From the IMG/VR virus record IMGVR_UViG_3300048591_000107, positions 1-46,110 of that record: a DNA stretch of 46,110 bases, one strand, 5' to 3'. The stretch is from a virus. How positions within the stretch are numbered: position 1 is the first letter of the stretch; every line of letters starts with the position of its first letter. The position numbers and the translations under genes are program-made. This document shows positions 1 to 46,110 of the stretch, one piece after another. A model generated the notes under the pieces. It had not been told where the DNA came from. It saw nothing but the letters and a program-made list of their open reading frames with translations, and ran no database searches.

Positions 1-127
1 CGGGCCCCGAACCAGTTGAAGATCTCGAACGCCAGCCGCTCGCGTGTGCCGACCGGCCAGAAGGCGCGGAAGCGCGCCTTGTCGTCGGGCGTCCATGGGG
101 CGTGCTGCACGGACTTCGGCGCGGGCG
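1..127. repeat. 127-bp direct terminal repeat (left copy)
   Basis: Bases 1-127 are identical to 45984-46110. The integrase reading frame continues smoothly across this overlap, so the repeat is the overlap of a circular assembly rather than two separate copies. A length of exactly 127 is a common assembler k-mer size, which supports an assembly origin. The true unit genome is then about 45,983 bp. Real terminal redundancy or circular permutation cannot be told apart from this. Confidence 0.9.
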
Positions 128-593
128 GGCGCGCTATGCCCGCGGTCGGGTCGCGCGTCACGAGGAGCTGGCGGGCCGCGTGCTTCGCGAGCAGCCGCCA
201 GAGTTTGAGCCGCTTCACTGCATTGTGCCCCTCGACCGCGGCGAGGTCCGCGAGGACGTGCTTCTCGAGGATGCCGCGAAACGCGACATGCCCGACGCGC
301 CGCACGAGGTCGTCGGCCTGTGGACGCAGCGCGCGGCGGTAGCTTTCGGAGAGGCCCAGCCACGCCTCCGACCGGGCGAGCCCCTGCCAGACGGCGGCGA
401 GGCTACCGGGGGCGGCGTGGCGGCCAGGCTTCTTCTGCCCGACGAGCGCCTCGGCGGCTTGGTAGGCCGCAAGGAACTCCGCGGAGGCTTCCGGCACATC
501 GACGGGGAGCGGCAGGCCCGTGCCGCGGTGATACTTCCACCGGACGGGTCCGCCCTTGACCTCGGCCACGCGACGGACGCCCTTGATCCTCAC
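1..593 (-). CDS. int: Tyrosine recombinase (integrase), N-terminal part, runs off the left edge
   Basis: Site-specific recombinase that would integrate and excise the phage. This entry is the first 197 codons; the rest is at 45512-46110, joined through the circular overlap, giving a protein of 354 residues (normal for the family). The GTG start at 593-591 overlaps the stop of the upstream HTH gene in the string GTGA, which fixes the start and implies translational coupling. The opening residues (MRIKGVRRV..GGPVRWKYHRG) match the N-terminal arm seen in many alphaproteobacterial phage integrases. The middle part is the SAM-like core-binding domain. No catalytic residue lies in this portion. It is the distal gene of the leftward early operon. 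Confidence 0.88.
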   Translation of the reverse strand, partial: MRIKGVRRVAEVKGGPVRWKYHRGTGLPLPVDVPEASAEFLAAYQAAEALVGQKKPGRHAAPGSLAAVWQGLARSEAWLGLSESYRRALRPQADDLVRRVGHVAFRGILEKHVLADLAAVEGHNAVKRLKLWRLLAKHAARQLLVTRDPTAGIARPPAPKSVQHAPWTPDDKARFRAFWPVGTRERLAFEIFNWFGA

Positions 594-835
594 AGCCCGA
601 AGGCCTTGTCGATGTCGTCGCATCCCCGGTCCTCCTCCGAACCGCCATCATAGGGGAGCTCGTCCAGGTAGCCGTCAAGGTCCTCGCGCATGTAGCCGAC
701 GATCCCGTCCGACATGCGGCGCCGCCCGATCGGCAGCTTGCGAAGCTGCGACTCGGAGATCCCGAGATACTCGGCCGCGACCGCCGGGCGCATGAAGCGC
801 GGGGTCACGCGGAAGGGGTGGCGCGGGGCGGTCAC
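590..835 (-). CDS. Small HTH DNA-binding protein, probable excisionase
   Basis: 81-residue protein with a MerR/excisionase-type helix-turn-helix at about residues 18-40 (AAEYLGISESQLRKLP) and a following basic stretch and YMREDLDGYLDEL segment, as in AlpA/Xis-like proteins. The GTG start at 835-833 overlaps the upstream stop (GTGA), and its own stop overlaps the integrase GTG start (GTGA again). Direct coupling to integrase is the main reason for calling it the recombination directionality factor. It could instead be a transcription regulator. A longer in-frame reading to 955 is possible but would overlap two upstream genes. Confidence 0.75.
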   Translation of the reverse strand: MTAPRHPFRVTPRFMRPAVAAEYLGISESQLRKLPIGRRRMSDGIVGYMREDLDGYLDELPYDGGSEEDRGCDDIDKAFGL

Positions 836-936
836 GGCTTCCTCTCCGGCGCTTCCGTCCGCCCGCAGAGCTTGCACGGCTTGCCGGCAGGCTGGCGCGC
901 ATAGGCGCAGACGGTGCAGAAGAGCGAGCCGGTCAC
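832..936 (-). CDS. Mini zinc-ribbon protein (34 aa)
   Basis: A 34-residue ORF with two C-x2-C pairs (C7-x2-C10 and C20-x2-C23), the pattern of a single zinc ribbon, with a basic C-terminus. It starts with GTG at 936 inside the stop of the methyltransferase gene (GTGA) and ends inside the GTG start of the HTH gene (GTGA). Four-base overlaps on both sides are good evidence that this short frame is translated. Function unknown; a nucleic-acid-binding or protein-adaptor role is only a guess from the ribbon. Confidence 0.6.
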   Translation of the reverse strand: MTGSLFCTVCAYARQPAGKPCKLCGRTEAPERKP

Positions 937-1586
937 GCCGCCACCTCCATCGCATACCCGCCCCACTGGTCGGCCATCGCCTCGGCGATCCCTAGATACG
1001 TGCGGCTGCGTTCCTTCCAGCGATCTGGGCCCGGCGGCATCCGGTGAACGCGGCTCCATGACTTGTGCTCGTCAGTGCCTGGCGCGGGTGGCGTCAGGCG
1101 GTGCGTGGGGCGCAGCTCCGGCAGGCCGCGGCGGTAGAAGCCGGTCGCCTTGAACGCGGCATCGCCAAACCACCACGGCTGCACGATCTGCGGCGCGGGG
1201 AGATCCGCGGGCAGGCGCTCGCGCGCGTGGCGGTGCATCACCGGGTTTTCCAAGGCCACGCGCTTGATCGGGGCGCGCCAGCACGCGGAGAAGAGCGCGG
1301 CGCCTTCCTCAAGCTCGGCCCACATCTCGGCCTTCGTGCGGCCGGGCGGCGGGACGTGCAGCCACCGGACGCCGGAGTTGCAGAGCCGGGTGCAGGGCGG
1401 GTGCATCACCGCGAGGAGGTCCCAGCCGTCCGCCAGCACGTCCCGCACGTCACAGATCATGTGCCGGTTCGAGCGGTCCTCGGCCGGGAGGAGATCGCAG
1501 GACCAGGCGTCGTGTCCGCGCACTAGGAAGGCGTTGCGTACGCGGCCGGAGGTTTCGCAGCCGATGAGCACTCGCAAGGGGCGCAT
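933..1586 (-). CDS. Phage DNA (cytosine-5) methyltransferase-like protein
   Basis: Predicted SAM-dependent DNA cytosine methyltransferase of the short phage type (217 aa, against more than 300 for host enzymes). Visible motifs: an N-terminal SAM-binding strand and loop (VLIGCETSGRVRNAF), motif IV MHPPC with the candidate catalytic Cys at about residue 65, and motif VI ALENP. The C-terminus (RTYLGIAEAMADQWGGY) is typical of this phage family. ATG at 1586 has AGGAGG about 8 nt upstream; GTG at 1589 is an alternative overlapping the preceding stop. Likely role: modifying phage DNA against host restriction. The target site cannot be read from sequence. The HNH gene nearby is not an obvious restriction partner. 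Confidence 0.75.
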   Translation of the reverse strand: MRPLRVLIGCETSGRVRNAFLVRGHDAWSCDLLPAEDRSNRHMICDVRDVLADGWDLLAVMHPPCTRLCNSGVRWLHVPPPGRTKAEMWAELEEGAALFSACWRAPIKRVALENPVMHRHARERLPADLPAPQIVQPWWFGDAAFKATGFYRRGLPELRPTHRLTPPAPGTDEHKSWSRVHRMPPGPDRWKERSRTYLGIAEAMADQWGGYAMEVAA

Positions 1587-1696
1587 CACTCTCCCCTCCT
1601 CATGTCGGCGATGATGTCCTCGACGGGGCGCGGGACGCGGCCAGTGCCTTGACAGCTGGTGCAGGTGTCGGTGTCGGGAACGGGCACTGCACGCAT
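1586..1696 (-). CDS. Small C-x2-C-x-G-x-G zinc-knuckle peptide (36 aa)
   Basis: A 36-residue protein containing the DnaJ-like half-motif CTSCQGTG, usually part of a zinc-binding knuckle, followed by an acidic/basic tail. The ATG at 1696 is chosen because AAGGAG ends 8 nt before it; the GTG at 1705 overlaps that ribosome-binding site and is less likely. It sits between the HNH gene and the methyltransferase. Only one Cys pair is present, so it would need to dimerise or pair with other ligands to hold zinc. Function unknown. Confidence 0.6.
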   Translation of the reverse strand: MRAVPVPDTDTCTSCQGTGRVPRPVEDIIADMRRGE

Positions 1697-1701
1697 GGTA
1701 T

Positions 1702-2079
1702 TCACTCCTTCACCCGGTAGGCCGGGCCGTTGAGGGGTTTCCGCCATCCCGAGCCTTTCGAGCCGGGGATGAGCGCCTTGCGTTTCTTGATCCCGAGGTG
1801 CTTCTGGCGCACGCGGGCGTCCTTCGACTTCTGCGCCACGTCGGCCTTGCTCTTGGTGCCGTGGCAAAGTGGGCAGAGCGCCCAGAGGTTCGTCTCGCGA
1901 TTGGCCCCGCCGTTGATGAGCGCGATCCGGTGATCGAACTCAGGCGGCACCTTCGCGCCGAACGCGACCGCGCACTTCGCGCAGCGGCGGTCCTGCGCCT
2001 GAACGATCCGATCCTTCACGCGGTCGGGCGCGGGCGTGTCGTCGGTGCGGCCGATCCACTCCTCGACGGTGCGGCTCAT
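1702..2079 (-). CDS. HNH endonuclease (125 aa)
   Basis: Small HNH nuclease. The fold is marked by C-x2-C at about residues 33-36 (RRCAKC), the FDHRIAL segment (His of the first beta strand), GGANRETNLWALC and the second pair CPLCHGTKS, the arrangement of zinc-stabilised beta-beta-alpha-metal nucleases. The ATG at 2079 overlaps the preceding stop (ATGA). The C-terminus is Lys/Arg-rich and probably binds DNA. Unlike the other HNH genes in this genome it has no AP2 domain and sits inside the coupled early operon, so it looks like a resident recombination, packaging or defence gene rather than a homing endonuclease. Confidence 0.85.
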   Translation of the reverse strand: MSRTVEEWIGRTDDTPAPDRVKDRIVQAQDRRCAKCAVAFGAKVPPEFDHRIALINGGANRETNLWALCPLCHGTKSKADVAQKSKDARVRQKHLGIKKRKALIPGSKGSGWRKPLNGPAYRVKE

Positions 2080-2573
2080 GCTGCGTTCTCCCGAGGGGCC
2101 CCGATGCGCGCAGCGATCCAGTCGAGCACTTTCGTCTTCGATTCTTGGAACGTCTCGCTCCCCATCGCGCGGACGCTCTGGCTGTGCGGCGTGTAGCAGC
2201 GCACCACAGGCCCCTCGACCTTGACGATCGCGTAGCCGTGGGCCTTCCGGGCGAGGTCGCCCACGTAGGCCGCGATCCGCGCCGCCGCCGCCTTCGTGCC
2301 GGCGTCGATCGTCTCGACGTCGCAGTAGCCGGTGACGATGAGCGCGTGTTTCCGCAGCGTCTCGGGGCTCTGCGCGTAGGGCAGCTCCGCCATGCTCTCG
2401 GGCAGGGTCGCCCACATCTCCGCGATCTCGGCGAACTGATGGCGGTGAGACCTCATGGAGCGGGCGCGCTCGATCTCCACGATGACCGTCTCGCCCTCCG
2501 CCAACTCGGGCGGCTGGTTCGTCAGGAGACGCAGGCCGCCGTTCATCCACCTGGCGCGGTAGGTCGCCATCAC
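2076..2573 (-). CDS. Conserved phage protein of unknown function
   Basis: About 165 aa. It resembles a conserved protein of temperate phages of alphaproteobacteria (segments RSHRHQFAEIAEMWATLPE, LRKHALIVTGYCD and SQSVRAMGSETFQESK are characteristic), usually found beside recombination genes. No catalytic motif or membrane segment is visible. The start is either GTG at 2573, which overlaps the upstream stop as GTGA, or the ATG directly after it. Given its place between the SSB/exonuclease cluster and the HNH gene, a role in recombination or replication is plausible but not shown. Confidence 0.8.
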   Translation of the reverse strand: MMATYRARWMNGGLRLLTNQPPELAEGETVIVEIERARSMRSHRHQFAEIAEMWATLPESMAELPYAQSPETLRKHALIVTGYCDVETIDAGTKAAAARIAAYVGDLARKAHGYAIVKVEGPVVRCYTPHSQSVRAMGSETFQESKTKVLDWIAARIGAPRENAA

Positions 2574-2740
2574 CCCGCTCCCTGTCCTGTCAGCCGATCC
2601 ACCACGGCCTGCGAGACGACATCCCGAGGGAGCCGCAACTCGGAGCAGGTGAGCTTGATCGTCTCGCCCGTCTGCGCGGGGCCGTGCTTCCGCTCGGCGG
2701 CGATCCGGTCGAAGGTGGCGAGGATGGTGGTGGCGTTCAT
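2570..2740 (-). CDS. Small hypothetical protein (56 aa)
   Basis: A 56-residue frame reading from ATG 2740 to TGA 2570. The stop overlaps the next start as GTGA, in keeping with the coupled organisation of this operon. The sequence is short and mixed (TILATFDRIAAERKHGP, then a segment LRLPRDVVSQAVVDRL likely helical). No family recognised. It fills the only space between SSB and the 165-aa gene. Support comes from the overlap and from the lack of any competing frame. Confidence 0.55.
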   Translation of the reverse strand: MNATTILATFDRIAAERKHGPAQTGETIKLTCSELRLPRDVVSQAVVDRLTGQGAG

Positions 2741-2749
2741 GCCGGGCTC

Positions 2750-3223
2750 CTAGAAGGGGATCTCGTCGTCGATGTCGCCCGCGGGCGAACGGGGCGGGGC
2801 GTCGTAGCCTCCGACGCTCGGCACCTGGCCGCCGCCGTAGGCTTCATCCTGTCCGCGCGCCGCGCCGCCGTTGCCCTCGGCGAAGTCGATTAGGTAGAGG
2901 TTCGCGCCGAAGCCGCTCACCACGACCTCAGTCGTCCAGCGGTCGGAGCCGTCCTGCGCCTGCCACTTCCGGGTGCGGAGCGTCCCCTCGACCATGACGC
3001 GACGGCCCTTGGCGAGGTGCTTCTCGACGACGTTCACGAGCGGGCCGAAGACGACGATGGAGTGCCATTCGGTGCGCTCCTTCTGCTCGCCCGTGTTGCG
3101 GTCCTTCCACCGCTCGCCGGTCGCCATGCGGAAGGATGCCACCTTGTCGCCCGCCTGCGTCGTGCGGATCTCGGGGTCGGCCCCGAGGCGACCCATGAGA
3201 GAGGTTCGGTTCAGGTCGCCCAT
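2750..3223 (-). CDS. ssb: Single-stranded DNA-binding protein
   Basis: 157-residue SSB. The N-terminal OB fold covers about residues 1-110 (NRTSLMGRLGADPEIR, then ERTEWHSIVVFG and VVEKHLAKGRRVMVEG). A Gly/Gln-rich linker follows, and the protein ends in the acidic tip DIDDEIPF that binds partner proteins such as exonucleases and primases. The ATG at 3223 shares one base with the upstream stop (TAATG). It follows the exonuclease and ERF genes, forming a three-gene recombination and replication cassette: it protects single strands produced by the exonuclease and assists the replisome. Confidence 0.97.
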   Translation of the reverse strand: MGDLNRTSLMGRLGADPEIRTTQAGDKVASFRMATGERWKDRNTGEQKERTEWHSIVVFGPLVNVVEKHLAKGRRVMVEGTLRTRKWQAQDGSDRWTTEVVVSGFGANLYLIDFAEGNGGAARGQDEAYGGGQVPSVGGYDAPPRSPAGDIDDEIPF

Positions 3224-3843
3224 TACGCGACCCTCCGGTAGCGTTCCGTCAGCGCCGCGACGGTCGCGTCGACCTCGGCGAGGAAGTCGCGCACCGCGCC
3301 CTCGATCTCGGCGATCATCGCCTCGTCGCGCTGGACGCGCTGGATGAACAACTGCATGTCGTCTGGCAGGCGCGGGTCGAAGGACAGGAACTCGCACCAC
3401 TGACGCCCGGTACATGCCATCTGCCACATCATCTGCTTGACGTACTTGCCGTCAGGCTTGCCCCCGAGGAGCGTCTCGATGTGCGTGGCGGTGTTCGGGC
3501 ACTTGATCTCGACGAGCCCCTCCGCGCCCACGAGCCCGTCGGGGCTGGCGCCGCTCATGGCGATCGCGGGATGATCGACGAACCCGATCTCCTCGACCAC
3601 GCGGCCGGTGACGAGCGTGTAGGTCGCCCGCGCCTGCGGCTCGCGGTCAGTTCCCCAGGCCATCGCGGCGTTCGTGAACTTCTCCGCCCGCACGCCGGTC
3701 AGCCGCTCGGCGACGAGCTCGGCGGCGTAGTTCTTCCGCGCCGCTCCCGGCCCGGTCTTCGTGGTCGCCATGATGTCGGCGATCCGGGAGGCGGTCGCCT
3801 TCCCGAGACGCGCGGCGAACCATTCTTCTGTCCCCTGTTCCAT
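3223..3843 (-). CDS. YqaJ/lambda-type recombination exonuclease
   Basis: 206-aa exonuclease of the PD-(D/E)xK superfamily (YqaJ, lambda exonuclease family). It degrades one strand of double-stranded ends to give 3' overhangs for annealing. Visible catalytic signature: SGASPDGLVG (Asp) followed by LVEIKCP (E-x-K), with the N-terminal EWFAARLGKATASRIADIM helix typical of the family. It lies directly after the ERF annealing protein, with start and stop overlapped as TGATG, and before SSB. The pairing of exonuclease with a single-strand annealing protein is the standard phage two-component recombinase. Confidence 0.95.
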   Translation of the reverse strand: MEQGTEEWFAARLGKATASRIADIMATTKTGPGAARKNYAAELVAERLTGVRAEKFTNAAMAWGTDREPQARATYTLVTGRVVEEIGFVDHPAIAMSGASPDGLVGAEGLVEIKCPNTATHIETLLGGKPDGKYVKQMMWQMACTGRQWCEFLSFDPRLPDDMQLFIQRVQRDEAMIAEIEGAVRDFLAEVDATVAALTERYRRVA

Positions 3844-4562
3844 CAGCGGGCGCTCCTGTTCTGGAGGGTGATCTTGAGGCGGCCGGCCACGCGGTCGAAG
3901 TCCTTCGCGGGCAGGTCGGTGAGCATGGACAGGCGCTCGGCCTTGAGCACGATGTCCTCGTCGATGCCGGCACGGTCGATCAGGCTGCGCAGTTCGCGAA
4001 ACTGCTCCTCGGTGATCGTCGTCGGGCCGTTCGCGCCGCGCCCGTCGTCTTCGGTGTCATCGCCGAGGGCGAGCCCGAGGATCGACTGCGCGGTGTACCG
4101 CTGGCCGTAGGTCTGCGTGGAACCGAACGCCTGCACCGGGTTCTTCGAGCCGCTGTTGTCTGCCGGCAGGGGCAGCGACACGCGCTCCTCGTGCCCGTTG
4201 CGGTGCGTGAGGATCGCGGTGATCGTGACCGTCTGGCCGTCGATCTTCGTGTCCCATGTGAGGGCGAGGCCGTGCCGCGCCAGAACCGGCTTCGACACGC
4301 TCACGATGTCCTTGAGGAGCGCGTAGGGACGCCCGTTGTGGCCCTTCCCGTGCATCGGGACCATCGGCATCTCGGCCATCGCCTCGGCCTTTGCCTCTGC
4401 ATGCTCGGCCTTCGCGCGCTGCGCTTGGATGCGCTCTTGCATGTCGAGCATGCGCTCGAGCTTGTCGATCGAGACATTCGGGTCCATCGCGACCCGCTCG
4501 ATCATGGACACCATCGCGGCCTGCTGCGGCGCGTGGTCGTCGTGTTTCGCGAGCTGTGTCAT
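3843..4562 (-). CDS. erf: ERF-family single-strand annealing protein
   Basis: 239-aa member of the ERF (essential recombination function) family. It anneals complementary single strands and, with the downstream exonuclease, mediates homologous recombination or genome circularisation. The N-terminus (about 1-60) is a charged helix (KLERMLDMQERIQAQ). The core shows the hallmark MVPMHGKGHNGRPYALLKDI and FGSTQTYGQRYTAQSILGLALGDDTEDDG. The C-terminal part (about 175-239) looks like a small helical binding region. Its stop overlaps the exonuclease ATG by one base. Confidence 0.93.
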   Translation of the reverse strand: MTQLAKHDDHAPQQAAMVSMIERVAMDPNVSIDKLERMLDMQERIQAQRAKAEHAEAKAEAMAEMPMVPMHGKGHNGRPYALLKDIVSVSKPVLARHGLALTWDTKIDGQTVTITAILTHRNGHEERVSLPLPADNSGSKNPVQAFGSTQTYGQRYTAQSILGLALGDDTEDDGRGANGPTTITEEQFRELRSLIDRAGIDEDIVLKAERLSMLTDLPAKDFDRVAGRLKITLQNRSAR

Positions 4563-4563
4563 G

Positions 4564-4662
4564 TCAGCCTCCGATCAGGGGCAGGAATACGATGAGGGTG
4601 ACGCCGATCACGGTCAGGGCGGCGGCACCGGCGAGGTCTTCGAGGAGGCGGCGGTAGTCCAT
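4564..4662 (-). CDS. Tiny single-pass membrane protein (32 aa)
   Basis: 32-residue frame with a charged N-terminus (MDYRRLLEDL) and one hydrophobic segment at about residues 11-30 (AALTVIGVTLIVFLPLI). The ATG at 4662 shares a base with the stop of the upstream gene (TGATG), and the stop lies one base before the ERF start. It is one of two adjacent small membrane proteins in the early operon. Function unknown; such early membrane peptides can act in superinfection exclusion or modify host membrane processes, but nothing here shows that. Confidence 0.5.
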   Translation of the reverse strand: MDYRRLLEDLAGAAALTVIGVTLIVFLPLIGG

Positions 4663-4856
4663 CAGAGCACCACGGCGGCAATCGCCGCCCCGAGCGCGAG
4701 GCAAAGGATGGCCGCCCACACGACGATGCCGACGACGCTCCAGTCGGCGTCGTCCGTGGCGTCGTCCATCTGCGCCATGTCGGGCCAGCGAGCGAGCTCG
4801 GGGAAGGTGCGCTCGATCTCCTCGCGGGTGGTGAAGTTGGAGGGGTCGCCGTTCAT
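4662..4856 (-). CDS. Small C-terminally anchored membrane protein (64 aa)
   Basis: 64 residues: an acidic soluble N-terminal part (REEIERTFPELARWPDM, DDATDDADW) followed by one hydrophobic segment at about 41-64 (VVGIVVWAAILCLALGAAIA) that ends the protein, so it is probably tail-anchored with the N-terminus in the cytoplasm. The ATG at 4856 overlaps the upstream stop (ATGA), and its stop overlaps the next small membrane protein (TGATG). No family recognised. Confidence 0.6.
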   Translation of the reverse strand: MNGDPSNFTTREEIERTFPELARWPDMAQMDDATDDADWSVVGIVVWAAILCLALGAAIAAVVL

Positions 4857-5071
4857 GCCGCACCGCCTTTCAGGAACGCAGGCCGCTCGGCGATCTCCGC
4901 GCGGCGGTGGAGCTCGTCGGCATAGCGCGAGATCCACCGGCAGGCTTCGCGGCGCTCGTCCGCGCTGGCGCTGTCGCGCAGCGTGGCCGTGTAGGTGCAG
5001 ATGGCATCCCGCAGGCCGTCGACCGACATCTGCCCGATGCGGCTCATGGTGAGAGGCGTGGGCGCCATCAC
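4853..5071 (-). CDS. Small hypothetical protein (72 aa)
   Basis: 72 residues, predicted helical, with a central segment LRDAICTYTATLRDSASADERREACRWISRYADELHRRAEI rich in charged residues and no membrane segment. GTG at 5071 overlaps the upstream stop (GTGA), with an ATG next to it; a further ATG at 5047 (MSRIGQM) has no clear ribosome-binding site. Its stop overlaps the next gene. Unknown function; coupled position in the early operon supports it being expressed. Confidence 0.6.
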   Translation of the reverse strand: MMAPTPLTMSRIGQMSVDGLRDAICTYTATLRDSASADERREACRWISRYADELHRRAEIAERPAFLKGGAA

Positions 5072-5331
5072 TTGCCCCCCCGGACGATCGCGCGCACGCG
5101 ATCTTCGATGTCGGCGCTCGGGTACGTGGGGCTGAGGGCATCGTCGATCCGTTCGACGGCCTTCTCCAGACGCTCCCGCACGTTCGTGAGGTAGTCGCGT
5201 CCGGCGTAGCGGTTCGCCATCAGCACGTCGAAAGCCACGGCCTGCAAGTCCTGCCAGACCTTGAACGCGGCATCCTCGATGCGGTCGCGTTCCTCGACCC
5301 GCGCGGTCAGTTCGCTCAGTGCGTCGGTCAT
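5068..5331 (-). CDS. Small hypothetical protein, helical (87 aa)
   Basis: 87 residues, mostly charged helix (LTARVEERDRIEDAAFKVWQDLQ, then LTNVRERLEKAVERIDDAL), likely coiled-coil. It has a strong ribosome-binding site (AGGAGG followed by ACACG and ATG), the same 17-base string CAGGAGGACACGATGAC found ahead of the pentapeptide gene at 5772, so the two genes share a duplicated leader. No family recognised. Confidence 0.65.
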   Translation of the reverse strand: MTDALSELTARVEERDRIEDAAFKVWQDLQAVAFDVLMANRYAGRDYLTNVRERLEKAVERIDDALSPTYPSADIEDRVRAIVRGGK

Positions 5332-5343
5332 CGTGTCCTCCTG

Positions 5344-5772
5344 TCAGGCAGATTGCTCAACCGGCGCTTCGTGGCCGGTCGGGATTGCGGGGTTCGCGTC
5401 GATGATGGCGAGGACGAGCGCAAGGTTGTGGTCGGCCCATGCGAGCGCATGGTTGTCCATCATGGCGACCCACTCGCGTCCTGCCGGGGTGGTCCACTTG
5501 CGCCACTTCTCGATAGCGTGGCGCTGGCACCCGATTTGGAGCGTGTCGGCGGTGTAGCCGATAGCCCATCGGTCGATCTGCATGGTGCGCAGTTCACGCA
5601 TGTTACCCTGGCAGAGAAGGTCCGCCCCGCTCAGGTCCGCCCCGATCAGGTACGCCCCGCCCAGGTCCGCCCCGAACAGGTCCGCCTCGCTCAGGTCCGC
5701 CGGTTTGCCGCCGTCACCGCGCAGCCATTTGACATGGGCGTCTAGCGTGGCCCTAAGTTCGTCGGGTGTCAT
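5344..5772 (-). CDS. Pentapeptide-repeat protein, first gene of the leftward operon
   Basis: 142 residues starting at ATG 5772, with AGGAGG 7 nt upstream. About residues 25-52 hold pentapeptide repeats of the A(D/Y)L-x-x type (ADLSEADLFGADLGGAYLIG), which form a short right-handed quadrilateral beta helix. They are encoded by 15-bp tandem DNA repeats. The remaining part (MQIDRWAIGYTADTLQIGCQRHAIEKW...) is a domain often joined to pentapeptide repeats in phage proteins; its role is unknown. Large pentapeptide proteins can mimic DNA and block gyrase, but six units are few for that. It is the gene nearest the operator-controlled left promoter, so it should be made first after infection or induction. 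Confidence 0.8.
   Translation of the reverse strand: MTPDELRATLDAHVKWLRGDGGKPADLSEADLFGADLGGAYLIGADLSGADLLCQGNMRELRTMQIDRWAIGYTADTLQIGCQRHAIEKWRKWTTPAGREWVAMMDNHALAWADHNLALVLAIIDANPAIPTGHEAPVEQSA
5618..5704 (-). repeat. 15-bp tandem repeats encoding pentapeptide repeats
   Basis: About 5.8 units of a 15-bp repeat (plus-strand unit AGGTCCGCCCCGCTC with 1-4 differences), starting at 5618, 5633, 5648, 5663, 5678 and 5693. The period equals five codons and stays in frame with the pentapeptide protein, so it is a protein repeat and not a CRISPR or an iteron. Confidence 0.85.
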
Positions 5773-5809
5773 CGTGTCCTCCTGCGGTCTGTCCGCGTGG
5801 TATGGGAGG

Positions 5810-5838
5810 ATATTCGCAAATGCGAACACCGCTGGCAA
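5810..5838 (-). promoter_or_regulatory. Candidate leftward early promoter (PL-like)
   Basis: On the minus strand TTGCCA (5838-5833), a 17-nt spacer and GAATAT (5815-5810) resemble a sigma-70 promoter with a good -35 and a weak -10. The operator at 5813-5826 overlaps the spacer and -10, which is how repression would work. A second candidate just upstream is the extended -10 TGCTATAGC at 5880-5872. Transcription from either would read the pentapeptide gene and the whole recombination operon. Confidence 0.45.
5813..5826. promoter_or_regulatory. Repressor operator copy 1, TTCGC-AAAT-GCGAA
   Basis: Perfect 5+5 inverted repeat with a 4-nt spacer (6+6 with a 2-nt spacer for this copy). The same half-sites TTCGC/GCGAA recur at 5847-5860 and 6370-6383, all three flanking the repressor gene. 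Its position over the candidate left promoter makes it an OL-type site. Confidence 0.7.
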
Positions 5839-5846
5839 GAGAAATC

Positions 5847-5860
5847 TTCGCGATGGCGAA
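5847..5860. promoter_or_regulatory. Repressor operator copy 2, TTCGC-GATG-GCGAA
   Basis: Second perfect copy of TTCGC-N4-GCGAA, 34 bp centre to centre from copy 1, close to three helical turns, so two repressor dimers could sit on nearly the same face. It lies just downstream of the extended -10 element TGCTATAGC (minus strand, 5880-5872). A further imperfect palindrome, ATGCT-N6-AGCAT, follows at 5866-5881. Confidence 0.7.
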
Positions 5861-5944
5861 TATTCATGCTCGCTATAGCATAGCGGCGCCCGGCGAAGTA
5901 GACTTCATCTTCGGGACGACTGCGGAACACAAGGGGAACGAAGG

Positions 5945-6121
5945 ATGCGGGCTGATGAACTAGCCGAACGCCTTATGCACCTTACGCGCGAGCGGGCCGC
6001 GGAAATTGCGGCGCTCGTCAGGGAGAGCGAAGGAGGTCCAGAATCGCCTTCCGGCGCGCTTCCGATGTCTGCATCAGAAGAAGCAGCGCCTCGATCTCGG
6101 GTGGAACCGTCTCACCAATAA
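5945..6121 (+). CDS. Possible small protein (58 aa) opposite the repressor 3' end
   Basis: Plus-strand frame ATG 5945 to TAA 6121, 58 residues, beginning MRADELAERLMHLTRERAAEIAALVRE, a plausible charged helix; the second half is less protein-like. An AAGGGG stands 8 nt before the ATG. It overlaps the 3' end of the minus-strand repressor by about 100 bp, which is a mark against it. The stretch 5773-5944 between it and the pentapeptide gene holds only the operators and promoter signals. Low confidence; no family recognised. Confidence 0.3.
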   Translation: MRADELAERLMHLTRERAAEIAALVRESEGGPESPSGALPMSASEEAAPRSRVEPSHQ

Positions 6122-6308
6122 GGACGTAAGCTGGACTGACGTTCAGGGCTTGGCATATCGCCAGCAGCTTCTCGACGGTCGGGTCCTTCCCGTCTTTCAG
6201 GACGCCGTGAACGTAGTTCGCGCCCAGTTTCGCCTTAAGCGATACTGAGCGCATCGTTTCGCCCCGTTCCTCGATGGCCGCTGCCAGCCTGTCGCGCCAC
6301 GTCCCCAT
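6018..6308 (-). CDS. CI-like XRE-family repressor, short form without peptidase domain
   Basis: HTH_3/XRE repressor, 96 residues from ATG 6308. The HTH lies at about residues 17-42 (MRSVSLKAKLGANYVHGVLKDGKDPT) and is followed by the usual LLAICQALNVSPAYVLIGE. The C-terminus (EIEALLLLMQTSEARRKAILDLL) is a likely dimerisation helix. There is no S24/LexA-type autoprotease domain, so RecA-driven self-cleavage is not expected. An upstream in-frame ATG at 6398 would put operator 3 inside the gene, so 6308 is preferred. No ribosome-binding site precedes 6308, but TATAGC stands 7 nt before the ATG, as for a leaderless mRNA. It is divergent from the Cro-like gene. Confidence 0.82.
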   Translation of the reverse strand: MGTWRDRLAAAIEERGETMRSVSLKAKLGANYVHGVLKDGKDPTVEKLLAICQALNVSPAYVLIGETVPPEIEALLLLMQTSEARRKAILDLLRSP

Positions 6309-6360
6309 GGCGAAAGCTATAACGGACGCCTCTTCGCCCCGCACGTCCGCGATAGAGTTC

Positions 6361-6389
6361 TTGACCGCGTTCGCTATCGCGAATAGTTT
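6361..6389 (+). promoter_or_regulatory. Rightward early promoter (PR-like)
   Basis: TTGACC (6361-6366), exactly 17 nt, then TAGTTT (6384-6389). The -35 matches the consensus in 5 of 6 positions. Operator copy 3 fills the spacer, so repressor binding would block polymerase. The predicted start of transcription falls on or next to the ATG of the Cro-like gene at 6397, suggesting a leaderless message. Confidence 0.55.
6370..6383. promoter_or_regulatory. Repressor operator copy 3, TTCGC-TATC-GCGAA
   Basis: Third perfect TTCGC-N4-GCGAA palindrome, between the divergent repressor and Cro-like genes, inside the spacer of the PR-like promoter. It is the single OR-type site that I can see, against two on the left side. 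Confidence 0.72.
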
Positions 6390-6396
6390 ATCCGAC

Positions 6397-6606
6397 ATGG
6401 GCAGCTCGCAAGAACTCCTTCTCGACATCGAGGCGTTCCTTGCCGAGACCGGCATGGGGCCAACTTACTTCGGAAAGCGGGCGTGCGGGAACGCATCCCT
6501 CGTGCCGCGCCTGCGTGACGGTAAGTCGGTTCAACTCGAAACTGCCGAGAAGGTTCGCGACTTCATCGCATCGACCCCTGTGAAGGGGCGCGAGGTCGCG
6601 GGATGA
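6397..6606 (+). CDS. Cro-like HTH regulator (69 aa)
   Basis: 69-residue DNA-binding protein of a type common as the first rightward gene in Rhodobacterales prophages. The pattern LLLDIEAFLAETGMGPTYFGKRACGNASLVPRLRDG followed by ETAEKVRDFIAS is a compact HTH in which GPTYFGKRACGN is the turn and recognition-helix start. It starts at ATG 6397 directly downstream of the PR-like promoter and operator 3. Likely role: shut-off of the repressor and tuning of early transcription, as for lambda Cro. Its stop overlaps the next possible ORF (ATGA). Confidence 0.8.
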   Translation: MGSSQELLLDIEAFLAETGMGPTYFGKRACGNASLVPRLRDGKSVQLETAEKVRDFIASTPVKGREVAG

Positions 6607-6971
6607 CGGGGGAAACACACAACGAAAACTCCGGGCCGCTCAAATCGACTGCTCGGTCGTTTTCGCCTGTTGATGTGCACCCTAGCACAGAAAGCCGTGA
6701 AGGTCCCGTTATTTCGGCGTCAAAATCGCCGCGGCGCGTAGTCCCTCGCAACAATGAACCGGCCCTTCGGTTCTTTGTTCCCGTCATCGAACCCCTGCGC
6801 GACATGCCTGTCCTCCCAATGGACGCGCGCAGGCAACTCCCCCGGTCGCGCTTGGTGGCAAGGCCGGGGGCCCTCTCATTCCTTCGGCGCGGGCTCACTC
6901 CCCCCGCATCGAGCAGGCGGCGGCTGACAGGCACCCACACAGCCGCCGCCAACCTCGCGGGGGCGGCATGA
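6603..6971 (+). CDS. Doubtful ORF (122 aa) spanning a structured leader
   Basis: The frame overlaps both neighbours by four bases (ATGA at 6603-6606 and 6968-6971), which normally supports coding. However the composition is poor (long runs of Arg, Pro and Ser, no recognisable fold), codon use lacks the strong third-position GC bias of its neighbours, and the stretch holds two hairpins (6756-6778 and 6916-6950). This is the position where lambda has nutR and tR1. It may be an untranslated control region in which the open frame is accidental. No family recognised. Confidence 0.3.
   Translation: MTGETHNENSGPLKSTARSFSPVDVHPSTESREGPVISASKSPRRVVPRNNEPALRFFVPVIEPLRDMPVLPMDARRQLPRSRLVARPGALSFLRRGLTPPASSRRRLTGTHTAAANLAGAA
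6756..6778 (+). terminator. Candidate weak intrinsic terminator (tR1-like position)
   Basis: GAACCG (6756-6761), loop GCCCTT and CGGTTC (6768-6773), followed by TTTGTT. The 6-bp stem is short but the T-rich tail is rare in this GC-rich genome. It lies between the Cro-like gene and the rest of the right operon, where lambdoid phages keep an early terminator overcome by antitermination. Confidence 0.35.
6916..6950 (+). promoter_or_regulatory. Strong hairpin, perfect 11-bp stem, upstream of the 6968 gene
   Basis: GGCGGCGGCTG (6916-6926) and CAGCCGCCGCC (6940-6950) are perfect inverted repeats around a 13-nt loop. No T-tract follows, so it is not a classical terminator. It ends 17 nt before the ATG of the HTH gene at 6968 and could control its translation or act as a pause site. 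Confidence 0.45.
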
Positions 6972-7204
6972 GCAAGAACCTCCAGATCCTCGCTCGTCTC
7001 AAGCAAGGCCGCGCTCTGACACCGCAGGAGGCTCTCCGCGAGGTCGGATGCTTCCGCCTCGGCGCCCGCATCCATGAGCTCAAGGAGCAGGGCTGGCCGA
7101 TCCAGCGCGAGCTTGTCGAGGTCGAGGGCCACCACGGCCACGCCCGCGTCGCCCGCTACTCGCTCCCGCAGGATCGGAAGGCTTGGCCGGAGGGAAGGGG
7201 ATGA
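6968..7204 (+). CDS. Winged-HTH type small DNA-binding protein (78 aa)
   Basis: 78 residues with a HTH typical of small phage regulators: LQILARLKQGRALTPQEALREVGCFRLGARIHELKEQGWPIQREL, where TPQEALREVGCFRLGARIHEL is helix-turn-helix and the following RVARYSL strand is the wing. Such proteins are widespread near replication genes of phages. Possible roles are in replication initiation or late-gene control; the sequence does not decide. The stop overlaps the DpdA-like start (ATGA). Confidence 0.75.
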   Translation: MSKNLQILARLKQGRALTPQEALREVGCFRLGARIHELKEQGWPIQRELVEVEGHHGHARVARYSLPQDRKAWPEGRG

Positions 7205-7944
7205 AGTTCTACGCCGGCATCTTCCACCCGCATCGGGCGGACGTGGTGCCGCGGGCCTTCGTGTCCGTCAACGTGCTGCGCAAGCGGCGCTCGTTCTTCC
7301 CTGTCCACGAATGGATCATGGACAGCGGCGCGTTTACGGAGATTGCCACCTACGGGCGCTATCGGCACGGGGTGGAGGAGTACGCAGCAGAGATCAACCG
7401 CTGGAAGTCGTGCGGCAACCTCGTTGCGGCGGTGGCTCAGGACTGGATGTGCGAGCCTTTCATCGTGGCGAAGACCGGACTTTCCGTCGCTGAGCATCAG
7501 GCCCGCACGATCGAACGCTACGACGCGCTGAAACCGCTGGTGCCGGATGTCTACATCATGCCGGTGCTGCAAGGTTTTCAGCCATTCGAGTACGTCGACC
7601 ACATCAGGGCCTACGGCGACCGGTTGGCGTATGGCGCGTATGTCGGCGTCGGGTCTGTCTGCAAGCGCAACGGCAAGCCGCGGGCGATCCTGTCGGTGCT
7701 GGACGCGATCCTTGGCGAACGCCCCGATCTGAAACTGCACGGGTTCGGCCTGAAGATTACCGCGCTTCGCTCCTCGGCGATCGTCTCTCGCCTCTACAGT
7801 GCGGACAGCATGGCTTGGTCTTTCGCTGCCCGGAAAGAGGGGCGCGACCAGAATGATCACGGGAACGCCGCCGCCTTCGCCGACCGAGTGGCGGCGATTG
7901 CCGGAACAAACGGTGCGTGGCTCCAAGCGGAGATGTTCGCATGA
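7201..7944 (+). CDS. DpdA-like deazapurine DNA transglycosylase (TGT superfamily)
   Basis: 247-aa TIM-barrel protein related to tRNA-guanine transglycosylases and to the DpdA family that inserts 7-deazaguanine bases (preQ0 and derivatives) into DNA. Motifs matching the TGT active site in order: MDSGAF (Asp41, base), QDWMCE (Asp81, substrate recognition), VLQG at 122-125, GVGSVCKR at 149-156, HGFG at 180-183 and SADSMAW (Asp202, candidate nucleophile). The family zinc site of tRNA-type TGT is not evident. ATG 7201 has GGAGGGAAGGGG just upstream and overlaps the preceding stop. No preQ0 synthesis genes (FolE, QueD, QueE, QueC) are present, so the enzyme would depend on the host pool. It might instead act on RNA. 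Confidence 0.8.
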   Translation: MKFYAGIFHPHRADVVPRAFVSVNVLRKRRSFFPVHEWIMDSGAFTEIATYGRYRHGVEEYAAEINRWKSCGNLVAAVAQDWMCEPFIVAKTGLSVAEHQARTIERYDALKPLVPDVYIMPVLQGFQPFEYVDHIRAYGDRLAYGAYVGVGSVCKRNGKPRAILSVLDAILGERPDLKLHGFGLKITALRSSAIVSRLYSADSMAWSFAARKEGRDQNDHGNAAAFADRVAAIAGTNGAWLQAEMFA

Positions 7945-8159
7945 CCACCGCCACCCTCAACCCCGACAGCACCTTCACCATCTCCGGTCCTCCCGGCGTC
8001 GGTCTCTACATCGCCACCTTCCCGCTCTCCCGCTTCGACTCCTGGCTCGCCTTCTACCGCCGCATGGAGAAGAAGCGCCCGCAGTTCTACGCCGCCGACG
8101 TGGCTGCGCTCGAGGCCATAGAGCCCGAGGTGCGCAAGGCGCTCGAGGTGGCGGGATGA
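7941..8159 (+). CDS. Small hypothetical protein (72 aa)
   Basis: 72 residues from ATG 7941, overlapping the DpdA-like stop (ATGA); its own stop overlaps the nuclease gene (ATGA). The sequence has a short beta-like N-terminus (STFTISGPPGVGLYIATFPLSRF) and a helical C-terminus (YAADVAALEAIEPEVRKALEVAG). No family recognised. Tight coupling to the transglycosylase makes a shared role possible, but there is no direct evidence. Confidence 0.6.
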   Translation: MTTATLNPDSTFTISGPPGVGLYIATFPLSRFDSWLAFYRRMEKKRPQFYAADVAALEAIEPEVRKALEVAG

Positions 8160-8488
8160 GGCTCCGCGCGAAGGTAGACGCCAACCAAGGCGATATCGTC
8201 CGCGAGCTTCGCCGCGCCGGGTGCAGCGTCGTGAGCCTAGCAGCCGTTGGGAAGGGCGTTCCAGACCTCCTCGTGGGTGTCCGTGGCCGCAATTACCTGT
8301 TGGAGGTGAAGGACGGCGCCAAGCCGCCCTCCGCACGCCGCCTGACGCCAGATCAGCGGCAATGGCACCTCCTTTGGGCGGGCCAGGTGCTGACCGTGAC
8401 GAGCGCCGAAGATGCGCTGCGGCAGATCGGGCTCATCGAGATCATCCCCTCCGTGGTGATGATCGAGGTCAAGGGGACCATCAGATGA
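8156..8488 (+). CDS. VRR-NUC / PD-(D/E)xK nuclease-like protein
   Basis: 110-residue nuclease-fold protein. VSLAAVGKGVPDLLVGVRGRNYLLEVKDG contains the PD and E-x-K catalytic pieces (P-D-L-L-V-G, then L-E-V-K) of the VRR-NUC / Holliday-resolvase-like branch. In phages such proteins process branched DNA or replication intermediates; it precedes the DnaB helicase, consistent with that. Start and stop both overlap neighbours as ATGA. Confidence 0.8.
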   Translation: MRLRAKVDANQGDIVRELRRAGCSVVSLAAVGKGVPDLLVGVRGRNYLLEVKDGAKPPSARRLTPDQRQWHLLWAGQVLTVTSAEDALRQIGLIEIIPSVVMIEVKGTIR

Positions 8489-8682
8489 CTTGGAAGCACA
8501 TCGGGGACATCGCCGCCGATCTCGCGCGGCGCGTAGGGGAAAGGGTCGCACATGACGATCTACACGATGCAGGGAATGGACGATCCGATCCCGCACAACG
8601 TCGAGGCGGAGCAGCAACTCCTCGGGGCGATGCTCCTGCACGAGGAAGCGATCGGCAAGGCGTCGTCGATCCTCGAGACTGA
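8485..8682 (+). CDS. Possible short protein overlapping the start of dnaB
   Basis: ATG 8485 overlaps the nuclease stop (ATGA). The first 23 residues (MTWKHIGDIAADLARRVGERVAH) resemble a short phage peptide often seen before replication genes, but the remaining 40 residues read the first 130 bp of dnaB in another frame and look like a shadow. Its main role may be to carry ribosomes to the dnaB start at 8552. Low confidence. Confidence 0.35.
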   Translation: MTWKHIGDIAADLARRVGERVAHDDLHDAGNGRSDPAQRRGGAATPRGDAPARGSDRQGVVDPRD

Positions 8683-10969
8683 GGATCTCGCCGACCCGGT
8701 GCACGCCACCATCTTCGACGCCATCCTCGCCAAGCACGAGCGGGGCGAGATGGTTTCGCCGATTACCGTAAAGGGCGCGCTCCTGCACGATCCCGGCCTA
8801 CGCGAGCTTGGCGGGCCGTCGTACCTTGCGCGCCTCGCCGGCTCCGCCGTGTCGCCGGGGCACGTCGCCGATTACGCGCGCCTCATCAAGGACGCCGCGC
8901 ACCGTCGCCTCGCGCTCCAGGTTCTCCGCGACGCGCAGGCCGCACTCGTGAAAGGCGCAGAGGCCACGGGCGACGTCATGGGGCGGCTCGAGGCGGCTCT
9001 CGTCTCCCTCACCCCTGCCGACACCAAGCTCCGCCCGAGAAGCTTCCTGAGCGCCTCCACCGAGGCCATCAAGCAGATGCAGTCCGCGCACCGCGGCGAC
9101 GCGATCGCGGGCATCGTGCCGCCCTGGCATCAACTCTCCCGCATCATCCCCGCCTTCCGGGCCGGGGACATGGTGGTCATGGGCGGCAGACCATCAATGG
9201 GGAAAGCGCAGCCGCTTGACGAGCCTGTGCTTTTGGCGAGCGGGCAATGGCGGAACATGGGAGAGCTGCGCCTCGGTGACGCGCTCGCGTCGCCCGATGG
9301 AGCGCCTTCACGAGTCGTCGGAATATACCCCCAAGGCCGCCGCCCGGTCTTCCGCGTGACATTCAGTGATGGGCGTGCCGTTCGATGCTGCGGCGAGCAC
9401 CTCTGGGAGGTGCATAGTTCCAGGTTCAAGGGCGCGCGAGTCGTCGATACGGTGACGATGAAGGAAATGATCGGCCGGGAACGGTATCGCCGTCGTCTCT
9501 CGGTCCCGTTGGTGTCCGGGCACTTCGGGCGCGCAGACGACCTGCCCGTCGATCCTTGGCTTCTGGGCGTTCTGATCGGGAACGGCAACTTGACCAATGG
9601 CACCCCGCGCGTTTCCCTCGCTGACGCGCGAACACTATGGCAGGTCAGGGAGGTTATCGGCGAAGCGCATCGCATCACGGCGTGCGGTGATTACGACTAC
9701 ACGATCGCGGGCAACGGCGGTGCCAACGAGGTGACGGCAGGGCTCCGCGCGCTTGGGCTCATGGGAAAAAGGTCAGAGGAAAAGCGTATTCCTTCGGCTT
9801 ATCTACAGGCTACCTATCCCGCCCGCCTAAATCTTCTGCGCGGCCTTCTGGACACCGATGGCTGGGTCGAAACATTCGGCGCAATCCGGTATTCGACGAG
9901 CAGCTCCGGCCTGGCGGAAGACGTGGCCGCTTTGGTGCGCTCCCTTGGCGGCGTGTGCTCCATTGCGGTGAAGGCGCCGAAATTCACGCACAAGGGAGAG
10001 CATAGGGACGGTCTCCCGCATTGCGTGCTGAATATCCGCCACGACCGCGGCGAGGAGATGTTCACGCTTCTGCGCAAGAAGCGTCGCTGCCAGCGTCAGA
10101 AGCAGGTTCTCTTGACGGTCGCGTCTATCGAGCCGGATGGGGACGCGGAGGTGCAGTGCATCGCGGTTTCGCACCCGTCGAGATTGTATGTCACGAGCGG
10201 CTATACGTTGACGCACAACACGGCCATCGCGCTCTCAATGGCGACGGCCGCGGCGCAGGCCGGGCATCCCGTCGTCATCGCGTCGCTCGAGATGACGCCC
10301 GAGGACATGGCGATGCGCGCCCTGTCCGAGGCGACGAGCGAGGCCGGCGAGGCGGTGCCCTACACGTCGATGTCGGATGGCTCCATGACCGAGCGCCAGT
10401 TCCGCCACACGGTCGAGGTCTGGCGCTCCCTTGAAGGCCTGCCGATCACCTTCCTCTCCGAGGACTTCCGCAAGCCGGGGCAACTCATCGCTGGCGTGAA
10501 AGCGGCGCTCAAGCAGATGGGACCGATGGGCGGCAAGACGCCCCTCATCGTGATCGACTACATGCAACTCCTGCAAGGGCAGGGCCGCGACCTCCGCGAG
10601 CAGATCACCGACATCTCCAAGCAGATGAAGTACCTTGCTCGCTCGCTCAACGCGGTCAACCTATCGCTCTCGCAACTCTCCCGCGCCGTCGAGCAGCGGC
10701 AGGACAAGCGCCCCATGCTCTCCGATCTCCGCGAGACGGGCCAGGTCGAGCAGGACGCCGACGCCGTGATCTTCTGCCACCGCCGGGACTACTACCTCGA
10801 GCGGGAGCAGCCCGACGTGTCCGACGCGGAGGCGTTCGGCCGCTGGCAGGAAGAAATGGAGCGCGAGCGCGGCAAGCTGGAGCTCATCGTCGCCAAGCAC
10901 CGCCGCGGGCCGATCGGCGTCGCCCGGATGCGGTTCTACCCCGCCTGCAACCGGGTCTGGGAGGACTGA
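8552..10969 (+). CDS. dnaB: Replicative DNA helicase DnaB, interrupted by an in-frame intein
   Basis: Precursor of 805 residues; the spliced helicase would be about 467 residues, the usual DnaB length. N-terminal domain at about 1-110 (IPHNVEAEQQLLGAMLLHEEA is diagnostic). The RecA-type ATPase domain opens with FRAGDMVVMGGRPSMGK; the Walker A P-loop is cut after its Lys by the intein and resumes as TAIALSMA. Later motifs: VVIASLEMTPEDMAMR, LIVIDYMQLL (Walker B) and LSQLSRAVEQRQDKRPMLSDLRETGQVEQDAD. The enzyme unwinds the fork and is inactive until splicing restores the P-loop. ATG 8552 has GGGGAAAGGG upstream. The next gene encodes the likely partner replication protein. Confidence 0.97.
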   Translation: MTIYTMQGMDDPIPHNVEAEQQLLGAMLLHEEAIGKASSILETEDLADPVHATIFDAILAKHERGEMVSPITVKGALLHDPGLRELGGPSYLARLAGSAVSPGHVADYARLIKDAAHRRLALQVLRDAQAALVKGAEATGDVMGRLEAALVSLTPADTKLRPRSFLSASTEAIKQMQSAHRGDAIAGIVPPWHQLSRIIPAFRAGDMVVMGGRPSMGKAQPLDEPVLLASGQWRNMGELRLGDALASPDGAPSRVVGIYPQGRRPVFRVTFSDGRAVRCCGEHLWEVHSSRFKGARVVDTVTMKEMIGRERYRRRLSVPLVSGHFGRADDLPVDPWLLGVLIGNGNLTNGTPRVSLADARTLWQVREVIGEAHRITACGDYDYTIAGNGGANEVTAGLRALGLMGKRSEEKRIPSAYLQATYPARLNLLRGLLDTDGWVETFGAIRYSTSSSGLAEDVAALVRSLGGVCSIAVKAPKFTHKGEHRDGLPHCVLNIRHDRGEEMFTLLRKKRRCQRQKQVLLTVASIEPDGDAEVQCIAVSHPSRLYVTSGYTLTHNTAIALSMATAAAQAGHPVVIASLEMTPEDMAMRALSEATSEAGEAVPYTSMSDGSMTERQFRHTVEVWRSLEGLPITFLSEDFRKPGQLIAGVKAALKQMGPMGGKTPLIVIDYMQLLQGQGRDLREQITDISKQMKYLARSLNAVNLSLSQLSRAVEQRQDKRPMLSDLRETGQVEQDADAVIFCHRRDYYLEREQPDVSDAEAFGRWQEEMERERGKLELIVAKHRRGPIGVARMRFYPACNRVWED
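9206..10219 (+). mobile_element. DnaB intein, class 3-like (Ala1, W-C-T), with LAGLIDADG domain
   Basis: 338-residue intein between Lys218 and Thr557 of the DnaB precursor, inside the P-loop. It begins AQPLDEPVLLASG: residue 1 is Ala, not the usual Cys. Block B ends EHLW (Trp67), block F has VQCIAV (Cys318), and block G is TLTHN followed by Thr+1 (Thr336). Trp, Cys and Thr at these places are the WCT triplet of class 3 inteins, in which the block F Cys starts splicing. The central region is a LAGLIDADG homing endonuclease; the first motif reads LLGVLIGNGNL with Asn126 where Asp is expected, the second is LLRGLLDTDGWV and intact. Splicing probably works; endonuclease cleavage is doubtful. Confidence 0.9.
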
Positions 10970-11755
10970 ATGAGCGAAGCGCCGTTCATCAACTTCTACA
11001 CCTCGGACTTCCTTGCGGGGACCGGCGGCATGACGGCCGCGACTAAGGGCGTCTACATCACGCTCTTGTGCCTGATGTACGAGTCCGAGAAGCCGCTTTC
11101 GCAGAGCCGAGACGCTCTCGCGCGACGGTGCGGCTGCACGGTCTCGTCGTTTGAGAAGGCTCTCGCGGCGCTGGTCGATGACGGCAAGATGGAGGTCCGG
11201 TCGGACGGCATATGGTCGGCCAAGTGCGAAAAACACATCACCGCACGTCGCGAGCGGCGCAGCAGCGCGAAGGCCGCTGCGGAAAAACGCTGGCAAAAAA
11301 TCGAGGAAAAACAGGGCAACGCTGATGCGCGCGCACATAATCCGCAATGCCAACCAGAACCAGAACCAGAGATAGAGAAGACCCCCCCTACCCCCCAGGG
11401 GGATGATCCGCCTGCGGCGGATCGTGGTCCGTCCTTCGCAGAGTTCTGGGATCAATGGCCGCTTCGGAAGCAGTCGAAGCCAGCCGCGGAGTCGGCGTTC
11501 AGGCGGCTCTCAGCGCAGCACAAGATCGCAGCCGTCGCCAACGCCCGAAGGTGGGGCGAGACCTGGCGCAAGGAGCACCCCGACCTCAACGACATTCACC
11601 CGGCCACGTACCTCAACAAGCGAAGATGGGAGGATGAGGGCGCGCCTGCGCCCCGCTCGGCGCCGTCTGGCCCCGACACATGGAGGCCCGACGCCGTGAT
11701 CCCCTCGCAGATGTTCACGCCCCTTGTCCCGCCACCGAAGAGGAGGACCGCATGA
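10970..11755 (+). CDS. DUF1376-type phage replication protein (YdaU-like)
   Basis: 261 residues. The N-terminal ~90 residues are a DUF1376/winged-helix domain (PFINFYTSDFLAGTGGMTAATKGVYITLLCLMY), found in phage replication initiators next to DnaB-type helicases. A Lys/Arg-rich then Pro/Glu-rich linker (about 95-150) leads to a C-terminal domain (FAEFWDQWPLRKQSKPAAESAFRRL and HPATYLNKRRWEDE) common in helicase-loader or primosome proteins. It begins directly after the dnaB stop with GGAGG upstream. Likely role: origin binding and loading of DnaB. Confidence 0.82.
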   Translation: MSEAPFINFYTSDFLAGTGGMTAATKGVYITLLCLMYESEKPLSQSRDALARRCGCTVSSFEKALAALVDDGKMEVRSDGIWSAKCEKHITARRERRSSAKAAAEKRWQKIEEKQGNADARAHNPQCQPEPEPEIEKTPPTPQGDDPPAADRGPSFAEFWDQWPLRKQSKPAAESAFRRLSAQHKIAAVANARRWGETWRKEHPDLNDIHPATYLNKRRWEDEGAPAPRSAPSGPDTWRPDAVIPSQMFTPLVPPPKRRTA

Positions 11756-12093
11756 GCGACAGCCACTTCGCCCGCCGCTGCCGGGAGCGCGGCATCGCCT
11801 CAGTCCCCGGCAACATCCTCGCCGCGTGGCTCATGCAGGGCATCCGCGACAGGGACGAGAACATCGCCCGCTTCGTTCGCCGCATGGATGATGAATGCGA
11901 CCTCTACCGATTCATCGTCCCCGAGGGCGTCTTCTACTGCGTCGCCGGCGCCGATCACTGGCCGCGCACCCTCTACACCCAGGAGATGAAGCGCAAGTTC
12001 GACAAGGCCCGCAAGTCCGAACGCTACCGCCGCAGCCGGGCAGGGCAGAAGACATTCATCAGGTTCCGCGATGATCGAAAGGTGCTGGCTTGA
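11752..12093 (+). CDS. Conserved phage hypothetical protein (113 aa)
   Basis: 113 residues from ATG 11752 (overlaps preceding stop as ATGA). The body (HFARRCRERGIAS, DLYRFIVPEGVFYCVAGADHWPRTLYTQEM) is mixed alpha/beta and resembles small phage proteins placed before the terminase genes; the C-terminus is strongly basic (KARKSERYRRSRAGQK), so it may bind nucleic acid. No family name can be given with confidence. Its TGA overlaps the following TTG start. Confidence 0.65.
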   Translation: MSDSHFARRCRERGIASVPGNILAAWLMQGIRDRDENIARFVRRMDDECDLYRFIVPEGVFYCVAGADHWPRTLYTQEMKRKFDKARKSERYRRSRAGQKTFIRFRDDRKVLA

Positions 12094-12401
12094 TAAACCT
12101 CCGCCAGAAGCGAAAGGCCAAGGTCACGATCGAGCGCGCGGTCGCCTACATCATCGCGCACCCGAACGCCACCTATGCCTCCGTCTCGGCACAGTTCCAC
12201 GTCTCCATCAACCAGCTGCGCGCCCGCATCAACTACCGCTTCGGCTCCCTCAACAACGCCCGCACCTTCGGAGACGCTCGCATCCGCCTATGGGATCGCC
12301 CATGTATCGCCTGCGGAAACACCGACCCTCGCCCCCACGGCCTCTACCGCTGCGAGACATGCCGCATCGAAGCCTCGAAACTGCACGACGGAGTAGTCTG
12401 A
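12090..12401 (+). CDS. Small HTH plus zinc-finger protein (103 aa)
   Basis: 103 residues starting at TTG 12090, which overlaps the preceding stop (TTGA) and has AAAGG 7 nt upstream. Residues about 12-60 look like a helix-turn-helix (YIIAHPNATYASVSAQFHVSINQLRARI); residues 72-92 hold two C-x2-C pairs (CIACGN and CETC) forming a zinc finger. It lies just upstream of the terminase small subunit, where phages often keep a late regulator or a packaging co-factor. Function not established. Confidence 0.7.
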   Translation: MINLRQKRKAKVTIERAVAYIIAHPNATYASVSAQFHVSINQLRARINYRFGSLNNARTFGDARIRLWDRPCIACGNTDPRPHGLYRCETCRIEASKLHDGVV

Positions 12402-12402
12402 C

Positions 12403-12885
12403 ATGAGCGATGACATTCCGAACCTCCCCGCGCGACAGGCACGCGAGGCATCCGTCATCTACCCGGACGAGGTATGGGCCGAGCTCCTGCTTCAACTCAT
12501 GAACGGGCTGACGCTCCGCGAGGCGTGCAAGATCGAAGGGATGCCGACCGAGGCGATGGTCCGCAAGCGCGCAGTCGAAGATCCGAGCGGTTTTGGTGCG
12601 CACTACACACGTTCTCGGGAGATCGGCTACCTCGGCATGGCCGACGAGATCCTCGAGATCGCCGACAACGGGTCGAACGACTGGATGAAGCGAAACGACC
12701 CCGAGAACGAGGGCTACGCCTACAATGGCGAGCATGTCATGCGCTCCCGCGTCCGCATCGACACCCGCAAATGGCTCCTCGCCAAGGCGCTCCCGAAGAT
12801 CTTCGGCGACAAGGTGGATCACCAGCACTCCGTCGAGCGCGTCGAGCGGATCGAGATGACCTTCGTGGAGAAGCGCCTCCCGTGA
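12403..12885 (+). CDS. terS: Terminase small subunit
   Basis: 160 residues. HTH at about 35-60 (GLTLREACKIEGMPTEAMVRKRAV) recognises the packaging site; the middle (YTRSREIGYLGMADEILEIADNG) and the segment VMRSRVRIDTRKWLLAKALPKIFGDKV are typical of this small-subunit family and form the oligomerisation region. It directly precedes and overlaps the large subunit (GTGA). Role: binds phage DNA and hands it to the large subunit for cutting and packaging. Confidence 0.88.
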   Translation: MSDDIPNLPARQAREASVIYPDEVWAELLLQLMNGLTLREACKIEGMPTEAMVRKRAVEDPSGFGAHYTRSREIGYLGMADEILEIADNGSNDWMKRNDPENEGYAYNGEHVMRSRVRIDTRKWLLAKALPKIFGDKVDHQHSVERVERIEMTFVEKRLP

Positions 12886-14201
12886 TCCTGCGCTCGCAGA
12901 CGCCCGCGGTCTTCCGGCCCCTCTGGGAATCGGATCGCCGCTACCTCGGCGCATGGGGCGGTCGAGGCTCGGGCAAGTCATGGGACCGCGCGCTTCATGC
13001 CGTGGTGCGGATGGAGCGAGAGCCCGCCCGCGTCGCCTGCGTCCGTGAGGTGCAGAAGTCCCTCAAGGACTCGGTGCATCAGTTGATGGTCGACACGATC
13101 CAGCGCGAGAACCTCGGCGCCCGCTTCGACATCACCGAGAACAAGATCCAGAACATCGTCACCGGCGGCTTCGCTGTCTTCCTCGGCATGAAGGATCAGA
13201 ACGCCGAGTCCATCAAGTCGCTCGAGGGCTTCGACGTGGCATGGTGGGAGGAAGCGCAGAACGCGAGCGAGCGGTCCATGCGGCTCCTGCGCCCGACCAT
13301 CCGCAAGCCGCGCTCGCAGCTGTGGTTCACCTGGAACCCCGCGAAGAAGTCCGACCCGGTGGACAAGCTCATGCGCCAGTCGGGCGCCGCCGAGGCCGAG
13401 CGCACCGTGGTCAAGGCCAACTGGGACGCCAACATCTACTTCACCGAGGAACTCGAGCGCGAGCGTCGCATCGCCCTCAGTGAAGACCCCAAGCAGTACG
13501 CCCACATCTGGGAGGGCGCGTACGAGGACGAGAGCGACACCCAGTTCATCAGCGCGGGCGTGGTGCAGATGGCACGCAAGCGCGAGCCGATCTCGCAGAT
13601 CGACGACCCGATGGTGCTCGGCGTGGACGTGGCGCGCTATGGCGACGACTCGACCTGCCTCCAGCCGCGCAAGGGCAACGACGCGCAGACCTACCCGCAC
13701 GAGCGGCTCCGCGGCTTCGACACGATGCAGGTCGTCGGCCGCATCTCCGAGATGCACGCACGGCTCAACTTCGACATGATTTTCATCGACGAGACGGGCG
13801 TCGGCGCGGGCGTGGTCGACCGCTGCCGGCAACTCATGCTCCCGGTCATGGGCATCAACTTCGGCGCGGCCGCAGACGTTCCGGTGCAGGGCATCCCGAA
13901 GTGCGCGAACAAGCGGGCCGAGATCTGGGCGAAGGCGCGCGAGGCGATGCGGCGCGGTCTCGCGATCGCCGACGACGACGAGTTGGAGATGGACGCCACC
14001 GCGCCCACGTACCGCTTCGACGCGAACAACGCGATCCTCCTCGAGAAGAAGGAGGACATGAAGAAGCGGGGCGTGCGCTCGCCCGACCGCTTCGACGCGC
14101 TCGCGCTGACCTACGCCTATCCCGTCGTGCCGCGATCGATCGAGGAAATTCTGGCGGCGCAAGCGGACGAGGAGTACGATCCGATATTTTCGAGGAGGTG
14201 A
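12882..14201 (+). CDS. terL: Terminase large subunit (packaging ATPase/nuclease)
   Basis: 439 residues from GTG 12882. ATPase domain: Walker A GGRGSGKS at about 26-33, Walker B FDVAWWEEAQ, and WFTWNP coupling motif. C-terminal RNase H-like nuclease: VLGVDVARYGDD (Asp), IFIDETGVGAGVVD (Asp) and SPDRFDALALTYA (Asp), the three-acid metal site. It belongs to the PBSX-like terminase group rather than the T7 gp19 group, although the rest of the virion module is T7-like. Headful or pac-type packaging would fit a circularly permuted genome, but that is inference. Confidence 0.95.
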   Translation: MILRSQTPAVFRPLWESDRRYLGAWGGRGSGKSWDRALHAVVRMEREPARVACVREVQKSLKDSVHQLMVDTIQRENLGARFDITENKIQNIVTGGFAVFLGMKDQNAESIKSLEGFDVAWWEEAQNASERSMRLLRPTIRKPRSQLWFTWNPAKKSDPVDKLMRQSGAAEAERTVVKANWDANIYFTEELERERRIALSEDPKQYAHIWEGAYEDESDTQFISAGVVQMARKREPISQIDDPMVLGVDVARYGDDSTCLQPRKGNDAQTYPHERLRGFDTMQVVGRISEMHARLNFDMIFIDETGVGAGVVDRCRQLMLPVMGINFGAAADVPVQGIPKCANKRAEIWAKAREAMRRGLAIADDDELEMDATAPTYRFDANNAILLEKKEDMKKRGVRSPDRFDALALTYAYPVVPRSIEEILAAQADEEYDPIFSRR

Positions 14202-14204
14202 CGC

Positions 14205-14333
14205 ATGGCGGCCTACGGCTACATCGCATTCCTGATCGGGTTCGTGATCTTCTTCTTCGGCCACAAGCGCGAGCGGTGGATTCACGTCTCCATCGGTTTC
14301 CTCTTAGTGGGCATGGTTCTCGTCGGGGAGTAG
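14205..14333 (+). CDS. Small hydrophobic membrane protein (42 aa)
   Basis: 42 residues with two hydrophobic stretches (YIAFLIGFVIFFFG, then ISIGFLLVGMVLV-like) separated by a basic loop HKRERW, so a two-pass hairpin is likely. Strong ribosome-binding site GAGGAGG before ATG 14205. It follows terL and precedes the repeated intergenic element. No family recognised; its position does not match the lysis cluster. Confidence 0.6.
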   Translation: MAAYGYIAFLIGFVIFFFGHKRERWIHVSIGFLLVGMVLVGE

Positions 14334-14391
14334 CGTCAGAAAACCCCGTCTCCTCATCGGTATGCTTGCGCCGAACCTACCGGAGACGCGC
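14334..14391 (+). promoter_or_regulatory. Repeated intergenic element, copy A (probable head-module promoter)
   Basis: 58-bp stretch between two genes, beginning right after a TAG stop. It aligns with 35888-35947: both read TCAGAAAAC, then CCC, CTCCT, CGG, a TA-rich hexamer (TATGCT here, TAGCAT there) and GCGCC. The TATGCT resembles a -10 box. Conservation in two untranslated places, each ahead of a structural gene, argues for a promoter or other transcription signal. A clear -35 box is lacking, so an activator or phage factor may be needed. Confidence 0.5.
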
Positions 14392-14568
14392 ATGTGCTCT
14401 GCACCGAAGATTGACGAGCCGATCCAGCGCCAGGCTGCGCTGCCCCCGACCTATCGCGAGGATAGCAAGTCCGGCGCCTCCCGTGGCCGCCGCGGCACCA
14501 TCCTCACCGGCTCGGAAGGCGTCATGGACAGCCAGGTGCCGGCCCGCAAGACTTTGCTGGGACAATGA
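14392..14568 (+). CDS. Small virion-module protein with C-terminal RKTLLG motif (58 aa)
   Basis: 58 residues from ATG 14392 (GGAGA upstream). Small proteins with a Gly/Arg-rich middle, a TILTG motif and an ending KTLLG-x are found beside portal genes in many podoviruses; this one has GRRGTILTGSEGV and ends ARKTLLGQ. It is predicted to be largely disordered. Its role is unknown, possibly a minor structural peptide. The stop overlaps the start of the following HNH gene (ATGA). Confidence 0.7.
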   Translation: MCSAPKIDEPIQRQAALPPTYREDSKSGASRGRRGTILTGSEGVMDSQVPARKTLLGQ

Positions 14569-15134
14569 CCTACCGGGATATCCCCCTCGAGGTGATCCCG
14601 GAGCTACTGGAGATCGACCTCGCCAACGCCCGTTTCTGGTGGCGGGAGCGGTCGCGAGCGATGTTCCAGGACGACGGTGATTGGAAGACGTGGAACAAGC
14701 GCTTCGCTGGAATTGAAGCTGGTCTGTCGCGGAACCCCAGCGGCTACAGGCAGATAACCCTGCTTGGGCGATCGGTCCCCCTGCATCATCTCGTATGGGC
14801 TCTGGCGCATGGCGCGTGGGCGCCGCAGGGGATGCCTCTCGACCACATCGACGGCAACAAACTGAACAATAGGCCAAGCAACCTGCGCCTTGCCACACCC
14901 TCGCAGAATGCGCGCAATCGTTCGGCGCAGGCCCAGTCATCCTCGCGGTTCCTTGGCGTCTCGCGCCGCACCAAGAAGCGCCGCTCCCCGGTCTACGAAG
15001 CGGTGATCTGGGCGGACGGCGAGCAGGAGTACCTCGGCCAGTACCCATGCGAAAAGGAGGCGGCGCTCGCCTACAACATCGCCGCCGCGCGCCTCCACGG
15101 CGACTTCGCCAAGTTCAACGAGGTCTTCGCCTGA
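14565..15134 (+). CDS. HNH homing endonuclease with AP2 domain
   Basis: 189 residues. HNH part: LHHLVWALAHGAW, then LDHIDGNKLNNRPSNLRLATPSQNARN, the HNH_3 pattern. C-terminal AP2-like DNA-binding domain at about 125-189 (FLGVSRRTKK, YEAVIWADGEQEYLGQYPCEKEAALAYNIAA). It is a free-standing homing endonuclease gene inserted between the small KTLLG gene and the portal gene, fitted by ATGA and TGATG overlaps, so it does not break the late operon. Related in architecture to the HNH genes at 22052 and 43872. Confidence 0.93.
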   Translation: MTYRDIPLEVIPELLEIDLANARFWWRERSRAMFQDDGDWKTWNKRFAGIEAGLSRNPSGYRQITLLGRSVPLHHLVWALAHGAWAPQGMPLDHIDGNKLNNRPSNLRLATPSQNARNRSAQAQSSSRFLGVSRRTKKRRSPVYEAVIWADGEQEYLGQYPCEKEAALAYNIAAARLHGDFAKFNEVFA

Positions 15135-16789
15135 TGGTCAGCGACGAGAAACTCCGCAAGGCCCTCGCCGCGCGCCGCGCCCGCATGGACGAGGACTACT
15201 GGCGATGGGAGCCCTACTTCGAGGAGCTCCGCGACAACATCCAGCCGCAGGCCGGGCGCTTCACCGACGACGAGCGCCGCACCTCGTCCGTCTACCTCAA
15301 GCGCATCGTCGACCATAAGGGCCGCAAGGCGCTCAACACGCTCGTCTCGGGCCTGTCCGCAGGCATGACCTCGCCCGCCCGCCCGTGGTTCCGCCTCGGC
15401 CTCTACGACAGCGACCTCGAGCAGGCCAAGCCCGTGGCCGAGTGGCTCTACGAGGCGCAGAAGCGCATGTACGAGGTGCTGCGCGGCTCGAACATCTACC
15501 GCACGCTCGAATCCTGCTACCGGCAGATCGGGTGCTTCGGCACCTTCGGCGGCGTCATCGTCCCGCATTTCGAGAACGTGATTCACGGCTTCGCCTTCCC
15601 GATCGGCACCTACCGGATCGCCGAGGACGAGGACGGCGACATCGGATACCTGCACCGCGACTGCCGCATGACCGTCGGGTCGATGGTGGCGAAGTTTGGC
15701 TACGACAAGTGCTCCTCGGCCGTGCGGCGCATGTTCGACCGCGGCGACCATCACGCCTACGTCAAGGTGAAGCACGCGATCGAGCGGCGCCATGAGCGCG
15801 ACAGAGACTCGCCGCTCTCGCGCGACATGCCGTTCGCGTCGATGTACTGGGAGGAGGGCGAGCCCACATTCCTCGAGATCGGCGGCTTCTCCGCGCCCGT
15901 GCTTCTCGTTCCCCGTTGGGAGCAGACCGAGGGCGAGGCGTGGGCGACGAACAGCCCCGGCATGAACGCGCTCGGCGACGTGGTGCAGTTGCAGGGCCAG
16001 CATCGCGACAAGGCGATGGCGATCCAGAAGATGCACAACCCGCCGCTCGTGGGCGCGAACCCCGAGGCCGCGCGCTTCACCCGCAACGTCCCCGGCGGCG
16101 TGACGGTCGTGAACACCGCGGACCTCGCGAAGGGAGGCCTGCGCCCGATCTACGAGGTGAAGCCCGACATCCAGTGGCTCGCGCAGGACATCAACGAGAC
16201 GCGCCAGCGGATCAGCGAAGCGTTCTTCGAGGATCTCTTCCTCATGACCTCGCAGTCCGACCGCCGGCAGATCACGGCGCGCGAGATCGCGGAGCGGCAT
16301 GAGGAGAAGCTCCTTGTCCTCGGCCCGGTGCTGGAGAGCCTCGACCACGCGCTACTGTCCCCGCTGATCGAGGCGACCTTCGCGCACATGCAGAACGCGC
16401 GGCTCCTGCCGCCGCCGCCGCGCGAGATCCAGAACATGCAGATCAAGGTCGAGTATATCTCGGCGCTGGCGCAGGCGCAGAAGGCCGTGGGCGTCGCGCC
16501 GATCGAGCGCACCATCGGCTTCGCGGCGACGCTGGAGCAGATCCGGCCCGGCGCGATGGACAACATCGACACGGACGAGACGGTGCGCGAGTTCGCCGAG
16601 CAGGTCGGCGTGCCGCCGAAGATCATGCGCGACGCGGCGCAGGTGGCGAAGGACCGGCAGGCGCGGGCGCAGGCGCAGCAGCAGCAGATGCTCATGGAGA
16701 ACGCGCAAGGGCTCGCAGGCGCGGCGAACCTCATTTCCGAGGCCAGCGCGCGGGGCGTGGACGGGCTCCAGGCGTCGGGTCGCATATGA
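15134..16789 (+). CDS. Portal (head-tail connector) protein, T7 gp8-like
   Basis: 551 residues from ATG 15134 (TGATG overlap). T7-type head-tail connector: characteristic stretches include GRKALNTLVSGLSAGMTSPARPWFRL near the N-terminus, a conserved CFGTFGGVIVP, GDVVQLQGQHRDKAMAIQKMHNPPL and EAFFEDLFLMTSQSDRRQITAREIAERHEEKLLVLGPVLE. The C-terminus is Gln/Ala-rich. Twelve copies would form the channel for DNA packaging and ejection and the platform for the short tail. It is followed directly by Bbp19-like and scaffold genes. Confidence 0.95.
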   Translation: MVSDEKLRKALAARRARMDEDYWRWEPYFEELRDNIQPQAGRFTDDERRTSSVYLKRIVDHKGRKALNTLVSGLSAGMTSPARPWFRLGLYDSDLEQAKPVAEWLYEAQKRMYEVLRGSNIYRTLESCYRQIGCFGTFGGVIVPHFENVIHGFAFPIGTYRIAEDEDGDIGYLHRDCRMTVGSMVAKFGYDKCSSAVRRMFDRGDHHAYVKVKHAIERRHERDRDSPLSRDMPFASMYWEEGEPTFLEIGGFSAPVLLVPRWEQTEGEAWATNSPGMNALGDVVQLQGQHRDKAMAIQKMHNPPLVGANPEAARFTRNVPGGVTVVNTADLAKGGLRPIYEVKPDIQWLAQDINETRQRISEAFFEDLFLMTSQSDRRQITAREIAERHEEKLLVLGPVLESLDHALLSPLIEATFAHMQNARLLPPPPREIQNMQIKVEYISALAQAQKAVGVAPIERTIGFAATLEQIRPGAMDNIDTDETVREFAEQVGVPPKIMRDAAQVAKDRQARAQAQQQQMLMENAQGLAGAANLISEASARGVDGLQASGRI

Positions 16790-17094
16790 CCGGCCGCGCG
16801 GAGAAGGTGCAGGAGGCGCTCGACCGCGACCTCCGGGCCGCATGGGGCGCGATGCTCAACTCTCCCGCCGGCCGCCTCGTCGTGTGGTCCATCCTCGAGA
16901 AGTGCCACGTCTTCCAGACGAGCTACACGGGCGGGGCCGACACCTACTTCCGCGAGGGCGAGCGATCGGTGGGGCTCAGGCTCCTGCACGATCACATTTT
17001 TCCCCTCGGCACAGAGTACCTTGGACAGATGATGGCGGAACATGCCGGGCGACTTGAGCAGATCGAACAGGCACTCGACGAGGAGCAGGAATGA
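16786..17094 (+). CDS. Bbp19-like phage protein (102 aa)
   Basis: 102 residues, resembling Bordetella phage BPP-1 Bbp19: LNSPAGRLVVWSILEKCHVFQTSYTG then FREGERSVGLRLLHDHIFPLGTEYLGQMM. The family is always located between the portal and scaffold genes of this podovirus group; its function is not established. Overlaps both neighbours as ATGA. Confidence 0.8.
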   Translation: MTGRAEKVQEALDRDLRAAWGAMLNSPAGRLVVWSILEKCHVFQTSYTGGADTYFREGERSVGLRLLHDHIFPLGTEYLGQMMAEHAGRLEQIEQALDEEQE

Positions 17095-17774
17095 CCGAGC
17101 AGGCACAGGCAGCACCCGCGGGCGGGGACAGCGGAGCGAGCACGGCGGCACAGACCGCCGGCTCGACCGTCCTCACGCCCGAGGCGGGCAATGACGCAGG
17201 AGCGGCGGCGCAAGCCGCTACCGAAGCGCCGCCCTCCGGTGAGCAGCCGACGACGGAATCCGAAGGGGCTGGCGCAGGGACGCAAACCGAAGCCGAACCG
17301 GGGGAGTGGAGCCTAACCGCGCCCGAGGGCATGGAGGACTACCAGAGCGAGTTCAGCGCCTTCGCCACGACCATGAGCCAATGGCTCAAGGCCAACCCGA
17401 AAGCCACCGCCCAAGAGGCGCTGGCCGAGGCGGCGAAGATGCAGGCTCAGAAGGTGGCCGACGCATCCAGGGACGCGCAGACGGCTTTCGAGAACCAGGT
17501 CTCGGAATGGGAGACGCTGGCGCGAAAGGACAAGGAGTTCGGCGGCGAGAAGTTCGGCGAGAACGTCGCGATCGCCGTGAAGGGGCTGGAGAAGGTCGGG
17601 ACGCCCGAGTTGAAGGCGCTCCTGCAACAGACCGGCTTCGGCTCGCATCCCGAGGTCATCCGGGCCTTCCACAGGATCGGCAATCTCATGAGCGACGCCG
17701 GCATCCACGGAGAGGCAACCCCCGGACAGGCTGACCCCGCCGCGCTTCGCTACCCCACTTCGGCCAAAAAATAA
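17091..17774 (+). CDS. Capsid scaffolding protein
   Basis: 227 residues, acidic. The first ~75 residues are Ala/Gly/Thr/Glu-rich and probably disordered; the rest is helical with SEWETLARKDKEFGGEKFGENVAIAVKGLEKVGTPELKALLQQTGFGSHPEVIRAFHRIGNLM, a pattern typical of scaffold proteins in T7- and BPP-1-like phages. Position directly before the major capsid protein supports the call. It would fill the procapsid during assembly and leave before or during packaging. Confidence 0.85.
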   Translation: MTEQAQAAPAGGDSGASTAAQTAGSTVLTPEAGNDAGAAAQAATEAPPSGEQPTTESEGAGAGTQTEAEPGEWSLTAPEGMEDYQSEFSAFATTMSQWLKANPKATAQEALAEAAKMQAQKVADASRDAQTAFENQVSEWETLARKDKEFGGEKFGENVAIAVKGLEKVGTPELKALLQQTGFGSHPEVIRAFHRIGNLMSDAGIHGEATPGQADPAALRYPTSAKK

Positions 17775-17786
17775 GGACCTATCGAG

Positions 17787-18830
17787 ATGGCTACCCTTAC
17801 CCAGAAGTTCCTCTCCATCGCGGACGTGTACAAGCGCACGGACGGGATGGGCGGGATCGCCGAAATCATCGAGGTGCTGAACGACACGTCGCAGGACGTC
17901 ATGACCGACTGGCTCATGGCCGAGTGCAACAACGGCACCAAGCACACGCACTCCATCCGCACCGGCCTGCCGTCGGTGTCGTGGGGCGCCCTCTACGAGG
18001 GCATCACGCAGTCGAAGTCGCAGACCCAACAGGTCGACGACACGACCGGCTTCGTGCAGGGCCTGTGCACCATCGACACCCGTCTCCTCAAGCTCGCGGG
18101 CAACGAGGCGGCGGTGCGCTCGACGGAATCGCGCCCGTTCATCGAGGCAATGGCGCAGGAGCTCGTCACCGCGCTCTTCTACCATGACCCCTCGACCAAC
18201 GCTCGCCTGCCGAAGGGCCTCGGCGCGCGGTACAACCGCTACGCCACGGGCGGCAACGATGCCGGCGCGGCGAACCAGGTCATCCACGGCGGCGGCGCCG
18301 GGTCGGACAACACGTCGATCTGGTTCGTCACCTGGGACGAGATGGCGACGCACGCGATCTACCCGAAAGGCATGAACGCGGGCATCACGCAGGAGGACAA
18401 GGGCGAGCAGCGAGTGCTGGATGGCTCGGGCAACCCCTACTACGTGAAGGAAGAGCTCATCACGTCGCACATCGGCTTCGTGGTGAAGGACTGGCGCCGG
18501 AACGCGCGGATCGCGAACATCGACGTGTCGGAGATGCTCGCGGGCAACGTCGACCTCTACGACCTGATGCGCAAGGCGTACTACCGCCTGCACGGCCGCC
18601 GGATCGGCAAGGTCCGCGACCAAGGCTCGCAGGGCCGCACGGTCATCTACTGCAACCGCGACGTTCTCGAGGCGCTCGACGGCCTCGCTTCCAACACGCT
18701 CGGGTCGGACAACTACACCCGCCTGCGCCCGCTGGAAGTCGAGGGCAAGGAGGTGCTGTCCTACCGCGGCATCCCGATCCGCGAGACCGACGCGATCCTG
18801 TCCACCGAGTCCCTCGTGGCTTCGGTCTGA
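17787..18830 (+). CDS. Major capsid protein
   Basis: 347 residues, no leader cleavage site evident. It resembles the BPP-1 (Bbp17) type of HK97-fold major capsid proteins: IADVYKRTDGMGGIAEIIEVLNDTSQDVMTDWLMAECN at the N-terminus, RTGLPSVSWGALYEGI, IDTRLLKLAGNE and the late IPIRETDAIL. A 12-nt gap with AAGGAC separates it from the scaffold gene. It is followed by the decoration protein and a hairpin, a usual way to keep capsid expression above that of downstream genes. Confidence 0.92.
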   Translation: MATLTQKFLSIADVYKRTDGMGGIAEIIEVLNDTSQDVMTDWLMAECNNGTKHTHSIRTGLPSVSWGALYEGITQSKSQTQQVDDTTGFVQGLCTIDTRLLKLAGNEAAVRSTESRPFIEAMAQELVTALFYHDPSTNARLPKGLGARYNRYATGGNDAGAANQVIHGGGAGSDNTSIWFVTWDEMATHAIYPKGMNAGITQEDKGEQRVLDGSGNPYYVKEELITSHIGFVVKDWRRNARIANIDVSEMLAGNVDLYDLMRKAYYRLHGRRIGKVRDQGSQGRTVIYCNRDVLEALDGLASNTLGSDNYTRLRPLEVEGKEVLSYRGIPIRETDAILSTESLVASV

Positions 18831-18846
18831 TCTGAGGAGAGAACCC

Positions 18847-19278
18847 ATGATCCTTGATACCCAACTCGTCTTCTCGGAGAACCAGGCCGTCACCGCGACC
18901 GCGATCTCCGCGAACGTCGTGCAGATCCCGACTGCCGGTCGGGTCGAGTACGAAGGTGCCAACCTCTCCCGCAACTGGGGGCCGGGTCGCGAGATCCCGC
19001 TCCTCGTGCAGGTGACGGAGACCTTCGCGACGCTGACCTCGCTGACGATCACGCTGGAGACGGCGGACAACGCGGCGCTCTCGTCCGGTCAGGTCGTGAT
19101 CTTCACGACCCCGGCGATCCCTGCGGCGACGCTGGTCGCGGGCTACCGGCTCCCGATCCGGGTGTTCCCCGACTTCGTCCTCAAGGACTTCCTCGGGCTG
19201 CGCTACACGGTCGGCGGGTCGAACGCGACCGCGGGCAAGATCACGGCCGCGATCACCATGGGCGTGAACGCGCCGTAA
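18847..19278 (+). CDS. Bbp16-like capsid decoration (cement) protein
   Basis: 143 residues, beta-rich. Resembles Bbp16-family cement proteins that bind the outer capsid and stabilise it: ILDTQLVFSENQAVT at the N-terminus, ANLSRNWGPGREIPLLVQVTETF, and a C-terminal LRYTVGGSNATAGKITAAI. Strong ribosome-binding site GAGGAGAG. Position directly after the major capsid protein matches the family. Confidence 0.82.
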   Translation: MILDTQLVFSENQAVTATAISANVVQIPTAGRVEYEGANLSRNWGPGREIPLLVQVTETFATLTSLTITLETADNAALSSGQVVIFTTPAIPAATLVAGYRLPIRVFPDFVLKDFLGLRYTVGGSNATAGKITAAITMGVNAP

Positions 19279-19286
19279 TCCCGAGC

Positions 19287-19308
19287 GGGGCGGGCTCACG
19301 CTCGCCCC
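19287..19308 (+). terminator. GC-rich hairpin after the capsid genes, candidate attenuating terminator
   Basis: GGGGCGGGC (19287-19295), loop TCAC, GCTCGCCCC (19300-19308): a 9-bp stem with one G-U pair, followed by a pyrimidine-rich but not T-rich tail (CTCCCTCCCTTT). Likely partial terminator or mRNA 3' stabiliser that sets capsid genes apart from the tail genes. Confidence 0.55.
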
Positions 19309-19332
19309 CTCCCTCCCTTTCCGAGGTGACGC

Positions 19333-19632
19333 ATGGCTCCCCGCAAGAAGACCCCGGCAGAGCAGGAACGCGCGGACCATCTCCGCGAGCGCGACGCGCC
19401 CGAGGTGGCCGTCACGGGCGGCGCGAAGGTGGAGGAGGTCGAGATCGTCCCGGCCATGCCCGACGCGCCCGAGGGCCTCGCTGTCATTGCCACCAGCCGC
19501 GGCGCCGGGCCTCATGGCCTCGTCGAGCCCGGCACCCGCTTCACGGTGGCCTTCGCCGCCTACTCGTCCCGATGGATGCGCCCGGCCGATGAAGCGGCCG
19601 CGAAGGCGCTTGACGCATGGAGGAACGCATGA
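19333..19632 (+). CDS. Small virion-module protein (99 aa)
   Basis: 99 residues from ATG 19333, with GAGGTGACGC just upstream. N-terminal third is charged (PRKKTPAEQERADHLRERD); the rest suggests a small beta domain (GLAVIATSRGAGPHGLVEPGTRFTVAFAAYSSRWMRPAD), a pattern seen in head-completion or tail-adaptor peptides. No named family. It overlaps the next gene as ATGA. Confidence 0.65.
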   Translation: MAPRKKTPAEQERADHLRERDAPEVAVTGGAKVEEVEIVPAMPDAPEGLAVIATSRGAGPHGLVEPGTRFTVAFAAYSSRWMRPADEAAAKALDAWRNA

Positions 19633-19913
19633 CCGCCTTCAAGTACCTCGACCGCGACTCGACCTCGCCCATGATGCGGTTCAAGGTCGTCACCCCGAGC
19701 GACGCTAACGACCTCCCGACCTCCTCCAGCATCACCTGGCCGGTGCGCGGACTGCACAACAAGGGGACCGGCGGCGTGGTCTCGGTGGTCAACAAGGAAG
19801 GCGATCAGGAGCTCTTTTACATCCCGCAGGGCGGCAACCTCCCCGTCTACTGCGTGCGGGTGCGATCGACGGGCACGACGATCGGCGCGGGCGACCTGAT
19901 CGCGTTCGGCTGA
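19629..19913 (+). CDS. Small structural protein, spike-base (RCAP_Rcc01079)-like
   Basis: 94 residues, beta-rich: VVTPSDANDLPTSSSITWPVRGLHNKGTGGVVSVVNKEGD then IPQGGNLPVYCVRVRSTGTTIGAGDLIAFG. The pattern (aspartate-rich opening, -RGL- strand, hydrophobic -LPV-V-RV- strand) is that of spike-base proteins known from the Rhodobacter gene transfer agent and many phages of this host group. Likely a capsid-vertex or tail-collar component. It begins with an ATGA overlap. Confidence 0.65.
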   Translation: MTAFKYLDRDSTSPMMRFKVVTPSDANDLPTSSSITWPVRGLHNKGTGGVVSVVNKEGDQELFYIPQGGNLPVYCVRVRSTGTTIGAGDLIAFG

Positions 19914-19914
19914 G

Positions 19915-20556
19915 ATGTCCTCGATCATCGAGATCTGCAACGTCGCCCTGAGCGCCTACCTCGGCGAAGCGCGGATCAACAGCCTGACGGACACGTCGAA
20001 GGCGGCGACCGAGTGCAACCTGCACTACGACCCGACCCGGCGCATGCTCCTCGAGCGGAACTGGTGGCACTTTGCCACGGGCCGCCAGACGCTCGCGCAA
20101 CTCACCAACGACCGCGAAGAGGAATGGCTCTTCAAGTACGCCCGGCCGACTGCGGCGCTGTCGATCCGGTGGGTGAACGACCCCTTCGTCGCCCGGATGC
20201 GGATGGCGGCGCATCACTCGCCCGATGCCGAGCGCGAGACGACGATCGACGCGCTCTACTCCGACACGCCGCTGGCGGTGTGCGAGTTCACGCGCGACCT
20301 GACCGACCCGACGCTGTACCCTCAGAGCTTCGCGGAGGCGCTCTCCGCGGCGCTGGCGGCGCGACTGGCGATGCCTCTGACGCAGGACGTGCGCCGGGCG
20401 CGCGAGGCGCGGGACATGGCGCAGGAGATGCTCTCGGTGGCGATCGCGGAGGACTTCCGCAACCAGCCGCCGCAGGAGCCCGGCCTGCCGCAGTACCTCC
20501 AGGATCGCGGCCTCGACGTGCCGGCGCACTACGACTACACCCGACGGGGCTACTGA
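19915..20556 (+). CDS. Tail tubular protein A (T7 gp11-like adaptor)
   Basis: 213 residues. Typical of T7-type tail tube A / adaptor proteins: [51 protein letters not shown], and [20 protein letters not shown]. The C-terminus is Pro/Gln-rich. Twelve copies would form a ring beneath the portal that links to tail tube B. Overlaps the fibre gene start as TGATG. Confidence 0.92.
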
Positions 20557-22037
20557 TGAGCCGCGCCCGGATGGAGATCGAGCAGCTTCGGCGCTCTCTC
20601 CGCGAGACTAAGATCGCGATCGCGCAGCCGCAAGTGCAGCAGGAGGGCGGCGCGCCGGGCGGCGGCGGGGTGCCCGGACCACAAGGCCCGACAGGCCCCA
20701 AGGGCGACACAGGCGACACCGGCCCGACTGGCGCAACCGGACCACAGGGCGAGACGGGGCCAGCGGGACCGCAGGGCGAGACCGGTCCGGCGGGAGCCAC
20801 CGGCGCGACCGGACCCGGCGTTCCCATTGGCGGCACCGCCGGGCAAGTGCTGCGGAAGATCGACGCGACGGACTACAATACCGAGTGGGCGACGCCGAGC
20901 GGCGGGGCTACAGACCTCGCCTACACCGCCGCAACGCGGGTTCTGGCGTCCTCGACGGGCAGCGATGTGACCTTGCCGCTCGTGACAACGGGCGATGCGG
21001 GGCTTGCTCCTGCTTCGGGGGGAGGGACAACCAACTTCCTCCGGGCTGACGGAACGTGGGCTGCGCCTACACTCAGCGACGACTCCGTCACCAACGCCAA
21101 ACTGGCGAACATGGCGGCGAACACAATCAAGGGGAACGCAACGGCGTCCACGGCTGATCCGGCAGACCTTCCGGTGCTCACCAACTCCTTCGTTGGCAGG
21201 CTGACGGGAAACATCAACAACCTGACAGGCACGGAAGCGACCACGCTTCTCGACACGTTCACGACATCGCTCAAGGGCCTCGCGCCTGCATCGGGTGGGG
21301 GCACCAGCAATTTTCTCCGGGCTGACGGAACATGGGCTGCGCCGCCCGCCGGAGGGGCAACAGACCTCGCCTACACGGCCTCCACGCGGCTCCTTACGTC
21401 ATCCACGGGGGCGGACGTTACCCTGCCGCTCGTGACCTCTACGGACGCCGGATTGGCCCCTGCGAGCGGTGGGGGAACGTCGAACTTCCTGCGGGCGGAT
21501 GGCACATGGGCCGCGCCTCCCGCCGGTGGTTCGGTGGCCCTGACCGACCTGACGGATGTGACCATCACGTCTCCGGGTGTGGGGCAGGTGCTTGCGCGTG
21601 GGGCGACTGAGTTTGTCAACGTCACGCTGGTCCCGATGACGCTCGGGCCGTTCTACATCAACGACCTTCCCGGCACGGCCACGACGCAGGCCACGCTGGA
21701 CTACTTCAACACCGCAACCGCGCAGAACCGAAACGCCAACGACATCTACATGGAACGTGCGGGGACCGTGATTGGCCTCATCGTCACGTCCGACGCGGCG
21801 AGAACGGCGGGAACGGCCACGGTGCGGGTGCGGGTCGCAGGCGTCGCCACGACATTCGCGGCGGACGCGGTGCAACTAAATGCCACGCGAACGACCTCGG
21901 ACAGCGCCTTTGTCGATGCCCCTGCGGGCGTGGCCTTCACGGCAGGGCAGACCATCGGCGTTGCCGTTGTGACTTCGGGCTGGACGCCGACCACGGCCAA
22001 CCTGCGCATTCAGATGGTCGTGGGGATGCAATTCTGA
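20556..22037 (+). CDS. Collagen-like tail fibre protein with duplicated modules
   Basis: 493 residues from ATG 20556. Residues 1-35: helical, possible virion-attachment coil. Residues about 38-90: collagen-like G-x-y triplets ([16 protein letters not shown]...), which make a trimeric rod. Then two similar modules: [47 protein letters not shown] at about 20905-21068 and again at 21355-21524, with a third partial [18 protein letters not shown] at 21283-21348. The C-terminal ~150 residues ([12 protein letters not shown]... to MVVGMQF) form a beta-rich tip that probably binds the host. Its place between tail tubes A and B suggests an accessory fibre fixed near the collar. Confidence 0.85.
20670..20820 (+). 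repeat. Collagen-like G-x-y repeat region
   Basis: About 17 triplets rich in GPQ, GET, GAT and GPT units encoded by 9-bp near-repeats. Trimeric collagen rods of this kind are used in phage fibres; repeat number is prone to change by recombination. Confidence 0.85.
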
Positions 22038-22051
22038 TGCCGAGTGCCACC

Positions 22052-22615
22052 TCACTTTCGACCGTGATTGGGGTGGAACCCGTACCGCCTCTCAGCCGCG
22101 AGGCGGGCCGCGATGGCGTCGTCCATGTCGGAATAGTAGCCGAGGTGGACAATCCGGCCGTCGCCTCTGATCTGCGCGACCCACTTCTCGAGCGGCTTGT
22201 ACCAACGCACGCCTGTGTGCCCGCTCGCATTCGAGCTATAGCGCCTCTTGTTCCGGGCGTTCCCCGCCGGGCACACGACCCGAAGGTTAGCGATGCGATT
22301 GTCCGTCCGAATGCCGTTGATATGGTCGACGTGGCCTTCGGGCCATTGACCGTGGGCCATCGCCCAGATGATGCGGTGCGCAGGCAGGCGGAACCCCGCA
22401 ATCGGGCCGTGGTGATAGCCTCCAGTGTTCGTCGCTGTGAAGGCTTGGCGACCAGCATAGCGCGTGTTCCATCGACTGCACTCAAAGCTGGCGCCATTGC
22501 GCCCGCTCGTGAACATGGAGATGTCGCGCTCGCGCCAGTAGAGCGTCCCCGTCTCTGGATCGTAGCGAAGCAGCTTGCGCAAAAGCTCTGGGGATGGCAG
22601 GGGCTTCTTAGCCAT
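22052..22615 (-). CDS. HNH homing endonuclease with AP2 domain, antisense in the tail module
   Basis: 187 residues on the minus strand, between two plus-strand tail genes. N-terminal LRKLLRYDPETGTLYWRERDISMF, HNH core AHRIIWAMAHGQWPEGHVDHINGIRTDNRIANLRVVCPAGNARN, then AP2 domain HTGVRWYKPLEKWVAQIRGDGRIVHLGYYSDMDDAIAA. Strong ribosome-binding site AAGGAGG 7-8 nt before ATG 22615. Its orientation against the late operon marks it as an inserted homing element with its own expression. Similar in layout to the HNH at 43872. Confidence 0.94.
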   Translation of the reverse strand: MAKKPLPSPELLRKLLRYDPETGTLYWRERDISMFTSGRNGASFECSRWNTRYAGRQAFTATNTGGYHHGPIAGFRLPAHRIIWAMAHGQWPEGHVDHINGIRTDNRIANLRVVCPAGNARNKRRYSSNASGHTGVRWYKPLEKWVAQIRGDGRIVHLGYYSDMDDAIAARLAAERRYGFHPNHGRK

Positions 22616-22704
22616 GTCGGCCTCCTTGAAAGGTCGGTGTGGTCAGGGTGCGCGAGGCGTTGGCGCGCTTCGTGCATCCGCATCCTAGCATCGGAGGCGA
22701 TCTG

Positions 22705-24759
22705 ATGCCCACATCAAAAATGCAAGCCTCGTTTTCAGCAGGTGTTCTGAGCCCTCGCCTCCACGGGAGAATCGACCTAGCCCGCTATGACATTGGCCTG
22801 AAGCTTGGCCGGAATGTCATTGTGCTGACCGGAGGCGGCGTGTCGAACCGGGCCGGAACCGAGTTCATCGCCGAAGTCTGGGACCAGACCAAGACCTACC
22901 GCCTGATCCCGTTCCAGCGCGACGAGGACGACAACTACGTCATGGTCATGGGCGACGAGGACATGCGCGTCATCTTCAACGGCGCATGGGTGGAGACGAG
23001 CCCGGGCGTGGCCTACGAGCCGTCGACGCCTTTCCAGGACACCGACCTCGCCGCGCTCGACTACGCGCAGTCGGTCGACGTGATGTATTTCGCGCACCCG
23101 TCCTACGCGCCCCGCAAGATGAGCCGCACGGGCGCGACCTCGTGGACCTTCGCGAACGTGGCCGTCGACCCGCCCGGCTCCGTCCCCGCCGCGCCGGTCC
23201 TCACCGCGTCCCACGATGACAGCCGCACCTGGCGCTACAAGGTGTCCGCAGTCTACGATGGTGTGGAGAGCTTCGCCTCCGCGGCGACATCGCTTTCGGG
23301 CAACGGCCCCGATCTCTCGATCTCCGGGCGCCTGATCCAGGTCGCATGGGGCAGCACCGGTGCCGACGAATACTACGTGTACCGCGAGACGAGCGACAAC
23401 AGCGGCGTCTATGCCTACGTCGGCTACGCCACCACGACCGACTTCTCAGACCGCAACATCTCGCCCGACCAGACGACGACGCCCGTGGTCGCCTCTGGCC
23501 TCTTCGGCTCCGCAGGCGACTACCCCTCCCGCGTCACGCTCTTCCAGCAGCGCCTCACCTTCGGCGGCAGCACGAACGATCCCGAGACGATCTGGATGTC
23601 GCGCACAGGTGACTACGAGAACTTCACCCGCTCGCGCACGCTGCGCCCCGATGACCGGGTGGAACTGACGCTTGCCGGCGCCGCGATCAACCGGATTCGC
23701 GCGATGCTTCCCTTCCGCGATCTCATCGTCTTCACCAGCGCGGCAGAGTTCGCCGTGGGGAGCCCGGATGGCGCGATCGTAGCGGGGAGCCCGATCGTCA
23801 CGCAGTACGGCCAGAGCGGCTCCGTCGCCGTGCGGCCGCTGACGGTGGACGACACCGCGCTCTTCGTCGACCGCACCGGGCGGAACGTCCGCGACCTCCG
23901 CTATGCCTTCGAGCAGGACGGCTACTCGGGGAACGAGCTCACCATCTTCGCCTCGCACTTCTTCGAGGGCCGCCGCATCGTCGACTGGACGTTCTGCCAG
24001 GCACCCTACTCGATCGTCTGGACCGTGCTCGACGACGGCAAGCTCCTCTCGCTCACCTACAAGCGCGAGCACCAGATCTGGGCGTGGACCGAACACGATG
24101 TCGGCGGCGAGGTGCTGAGCGTCGCCTCCATCCGCGAGGGCAACGAGGACGCACTCTACCTGCTCGTCAGGCGCACCATCAACGGCGCGAGCGTGCAGTA
24201 CGTCGAACGGCTGCACTCGCGCACCTTCACCGACGTGGCGGATGCCTTCTTCGTCGACTGCGGCAAGACCTACAGCGGCGCGGCGGCGACGGTCATCACC
24301 GGCCTTGATCACCTCGAGGGCGAGGCGGTCGCGGTGCTGGCCGATGGGTCGGTGGTCGACGGGCTGACGGTCACGGGCGGCCAGATCACGCTCACGACGG
24401 CCGCAAGCAAGGTGCATGTGGGCCTGCCCTACACGGCGGAGGTGGAGAACCTCCCGCCCGCGATCGACTTGCAGGATGTGGGCTCGGCCCGCGGCCGCCC
24501 CCATGCGGTCACGAAGGTGCGCGTGCAGGTGGAGAAGACCCGCGGGATCGAGATCGCGGACGCGATCCGGATCTTCTACCCCTACACCCTGACGCCGCCC
24601 GACCTCTCCGACCCGTTCGCGATGACGACGGGCATGATCGACGTGACCGTGGGCGCGGGCTGGAACAGCGACGGCACCATCGTGATCCGGCAGCAGTACC
24701 CGCTTCCGATGACGATCCTCGGCATCGCCCCGGATCTCTCCATTGGCCGCTCGGGTTGA
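22705..24759 (+). CDS. Tail tubular protein B (T7 gp12-like nozzle)
   Basis: 684 residues from ATG 22705, with GGAGG 8 nt upstream. Opening QASFSAGVLSPRLHGRIDLARYDIGLKLGRNVIVLTGGGVSNRAGTEF is the hallmark of this nozzle/stabilisation family. Later: WMSRTGDYENF, LIVFTSAAEFAV, SGSVAVRPLTVDDTALFVDRTGRNVRDLRY and VEKTRGIEI. It forms the tail tip that the DNA passes through. The 22616-22704 gap upstream holds only the HNH and tail-gene leaders. Confidence 0.94.
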   Translation: MPTSKMQASFSAGVLSPRLHGRIDLARYDIGLKLGRNVIVLTGGGVSNRAGTEFIAEVWDQTKTYRLIPFQRDEDDNYVMVMGDEDMRVIFNGAWVETSPGVAYEPSTPFQDTDLAALDYAQSVDVMYFAHPSYAPRKMSRTGATSWTFANVAVDPPGSVPAAPVLTASHDDSRTWRYKVSAVYDGVESFASAATSLSGNGPDLSISGRLIQVAWGSTGADEYYVYRETSDNSGVYAYVGYATTTDFSDRNISPDQTTTPVVASGLFGSAGDYPSRVTLFQQRLTFGGSTNDPETIWMSRTGDYENFTRSRTLRPDDRVELTLAGAAINRIRAMLPFRDLIVFTSAAEFAVGSPDGAIVAGSPIVTQYGQSGSVAVRPLTVDDTALFVDRTGRNVRDLRYAFEQDGYSGNELTIFASHFFEGRRIVDWTFCQAPYSIVWTVLDDGKLLSLTYKREHQIWAWTEHDVGGEVLSVASIREGNEDALYLLVRRTINGASVQYVERLHSRTFTDVADAFFVDCGKTYSGAAATVITGLDHLEGEAVAVLADGSVVDGLTVTGGQITLTTAASKVHVGLPYTAEVENLPPAIDLQDVGSARGRPHAVTKVRVQVEKTRGIEIADAIRIFYPYTLTPPDLSDPFAMTTGMIDVTVGAGWNSDGTIVIRQQYPLPMTILGIAPDLSIGRSG

Positions 24760-25210
24760 CATCGTACCGATGACGTGGGTGCACGCGGTCGAGATGGCCG
24801 GCAAGATGCGGGCCGCGGACCTGCGCGAGTACGCGGCGATGATGACCGAGCCGGTGGCCGAGGGCCTCGAGAAGATCCGGCGCAAGTCCCGCGTGGCATG
24901 GGCGGCGAAGGCGGACGGCGAGCTCGTCGTGATCTACGGCCTCTACGTGCCGACGATCCTTTCGCGGGAGGCGCATCCCTGGCTCCTTGCGACGGACGCG
25001 GTGGAGCGGCCCGAGGTGCGGCGGGCGTTCGCGCGGCGATCGCGGCGCGAGGCGGCGCTCCTCTTGCATGGCTTCGAGCGGTACTCCAACTGGTGCGACG
25101 TGGAGAACGATGCGGTCATGCGGTGGCTCTTCTGGCTCGGCTTCTCCTTCGCGTCAGAAACCGCGCTCCACAACGGGGTAGAGTTCGTGCACTTCTGGAA
25201 GGACAACTAG
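24743..25210 (+). CDS. T7 gp13-like internal/ejection-associated protein (GNAT-like fold)
   Basis: 155 residues. T7 gp13-type proteins look like GNAT acetyltransferases: VDIVPMTWVHAVEMAGKMRAADLREY at the N-terminus, VAWAAKADGELVVIYGLYVPTIL, PWLLATDAVERPEVRRAFARRSRREAALL, and the final MRWLFWLGFSFASETALHNGVEFVHFWKDN. The TTG start at 24743 is chosen because the first beta strand (VDIVPM) belongs to the fold; ATG 24770 would remove it. It overlaps the tail tube B gene end. Needed in T7 for internal-core assembly; true acetyltransferase activity is not implied. Confidence 0.8.
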   Translation: MAARVDIVPMTWVHAVEMAGKMRAADLREYAAMMTEPVAEGLEKIRRKSRVAWAAKADGELVVIYGLYVPTILSREAHPWLLATDAVERPEVRRAFARRSRREAALLLHGFERYSNWCDVENDAVMRWLFWLGFSFASETALHNGVEFVHFWKDN

Positions 25211-25213
25211 GCC

Positions 25214-25813
25214 ATGTGCATTCCGGTTGCGGCTATCGTCCCCACGCTTGCGAAGGTCGGCACGACGATCGGCACGTTCCTCGGCGGCGCGGGTGTCGCG
25301 GGCGCGGCAGGTGCCGGCGCTGCCGGGGCATCGGCGGCGGCGGGCGGCATCGGCACGGCTCTGACGCTCGCCTCTGGCGGGCTCACGGCCTATTCGCAGT
25401 ACCGCAACGCGCGGATGGCGGAGACGGTGGCGAACCGCAACGCGGAGGCGCAGGACCGGGCGGCGATCGAGGCCATGCGCGAGGGCGAGGAGCGGTCGAC
25501 CCGGCAGCGGCAGGCCGCAGCCGTGTTCCAGGGCCAGCAGCGCGTGGGCATGGCGGCCAACGGGATCGACGTGACGTCGGCGGGCGCGCTCGGGATGCTT
25601 GACGAGACGAAGCTCCTCGCGGAGGAGGATGCCTTCGCGATCCGCGAGACGGCGCGGCGCGTGGCCGGGAATGCCGACATCGCGGCGACGAATGCGCGGG
25701 TTGAAGCGCAGAGCCAGCGGTCGGCGTCCTTCTTCGAGCCGGTCGGCACCATCCTCGGCACGGCGTCCAAGGTCGGCCAGCGGTACGCCTACATGTCGGC
25801 TGGCTACGCATGA
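25214..25813 (+). CDS. Internal virion protein B (T7 gp14-like)
   Basis: 199 residues. N-terminal Ala/Gly-rich hydrophobic region (VPTLAKVGTTIGTFLGGAGVAGAAGAG, about 8-60) can insert in membrane; the remaining two thirds is a long helix (YSQYRNARMAETVANRNAEAQDRAAIEAMREGEERSTRQRQAAAVFQGQQRVGMAANGID). This layout and its place before the larger ejection proteins match T7 gp14, the outer-membrane pore of the ejectosome. Overlaps the next gene as ATGA. Confidence 0.85.
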   Translation: MCIPVAAIVPTLAKVGTTIGTFLGGAGVAGAAGAGAAGASAAAGGIGTALTLASGGLTAYSQYRNARMAETVANRNAEAQDRAAIEAMREGEERSTRQRQAAAVFQGQQRVGMAANGIDVTSAGALGMLDETKLLAEEDAFAIRETARRVAGNADIAATNARVEAQSQRSASFFEPVGTILGTASKVGQRYAYMSAGYA

Positions 25814-27864
25814 GGGTCGAGCCCTACGAGCGGCAGGAAGTCACGCAGGCGATCAACCCGGCGCAGCAGCGGGCCCCGCAGACGGCGCTCGGCGCGCTCG
25901 GGGAGGGCGTGGGCGAGGCGGGCCAGGCTTTCTTCGAGTTCCAGGACGAGATCGACACCGCGGCCGCGAAGGAAGCGGATGCCGCGCTCACCTCGCGCAT
26001 CAACGAGATGCTCTACGGCCAGAACGGCTACATGTACGCGCAGGGGGGCAACGCGGTGTCCGCGCGGGAGAACCTCACGAAGAGCCTCGACGGGCTCTAC
26101 GAGGAGGTGACGAGCGGACTCGCACCCGGGGCGCGGCGGGTCGGCGAGAGCGCCATGCGGGCGCGGCTCGAGGGCGCGCGGACGAACATCAACCAGCACG
26201 CCATGACGCAGGGGCGGCAATACATCAACCAGGCGTCCGAGGCGCGCGTGGGCGCGGCGATCGACAGCGCGATCTTCAACCCGGCGGAGACGGCTCAGTC
26301 GCTCCACATCGCGCGGCAGGAGATCACCGACATGGCGGCGCGCGAGGGATGGGCGCCCGAGGTGACGGCGCAGAAGCTCGCGGAGGCGCAGGACAAGGTG
26401 CACGCGGGCGTGGTGGCGCGGGTGGCGACGGCCGACCCGGTGGCGGCGATGGACTACCTCGCGCGGAACCGGGACCAGATCAGCGGCCCGACGCTGGCGC
26501 GGCTCGAGGCGGAGCTCGTGCCGGTGGCGAAGGCGTACCGCGGCCGGCAGGCGGGGGCGCAAGCGTTCACGGGCGGCAACGTCGAAGAAGCCATGCGGCT
26601 CGCCTCGACCACGCTCGGCATGAATGAGGTGCAGCAGCGCGACGCGCTGACGCAATACATGCGCGACGGTGGGCAGAACCTCGACCCGGCAGTGACGGCC
26701 TGGTGCGCGGCCTTCGTGAATGCCACCCTCGCCAAGGCAGGCTTCCAGGGGACGGGCTCGCTCATGGCGCGCTCGTTCCTGGATTGGGGCCAGCCTGTCG
26801 CCAGCCCGCAGCGCGGCGACATCGTGGTCCTCGATCGCGGCAACCCGCCCTACGGGCACGTCGGTTTCTTCGACGGCTACAACGACGACGGCACGATCCG
26901 CATCCTCGGGGGGAACCAAGGCGACGCGGTGAGCATGGAGGGCTACGACCCGAAGAGCGTGCTCGGCTTCCGCCGGGCGCCAGCGGGCGGCACGGGGATC
27001 GAGAGCCTCCTGGCCATCGAAGACCCGACTGAGCGCGAGGCGGCGTTCGAGGAGTATTCCCTTCGGTCCAAGATCGCCGAGGGCCAGCAGAAGGCGCAGG
27101 TTGCCGCCGCGCAGCAGGGCGCCTACGAGCACGTCCTGCAAGGCGGGCGGATCGCGGACCTCGACCTCGAGACGCAGCGCCTCCTCGGACGCGAGGAGTT
27201 GAACGGGCTCCGCGCGCTGGAGGGAAACCTCGCGAGCGGAACCGTGATGGAAACGCGCGACGCGGACTTCGTGGAGATGATGGACCTCGCCACGAACCCG
27301 CGGCGCAAGCAGGAGTTCCTCGCCACCTCGCCGCTCACATGGGCGGGCAAGCTCGACCGGACGGACTTCGAGCGGTTCGTGCAGATGCAGACCGAGGCGC
27401 GCTCGGGCAGCGTCACCGCGCCGAACGTCTCCAGTGTGCTTTCGACCGCGGACCCCGCGCTCCGCGCCGCCGGCATCGTGAAGACCGAGAACCCCGACGA
27501 GTACGCGCGCTTCCAGAGCACGATCACGCGATGGGCCACGGCGAACCCGGATCTCGCGGCGAACCCGGTGGAGCTCGACAAGAAGATCAACTCGCTCCTG
27601 GTGCCGGTTGTGCTGAACCGGCCGGGCATGTTCAATGAGCAGAGCGGGGCGGCGTTCCAGATCGACTGGAACGGCAAGCCTCTCGACCCGACCGACGACG
27701 TGACCGTCGACGACGTGCTGGACGGCTCGCTCAAGGTGAACGGGGAGACGGTGCCGCGCGAGGTGCTGGAGCAGTTCGCGACGGAGTTCGTGCGGACCTA
27801 CCGGCGCGATCCGACCCCGCAGGAGATGGTCGAGGCGATCATCGACTCGGGCGCCTACGACTGA
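25810..27864 (+). CDS. Internal virion protein C-like with CHAP/NlpC-type peptidase domain
   Basis: 684 residues at the place of T7 gp15. The first ~290 residues are helical (AQQRAPQTALGALGEGVGEAGQAFFEFQDEID). Residues about 290-395 form a TIGR02594/CHAP-like cysteine peptidase: AWCAAFVNATLAKAG (Cys299), PQRGDIVVLDRG, GHVGFFDG (His350) and LGGNQGD (Asn369). In T7 the wall-cleaving activity is a transglycosylase in gp16; here a peptidase in the gp15-like protein would cut peptide cross-links so the ejection channel can cross the periplasm. The C-terminal half is mostly helical. Confidence 0.85.
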   Translation: MRVEPYERQEVTQAINPAQQRAPQTALGALGEGVGEAGQAFFEFQDEIDTAAAKEADAALTSRINEMLYGQNGYMYAQGGNAVSARENLTKSLDGLYEEVTSGLAPGARRVGESAMRARLEGARTNINQHAMTQGRQYINQASEARVGAAIDSAIFNPAETAQSLHIARQEITDMAAREGWAPEVTAQKLAEAQDKVHAGVVARVATADPVAAMDYLARNRDQISGPTLARLEAELVPVAKAYRGRQAGAQAFTGGNVEEAMRLASTTLGMNEVQQRDALTQYMRDGGQNLDPAVTAWCAAFVNATLAKAGFQGTGSLMARSFLDWGQPVASPQRGDIVVLDRGNPPYGHVGFFDGYNDDGTIRILGGNQGDAVSMEGYDPKSVLGFRRAPAGGTGIESLLAIEDPTEREAAFEEYSLRSKIAEGQQKAQVAAAQQGAYEHVLQGGRIADLDLETQRLLGREELNGLRALEGNLASGTVMETRDADFVEMMDLATNPRRKQEFLATSPLTWAGKLDRTDFERFVQMQTEARSGSVTAPNVSSVLSTADPALRAAGIVKTENPDEYARFQSTITRWATANPDLAANPVELDKKINSLLVPVVLNRPGMFNEQSGAAFQIDWNGKPLDPTDDVTVDDVLDGSLKVNGETVPREVLEQFATEFVRTYRRDPTPQEMVEAIIDSGAYD

Positions 27865-27871
27865 GGGGCGC

Positions 27872-30800
27872 ATGGCTGACACCTTCATCGCCGACTACTT
27901 CGCCCGCAGGAAGGAACGCGAGGCCGCCCAGGTGGCGACCGGCGCGCTCTTCGGCACCATGTCCCCCGAGGAGGCCACCGAAGGGCTCCAGATCGGGCAG
28001 GAGCTCGGTGTTCCGCCCGGCGTGGTCACGGCCGCGCCCGACATCTTCCGCTCCCGCCTTGCGCAGCAGCGCGCCACGACGGCGCTCACCGACGCGCCCC
28101 TCACCTCCGCCTGGCTCCGCGACCCCACGAACGGCGCGCTCGCCAAGGATGACCTCGACAACCTGACGTGGTTCGAGAAGGGTCTGCGCGACTTCGCGGG
28201 CGTGGGGGGCGCGCTCCTCGACACGCAGGCGGGGCGCGGGGTGGAAACCGGCGTCATGACCGCGGGCAAGCTCGGCGAGGCCACGGCCTCCATACCGGAC
28301 TCGATCCGCCTCGGATGGAACAACCGGCTCCTCACCGCCTTCGACGCAGCGCAAGGACTGCCCGAGGGATCGACCCGGGCGGACATGGCGCAAGCCCTCG
28401 GCTCCGACCCGATGGACCTCCTCACCGACCTCGGGATGCAGTTCCTTGAAGCCTCGCCCGAAGAGCGCCAGCGCCTCGCCGCGGCCGCCACCGAACAGGT
28501 CACGCAGAGCCAGGAGGCGATCGACTGGTTCACCGCCCGCATCGGCGAGTACAACGCCCACATGCAGGAGACGCAGGGCCGCGTCGCCAACTTCACCGAC
28601 ATCGAGGACGCCAAGGGCTTCGCCGACTGGCTCGCCTTCAACACCGGGCAGGCGATCCCGCTCCTCGCCGTCACCGCCGTCGCGGGCCTCATCGGCGGCG
28701 GCGCGGGCGTGGCCGGCGCGGGCTATGCGATGGGCGTGGGCGACATCCAGTCCACGCTTCTGGAGAAGGGCGTGCCCGACCGGCCCGACCTCGCGCTCTC
28801 GGGCGCCGTCCCCTACGCTGGCCTAGAGCTTCTCGGCCCCGCGGCGCGTCCGTTCCGGGGCGTCAGCACCGCCACGCTTGGCTCTGTGGCCGAGGGCTAC
28901 TTCAAGCGCCTCGGGCGCGAGGTGCCTGCGGGCGCGATCGAGGAGTTCATCAACGAGGCCGGGCAGGCGATCATCACCGACTACGTGACCGCAGCCGGAA
29001 CGGGCGTCGATGTCGAGTTGACGGACGAGAAGCTCCTCGACTGGTTCAACGAGGGGATGGCGGGCATGGCCGGCGGGGCGGCCGTCTCCGTTGTCACGAC
29101 CGCGCTCGACCGGCAACTGCGTCGCGATGCCGAGGCGGCCGGGAATGCGGGCGGCACCGCAAACCGCTTGGCCCAGATCGACCAGATGGCCACGACATCG
29201 AAGTTGCGCGAGCGGTCCCCGGAGAAGTTCCGCGAGGCGCTCGACGCGCAAGGGCTCGACGGCAACGTGGTCCTTGTTCCGGCGGACGGGCTGCGCGAGT
29301 TGTTCCAAGGGCCGAACGGCGAGATGGACCCGGAGGCGCTCCGCACGCTCGGCATCGACCCCGACACCTTCGAGGAGAGGGCCGCTGCCGGGCAGGACGT
29401 GGCCGTGCCGCTCTCCAACTACGCCGCGCATGTCTCGGGCACCGAGGCCGCCGCGTGGTTCGCCGAGAACGGCAAGACGAGCCCCGACGAGATGTCCCTG
29501 GCCGAAGTCGCCATGTTCCGCGAGACGATGGGCGATCAGTTCATGGCCGCGCAGGAAGAGGCGATGCGCGCCGCCGAGGAGGGCCGCGCCGTGGCCGCCT
29601 CCGACCAGCAAGTCTACGACGGCATGTTCCAGCAACTTCGCGATGCTGGCAGAACGCCCGACGTGGCGGACAGGGAGGCGCGCGTGTGGTCCGCCTTCTT
29701 CCGCACGATGGGCGAGAGGTACGGAGCCGACCCGGCGGAATTGGCCGCACGGTTCGGCGTGGTTGTTCGCGGGCCGGACCAGGCGGGGCTCCCTCCCTCG
29801 CCCCCCGCGGACCAGGTGGCGCCGGATCGCGGGAGCGTGCCTGCTCCTCCCGCCCCGGCGCCACCGACGAATGACGTGGCGATCACCGCCTCGGGCCGCG
29901 AGGTGCCCGTGCAGTTCCGCGTGGTCGACGCGGGCGCGCTCGTCACCTCGCAGATGGACGACGGCCGCCGCAACCCGGCGTTCCCGGCGGAGTTGCAGCC
30001 CCGCGACCGGACCCGTGACACGTCGATGGAGCAGATCCGGCGCATCGCGCGGAACCTCGACCCGCGCCTCCTCGGCCCGAACCCCTCCGCCGCTGACGGC
30101 GCCCCGATCGTCTCCCCCGACGGCATCGTCGAGAGCGGCAACGGCCGCGTGCTGGCGATCCGGCAAGCCTACGGCGCCTTCCCGGAGCGGGCGCAGGCGT
30201 ACCGCGCCTACATCGAAAGCCTCGGCTACTCGACCGAAGGGATGACGGCGCCCGTGCTCGTCCGCGAGCGGCAGGGCGAGATGGACACGGAGTCGCGCCG
30301 CGCCTTCACGCGCGAGGCGAACGAGCGGTCGAGTCTCGAGCTCTCCGACACCGAGCGCGCGATGGCCGATGCCGCGGCACTCCCCGACGACGCGCTCGCG
30401 CTCTACCAGGGCGGCGACGTGGATCTTGCGCAGAACCGCGAGTTCGTCCGCGCCTTCCTCATGTCGGCGGTCGCGGAGAACGATCAGGGCGCCTTCATCG
30501 ACGCGGAAGGCCGCATGTCGCAGCGCGCGGTGCGCCGCGTGCAGGCCGCGCTCCTCGCGAAAGCCTACGGCGACGCCTCCCTCGTCGAAAGCGTGATGGA
30601 AGTCACGGACGGGAACATCAAGGCGATCGGCGGCGCGCTCATGGACGTGGCGCCGATGTGGGCGCAGATGCGGCGCGAGGCGGAGAACGGCACGATCGCC
30701 GCGGAGATGGACCAGACCGAGGCGCTCCTCGAGGCGGTCAACATGGTGCGCCGCGCCCGCGACGACGGACGCCCCGTGGCGGAGTTCGTCGGGCAGGGCG

Positions 30801-33800
30801 ACATCTTCTCGGGGACGAGCATGTCGCCGATGGGCGAGGGCTTCCTGCGGCTCTTCTTCCGCGATCCCGAGACTATGCGCCGCCCGGCTGGACGTGTTAA
30901 GGTGGCCGAAGCGATCGGCTTCTACGTCGAGGAGGCGCGCAAGACGGCGCCGGGCATGGACCTCCTCGGCGACACCGCCGACCCGCTTGCGATCCTCGAC
31001 GCCGCGAAAGGCCGCCAGTATGAAGACCCCGACGCACAAGGCCGCTTCTTTGCGCAATCCGCTCGCGGCACTGGCGACGGCGACGGCACGATCAGCGGTG
31101 ACGGAGGACGACGCGAACGCACTGGCGCAGAAGGAGCGGATGGCGACGGCGCTGGTGGAACAGGCGCAGGCTCAGCCCCCGGCTCCCCGGAAGAGCTAGA
31201 GGCGCTCGTCAGGTCCGGCGCGGAGCCGGAGGTCATCCGGCAGCATCCCCTTGTGGTGGCAGCGGAAGCCGAGATGGCGATCCAGCGCCAGACCTTCACC
31301 GAAAGCGAGATGGATGGCGATGGCGCCATTGCCTTGCTTGGCGGCCGAACCTATGTTAATCCTGTGAGCGGAGAGACCTACCGTGGTCTCCGTGAGCTGT
31401 TCCCCGAACTTGACCGCGCATCGGAGGGCCTGACCAAGGGTCCGATCCGACAGGATCGCAAGGCCGTCATCCTCATGGGGCCGCCGGCCGCGGGGAAGTC
31501 CACCATCGCAGAAGGAACGATCGCGGGCCGCCTTGGTGGCCGCATCGTGGACAGCGATGAGATCAAGGCGTACATCCCGGAGTACCGGGGCGGCATCGGT
31601 GCGGGGGCAGTCCATGAGGAAAGCTCCCGCATCAACAAGGAATACATGAAGCTCGTCGTCGCGCGCGGCGACAACATCGTCCTCCCGAAGGTCGGCGACA
31701 ACCCGACCAAGATGCAGCGCGAGGTGAGGGCACTCCAGACGCTCGGCTATCAGGTCGATCTGGTCCTGATGGACGTGGAACCGAAGGAGGCATTCGCGCG
31801 CATGATCGGGCGCTTCCTTGCGAAGGGGCGCCTCGTGCCACCCGACATCGCCATTTCGGCGAGTCGGAAACCGCCGGTCACGTACCGGCTCTTGAAGGAG
31901 AAGGGAGTAGCCGATGGCTACGCGCACCTCGACAACAACGTCACCTACGACCAGCCGGCCCGCGTCATTGAAGCCTTTGGCGGATCTTCCGAAAGCATTT
32001 TCGGACGTGGAGACGGTGCCGACGCCCGAGGAGGTGGAGAAGGCGAAGGCATGGCTTCGGGAGGAGGGCCTTCTGCCGAAGGAGGGCTGACCCTCAATCA
32101 GCAGATGGGGAACATCCGCGCCTCCATCGTCCTGCCGAACGGCGGGCTTGAGGCCGGGCAGACCGTTATCAACCTCTTCGAGACGGCTGATCTAAGCTCG
32201 TTTTTGCATGAAAGCGGGCACTTCTTCCTTGAAGCCTTCACGACGCTCGCCGCCGACCCGCGCGCCCCGGAGGGAATGCAGACCGACCTCGCCACGATCC
32301 GCAAGTTCCTCGGCGCGGAACCCGGCCAGCCCTACACGACCGAGATGCACGAGACTTGGGCGCGGGGCTTCGAGCAGTACCTGATGGAGGGGAAATCTCC
32401 CTCGCTCGAATTGGCCGACGCCTTCTCCCGCTTCAAGGCGTGGCTCGTCCGCATCTACAAGACCGCCCGCGGCCTGAACGTGGAGATCACGCCCCAGATC
32501 CGCGCCGTCATGGACCGGATGCTCGCCACCGACGCGGAGATCGCCGCGGCGCGCGAGGCAACCGCCATGCTCCCGCTCTTCACCGAAGCCCCGCCCGGCA
32601 TGACGGAGCCCGACTGGCGCACCTATCAGCGCATGGCCCGCCGCAGCCAGGAGCAAGCCGAGCAGCGCCTCCTCGCGAAGACGATGGAGAAGATCCGCCG
32701 CGAGAAGGAAGCCTGGTACAAGGACGAGAAGAAGGCCGTTCGCGCGCAGGTCGCCGCCGGCATCAACGCCCGCCCCGAGTACCGCCTTGTCGAGATGATG
32801 GCAAACCAGAAGTGGCTCGGCGACGAGGCGCGCGAGGTTCCCGACGTGCAGATCGACCGCGACCTCCTCGTCGAGCAGTTCGGCGAAGGCATCCTCGCGG
32901 ACCTCGCCCGCACCCGGCTCGGCGGCAAGCGCGCGATCTACGGCAAGCAGGGCATCCCCCCGCAGGAGGCGGCGGAGCTCTTCGGCTTCCGCATCGCGGG
33001 CGAGATGGTCGAGGCGCTCCGGGGCGCGCAGAAGCGGCAGGACGCGATCGACGCCGAGACCGAGCAGCGCATGGTCGACCTCTACGGCGACCCGTTCGCC
33101 GACGGCACGCTCGAGGAAGAGGCGCTCGCCGCGATCCACAACGAGCAGCAGGCCGCGACCAGCGTCGCCGAGGCCCGCCACCTCGCCCGGCAACTCGGCC
33201 GCCCCACGCGGACGATCAAGGCCCGCATCTACCAGCAGCGCGCCCGCATGATGATCGGGCGGATGAAGGTCCGCGACGCGATCCGGCCCGCGCAGTTCCT
33301 CGCCGCAGAGCGCAAGGCCGCGCGCCGGGCGCAGGAGGCATTCGCCAAGATCGCCCGCGGCACGGGCGGGGAACAGTCGCTCGCCGAGGCGCTCCAGGCC
33401 AAGGAGCAGCAGATCCTCAACGGCTTCCTCTACGACGAGGCGAAGAAGGTCGAGGAGTACGTTGCCAAGGGCCGCGAGAAGATGCGGCGCTACCGGAACG
33501 AGACGGTGCGGTCGAAGCTCGAGGGCGGCTACATCGAGCAGATCGACGCGCTCCTCGAGGACTACGACTTCCGAGTCCGCTCCACCCGGCAGGTCGAGCG
33601 CGCGGAATCGCTCCGCGCCTTCGTCGACCGGATGATCGCCGAGGGCCGTGAGGGCGAGCTGGCGATCGACGACCGGCTGATCGAGGAGGCGAGCCGCACG
33701 CACTACACCCGCCTCTCCGTCGACGAGTTGCGCGGGCTCTTCGACACGATCGACAACCTCGACCATCTCGGGCGGTTCAAGCGCAAACTCATCGACGCGA

Positions 33801-35887
33801 AGGAGGCGCGCGACTTCGACGCGACCGTCGAGGAGGTCACGGGCGCGATGGACGCGAACCTCCGCGACCGGCCGCCGAACCGGGTCGAGACGTCGGGCGA
33901 GCGCACCCGGCGCGAAGGGCGCGACCTCCTGAACCTCACGCTGAACGCCGACACGCTTCTCCGCGAGATGGACGGGCGCGAGGATCTCGGGCCGTCGTGG
34001 CGCGCGTTCAAGCAGAGCCTCGACGCCGGCATGGCGCGGCTCACCGAGCGGCGCTTCGCGATGGCGGACAAGCTCGACGAGATCTACGGCGCCTACTCCG
34101 CGAAGGAAAAGCGCGAGATGGGGAAGAAGCGCCATGTCCCCGCGCTCGGCGGCCTCTTCTCGAAATGGGACATCATCGCGATCGCGCTGAACACGGGGAA
34201 CGAGGAGAACTACGCGCGGCTCACGAACCCCGACGTGCCGGGCTCGTTCACACGGGCGCAGGTGGACGCGGCGCTCGCCACGCTCGACACCCGCGACTGG
34301 CGCGTCGTGCAGGACATGTGGGACTACATCGACTCCTTCTGGCCCGAGATCGCGGAGAAGGAGAAGCGCAACACGGGCGTCGTGCCGAAGAAGGTCGAGG
34401 CGATGATGCTGGCCGACGCGCCCGCCTTCGTGACGGGCGGCTACTACCCGATCCGCTACGACAACCGGCTGTCTACCCGCATCGCGGAGCAGGAGTCGAA
34501 AGACCTCATGGACCGGATGCGCGCGGGCCGGTTCGGCAAGGCGCAGACGAAGAACGGGCACACGAAGGAGCGCAAGCAGAACGTCAAGTTGCCCCTCCGC
34601 CTCGACCTCTCCGTCGCGCATGAGCACCTCAACAACGTGCTCTACGACCTCGAGATCGGCGAGCCGGTGAACAACGCGCACAAGCTCCTCCGCGACAGCC
34701 GCGTCGCCGACACGTTCCGCCGGAAGGGCAAGGCGTCCGACTACGAGGCGCTCGAACTCTGGCTCCAGGACGTTGCCGCGGGCGACCAGGTGCGCGCGGG
34801 CTTCTGGCCGTCCACGCTGCGTCACCTCCGCACGGGCTTCGTGATCTCCCGCCTCGCGCTCAACCTCTCGACCGCGCTGATCCAGCCGTCGGGCCTCGCG
34901 CAGTCGGCCGTCGTCGTCGGCAAGAAGGCGATGGCGAAGGGGATGATTTCCTATCTCGGACGGATGCAGGGATGGGTCGAGGACGTGACTGCGGCATCGC
35001 CCCTCATGCGCGAGCGGCAGCGCACCTTCGAGCGCGACATCTTCAACGCCACGGGCGACCTGCAAGGCGGGCCGGTCGCGGGGTGGCAGAAGTTCCAGCG
35101 CGACGTGGTGATCCCGCTCTCCTTCCTCCTCATGCAGAAGGTGCAGTTCTACGCGGTCGACATGCCGACGTGGGTCGCGGCCTACGAAAAGGAGATCGCG
35201 AAGTCCGGCGACGAGGCGAAGGCGCGGACCTACGCCGACAGCATGGTCCGCAGAGCCCAGGGCTCGGGCCTCATGTCCGACCGCGGCATGATGGAGCGCG
35301 GCACGGTCGGGCGCGACTCCCGGCAGGGCGAGATCCCGCGCCTTTTCACGGCCCTCGGGTCGTACATGTTCGCGAAGGGGAACATCGCCTACGAGAAGAC
35401 GGTCGGGACCAACTGGAAGAACCCCGCCGAGGTGATGACATGGGCCGTCGACATGGCGCTCCTCTTCACCTTCGAGGCCGCGCTCTATGCCGCTGTGAAG
35501 GGATTCCTGCCCGACGACGACGAGGACGAGGCGCTCTGGCTCGCGAAGCAGACCGCGCTCGGGGCGATGGGAACGCTCCCTATCGTGCGCGACGTGGCGT
35601 CGACCATGCAGGGCTTCGGCGGCGGCATCTACGGGTCGATCCTCGAGACGACGTTCGGACGGCCCGCGGCGCAGATCGCGCAGGGCGAGGCGGACAGGGC
35701 GCTCATCAACTCGCTCGTGGACGCGGGCGGGGTGTTCCTGCACCTCCCCTCGACGCAGGCGCGCTACATCATCAACGCCTTCCTCGAGGAGGATCTCGAC
35801 GTGCGGAGCGACCCGTCGCCGATGACGGCGCTCGGGCTTGGCGGCGAGGGCCGGCGCTCGGTGATCGACTACCTCATGGGCGAGTAG
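27872..35887 (+). CDS. Giant ejected polyvalent protein (T7 gp16-like) with DdrB/ParB, zeta-kinase and zincin segments
   Basis: 2,671 residues, almost twice T7 gp16. Order: helical N-terminus; hydrophobic Gly-rich segment at about 261-290 (PLLAVTAVAGLIGGGAGVAG); DdrB/ParB-like nuclease domain at about 695-1040 (NPAFPAELQPRDRTRDTS, VESGNGRVLAIRQAY, TREANERSSLELSDTERA); zeta-toxin-like P-loop kinase at about 1195-1370 (MGPPAAGKST at 1202-1211, IVDSDEIKAYIPEY, RMIGRFLAKGRLVP); zincin-like HESGH at 1446-1450 with a downstream Glu near 1494; long helical region with RAR-rich coils to about 2300; C-terminal hydrophobic patches near 2330 and 2530. Such mixtures are known as phage polyvalent proteins, delivered with DNA to counter host defence. 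Position before the tailspike matches gp16. Confidence 0.9.
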   Translation: MADTFIADYFARRKEREAAQVATGALFGTMSPEEATEGLQIGQELGVPPGVVTAAPDIFRSRLAQQRATTALTDAPLTSAWLRDPTNGALAKDDLDNLTWFEKGLRDFAGVGGALLDTQAGRGVETGVMTAGKLGEATASIPDSIRLGWNNRLLTAFDAAQGLPEGSTRADMAQALGSDPMDLLTDLGMQFLEASPEERQRLAAAATEQVTQSQEAIDWFTARIGEYNAHMQETQGRVANFTDIEDAKGFADWLAFNTGQAIPLLAVTAVAGLIGGGAGVAGAGYAMGVGDIQSTLLEKGVPDRPDLALSGAVPYAGLELLGPAARPFRGVSTATLGSVAEGYFKRLGREVPAGAIEEFINEAGQAIITDYVTAAGTGVDVELTDEKLLDWFNEGMAGMAGGAAVSVVTTALDRQLRRDAEAAGNAGGTANRLAQIDQMATTSKLRERSPEKFREALDAQGLDGNVVLVPADGLRELFQGPNGEMDPEALRTLGIDPDTFEERAAAGQDVAVPLSNYAAHVSGTEAAAWFAENGKTSPDEMSLAEVAMFRETMGDQFMAAQEEAMRAAEEGRAVAASDQQVYDGMFQQLRDAGRTPDVADREARVWSAFFRTMGERYGADPAELAARFGVVVRGPDQAGLPPSPPADQVAPDRGSVPAPPAPAPPTNDVAITASGREVPVQFRVVDAGALVTSQMDDGRRNPAFPAELQPRDRTRDTSMEQIRRIARNLDPRLLGPNPSAADGAPIVSPDGIVESGNGRVLAIRQAYGAFPERAQAYRAYIESLGYSTEGMTAPVLVRERQGEMDTESRRAFTREANERSSLELSDTERAMADAAALPDDALALYQGGDVDLAQNREFVRAFLMSAVAENDQGAFIDAEGRMSQRAVRRVQAALLAKAYGDASLVESVMEVTDGNIKAIGGALMDVAPMWAQMRREAENGTIAAEMDQTEALLEAVNMVRRARDDGRPVAEFVGQGDIFSGTSMSPMGEGFLRLFFRDPETMRRPAGRVKVAEAIGFYVEEARKTAPGMDLLGDTADPLAILDAAKGRQYEDPDAQGRFFAQSARGTGDGDGTISGDGGRRERTGAEGADGDGAGGTGAGSAPGSPEELEALVRSGAEPEVIRQHPLVVAAEAEMAIQRQTFTESEMDGDGAIALLGGRTYVNPVSGETYRGLRELFPELDRASEGLTKGPIRQDRKAVILMGPPAAGKSTIAEGTIAGRLGGRIVDSDEIKAYIPEYRGGIGAGAVHEESSRINKEYMKLVVARGDNIVLPKVGDNPTKMQREVRALQTLGYQVDLVLMDVEPKEAFARMIGRFLAKGRLVPPDIAISASRKPPVTYRLLKEKGVADGYAHLDNNVTYDQPARVIEAFGGSSESIFGRGDGADARGGGEGEGMASGGGPSAEGGLTLNQQMGNIRASIVLPNGGLEAGQTVINLFETADLSSFLHESGHFFLEAFTTLAADPRAPEGMQTDLATIRKFLGAEPGQPYTTEMHETWARGFEQYLMEGKSPSLELADAFSRFKAWLVRIYKTARGLNVEITPQIRAVMDRMLATDAEIAAAREATAMLPLFTEAPPGMTEPDWRTYQRMARRSQEQAEQRLLAKTMEKIRREKEAWYKDEKKAVRAQVAAGINARPEYRLVEMMANQKWLGDEAREVPDVQIDRDLLVEQFGEGILADLARTRLGGKRAIYGKQGIPPQEAAELFGFRIAGEMVEALRGAQKRQDAIDAETEQRMVDLYGDPFADGTLEEEALAAIHNEQQAATSVAEARHLARQLGRPTRTIKARIYQQRARMMIGRMKVRDAIRPAQFLAAERKAARRAQEAFAKIARGTGGEQSLAEALQAKEQQILNGFLYDEAKKVEEYVAKGREKMRRYRNETVRSKLEGGYIEQIDALLEDYDFRVRSTRQVERAESLRAFVDRMIAEGREGELAIDDRLIEEASRTHYTRLSVDELRGLFDTIDNLDHLGRFKRKLIDAKEARDFDATVEEVTGAMDANLRDRPPNRVETSGERTRREGRDLLNLTLNADTLLREMDGREDLGPSWRAFKQSLDAGMARLTERRFAMADKLDEIYGAYSAKEKREMGKKRHVPALGGLFSKWDIIAIALNTGNEENYARLTNPDVPGSFTRAQVDAALATLDTRDWRVVQDMWDYIDSFWPEIAEKEKRNTGVVPKKVEAMMLADAPAFVTGGYYPIRYDNRLSTRIAEQESKDLMDRMRAGRFGKAQTKNGHTKERKQNVKLPLRLDLSVAHEHLNNVLYDLEIGEPVNNAHKLLRDSRVADTFRRKGKASDYEALELWLQDVAAGDQVRAGFWPSTLRHLRTGFVISRLALNLSTALIQPSGLAQSAVVVGKKAMAKGMISYLGRMQGWVEDVTAASPLMRERQRTFERDIFNATGDLQGGPVAGWQKFQRDVVIPLSFLLMQKVQFYAVDMPTWVAAYEKEIAKSGDEAKARTYADSMVRRAQGSGLMSDRGMMERGTVGRDSRQGEIPRLFTALGSYMFAKGNIAYEKTVGTNWKNPAEVMTWAVDMALLFTFEAALYAAVKGFLPDDDEDEALWLAKQTALGAMGTLPIVRDVASTMQGFGGGIYGSILETTFGRPAAQIAQGEADRALINSLVDAGGVFLHLPSTQARYIINAFLEEDLDVRSDPSPMTALGLGGEGRRSVIDYLMGE
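31020..31199 (+). other. Out-of-frame ORF inside the polyvalent gene, just before the zeta segment (59 aa)
   Basis: In the +1 frame relative to the large gene, ATG 31020 to TAG 31199 reads a protein-like sequence (SLRNPLAALATATARSAVTEDDANALAQKERMATALVEQ) while the main frame here is low-complexity Gly/Asp/Arg. AAAGG lies 8 nt before the ATG. Could be a real overlapping gene, a relic of the gene from which the zeta segment came, or chance. Confidence 0.3.
31914..32090 (+). other. Out-of-frame ORF inside the polyvalent gene, at the end of the zeta segment (58 aa)
   Basis: Also in the +1 frame, ATG 31914 to TGA 32090, preceded by AAGGAGAAGGGAG, a strong ribosome-binding site. After a Thr/Ser-rich start it reads LKPLADLPKAFSDVETVPTPEEVEKAKAWLREEGLLPKEG, which looks like a genuine folded protein end, while the main frame is Gly-rich linker. 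It and the ORF at 31020 bracket the zeta-kinase segment. Confidence 0.4.
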
Positions 35888-35947
35888 CGGTCAGAAAACG
35901 CCCCTCCTGAGCGGGTAGCATGGCGCCACACCATAGCGAGCGCCCGC
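35888..35947 (+). promoter_or_regulatory. Repeated intergenic element, copy B (probable tailspike promoter)
   Basis: 60-bp stretch directly after the stop of the giant gene and before the tailspike. It matches 14334-14391: TCAGAAAAC, CCC, CTCCT, CGGGTAGCAT, GGCGCC. TAGCAT would be the -10-like part. Tailspike and lysis genes could thus have their own promoter in addition to read-through. Confidence 0.5.
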
Positions 35948-38128
35948 ATGACCGTCTCCAACCAGATCTCGCGCAGCGGCCCATATGTCGCGGACGGGAT
36001 CGTCACCACCTTCGACCGCACCTTCAAACTCCTCGCGACGACGCACCTTCGCGTCGTGCAGACGGTCAACGGGATCGACACCGACATCACGACCGGCTTC
36101 TCCCAAACCGGCGTGCCGGGCGACACCGGAACGGTCGTCTTCACGACGGCCCCGCCGAACGGCGCGAAGATCACGCTCTACCGCGCGGTTCCGCTCACGC
36201 AGTTGTCGGACTACTCCTCGCAGGGTTCCGTCGACCCCGAGGTGATCGAGCGCGATCTCGACCTCGCCGTGATGCGCCAGCAGGACGTGAACGAGCAGGT
36301 GTCCCGCGCGATCACCGCGCCGGAATCGGACGGCGCGATCGACATGCAGTTGCCGATCGACCGGGCGAACAAGTTCCTTGCCTTCGACGCCAACGGGCGC
36401 CCGATCGCCAGCGCGGGCGGCGGCGGCTCGGTCCCGATCTCGGGCTACATGGCGACCGTCGTCTCGGCCGCGAACGCGCGCACGGCGCGCGGCAGTCTCG
36501 GCATGGGCGACACGGTGTCCGTCACGGACTTCGGCGCCGTGGGCGACGGCGCGACGAACGACACGGCGGCGATCGAGGCGGCGATCACCGCGGCGGGCGT
36601 GGGCGGCACGGTCTTCTTTCCCGAGGGCGTCTACATCTTCTCGGACACGAACGCGGACGGCATCGGCCTCACGCAGCTTTCCGGCCAGACGTGGCGCGGG
36701 GCGGGGCGCGAGGGCACGATCCTGCGGCTCGCGGCTTCCACGACAGACATCGACGTGTGCATCAGGACCGCGAACTTCGCGACCGACTACGCCTTCCTTG
36801 ACATGCAGATCGACGGCAACCGCGAGAACATCACGCCGGCCGTCGACCTCTACAATCACTTCTACCTCGTCATGGGGCCGCGAGGCGGCAAGCGCGGGCT
36901 CTACCGGAACCTCAAGCTGTCGAACTCCTGGGGGCGCGTGCTCCAGACCAGCGACGAGACGCAGACCGAGCTCGCCGAGGACATCATCGTCGACAACGTA
37001 GTCGTGACGAATGCCGGCACCAAGGCGATCTCGGCCACCCGGTCGAAGGGCGTCACCATCATGGGCTGCTCGGTCGAGGTCGACCCCTACACCGCCTCTG
37101 ATCATCCGGGCGGCGTCGGTGACGGGAACGCGGCGAGCGGCTCGTGCTATGAGGTCAACGAGGGCTTCGATGTCGTCATCATGGGCAACCACGGGACGCA
37201 GATCGGGACGACCGTCATCGCTCCGGGCATCCGCTTCATCAACGGCGGATCGCGCATCCGGGCCTTCGGCAACACGATCGAGGACGCGAGCTACCTCGGC
37301 TTCATCCAGAACGTCAACGACGTGGATTTCTTCTCCAACGTCGGCTTCAACATCAGGGGCAACGGCATCCTGATCGCGGATGCCGATGCGACGTTGCCGA
37401 CCGTCACATGCCTGCGCATCCGGGTCCACGAGAACACGATCATCGACCCGACCGAGGCCTATGTGCTGATCGTGGCGAACAAGTCTGGCTACAATGTCTT
37501 CGTTCAGGCCGCGATCTACAACAACGACTTCGTGAAGACCGGCACCGGGACGCCCACGCACGGCATCTTCAACGGCGGGGTGGCCGCGCCCGCGACCGGC
37601 GGCTCGTGCCTCATCTACGCCTGGGGCAACAGTTTCACGTCGAGCATCCCGAACCAGCGGGCGGGCGCCGCGGCGGGCGAGATCCGGGGCGACCCGGAGA
37701 ACTACTGGCGCATCCTCTCGCAGTCGTCGGTGCAGGTTTCGCACACGGGAAACACGTCCGAGCAGCTTCTGGCGACGATCTCGCTGCCGGCGAACACGCT
37801 CGGGGCGAAGGGCCGGGTCCGGGTCACGGCGCAATGGAGCTTCACCAACAGCGCGAACAGCAAGACGCTGCGCGTGCGCTTCGGCGGCCAGCAGATCTCG
37901 TCGGATGTCGTCACGACGACCGACAGCTTCAAGACGCAGGTCGAGATCGGAAACCGCAACTCGGCGAGCTCGCAGGTCGGCGGGGCTCTCAACCGGACGG
38001 CCACGCCTGTCGCCCTGTCGATCAACACCGCCGCCGCATCCAGCATCACCATCACCGGCCAGCTTGCGAACGCGGGCGAGACCATCCGCCTCGAGAGCTA
38101 CGTGATCGAGTACTTCCATGCCGTGTGA
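35948..38128 (+). CDS. Tailspike with T7 gp17-like head and pectate-lyase beta-helix
   Basis: 726 residues. Residues 1-~150 are a T7 fibre-type virion-binding domain (SGPYVADGIVTTFDRTF, TVVFTTAPPNGAKITLYRAVPLTQLSDY, FDPEVIERDLDLAVMRQQD-like). From about 190 a right-handed beta-helix starts with VTDFGAVGDGATNDTAAIEAAI, the pectate-lyase-3 signature of phage depolymerases. The C-terminal ~150 residues (SVQVSHTGNTSEQLLATISLP...) are a beta-sandwich-like tip. Likely binds and cuts host surface polysaccharide. Start at 35948 follows the repeated intergenic element. Confidence 0.9.
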   Translation: MTVSNQISRSGPYVADGIVTTFDRTFKLLATTHLRVVQTVNGIDTDITTGFSQTGVPGDTGTVVFTTAPPNGAKITLYRAVPLTQLSDYSSQGSVDPEVIERDLDLAVMRQQDVNEQVSRAITAPESDGAIDMQLPIDRANKFLAFDANGRPIASAGGGGSVPISGYMATVVSAANARTARGSLGMGDTVSVTDFGAVGDGATNDTAAIEAAITAAGVGGTVFFPEGVYIFSDTNADGIGLTQLSGQTWRGAGREGTILRLAASTTDIDVCIRTANFATDYAFLDMQIDGNRENITPAVDLYNHFYLVMGPRGGKRGLYRNLKLSNSWGRVLQTSDETQTELAEDIIVDNVVVTNAGTKAISATRSKGVTIMGCSVEVDPYTASDHPGGVGDGNAASGSCYEVNEGFDVVIMGNHGTQIGTTVIAPGIRFINGGSRIRAFGNTIEDASYLGFIQNVNDVDFFSNVGFNIRGNGILIADADATLPTVTCLRIRVHENTIIDPTEAYVLIVANKSGYNVFVQAAIYNNDFVKTGTGTPTHGIFNGGVAAPATGGSCLIYAWGNSFTSSIPNQRAGAAAGEIRGDPENYWRILSQSSVQVSHTGNTSEQLLATISLPANTLGAKGRVRVTAQWSFTNSANSKTLRVRFGGQQISSDVVTTTDSFKTQVEIGNRNSASSQVGGALNRTATPVALSINTAAASSITITGQLANAGETIRLESYVIEYFHAV

Positions 38129-38139
38129 GGGCCGCTGAG

Positions 38140-41100
38140 ATGCTTCTGGGCCTTGCACACAGCCCCTGCCGGCAGGAGATCCTCTCCGGAGCCTCCTTTT
38201 CCGTCTCCATCACGGGCGGCTCGTCCGACAGCCTCGGCACCTATGCCCAAGTCGGGAACCATGCGGCCATCGGCTACACCGAAACCCCGACTTCCGGCGC
38301 TGAAACGGTCAAGTGGTCGAACTCGTCCAACCCGGCGAGCGCGGCCACCTATGGCACCGGAGCAAACCCCACGGACTTCACGGCGGGCGACGCCGGAACC
38401 TTGTATCTGCATGTAACCATCGGCGCGGAGACGGTCACAAGGTCGCTTCCCATTCGCCGCGCGCCAGGCTCGGCTGCGGCCATCGCAGACGGCCAGACCT
38501 GGACCGTGGACGACACCGCCGTCAACATCAACGCGGCGGCCTCTGGAACGGGCCTCACGTGGTCCTACGCGCTCACAGGGGCGGCTGCGGGCGTCACCAT
38601 CAACAGCGGCACGGGGCTTATCACAGGCACGCCCACGGCGGTCTCCAGCGGCACCGCCACGGTCACGGCGACGGACCAATATGGCCGCACGGTGCAAGAC
38701 ACCTTCACCTATACCGCGAGCCTCCGGGCGCAGGCCACGGGCGGGACGGACCTCGACCTCTCGTTCTCCGAGGACAGCGCGATCTCCTCGACCAACCTCA
38801 TCGCCAACTGGACGGCGAACGGCAACACGCTCACGTTTGTCAGCGTCGCGCCTCCGCTCCCTGCGGGCCTCTCCATCAACTCCGCTGGCACCATGACGGG
38901 CACGCCCACCACGGTCACGGCGGACGCGACCTACACGCTGACCATGCAGGACGAATACGCCCGGCAGACCAGCGACACCTTCACGCTTGAAATTACGGCC
39001 GCTGCGGTCAATCCGACCCTCACTCTCACGGCGCAGACGGCAGGCTCTGGCGGCAACCCCGACAGCGTGTCAGCGACCTACAGCTATGCCGGGTCTGATA
39101 CCGTGGACCTCTACGTGGTCACGACGAATACCGCCACGCCGCAGTCGCAGGCAAACATCATCGCAGGTTCGGGCGGCGGGATCATCCAAGGCGACAGCCA
39201 GCTTGGCTACACGGGCGGAACCATCGACCTTGACGGCTTCACGACGAACGCGGGCGTCACGCATATTCAGGCGGTCGCGGTGGAGCGGAATAACGGCGGG
39301 ACTTCTGGCGTGCAGGTCATCGCAGTTACCTCCGTTGACTTCACGGCCCCGGTCGTCTTGTCGGTCGTGACCAACACGGCGGGCGACGAGTTGACCATCA
39401 CCTTCGATGAGACCGTGATCGGCACGAACAATGCCGCAAACTTCACCATGACCGGGCACACGCTTTCGAGCATGGCCGGGACGGGCACGACGCGGACGCT
39501 GGCGGTATCTCCTGCAGTGGCGAACGGGGACGTGGATACGCTGGCCTACACCCCCGGCAACCTCACGAACGTGCGGGGCAATGCGCTGGCGTCGTTCTCT
39601 GGGCAGGCGATCACGAACAACGTGCCGGGCGGCGCTGGTTCGCTGTCCATCATCACGACCTCGGACGCGGAGAAGAGCGCCGCGCTTGCGCTCGTGGCCC
39701 CGACGGTGATGTGGTTCGACGCGGTTCCGTCAGGGCTTGGCGCCGAGCCTCTCGCCTCTTTGCCGCCGGTCAATCTTCCTTACTCGAACACGACCGACTT
39801 GATCCACGATGCCGCTTTTAACGAAGTCTTCTACTTCTGGAAGGTGACCACGTATCCCGCAGGATATGCGGAGAACCATGCCCCCGCTTCCGACTACAAC
39901 ATGCCGAACGCGTGGAGGAGCAAGCGGATCGCCTACGGGCCGCAGGTAGCTTTCTGCTTCGATGCGCCGGGCGACTATGTGCTTGAATGCTTCGCGGTCG
40001 GACCTACGGGAACCACGGCCACAGCCTCGACCAGCTTCACCATCGTTGACCCGGATACCGCCTATTCCGGCTCGGCGACTTTGTGCGTGAACCCTGCCGG
40101 GGACAGTGATTTCTCATGGGCACCTTCGGGCTCGACCAACTACAACACTGGAGCCGATGACAGGGCGGTTCTGAGCGGCGCACTTACGGCCTACCAAACT
40201 GGCACCACAAGTCGCCGCATTCTGTTCAAGCCCGGAACGACCTACGACCTCCGTGGCGCACCCCTCGGTAACTGGGGACCTATTGACACGCGGCTGCGGC
40301 ACTACTTCGGCACGCCGCTCGGACAGTCACCGGCAATTCTGGACATCGGCGCAAGCGGAAATGGGCCGCGACTGGACAACTTTGGCAATCACGCCTCTGT
40401 CACGTTGTCGAACCTTCATGTCCGTGGGTCGTGGAATACGCAGGCGGGTGTACCGGAGACGGCAGACGGCTTTGCGGTCTCAAGCGACACGGGATGGAGC
40501 TTCCCGAATGCGGCGGGTCTCTCGACTCACTGCAGCGTTTACAAGCTACGCACATCCAAGGTGACATCGCCTCTGAACGTACCGTTCTTTCTGGCCGGAT
40601 ATACGTCAGACGGTCGCGGCGTGATGGCGCGCACGGGATTCGCGGAGTGCGATATCGAGCACTCGAACCAAACCTACGCTCTGTTCATGAATTTTCCTCG
40701 GGATGATGGCGAACCCGGGCCTACTGATCCCCGCCCGAGGGTCGCATTCATTGGCTGCAAGATTGCAAGCACCGATGATTCTCTGGAATGGCCCCAGATC
40801 GGCTATGGGACAACCCCCTGCGCCATACGCGGAACATATAGCAATCTTTATTTCGGGGCGTGCGATTATTACTACAACGGTACCGACCAGCCGCTTCTGC
40901 GCCTTCACGATGGCGGGGGAAGCAACACCCAGCGAACGCTTTGGAGCTACATCAACATGGACCGGCTGGTTCTGGAAGGGGGCTCAATAGGCCTAGCCAT
41001 TCATACCTCGCCTGCGGGTTTCGCCGCTTCCGACTGGAGCAGCCCAGCGAACGTCGTGGTGGACAAGGTGCTCCACATTGTGGCCTCTGGTTCTGAGACC

Positions 41101-42015
41101 TCTTTCAATGGTTTTGGCCACTTTAGCTGTGGAACCTGGCGGAACATCGCTGCAATACACCCGCCTTGGACAAACAAGGCGGAGGGGAGCGTGTTCCGTT
41201 TCGCCGCCGCAAGCAATTCGGCTCTTATTACACCCGGAGCGAACAACGCTCACGACCTCGCGCATCCGAGGAGGATTTCCAACGTAACCGCCGTTTATCA
41301 CGGCACCAACTCTCAACTCCAGAACGTCCTTCGCACATTCTACCTCGCGGGCACCGAGGCCGTGTTCGATGACTTTGTTTTTGAGAACAGCGTGCTGCAT
41401 CACCCTGATCAGACGTTCAATCCGGCGGGCAACGTAGGACCGTTCGCTAGCAGCACCATCGCGGGAGTTACGCCGCGCTATCCGGGGCGGAATGACGCGC
41501 AAAACTTCATCACGCAGAGCCTGAGCGTCGCCAACGGCGCGACGTTCGACGTGACCTTCGCAACCATCAACGCAGCCCTGACGCGCGACACGAGCCGGGC
41601 CTACACGCAGCTTGCAGCGAGCGACCCCTACTGGACGAACAACCCGACCCACAACTTCCACTTCATTCGCCAGTCAGGGACGTATCACTACATTTACGAC
41701 GGCGGGCTTGCCGTCTCGGTTCTGTCGGATCGGCTTCGGTTCACCAACAACACGGGCGGCACGCTCTCGGGCAGTTGGGAGATCTGGATCGACCGTAGGG
41801 GCCTGCATCCGGGGCCACAGGCGTCTACGGCAACTGATCCGAACCTGCATCTGTCGTGGGTGCCAGCCTCCGGTGCTGCTTCCTTCAATGGCTACACCAC
41901 GGGCCTCCTCGCCCACGACGACTTCCTCGGAAACGTCCGCAGCGGGAAGAAAGACCCGGAAGCAGGGTTTGCCGTGGTGAGCGGCACGGCTGAGACGGGG
42001 GCATTCGAGGCATGA
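38140..42015 (+). CDS. Large receptor-binding protein with Ig-like repeats and beta-helix
   Basis: 1,291 residues from ATG 38140 (GTG 38125, overlapping the tailspike stop as GTGA, is an alternative). N-terminal third: tandem putative-Ig (He_PIG-like) domains (VTINSGTGLITGTPTAVSSGTATVTATDQYG, then LSINSAGTMTGTPTTVTADATYTLTMQDEYA) and an SwmB-like segment near 39346-39615. From about residue 650 a parallel beta-helix (RRILFKPGTTYDL, NHASVTLSNLHVRGSWNTQ, FAECDIEHSNQTYALFMNF). The last ~100 residues form a small beta domain. Probably a second host-binding or carbohydrate-active spike. Codon use in 39.7-41.5 kb is less GC-biased than around it, hinting at separate origin. Confidence 0.8.
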   Translation: MLLGLAHSPCRQEILSGASFSVSITGGSSDSLGTYAQVGNHAAIGYTETPTSGAETVKWSNSSNPASAATYGTGANPTDFTAGDAGTLYLHVTIGAETVTRSLPIRRAPGSAAAIADGQTWTVDDTAVNINAAASGTGLTWSYALTGAAAGVTINSGTGLITGTPTAVSSGTATVTATDQYGRTVQDTFTYTASLRAQATGGTDLDLSFSEDSAISSTNLIANWTANGNTLTFVSVAPPLPAGLSINSAGTMTGTPTTVTADATYTLTMQDEYARQTSDTFTLEITAAAVNPTLTLTAQTAGSGGNPDSVSATYSYAGSDTVDLYVVTTNTATPQSQANIIAGSGGGIIQGDSQLGYTGGTIDLDGFTTNAGVTHIQAVAVERNNGGTSGVQVIAVTSVDFTAPVVLSVVTNTAGDELTITFDETVIGTNNAANFTMTGHTLSSMAGTGTTRTLAVSPAVANGDVDTLAYTPGNLTNVRGNALASFSGQAITNNVPGGAGSLSIITTSDAEKSAALALVAPTVMWFDAVPSGLGAEPLASLPPVNLPYSNTTDLIHDAAFNEVFYFWKVTTYPAGYAENHAPASDYNMPNAWRSKRIAYGPQVAFCFDAPGDYVLECFAVGPTGTTATASTSFTIVDPDTAYSGSATLCVNPAGDSDFSWAPSGSTNYNTGADDRAVLSGALTAYQTGTTSRRILFKPGTTYDLRGAPLGNWGPIDTRLRHYFGTPLGQSPAILDIGASGNGPRLDNFGNHASVTLSNLHVRGSWNTQAGVPETADGFAVSSDTGWSFPNAAGLSTHCSVYKLRTSKVTSPLNVPFFLAGYTSDGRGVMARTGFAECDIEHSNQTYALFMNFPRDDGEPGPTDPRPRVAFIGCKIASTDDSLEWPQIGYGTTPCAIRGTYSNLYFGACDYYYNGTDQPLLRLHDGGGSNTQRTLWSYINMDRLVLEGGSIGLAIHTSPAGFAASDWSSPANVVVDKVLHIVASGSETSFNGFGHFSCGTWRNIAAIHPPWTNKAEGSVFRFAAASNSALITPGANNAHDLAHPRRISNVTAVYHGTNSQLQNVLRTFYLAGTEAVFDDFVFENSVLHHPDQTFNPAGNVGPFASSTIAGVTPRYPGRNDAQNFITQSLSVANGATFDVTFATINAALTRDTSRAYTQLAASDPYWTNNPTHNFHFIRQSGTYHYIYDGGLAVSVLSDRLRFTNNTGGTLSGSWEIWIDRRGLHPGPQASTATDPNLHLSWVPASGAASFNGYTTGLLAHDDFLGNVRSGKKDPEAGFAVVSGTAETGAFEA

Positions 42016-42392
42016 ACGGGCCACGCATCACCAACGACGACCGGGGGCTGACGATCAACAAGACGCTAGCCTATGCCAGCCTCGTGGTCGCCGTGCTGAG
42101 CGTCATGAGCACAGCCTTTTTCGTGGTCCGTGGCTACCTGCACATGGACGCAAACATCGCGGCGCTGCGGGGGAGCCTCGCCGAGCAGTCGGCCAACCTG
42201 AGCGCGATGATTGCCAACCGTGACGCCTACCGCGCGGCGACTGACACGCGGCTGCGCTCGCTCGAGGAAGACCGCCGCGGCAGCGCCACTGAACTCGTCG
42301 CGCTGCGCCGTGACCTCGGAGACCTCAAGGCCGAGATCCGCGCCTTGAACGCGACGATCCTGCAAGCCCTGCGCAATGGAGGCAACCCATGA
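42012..42392 (+). CDS. Membrane protein with coiled coil, lysis-region (126 aa)
   Basis: 126 residues: one transmembrane segment at about 18-41 (TLAYASLVVAVLSVMSTAFFVV) followed by a long coiled coil (IAALRGSLAEQSANLSAMI, RLRSLEEDRRGSATELVALRRDLGDLKAEIRALNATI). The N-in, C-out single-pass coiled-coil layout resembles inner-membrane spanin subunits or holin-associated proteins. It heads the lysis cluster and overlaps both neighbours as ATGA. Confidence 0.65.
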   Translation: MNGPRITNDDRGLTINKTLAYASLVVAVLSVMSTAFFVVRGYLHMDANIAALRGSLAEQSANLSAMIANRDAYRAATDTRLRSLEEDRRGSATELVALRRDLGDLKAEIRALNATILQALRNGGNP

Positions 42393-42589
42393 CTGAACTC
42401 GTTCCCGTGCTCGCCCGGATCGGCCTGCGGTATCTCGCGGGCGCACTCGTCACTTACGGCATCCTTGCCCCGGAGGACGCGGTGTTCATCACGACCGATC
42501 CCGAGATCGTCATGCTCGCAGGGCTCGCGCTAGGGGCGGTGGTCGAGGGGGCCTACGCCTGGGCGCGGCGGCATGGAGGCGCGACGTGA
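42389..42589 (+). CDS. Putative holin, small two-helix type (66 aa)
   Basis: 66 residues with two hydrophobic segments (about 10-26, IGLRYLAGALVTYGIL; about 38-58, PEIVMLAGLALGAVVEGAYAW) and a basic end ARRHG. Size, topology and position right before the endolysin match small phage holins of the type seen in alphaproteobacterial phages. The endolysin start overlaps its stop (GTGA). Confidence 0.68.
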   Translation: MTELVPVLARIGLRYLAGALVTYGILAPEDAVFITTDPEIVMLAGLALGAVVEGAYAWARRHGGAT

Positions 42590-43182
42590 AGGGCAACTTC
42601 CAGCGCGTCCTCGCCGAAACCCTCAAGCACGAGGGCGGCTGGAGCGACCACCGCCTTGACCCGGGCGGCGCCACGATGAAGGGCGTCACGCTCAAGACCT
42701 TCCGCTCCTACTACCCCGGCGCGACGAAAGAGGATCTTCGGAACATCACGGACGCGCAGGTCGAGCGCATCTACCGCGAGGGCTACTGGAACGCGGTGCG
42801 CGGGGATGACCTGCCGGCCGGCCTCGATCTCGTGGCATTCGACGCGGCCGTCAACTCGGGCGTCTCGCGCGGCGCGAAGTGGCTGCAGCAGGCGCTCGGC
42901 GTGACCGCGGATGGCAAGATCGGCCCGGTCACGCTGGCGGCCGCGAAGACGGCCGAGCCCGCCGCTGCGATCGACGCGGCAATCACTCGGCGCATGACGT
43001 TCCTGCAGGGCCTCAACACATGGCCGACCTTCGGCAAGGGCTGGACGCGGCGCGTGGAGGCCGTCAGGAGCGCCGCTAAGGGCATGGTCGCCCCTGCGAC
43101 ACCTGTCCCCGCCCCGGCGTCTGGAGGTTGGCTGGCGGCGCTCCTGCGGGCGCTGGCGGCGATGTTCGGGAGGAAGGCATGA
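42586..43182 (+). CDS. Endolysin, glycoside hydrolase 108 muramidase
   Basis: 198 residues from GTG 42586. GH108 N-acetylmuramidase: KHEGGWSDHRLDPGGATMKGVTL contains the catalytic Glu16 in EGG; YREGYWNAVRGDDLPAGLDLVAFDAAVNSG follows, then the peptidoglycan-binding segment WLQQALGVTADGKIGPVTLAA. A Pro/Ala-rich hinge (PATPVPAPASGG) leads to an amphipathic C-terminus (WLAALLRALAAMFGRKA) that could touch the membrane. Cuts peptidoglycan after the holin opens the inner membrane. Confidence 0.95.
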   Translation: MKGNFQRVLAETLKHEGGWSDHRLDPGGATMKGVTLKTFRSYYPGATKEDLRNITDAQVERIYREGYWNAVRGDDLPAGLDLVAFDAAVNSGVSRGAKWLQQALGVTADGKIGPVTLAAAKTAEPAAAIDAAITRRMTFLQGLNTWPTFGKGWTRRVEAVRSAAKGMVAPATPVPAPASGGWLAALLRALAAMFGRKA

Positions 43183-43532
43183 CCCGCATCCTCGCATGGA
43201 TGCTCCCCGTCTGCCTTGGGATCGGCGCGGCGGTCCTCTACCTAACGCCGTCATGGGGGCAGTCAACGCACCAGGCGATCCCGACCGGCCCGGAGATCGG
43301 CCGCATCGTCATCGTCAACCTTGAGCAGGCCGACGACTACAACCGCTCCGAACACGTCTTCGGCGATGTGAAGGTCACGGTCCACTACACCTCGACGCCG
43401 AATTGGGGCCGAGATCCGAGGGACCGGGTGATGGTCACGGTTCCAGAGGGCTACGTCGCTATCCCGTCGGAGATCGTGCTGCCCGAAAACGAGACGATCG
43501 AGGTGGCGATCTACGAGGCGATCATCGGATGA
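43179..43532 (+). CDS. Exported small protein in lysis cluster (117 aa)
   Basis: 117 residues from ATG 43179 (ATGA overlap). Residues 1-28 form a signal peptide or N-anchor (TRILAWMLPVCLGIGAAVLYLTPSWGQ, with a cleavage-like A/G-Q region). The rest is beta-like (IGRIVIVNLEQADDYN, DVKVTVHYTSTPNWGRDP, VMVTVPEGYVAIPSEIVLPENETIEVAIYEAIIG). No lipobox, so not a clear outer spanin. Function unknown; periplasmic location inferred. Confidence 0.65.
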   Translation: MTRILAWMLPVCLGIGAAVLYLTPSWGQSTHQAIPTGPEIGRIVIVNLEQADDYNRSEHVFGDVKVTVHYTSTPNWGRDPRDRVMVTVPEGYVAIPSEIVLPENETIEVAIYEAIIG

Positions 43533-43891
43533 TTGGCGCGATCCTCTCCTTCCTCACCGGCGGCCTCCTCGATCGCGTCTTGTCCACCGTGGACAAGCGG
43601 ATCGCCGCGGAGACGGATCGGGAGAAGATCAAGGCGGACCTCATCCGCGAGCACTACCGGACCCGCGCTGACTTCATGCGCTCGGGTGGCTTCTGGCTCA
43701 TGCTGATCTTCGCCGTGCCCCTCGCATTCTGGTGGGCGGCAGTCCTGATCTACAGTGTCCTTTGGTGTGCAGGCTGCGCGTATCCGCAAGGGTGGACGAT
43801 CGCAGCCCTAGCACCCCCACTAGATCAGTGGGCCGGGGCGATCATAGTCTCCATTTTCGGCGTGATCGGGCTCAATCGCTTCTCGAAGTAG
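43529..43891 (+). CDS. GTA-type 3-TM holin-like membrane protein, 3' end next to an HNH insertion
   Basis: 120 residues from ATG 43529 (ATGA overlap). N-terminal amphipathic part (ILSFLTGGLLDRVLSTVDKRIAAETDREKIKADLIREHYRTRADFMRS) followed by hydrophobic segments (GGFWLMLIFAVPLAFWWAAVLIYSVLW and AGAIIVSIFGVIGL), like the 3-TM holins of gene transfer agents. Its last 23 codons (43823-43891, DQWAGAIIVSIFGVIGLNRFSK) have a diverged second copy at 44466-44534, beyond the HNH gene, which suggests that the HNH insertion supplied or replaced the 3' end. It ends 20 bp inside the convergent HNH gene. Confidence 0.75.
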   Translation: MIGAILSFLTGGLLDRVLSTVDKRIAAETDREKIKADLIREHYRTRADFMRSGGFWLMLIFAVPLAFWWAAVLIYSVLWCAGCAYPQGWTIAALAPPLDQWAGAIIVSIFGVIGLNRFSK

Positions 43892-44438
43892 TCCCGTGGC
43901 GATCAGAGAAGCCAAGGGACCGCTCTAGCTCAGATCGGTAAGCAAGAGCGTCCTCGCGGGCCTTGAAGTTTCGACGGAGCCTTCGGCCATCGCTCTGGAC
44001 CTGAACCACCCATGCCGCGTCTCTCTCGCACCATGAGACGCCCGTTTTCCCAGAGGTGTTATCCGCCCGACGCTTTGCGTTCCGCTGGTTCTCGGCCTTC
44101 GTTACTACGCGAAGATTTGCGATGCGATTGTCAGACCTGTTTCCATTTAAGTGGTCGACTTCGCCCGCCGGGATCTCCCCATAGAAGATGGCCCAAGCCA
44201 CTCTATGAGCCTTGAATGTGCGACCGAGTAACTTCCCCGCCAAGTAGCCTGTGCCGTGATCCGAAGCAAAAGCTGGCCTGCCGGCAAACTGCGAGTTCCA
44301 TGTGTTCTTACGGTATTCGCGGCTACGCGCGGGGCTCTCACCGAACATCTCCGGCCATGCTTCGCGGAACGTCAACGCCCCGGTTTCCGGGTCGTAGTCA
44401 ACCAGTCTGCGCAAGAGATGAATGTCCATGCCGAACAC
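43872..44438 (-). CDS. HNH homing endonuclease with AP2 domain at the holin 3' end
   Basis: 188 residues (ATG 44438; ATG 44429 also possible). Same layout as the HNH at 22052: RLVDYDPETGALTFREAWPEMF, then AHRVAWAIFYGEIPAGEVDHLNGNRSDNRIANLRVVTKAENQRN, then an AP2 domain TGVSWCERDAAWVVQVQSDGRRLRRNFKAREDALAYR. Its base composition is clearly less GC-rich than the neighbouring genes, as expected for a mobile gene. The gene is bracketed by two versions of the 69-bp holin 3' end. Confidence 0.93.
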   Translation of the reverse strand: MFGMDIHLLRRLVDYDPETGALTFREAWPEMFGESPARSREYRKNTWNSQFAGRPAFASDHGTGYLAGKLLGRTFKAHRVAWAIFYGEIPAGEVDHLNGNRSDNRIANLRVVTKAENQRNAKRRADNTSGKTGVSWCERDAAWVVQVQSDGRRLRRNFKAREDALAYRSELERSLGFSDRHGTTSRSD

Positions 44439-44465
44439 TAACCTGCCCGCGCCACAACCGCAACG

Positions 44466-44534
44466 GATGAGTGGGCCGGCATCATAATCGTAAGCATCTT
44501 CGGCGTGCTAGGGGTCGATCGGCTGCGGCGCTGA
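44466..44534 (+). pseudogene. Displaced 3' end of the holin gene
   Basis: Frame GAT 44466 to TGA 44534 reads DEWAGIIIVSIFGVLGVDRLRR, matching the last 22 residues of the holin at 43823-43891 at about two thirds of positions, and the frame has no start of its own. It is best read as the original holin 3' end, cut off when the HNH gene inserted. The rest of 44535-44734 holds no gene that I can support, only one TTCTGAACAGAA palindrome and one TGTTCAG motif. Confidence 0.7.
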
Positions 44535-44589
44535 TGCGTCACTCATCATCTTCCCTCCTGTGTGGGGGCTGCGGGAGGCGCGCCGAAGC

Positions 44590-44601
44590 TTCTGAACAGA
44601 A
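44590..44601. repeat. TTCTGAACAGAA palindrome, copy 1
   Basis: 12-bp inverted repeat (TTCTG-AA-CAGAA), identical to 45525-45536. Part of a cluster of TGTTCAG motifs around the integrase 3' end and following HNH gene; possible integrase arm or excisionase binding site. Confidence 0.4.
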
Positions 44602-44734
44602 CGCCCTGCAACGCGTTGATCTTCGGTGAGTGCCCGCACTGTTCAGCCGCGCCATAACCGCACGTCCCGGCAGCGTTTCGCGGGCTCATGACGCCACCCA
44701 GCGAAGTTCCGGGCGAGCGCCGTCGCCCCGGGCG

Positions 44735-45322
44735 CTACGGCTCGCGCTTCTGACGGCTGTAGCCCAAGAGCCCGCATTGCAGGGTGATCTCGGCGCACAT
44801 TCGGAAGAACGCATCATCGGTGAAGTCGCTTCGCGCGGTGTTGACGATGGTCGCCACCAGCCGCGTGTTCGCTCGCGAGTAGTCCTTGCCGGCTTCAATC
44901 CTGTCGATACTTGGGGAGAAGGGTCGGCGGCTGCCGACATCCGACTTGTAGAACTCGAAGGGAATCCGAGACAAAGCGCAGCGGAAGTCCTGGTCTGACA
45001 GCATTCCCATGACGTCATCGAAGGTGAGCGAGAACTCGACCGATTGGCGCTGCGCCCTTTCCTTGGCGCGCAACAACGAACGTCGCACATCGGCGGCGGC
45101 TTCCTCCTCGGCAAGGCTGCTCCACGGTTCGGGCGGCGCTCCTGCCCGGATCGCGTGGACCTCCGCAGCGAACGCGTCGCTTCCGACCCTCGAGCGCAGC
45201 CGATACAGCCGATCGCCGGACGCGCAGAAATACTGCCCGCGATCATCGCCCACGAGGCCACGGACCACGCCGGGGATTCGGGTTGGACCGTAGTCAGCCC
45301 GAGAGAACGACCGTCGAGGCAT
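44735..45322 (-). CDS. HNH-type endonuclease downstream of integrase
   Basis: 195 residues from ATG 45322 (GGAG 9 nt upstream). C-terminal HNH-like fold of a phage type: FRCALSRIPFEFYKSDVGSRRPFSPSIDRIEAGKDYSRANTRLVATIVNTARSD, with SIDRI in place of the usual DHI and the N-rich helix NTARSDF. N-terminal part (YGPTRIPGVVRGLVGDDRGQYFCASGDRLYRL) resembles AP2-like DNA-binding strands. Base composition is lower in GC than neighbours. Lies between the integrase and the HNH at 43872, likely another mobile nuclease gene. 45323-45511 holds no gene. Confidence 0.8.
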   Translation of the reverse strand: MPRRSFSRADYGPTRIPGVVRGLVGDDRGQYFCASGDRLYRLRSRVGSDAFAAEVHAIRAGAPPEPWSSLAEEEAAADVRRSLLRAKERAQRQSVEFSLTFDDVMGMLSDQDFRCALSRIPFEFYKSDVGSRRPFSPSIDRIEAGKDYSRANTRLVATIVNTARSDFTDDAFFRMCAEITLQCGLLGYSRQKREP

Positions 45323-45365
45323 GAACAAGTCTCCGTGCAAGCCATTGATGCTTGGTGCGCCTGCA

Positions 45366-45516
45366 TTTTGTTCAGGCCCGTCGCCCCGCTGCCGCAACAT
45401 ACTGATTTTGCGGCGAAAAGGCCAGAAAAATGCAGGCTTGTGGTGCTCCTCCCGGGAGCGCCACTATCGAAATCACCCCTTGAAATCATTACCGATTTCC
45501 TCCGTTTTTGTTCAGG
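45366..45516. repeat. Direct repeats TTTTGTTCAGG flanking the post-integrase gap (candidate att region)
   Basis: TTTTGTTCAGG occurs at 45366-45376 and 45506-45516, 140 bp apart, and the TTCTGAACAGAA palindrome follows at 45525. Between the two lies an untranslated, unusually AT-containing stretch (45401-45505). A region like this next to the integrase gene is where attP and arm-type integrase sites are expected. The core cannot be set without the bacterial site. Confidence 0.4.
45440..45464. other. Intergenic hairpin in the candidate attP region
   Basis: GTGGTGCTCC, loop TCCCG, GGAGCGCCAC: a 10-bp stem with one G-U pair. No T-tract follows on either strand. It could be the crossover core of attP, a structural element, or the end of the integrase message. 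Confidence 0.4.
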
Positions 45517-46110
45517 AGCGAATTTTCTGAACAGAATTGCGTTCCGGGTTCGTGCCGCCGAGGATGCGTTTCCGCTCCGCCGCGCGGCTGTAGTGCTCGA
45601 TCTCGTCGAGACTCACGTGGCCCAACCAGGCGCCGATCTGGTGCGTCGTGCCGCCACGCTCGGCGATCTCGATCGCCCGCGCGACCCGCAGCCCGTGCGC
45701 CGTCTTCCCCTCGATTCCCGCCTTCCGCGCCGACGCGGCAAACCACTGGCTCGCGGCCTTCTCCGATCGCGAGTGGCCCTGCGCGGTGACGAGGAAGGTG
45801 AGGTGCCGGTCTGGCATCGCTTCGATGGCGGCGTGCAGGTGCGCGAGGTCTGCCGGGTCGGCGATCGCCGGCACCTGGCGGCGGAACGGCACGGCGACCT
45901 CGCCGCCGGTCTTCCGCTGCCGGTAGCAGGCCCAGCCGTCGCGGTCGACGTTTCCCTCGCCAAGGCGCACGGCGTCGTTCACACGGGCCCCGAACCAGTT
46001 GAAGATCTCGAACGCCAGCCGCTCGCGTGTGCCGACCGGCCAGAAGGCGCGGAAGCGCGCCTTGTCGTCGGGCGTCCATGGGGCGTGCTGCACGGACTTC
46101 GGCGCGGGCG
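45512..46110 (-). CDS. int: Tyrosine recombinase (integrase), C-terminal catalytic part, runs off the right edge
   Basis: Continuation of the integrase that starts at 593. All catalytic residues are present: Arg198 (GARVNDAV), Lys222 (RQRKTGG), His294-x-x-Arg297 (HGLR), His320 (LGH) and nucleophile Tyr329 (EHYSR), numbered on the joined 354-aa protein. The enzyme should be active. The last codons overlap the repeated TTCTGAACAGAA and TTTTGTTCAGG strings, so the att-region signals reach into the gene end. Confidence 0.95.
   Translation of the reverse strand, partial: PAPKSVQHAPWTPDDKARFRAFWPVGTRERLAFEIFNWFGARVNDAVRLGEGNVDRDGWACYRQRKTGGEVAVPFRRQVPAIADPADLAHLHAAIEAMPDRHLTFLVTAQGHSRSEKAASQWFAASARKAGIEGKTAHGLRVARAIEIAERGGTTHQIGAWLGHVSLDEIEHYSRAAERKRILGGTNPERNSVQKIRS
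45525..45536. repeat. TTCTGAACAGAA palindrome, copy 2
   Basis: Second identical 12-bp inverted repeat, within the last codons of the integrase. Copies 1 and 2 lie 935 bp apart and flank the HNH gene at 44735-45322. Confidence 0.4.
45984..46110. repeat. 127-bp direct terminal repeat (right copy)
   Basis: Identical to bases 1-127; see the left copy. It falls inside the integrase gene. Confidence 0.9.

Follow-up and report, generated by a model that had tools for sequence, protein, structure and literature searches.

An HNH Gene between Two Divergent 3′ Ends of a Putative Phage Holin Gene: Possible Displacement of a Resident Gene End by a Homing-Type Element

On the usual view, a free-standing homing gene needs a place where it does no harm: between genes, or within an intron or an intein. 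Other elements enter coding sequence and repair it. When e14 or phage 21 inserts in icd, the insertion rebuilds the 3′ end of the target and the old end is displaced; the integrase is encoded inside the element. In fungal mitochondrial DNA, mobile endonuclease ORFs come with a C-terminus of foreign origin, which displaces the native one, as in atp6 of Allomyces and in atp6, atp9, cox2 and nad3 of Glomus (PMC3630166). The two ends at Glomus atp6 are 63.5% identical (PMC3630166). For the free-standing endonucleases of phage T4, the cited part of PMC2988022 reports co-conversion of flanking DNA on homing and overlaps of 11–24 bp with neighbouring genes.

Here we describe a phage locus at which an HNH gene lies between two versions of the 3′ end of a holin-like gene. 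The window, i.e., the whole stretch of DNA analysed (46,110 nucleotides), covers a complete phage genome: an exact direct repeat of 127 bp lies at its termini (1–127 = 45984–46110), giving a genome size of 45,983 bp, and a contig of this phage bridges the terminal-repeat junction. An 8.9-kb contig of this phage, IMGVR_UViG_3300048592_000416, has the identical locus arrangement (99.98% over 4158 bp). This supports the assembly and argues against a misassembly confined to one record; the second contig represents the same event, not an independent one. The portal gene (15047–16789) has a product about 40% identical to those of Bordetella phage BPP-1 and related podoviruses; the holin-like gene, by contrast, is similar to genes from rhodobacterial and rhizobial phages. 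The reading that we prefer, at a probability of roughly 0.55, is that the resident holin 3′ end was displaced by a foreign, in-frame one that came attached to a free-standing gene of the HNH homing type. The features of the locus are as follows.

43529–43891, plus strand: holin-like membrane protein gene, 120 aa, phrog_12264; it has a complete in-frame proximal 3′ end and keeps all invariant family residues.
43823–43891, plus strand: copy 1, the proximal holin 3′ end, read as part of the holin; its nearest tail is in the HNH-less contigs L093/L094 (54/69 nt).
43823–43836, plus strand: conserved 14-bp core GATCAGTGGGCCGG, codons D-Q-W-A-G, with the near-identical GATGAGTGGGCCGG at 44466–44479.
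43872–44429, minus strand: free-standing HNH_3 endonuclease gene, 185 aa, with HNH_3 and phrog_99 matches and a 20-bp antisense overlap with the holin end.
44439–44465, no strand assigned: junction segment from the HNH start to copy 2, with possible decayed holin bases, CTGCCCGCGCC (LPAP codons).
44466–44534, plus strand: copy 2, the distal holin 3′ end, lacking a start codon and untranslated unless joined; 82.9% identical over 70 bp to a Sediminimonas prophage.

The 43529 gene product matches phrog_12264 over its full length (E 1.1e-27, residues 1–114), a family of unknown function, and matches no Pfam family. A GH108 endolysin gene lies one gene upstream. The product is therefore called a putative holin, a name resting on the phrog_12264 match and the endolysin neighbourhood. 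Upstream of the endolysin gene, 42389–42586 encodes a 66-aa protein with a weak match to Pfam Phage_holin_10 (E 8e-4, below the cut-off); the holin proper may be encoded here, with the 43529 gene as its partner. Copy 1 encodes DQWAGAIIVSIFGVIGLNRFSK followed by the stop that terminates the 43529–43891 ORF, and it includes the last hydrophobic (membrane) segment of the protein. A preliminary description held that the holin had been kept functional, and the gene does read through to a full end; the function itself is putative.

Copies 1 and 2 are identical at 44 of 69 nucleotides (65%), in the same frame, and each ends in a stop. That such a pair brackets an antisense HNH gene, with the 20-bp overlap, was already noted in the preliminary description, whose coordinates, frame and stops are correct. 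Copy 2 stands out clearly. A scan with the holin-end 69-mer gave 44 identities at copy 2 and 33 at the next place on that strand of the window, and a six-frame scan of the window with the holin-end peptide gave BLOSUM scores of 80 for copy 2 and 21 for the runner-up. The 14-bp core has no further copies in the window in either of its two forms. Copy 2 encodes DEWAGIIIVSIFGVLGVDRLRR followed by a stop, in a holin frame that opens at the stop codon 44439–44441 and holds no start codon. Joining 43529–43822 to 44466–44534 yields an uninterrupted gene of 363 bp and 120 codons. A stranded old end makes the event testable, since the joined flanks predict the likely ancestral allele.

The HNH ORF most likely starts at ATG 44429, with the longest version starting from GTG 44438, and stops at 43872. 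Its product matches Pfam HNH_3 PF13392 (E 5.9e-21) and phrog_99 (E 3.5e-49), and an eleven-member family alignment shows the catalytic DH..N..N positions intact. The gene is thus classed as encoding a homing-type endonuclease, HNH_3 or I-HmuI-like, and both cleavage and self-spread are predicted activities. Its final residues and stop codon are encoded by the complement of the holin end, making a tight junction. GC3 is 0.65 in the HNH gene and 0.79–0.94 in major phage genes; the lower value fits a recent arrival. A second HNH_3 gene in this phage (22052–22615, minus strand), about 45% identical to the first, lies between tail genes and has no flank duplication around it.

The HNH gene is the only gene recognised in the 643-bp segment between the copies, where no integrase or recombinase ORF is found. 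This bears on the idea that an intron lies here, or else a switchable cassette giving two alternative ends. The shared 14-bp core would indeed let recombination remove the HNH gene and swap the holin end. Yet copy 1 is already complete with its stop, the HNH gene is antisense, no recombinase is encoded in the segment, and an Rfam search of both strands of the intervening DNA came back empty at E<=1, in line with the earlier expectation that no splicing joins the parts. We regard both forms of this idea as highly improbable.

The origin of the ends was approached through about 40 holin relatives, identified by scanning viral contigs and bacterial genomes. Between different phages, the last segment of the holin has a mean identity of 66.2% (24 relatives), and copies 1 and 2 share 65%. 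Since this identity equals the between-phage mean and both copies are intact, they resemble alleles of two unrelated phages, not a recent local duplicate. Copy 2 is nearest to the holin end in an HNH-less prophage of Sediminimonas qiaohouensis (57/69 nt, 20/22 aa), the match ending exactly at the stop. The two differ by 9.5 synonymous and 2.5 nonsynonymous changes (p 7e-5). Nearly all of the changes are silent, so the differences arose mostly under coding constraint; translation of copy 2 probably ceased only recently. A tandem pair of homologous ends would also result from duplication of the holin end within this phage and later divergence. That course is already disfavoured, because the copies diverge as much as between phages and the untranslated one is nevertheless undamaged, with nearly only silent changes relative to its relative. 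We give it hardly any credence. High divergence combined with an undamaged untranslated copy points to a foreign origin of one copy.

Which copy is foreign is harder to say. The nearest relatives of copy 1, L093/L094, have a single holin end and no HNH gene (18/22 aa). Identity to the nearest relative is 83% for copy 2 and 78% for copy 1, and neither relative is close to the phage backbone. Some 33 HNH-less relatives have one copy of the holin end with no HNH gene adjoining, and a second copy was found in none of them. A degenerate scan for the holin-end segment found two matches in just 1 of 30 contigs, which is of the same phage. The preliminary description expected HNH-less relatives to end like copy 2. 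The Sediminimonas prophage does so, but L093/L094 end like copy 1. Since HNH-less phages resemble either end, either copy may have been the resident one. The earlier claim that the HNH gene arrived with a replacement end from another phage thus stands as far as the ends come from different lineages; copy 2 as the resident end, and HNH cleavage as the cause, are proposals.

With copy 1 as the resident end, the polarity would be reversed: the HNH gene would have come in with copy 2, or with part of some other holin, on its far side. The L093/L094 ends are in keeping with this, as is the position of the bulk of the genome on the copy 1 side. Such a history demands a donor with the HNH gene inside its own holin, or an additional joining event; the far-side end would have no protective purpose, and the tight overlap of the HNH gene with copy 1 would be a coincidence. 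We consider it improbable.

Searches for the parent phages were made in several ways. Portal, EndoVII-like and HNH protein queries against viral contigs retrieved only the same phage at high identity, and no close HNH-less relative of the backbone was found. Neither viral contigs nor 394 genomes of the Sediminimonas genome's family yielded a donor phage, one carrying this HNH gene next to a simple holin; in those 394 genomes, the HNH protein has three matches, at 39–47% identity. A chimera test of the holin tail against the body was set aside, the 60–66 nt being too short. The holin body sides clearly with neither copy's lineage, so the left crossover is unplaced. Tail identities of at least 0.80 occur in 1.5% of comparable pairs of relatives, and a best match of 0.82–0.85 among some 30 is unremarkable.

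In every relative, similarity to copy 2 starts at 44465/44466 or later, i.e., at holin codon 99, before the invariant W-A-G codons. The segment 44439–44465 may retain a little degenerate holin sequence: its local alignment exceeds shuffles at 0.002–0.006 for two relatives (L037/L050) and not for the others, a weak, post hoc signal. To the right of copy 2 lies an EndoVII-like nuclease gene (44735–45322, minus strand; phrog_3322, phrog_1035), so that copy 2 is flanked by two nuclease genes. Free-standing homing enzymes of EndoVII type are known, as the cited part of PMC6083498 describes for F-CphI. Around the EndoVII-like and integrase genes, CTGAACAGAA / TTTTGTTCAG motifs are repeated near 44591, 45373, 45508 and 45528 (approximate positions); these are possible operator sites.

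The main competitor of our preferred reading is a passive mosaic junction, in which the holin and HNH genes come from one phage, the holin remnant and downstream genes come from another, and the HNH gene is a passenger. Phages are mosaic, nuclease genes are frequent at exchange boundaries according to the cited part of PMC10448857, similarity of the relatives to the window breaks off abruptly at 44465, and a second nuclease gene sits directly right of copy 2. A random junction, however, would hardly be expected to fall exactly at an HNH gene beside a homologue of its neighbour with a complete gene kept, and the composition of the HNH gene is foreign. We judge a passive junction unlikely but deserving of weight.

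Under the displacement reading, the following course is proposed. The HNH gene, physically linked to a foreign holin 3′ end, would have recombined into the holin of this phage, then of the other allelic type. The old gene would have been interrupted between codons 98 and 99, directly ahead of the invariant codons for W-A-G. With the new end, the holin would be complete in frame, last hydrophobic segment included, and so stay functional, and the old end would be stranded, untranslated, beyond the HNH gene. Most likely, the endonuclease promoted the transfer of its own gene and flank by copying from a co-infecting phage; the left exchange would be homologous, in the holin or upstream, and the right junction illegitimate. 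That the proximal end is the foreign one, that the HNH enzyme cleaves at this site, and that recombination took this route are all points that we infer.

The preliminary description further held that free-standing homing genes in general can spread harmlessly in this way, which goes too far. Among 100 HNH_3-family loci with both flanks, flank duplication is real in 2, both of them records of this phage's locus; none was seen at the about 98 others, which include the second HNH gene of the phage. Matches at other surveyed HNH loci are weak, and those inspected are low-complexity, out-of-frame chance similarity. By this sequence survey, flank duplication is rare, not a general habit of the HNH_3 family, and represents one event in one phage lineage. 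The open-access literature searched contains no phage case of an endonuclease gene with a replacement gene end. We put forward tentatively, at somewhat less than even odds, that this is the first bacteriophage homing endonuclease element carrying a replacement 3′ end, one that homes into a conserved coding site of an important phage gene, the invariant W-A-G codons, with neither intron nor intein. If so, an element with its own spare gene end opens conserved coding sites as phage targets, as in fungal mitochondria, and foreign gene ends move between phages as a by-product.

How does the locus compare with the systems introduced above? As in e14 and phage 21 at icd, the end of the target is, on the displacement reading, swapped for an element-borne version and the old one pushed away; unlike theirs, the 643-bp segment carries an HNH gene only and no integrase. 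Like the T4 free-standing endonucleases, the HNH gene overlaps its neighbour. Flank replacement in T4 is clean, and the cited part of PMC2988022 mentions no displaced second copy, whereas this phage would keep the old 3′ end. By sequence family, the enzyme belongs with the HNH_3 / I-HmuI-like proteins of phrog_99 and phrog_4578; the catalytic motif is intact, and the family includes the phage's second, also antisense, member. The closest resemblance is to the fungal mitochondrial insertions, with the same order of 5′ gene, in-frame C-terminus, endonuclease gene and displaced end. The two ends differ strongly in both (63.5% identity in Glomus atp6, 65% in the phage), and the fungal native end may be unexpressed. 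The differences are that the target is a phage gene, that the enzyme is of the HNH type instead of LAGLIDADG or GIY-YIG, and that the HNH gene is antisense with a 20-bp overlap with the inserted end, whereas the fungal endonuclease ORF lies on the target strand, often in phase. Two fungal-type features are present in the phage: the target is completed in frame by the end adjoining the endonuclease gene, and a second, putatively native end lies beyond that gene at 44466–44534.
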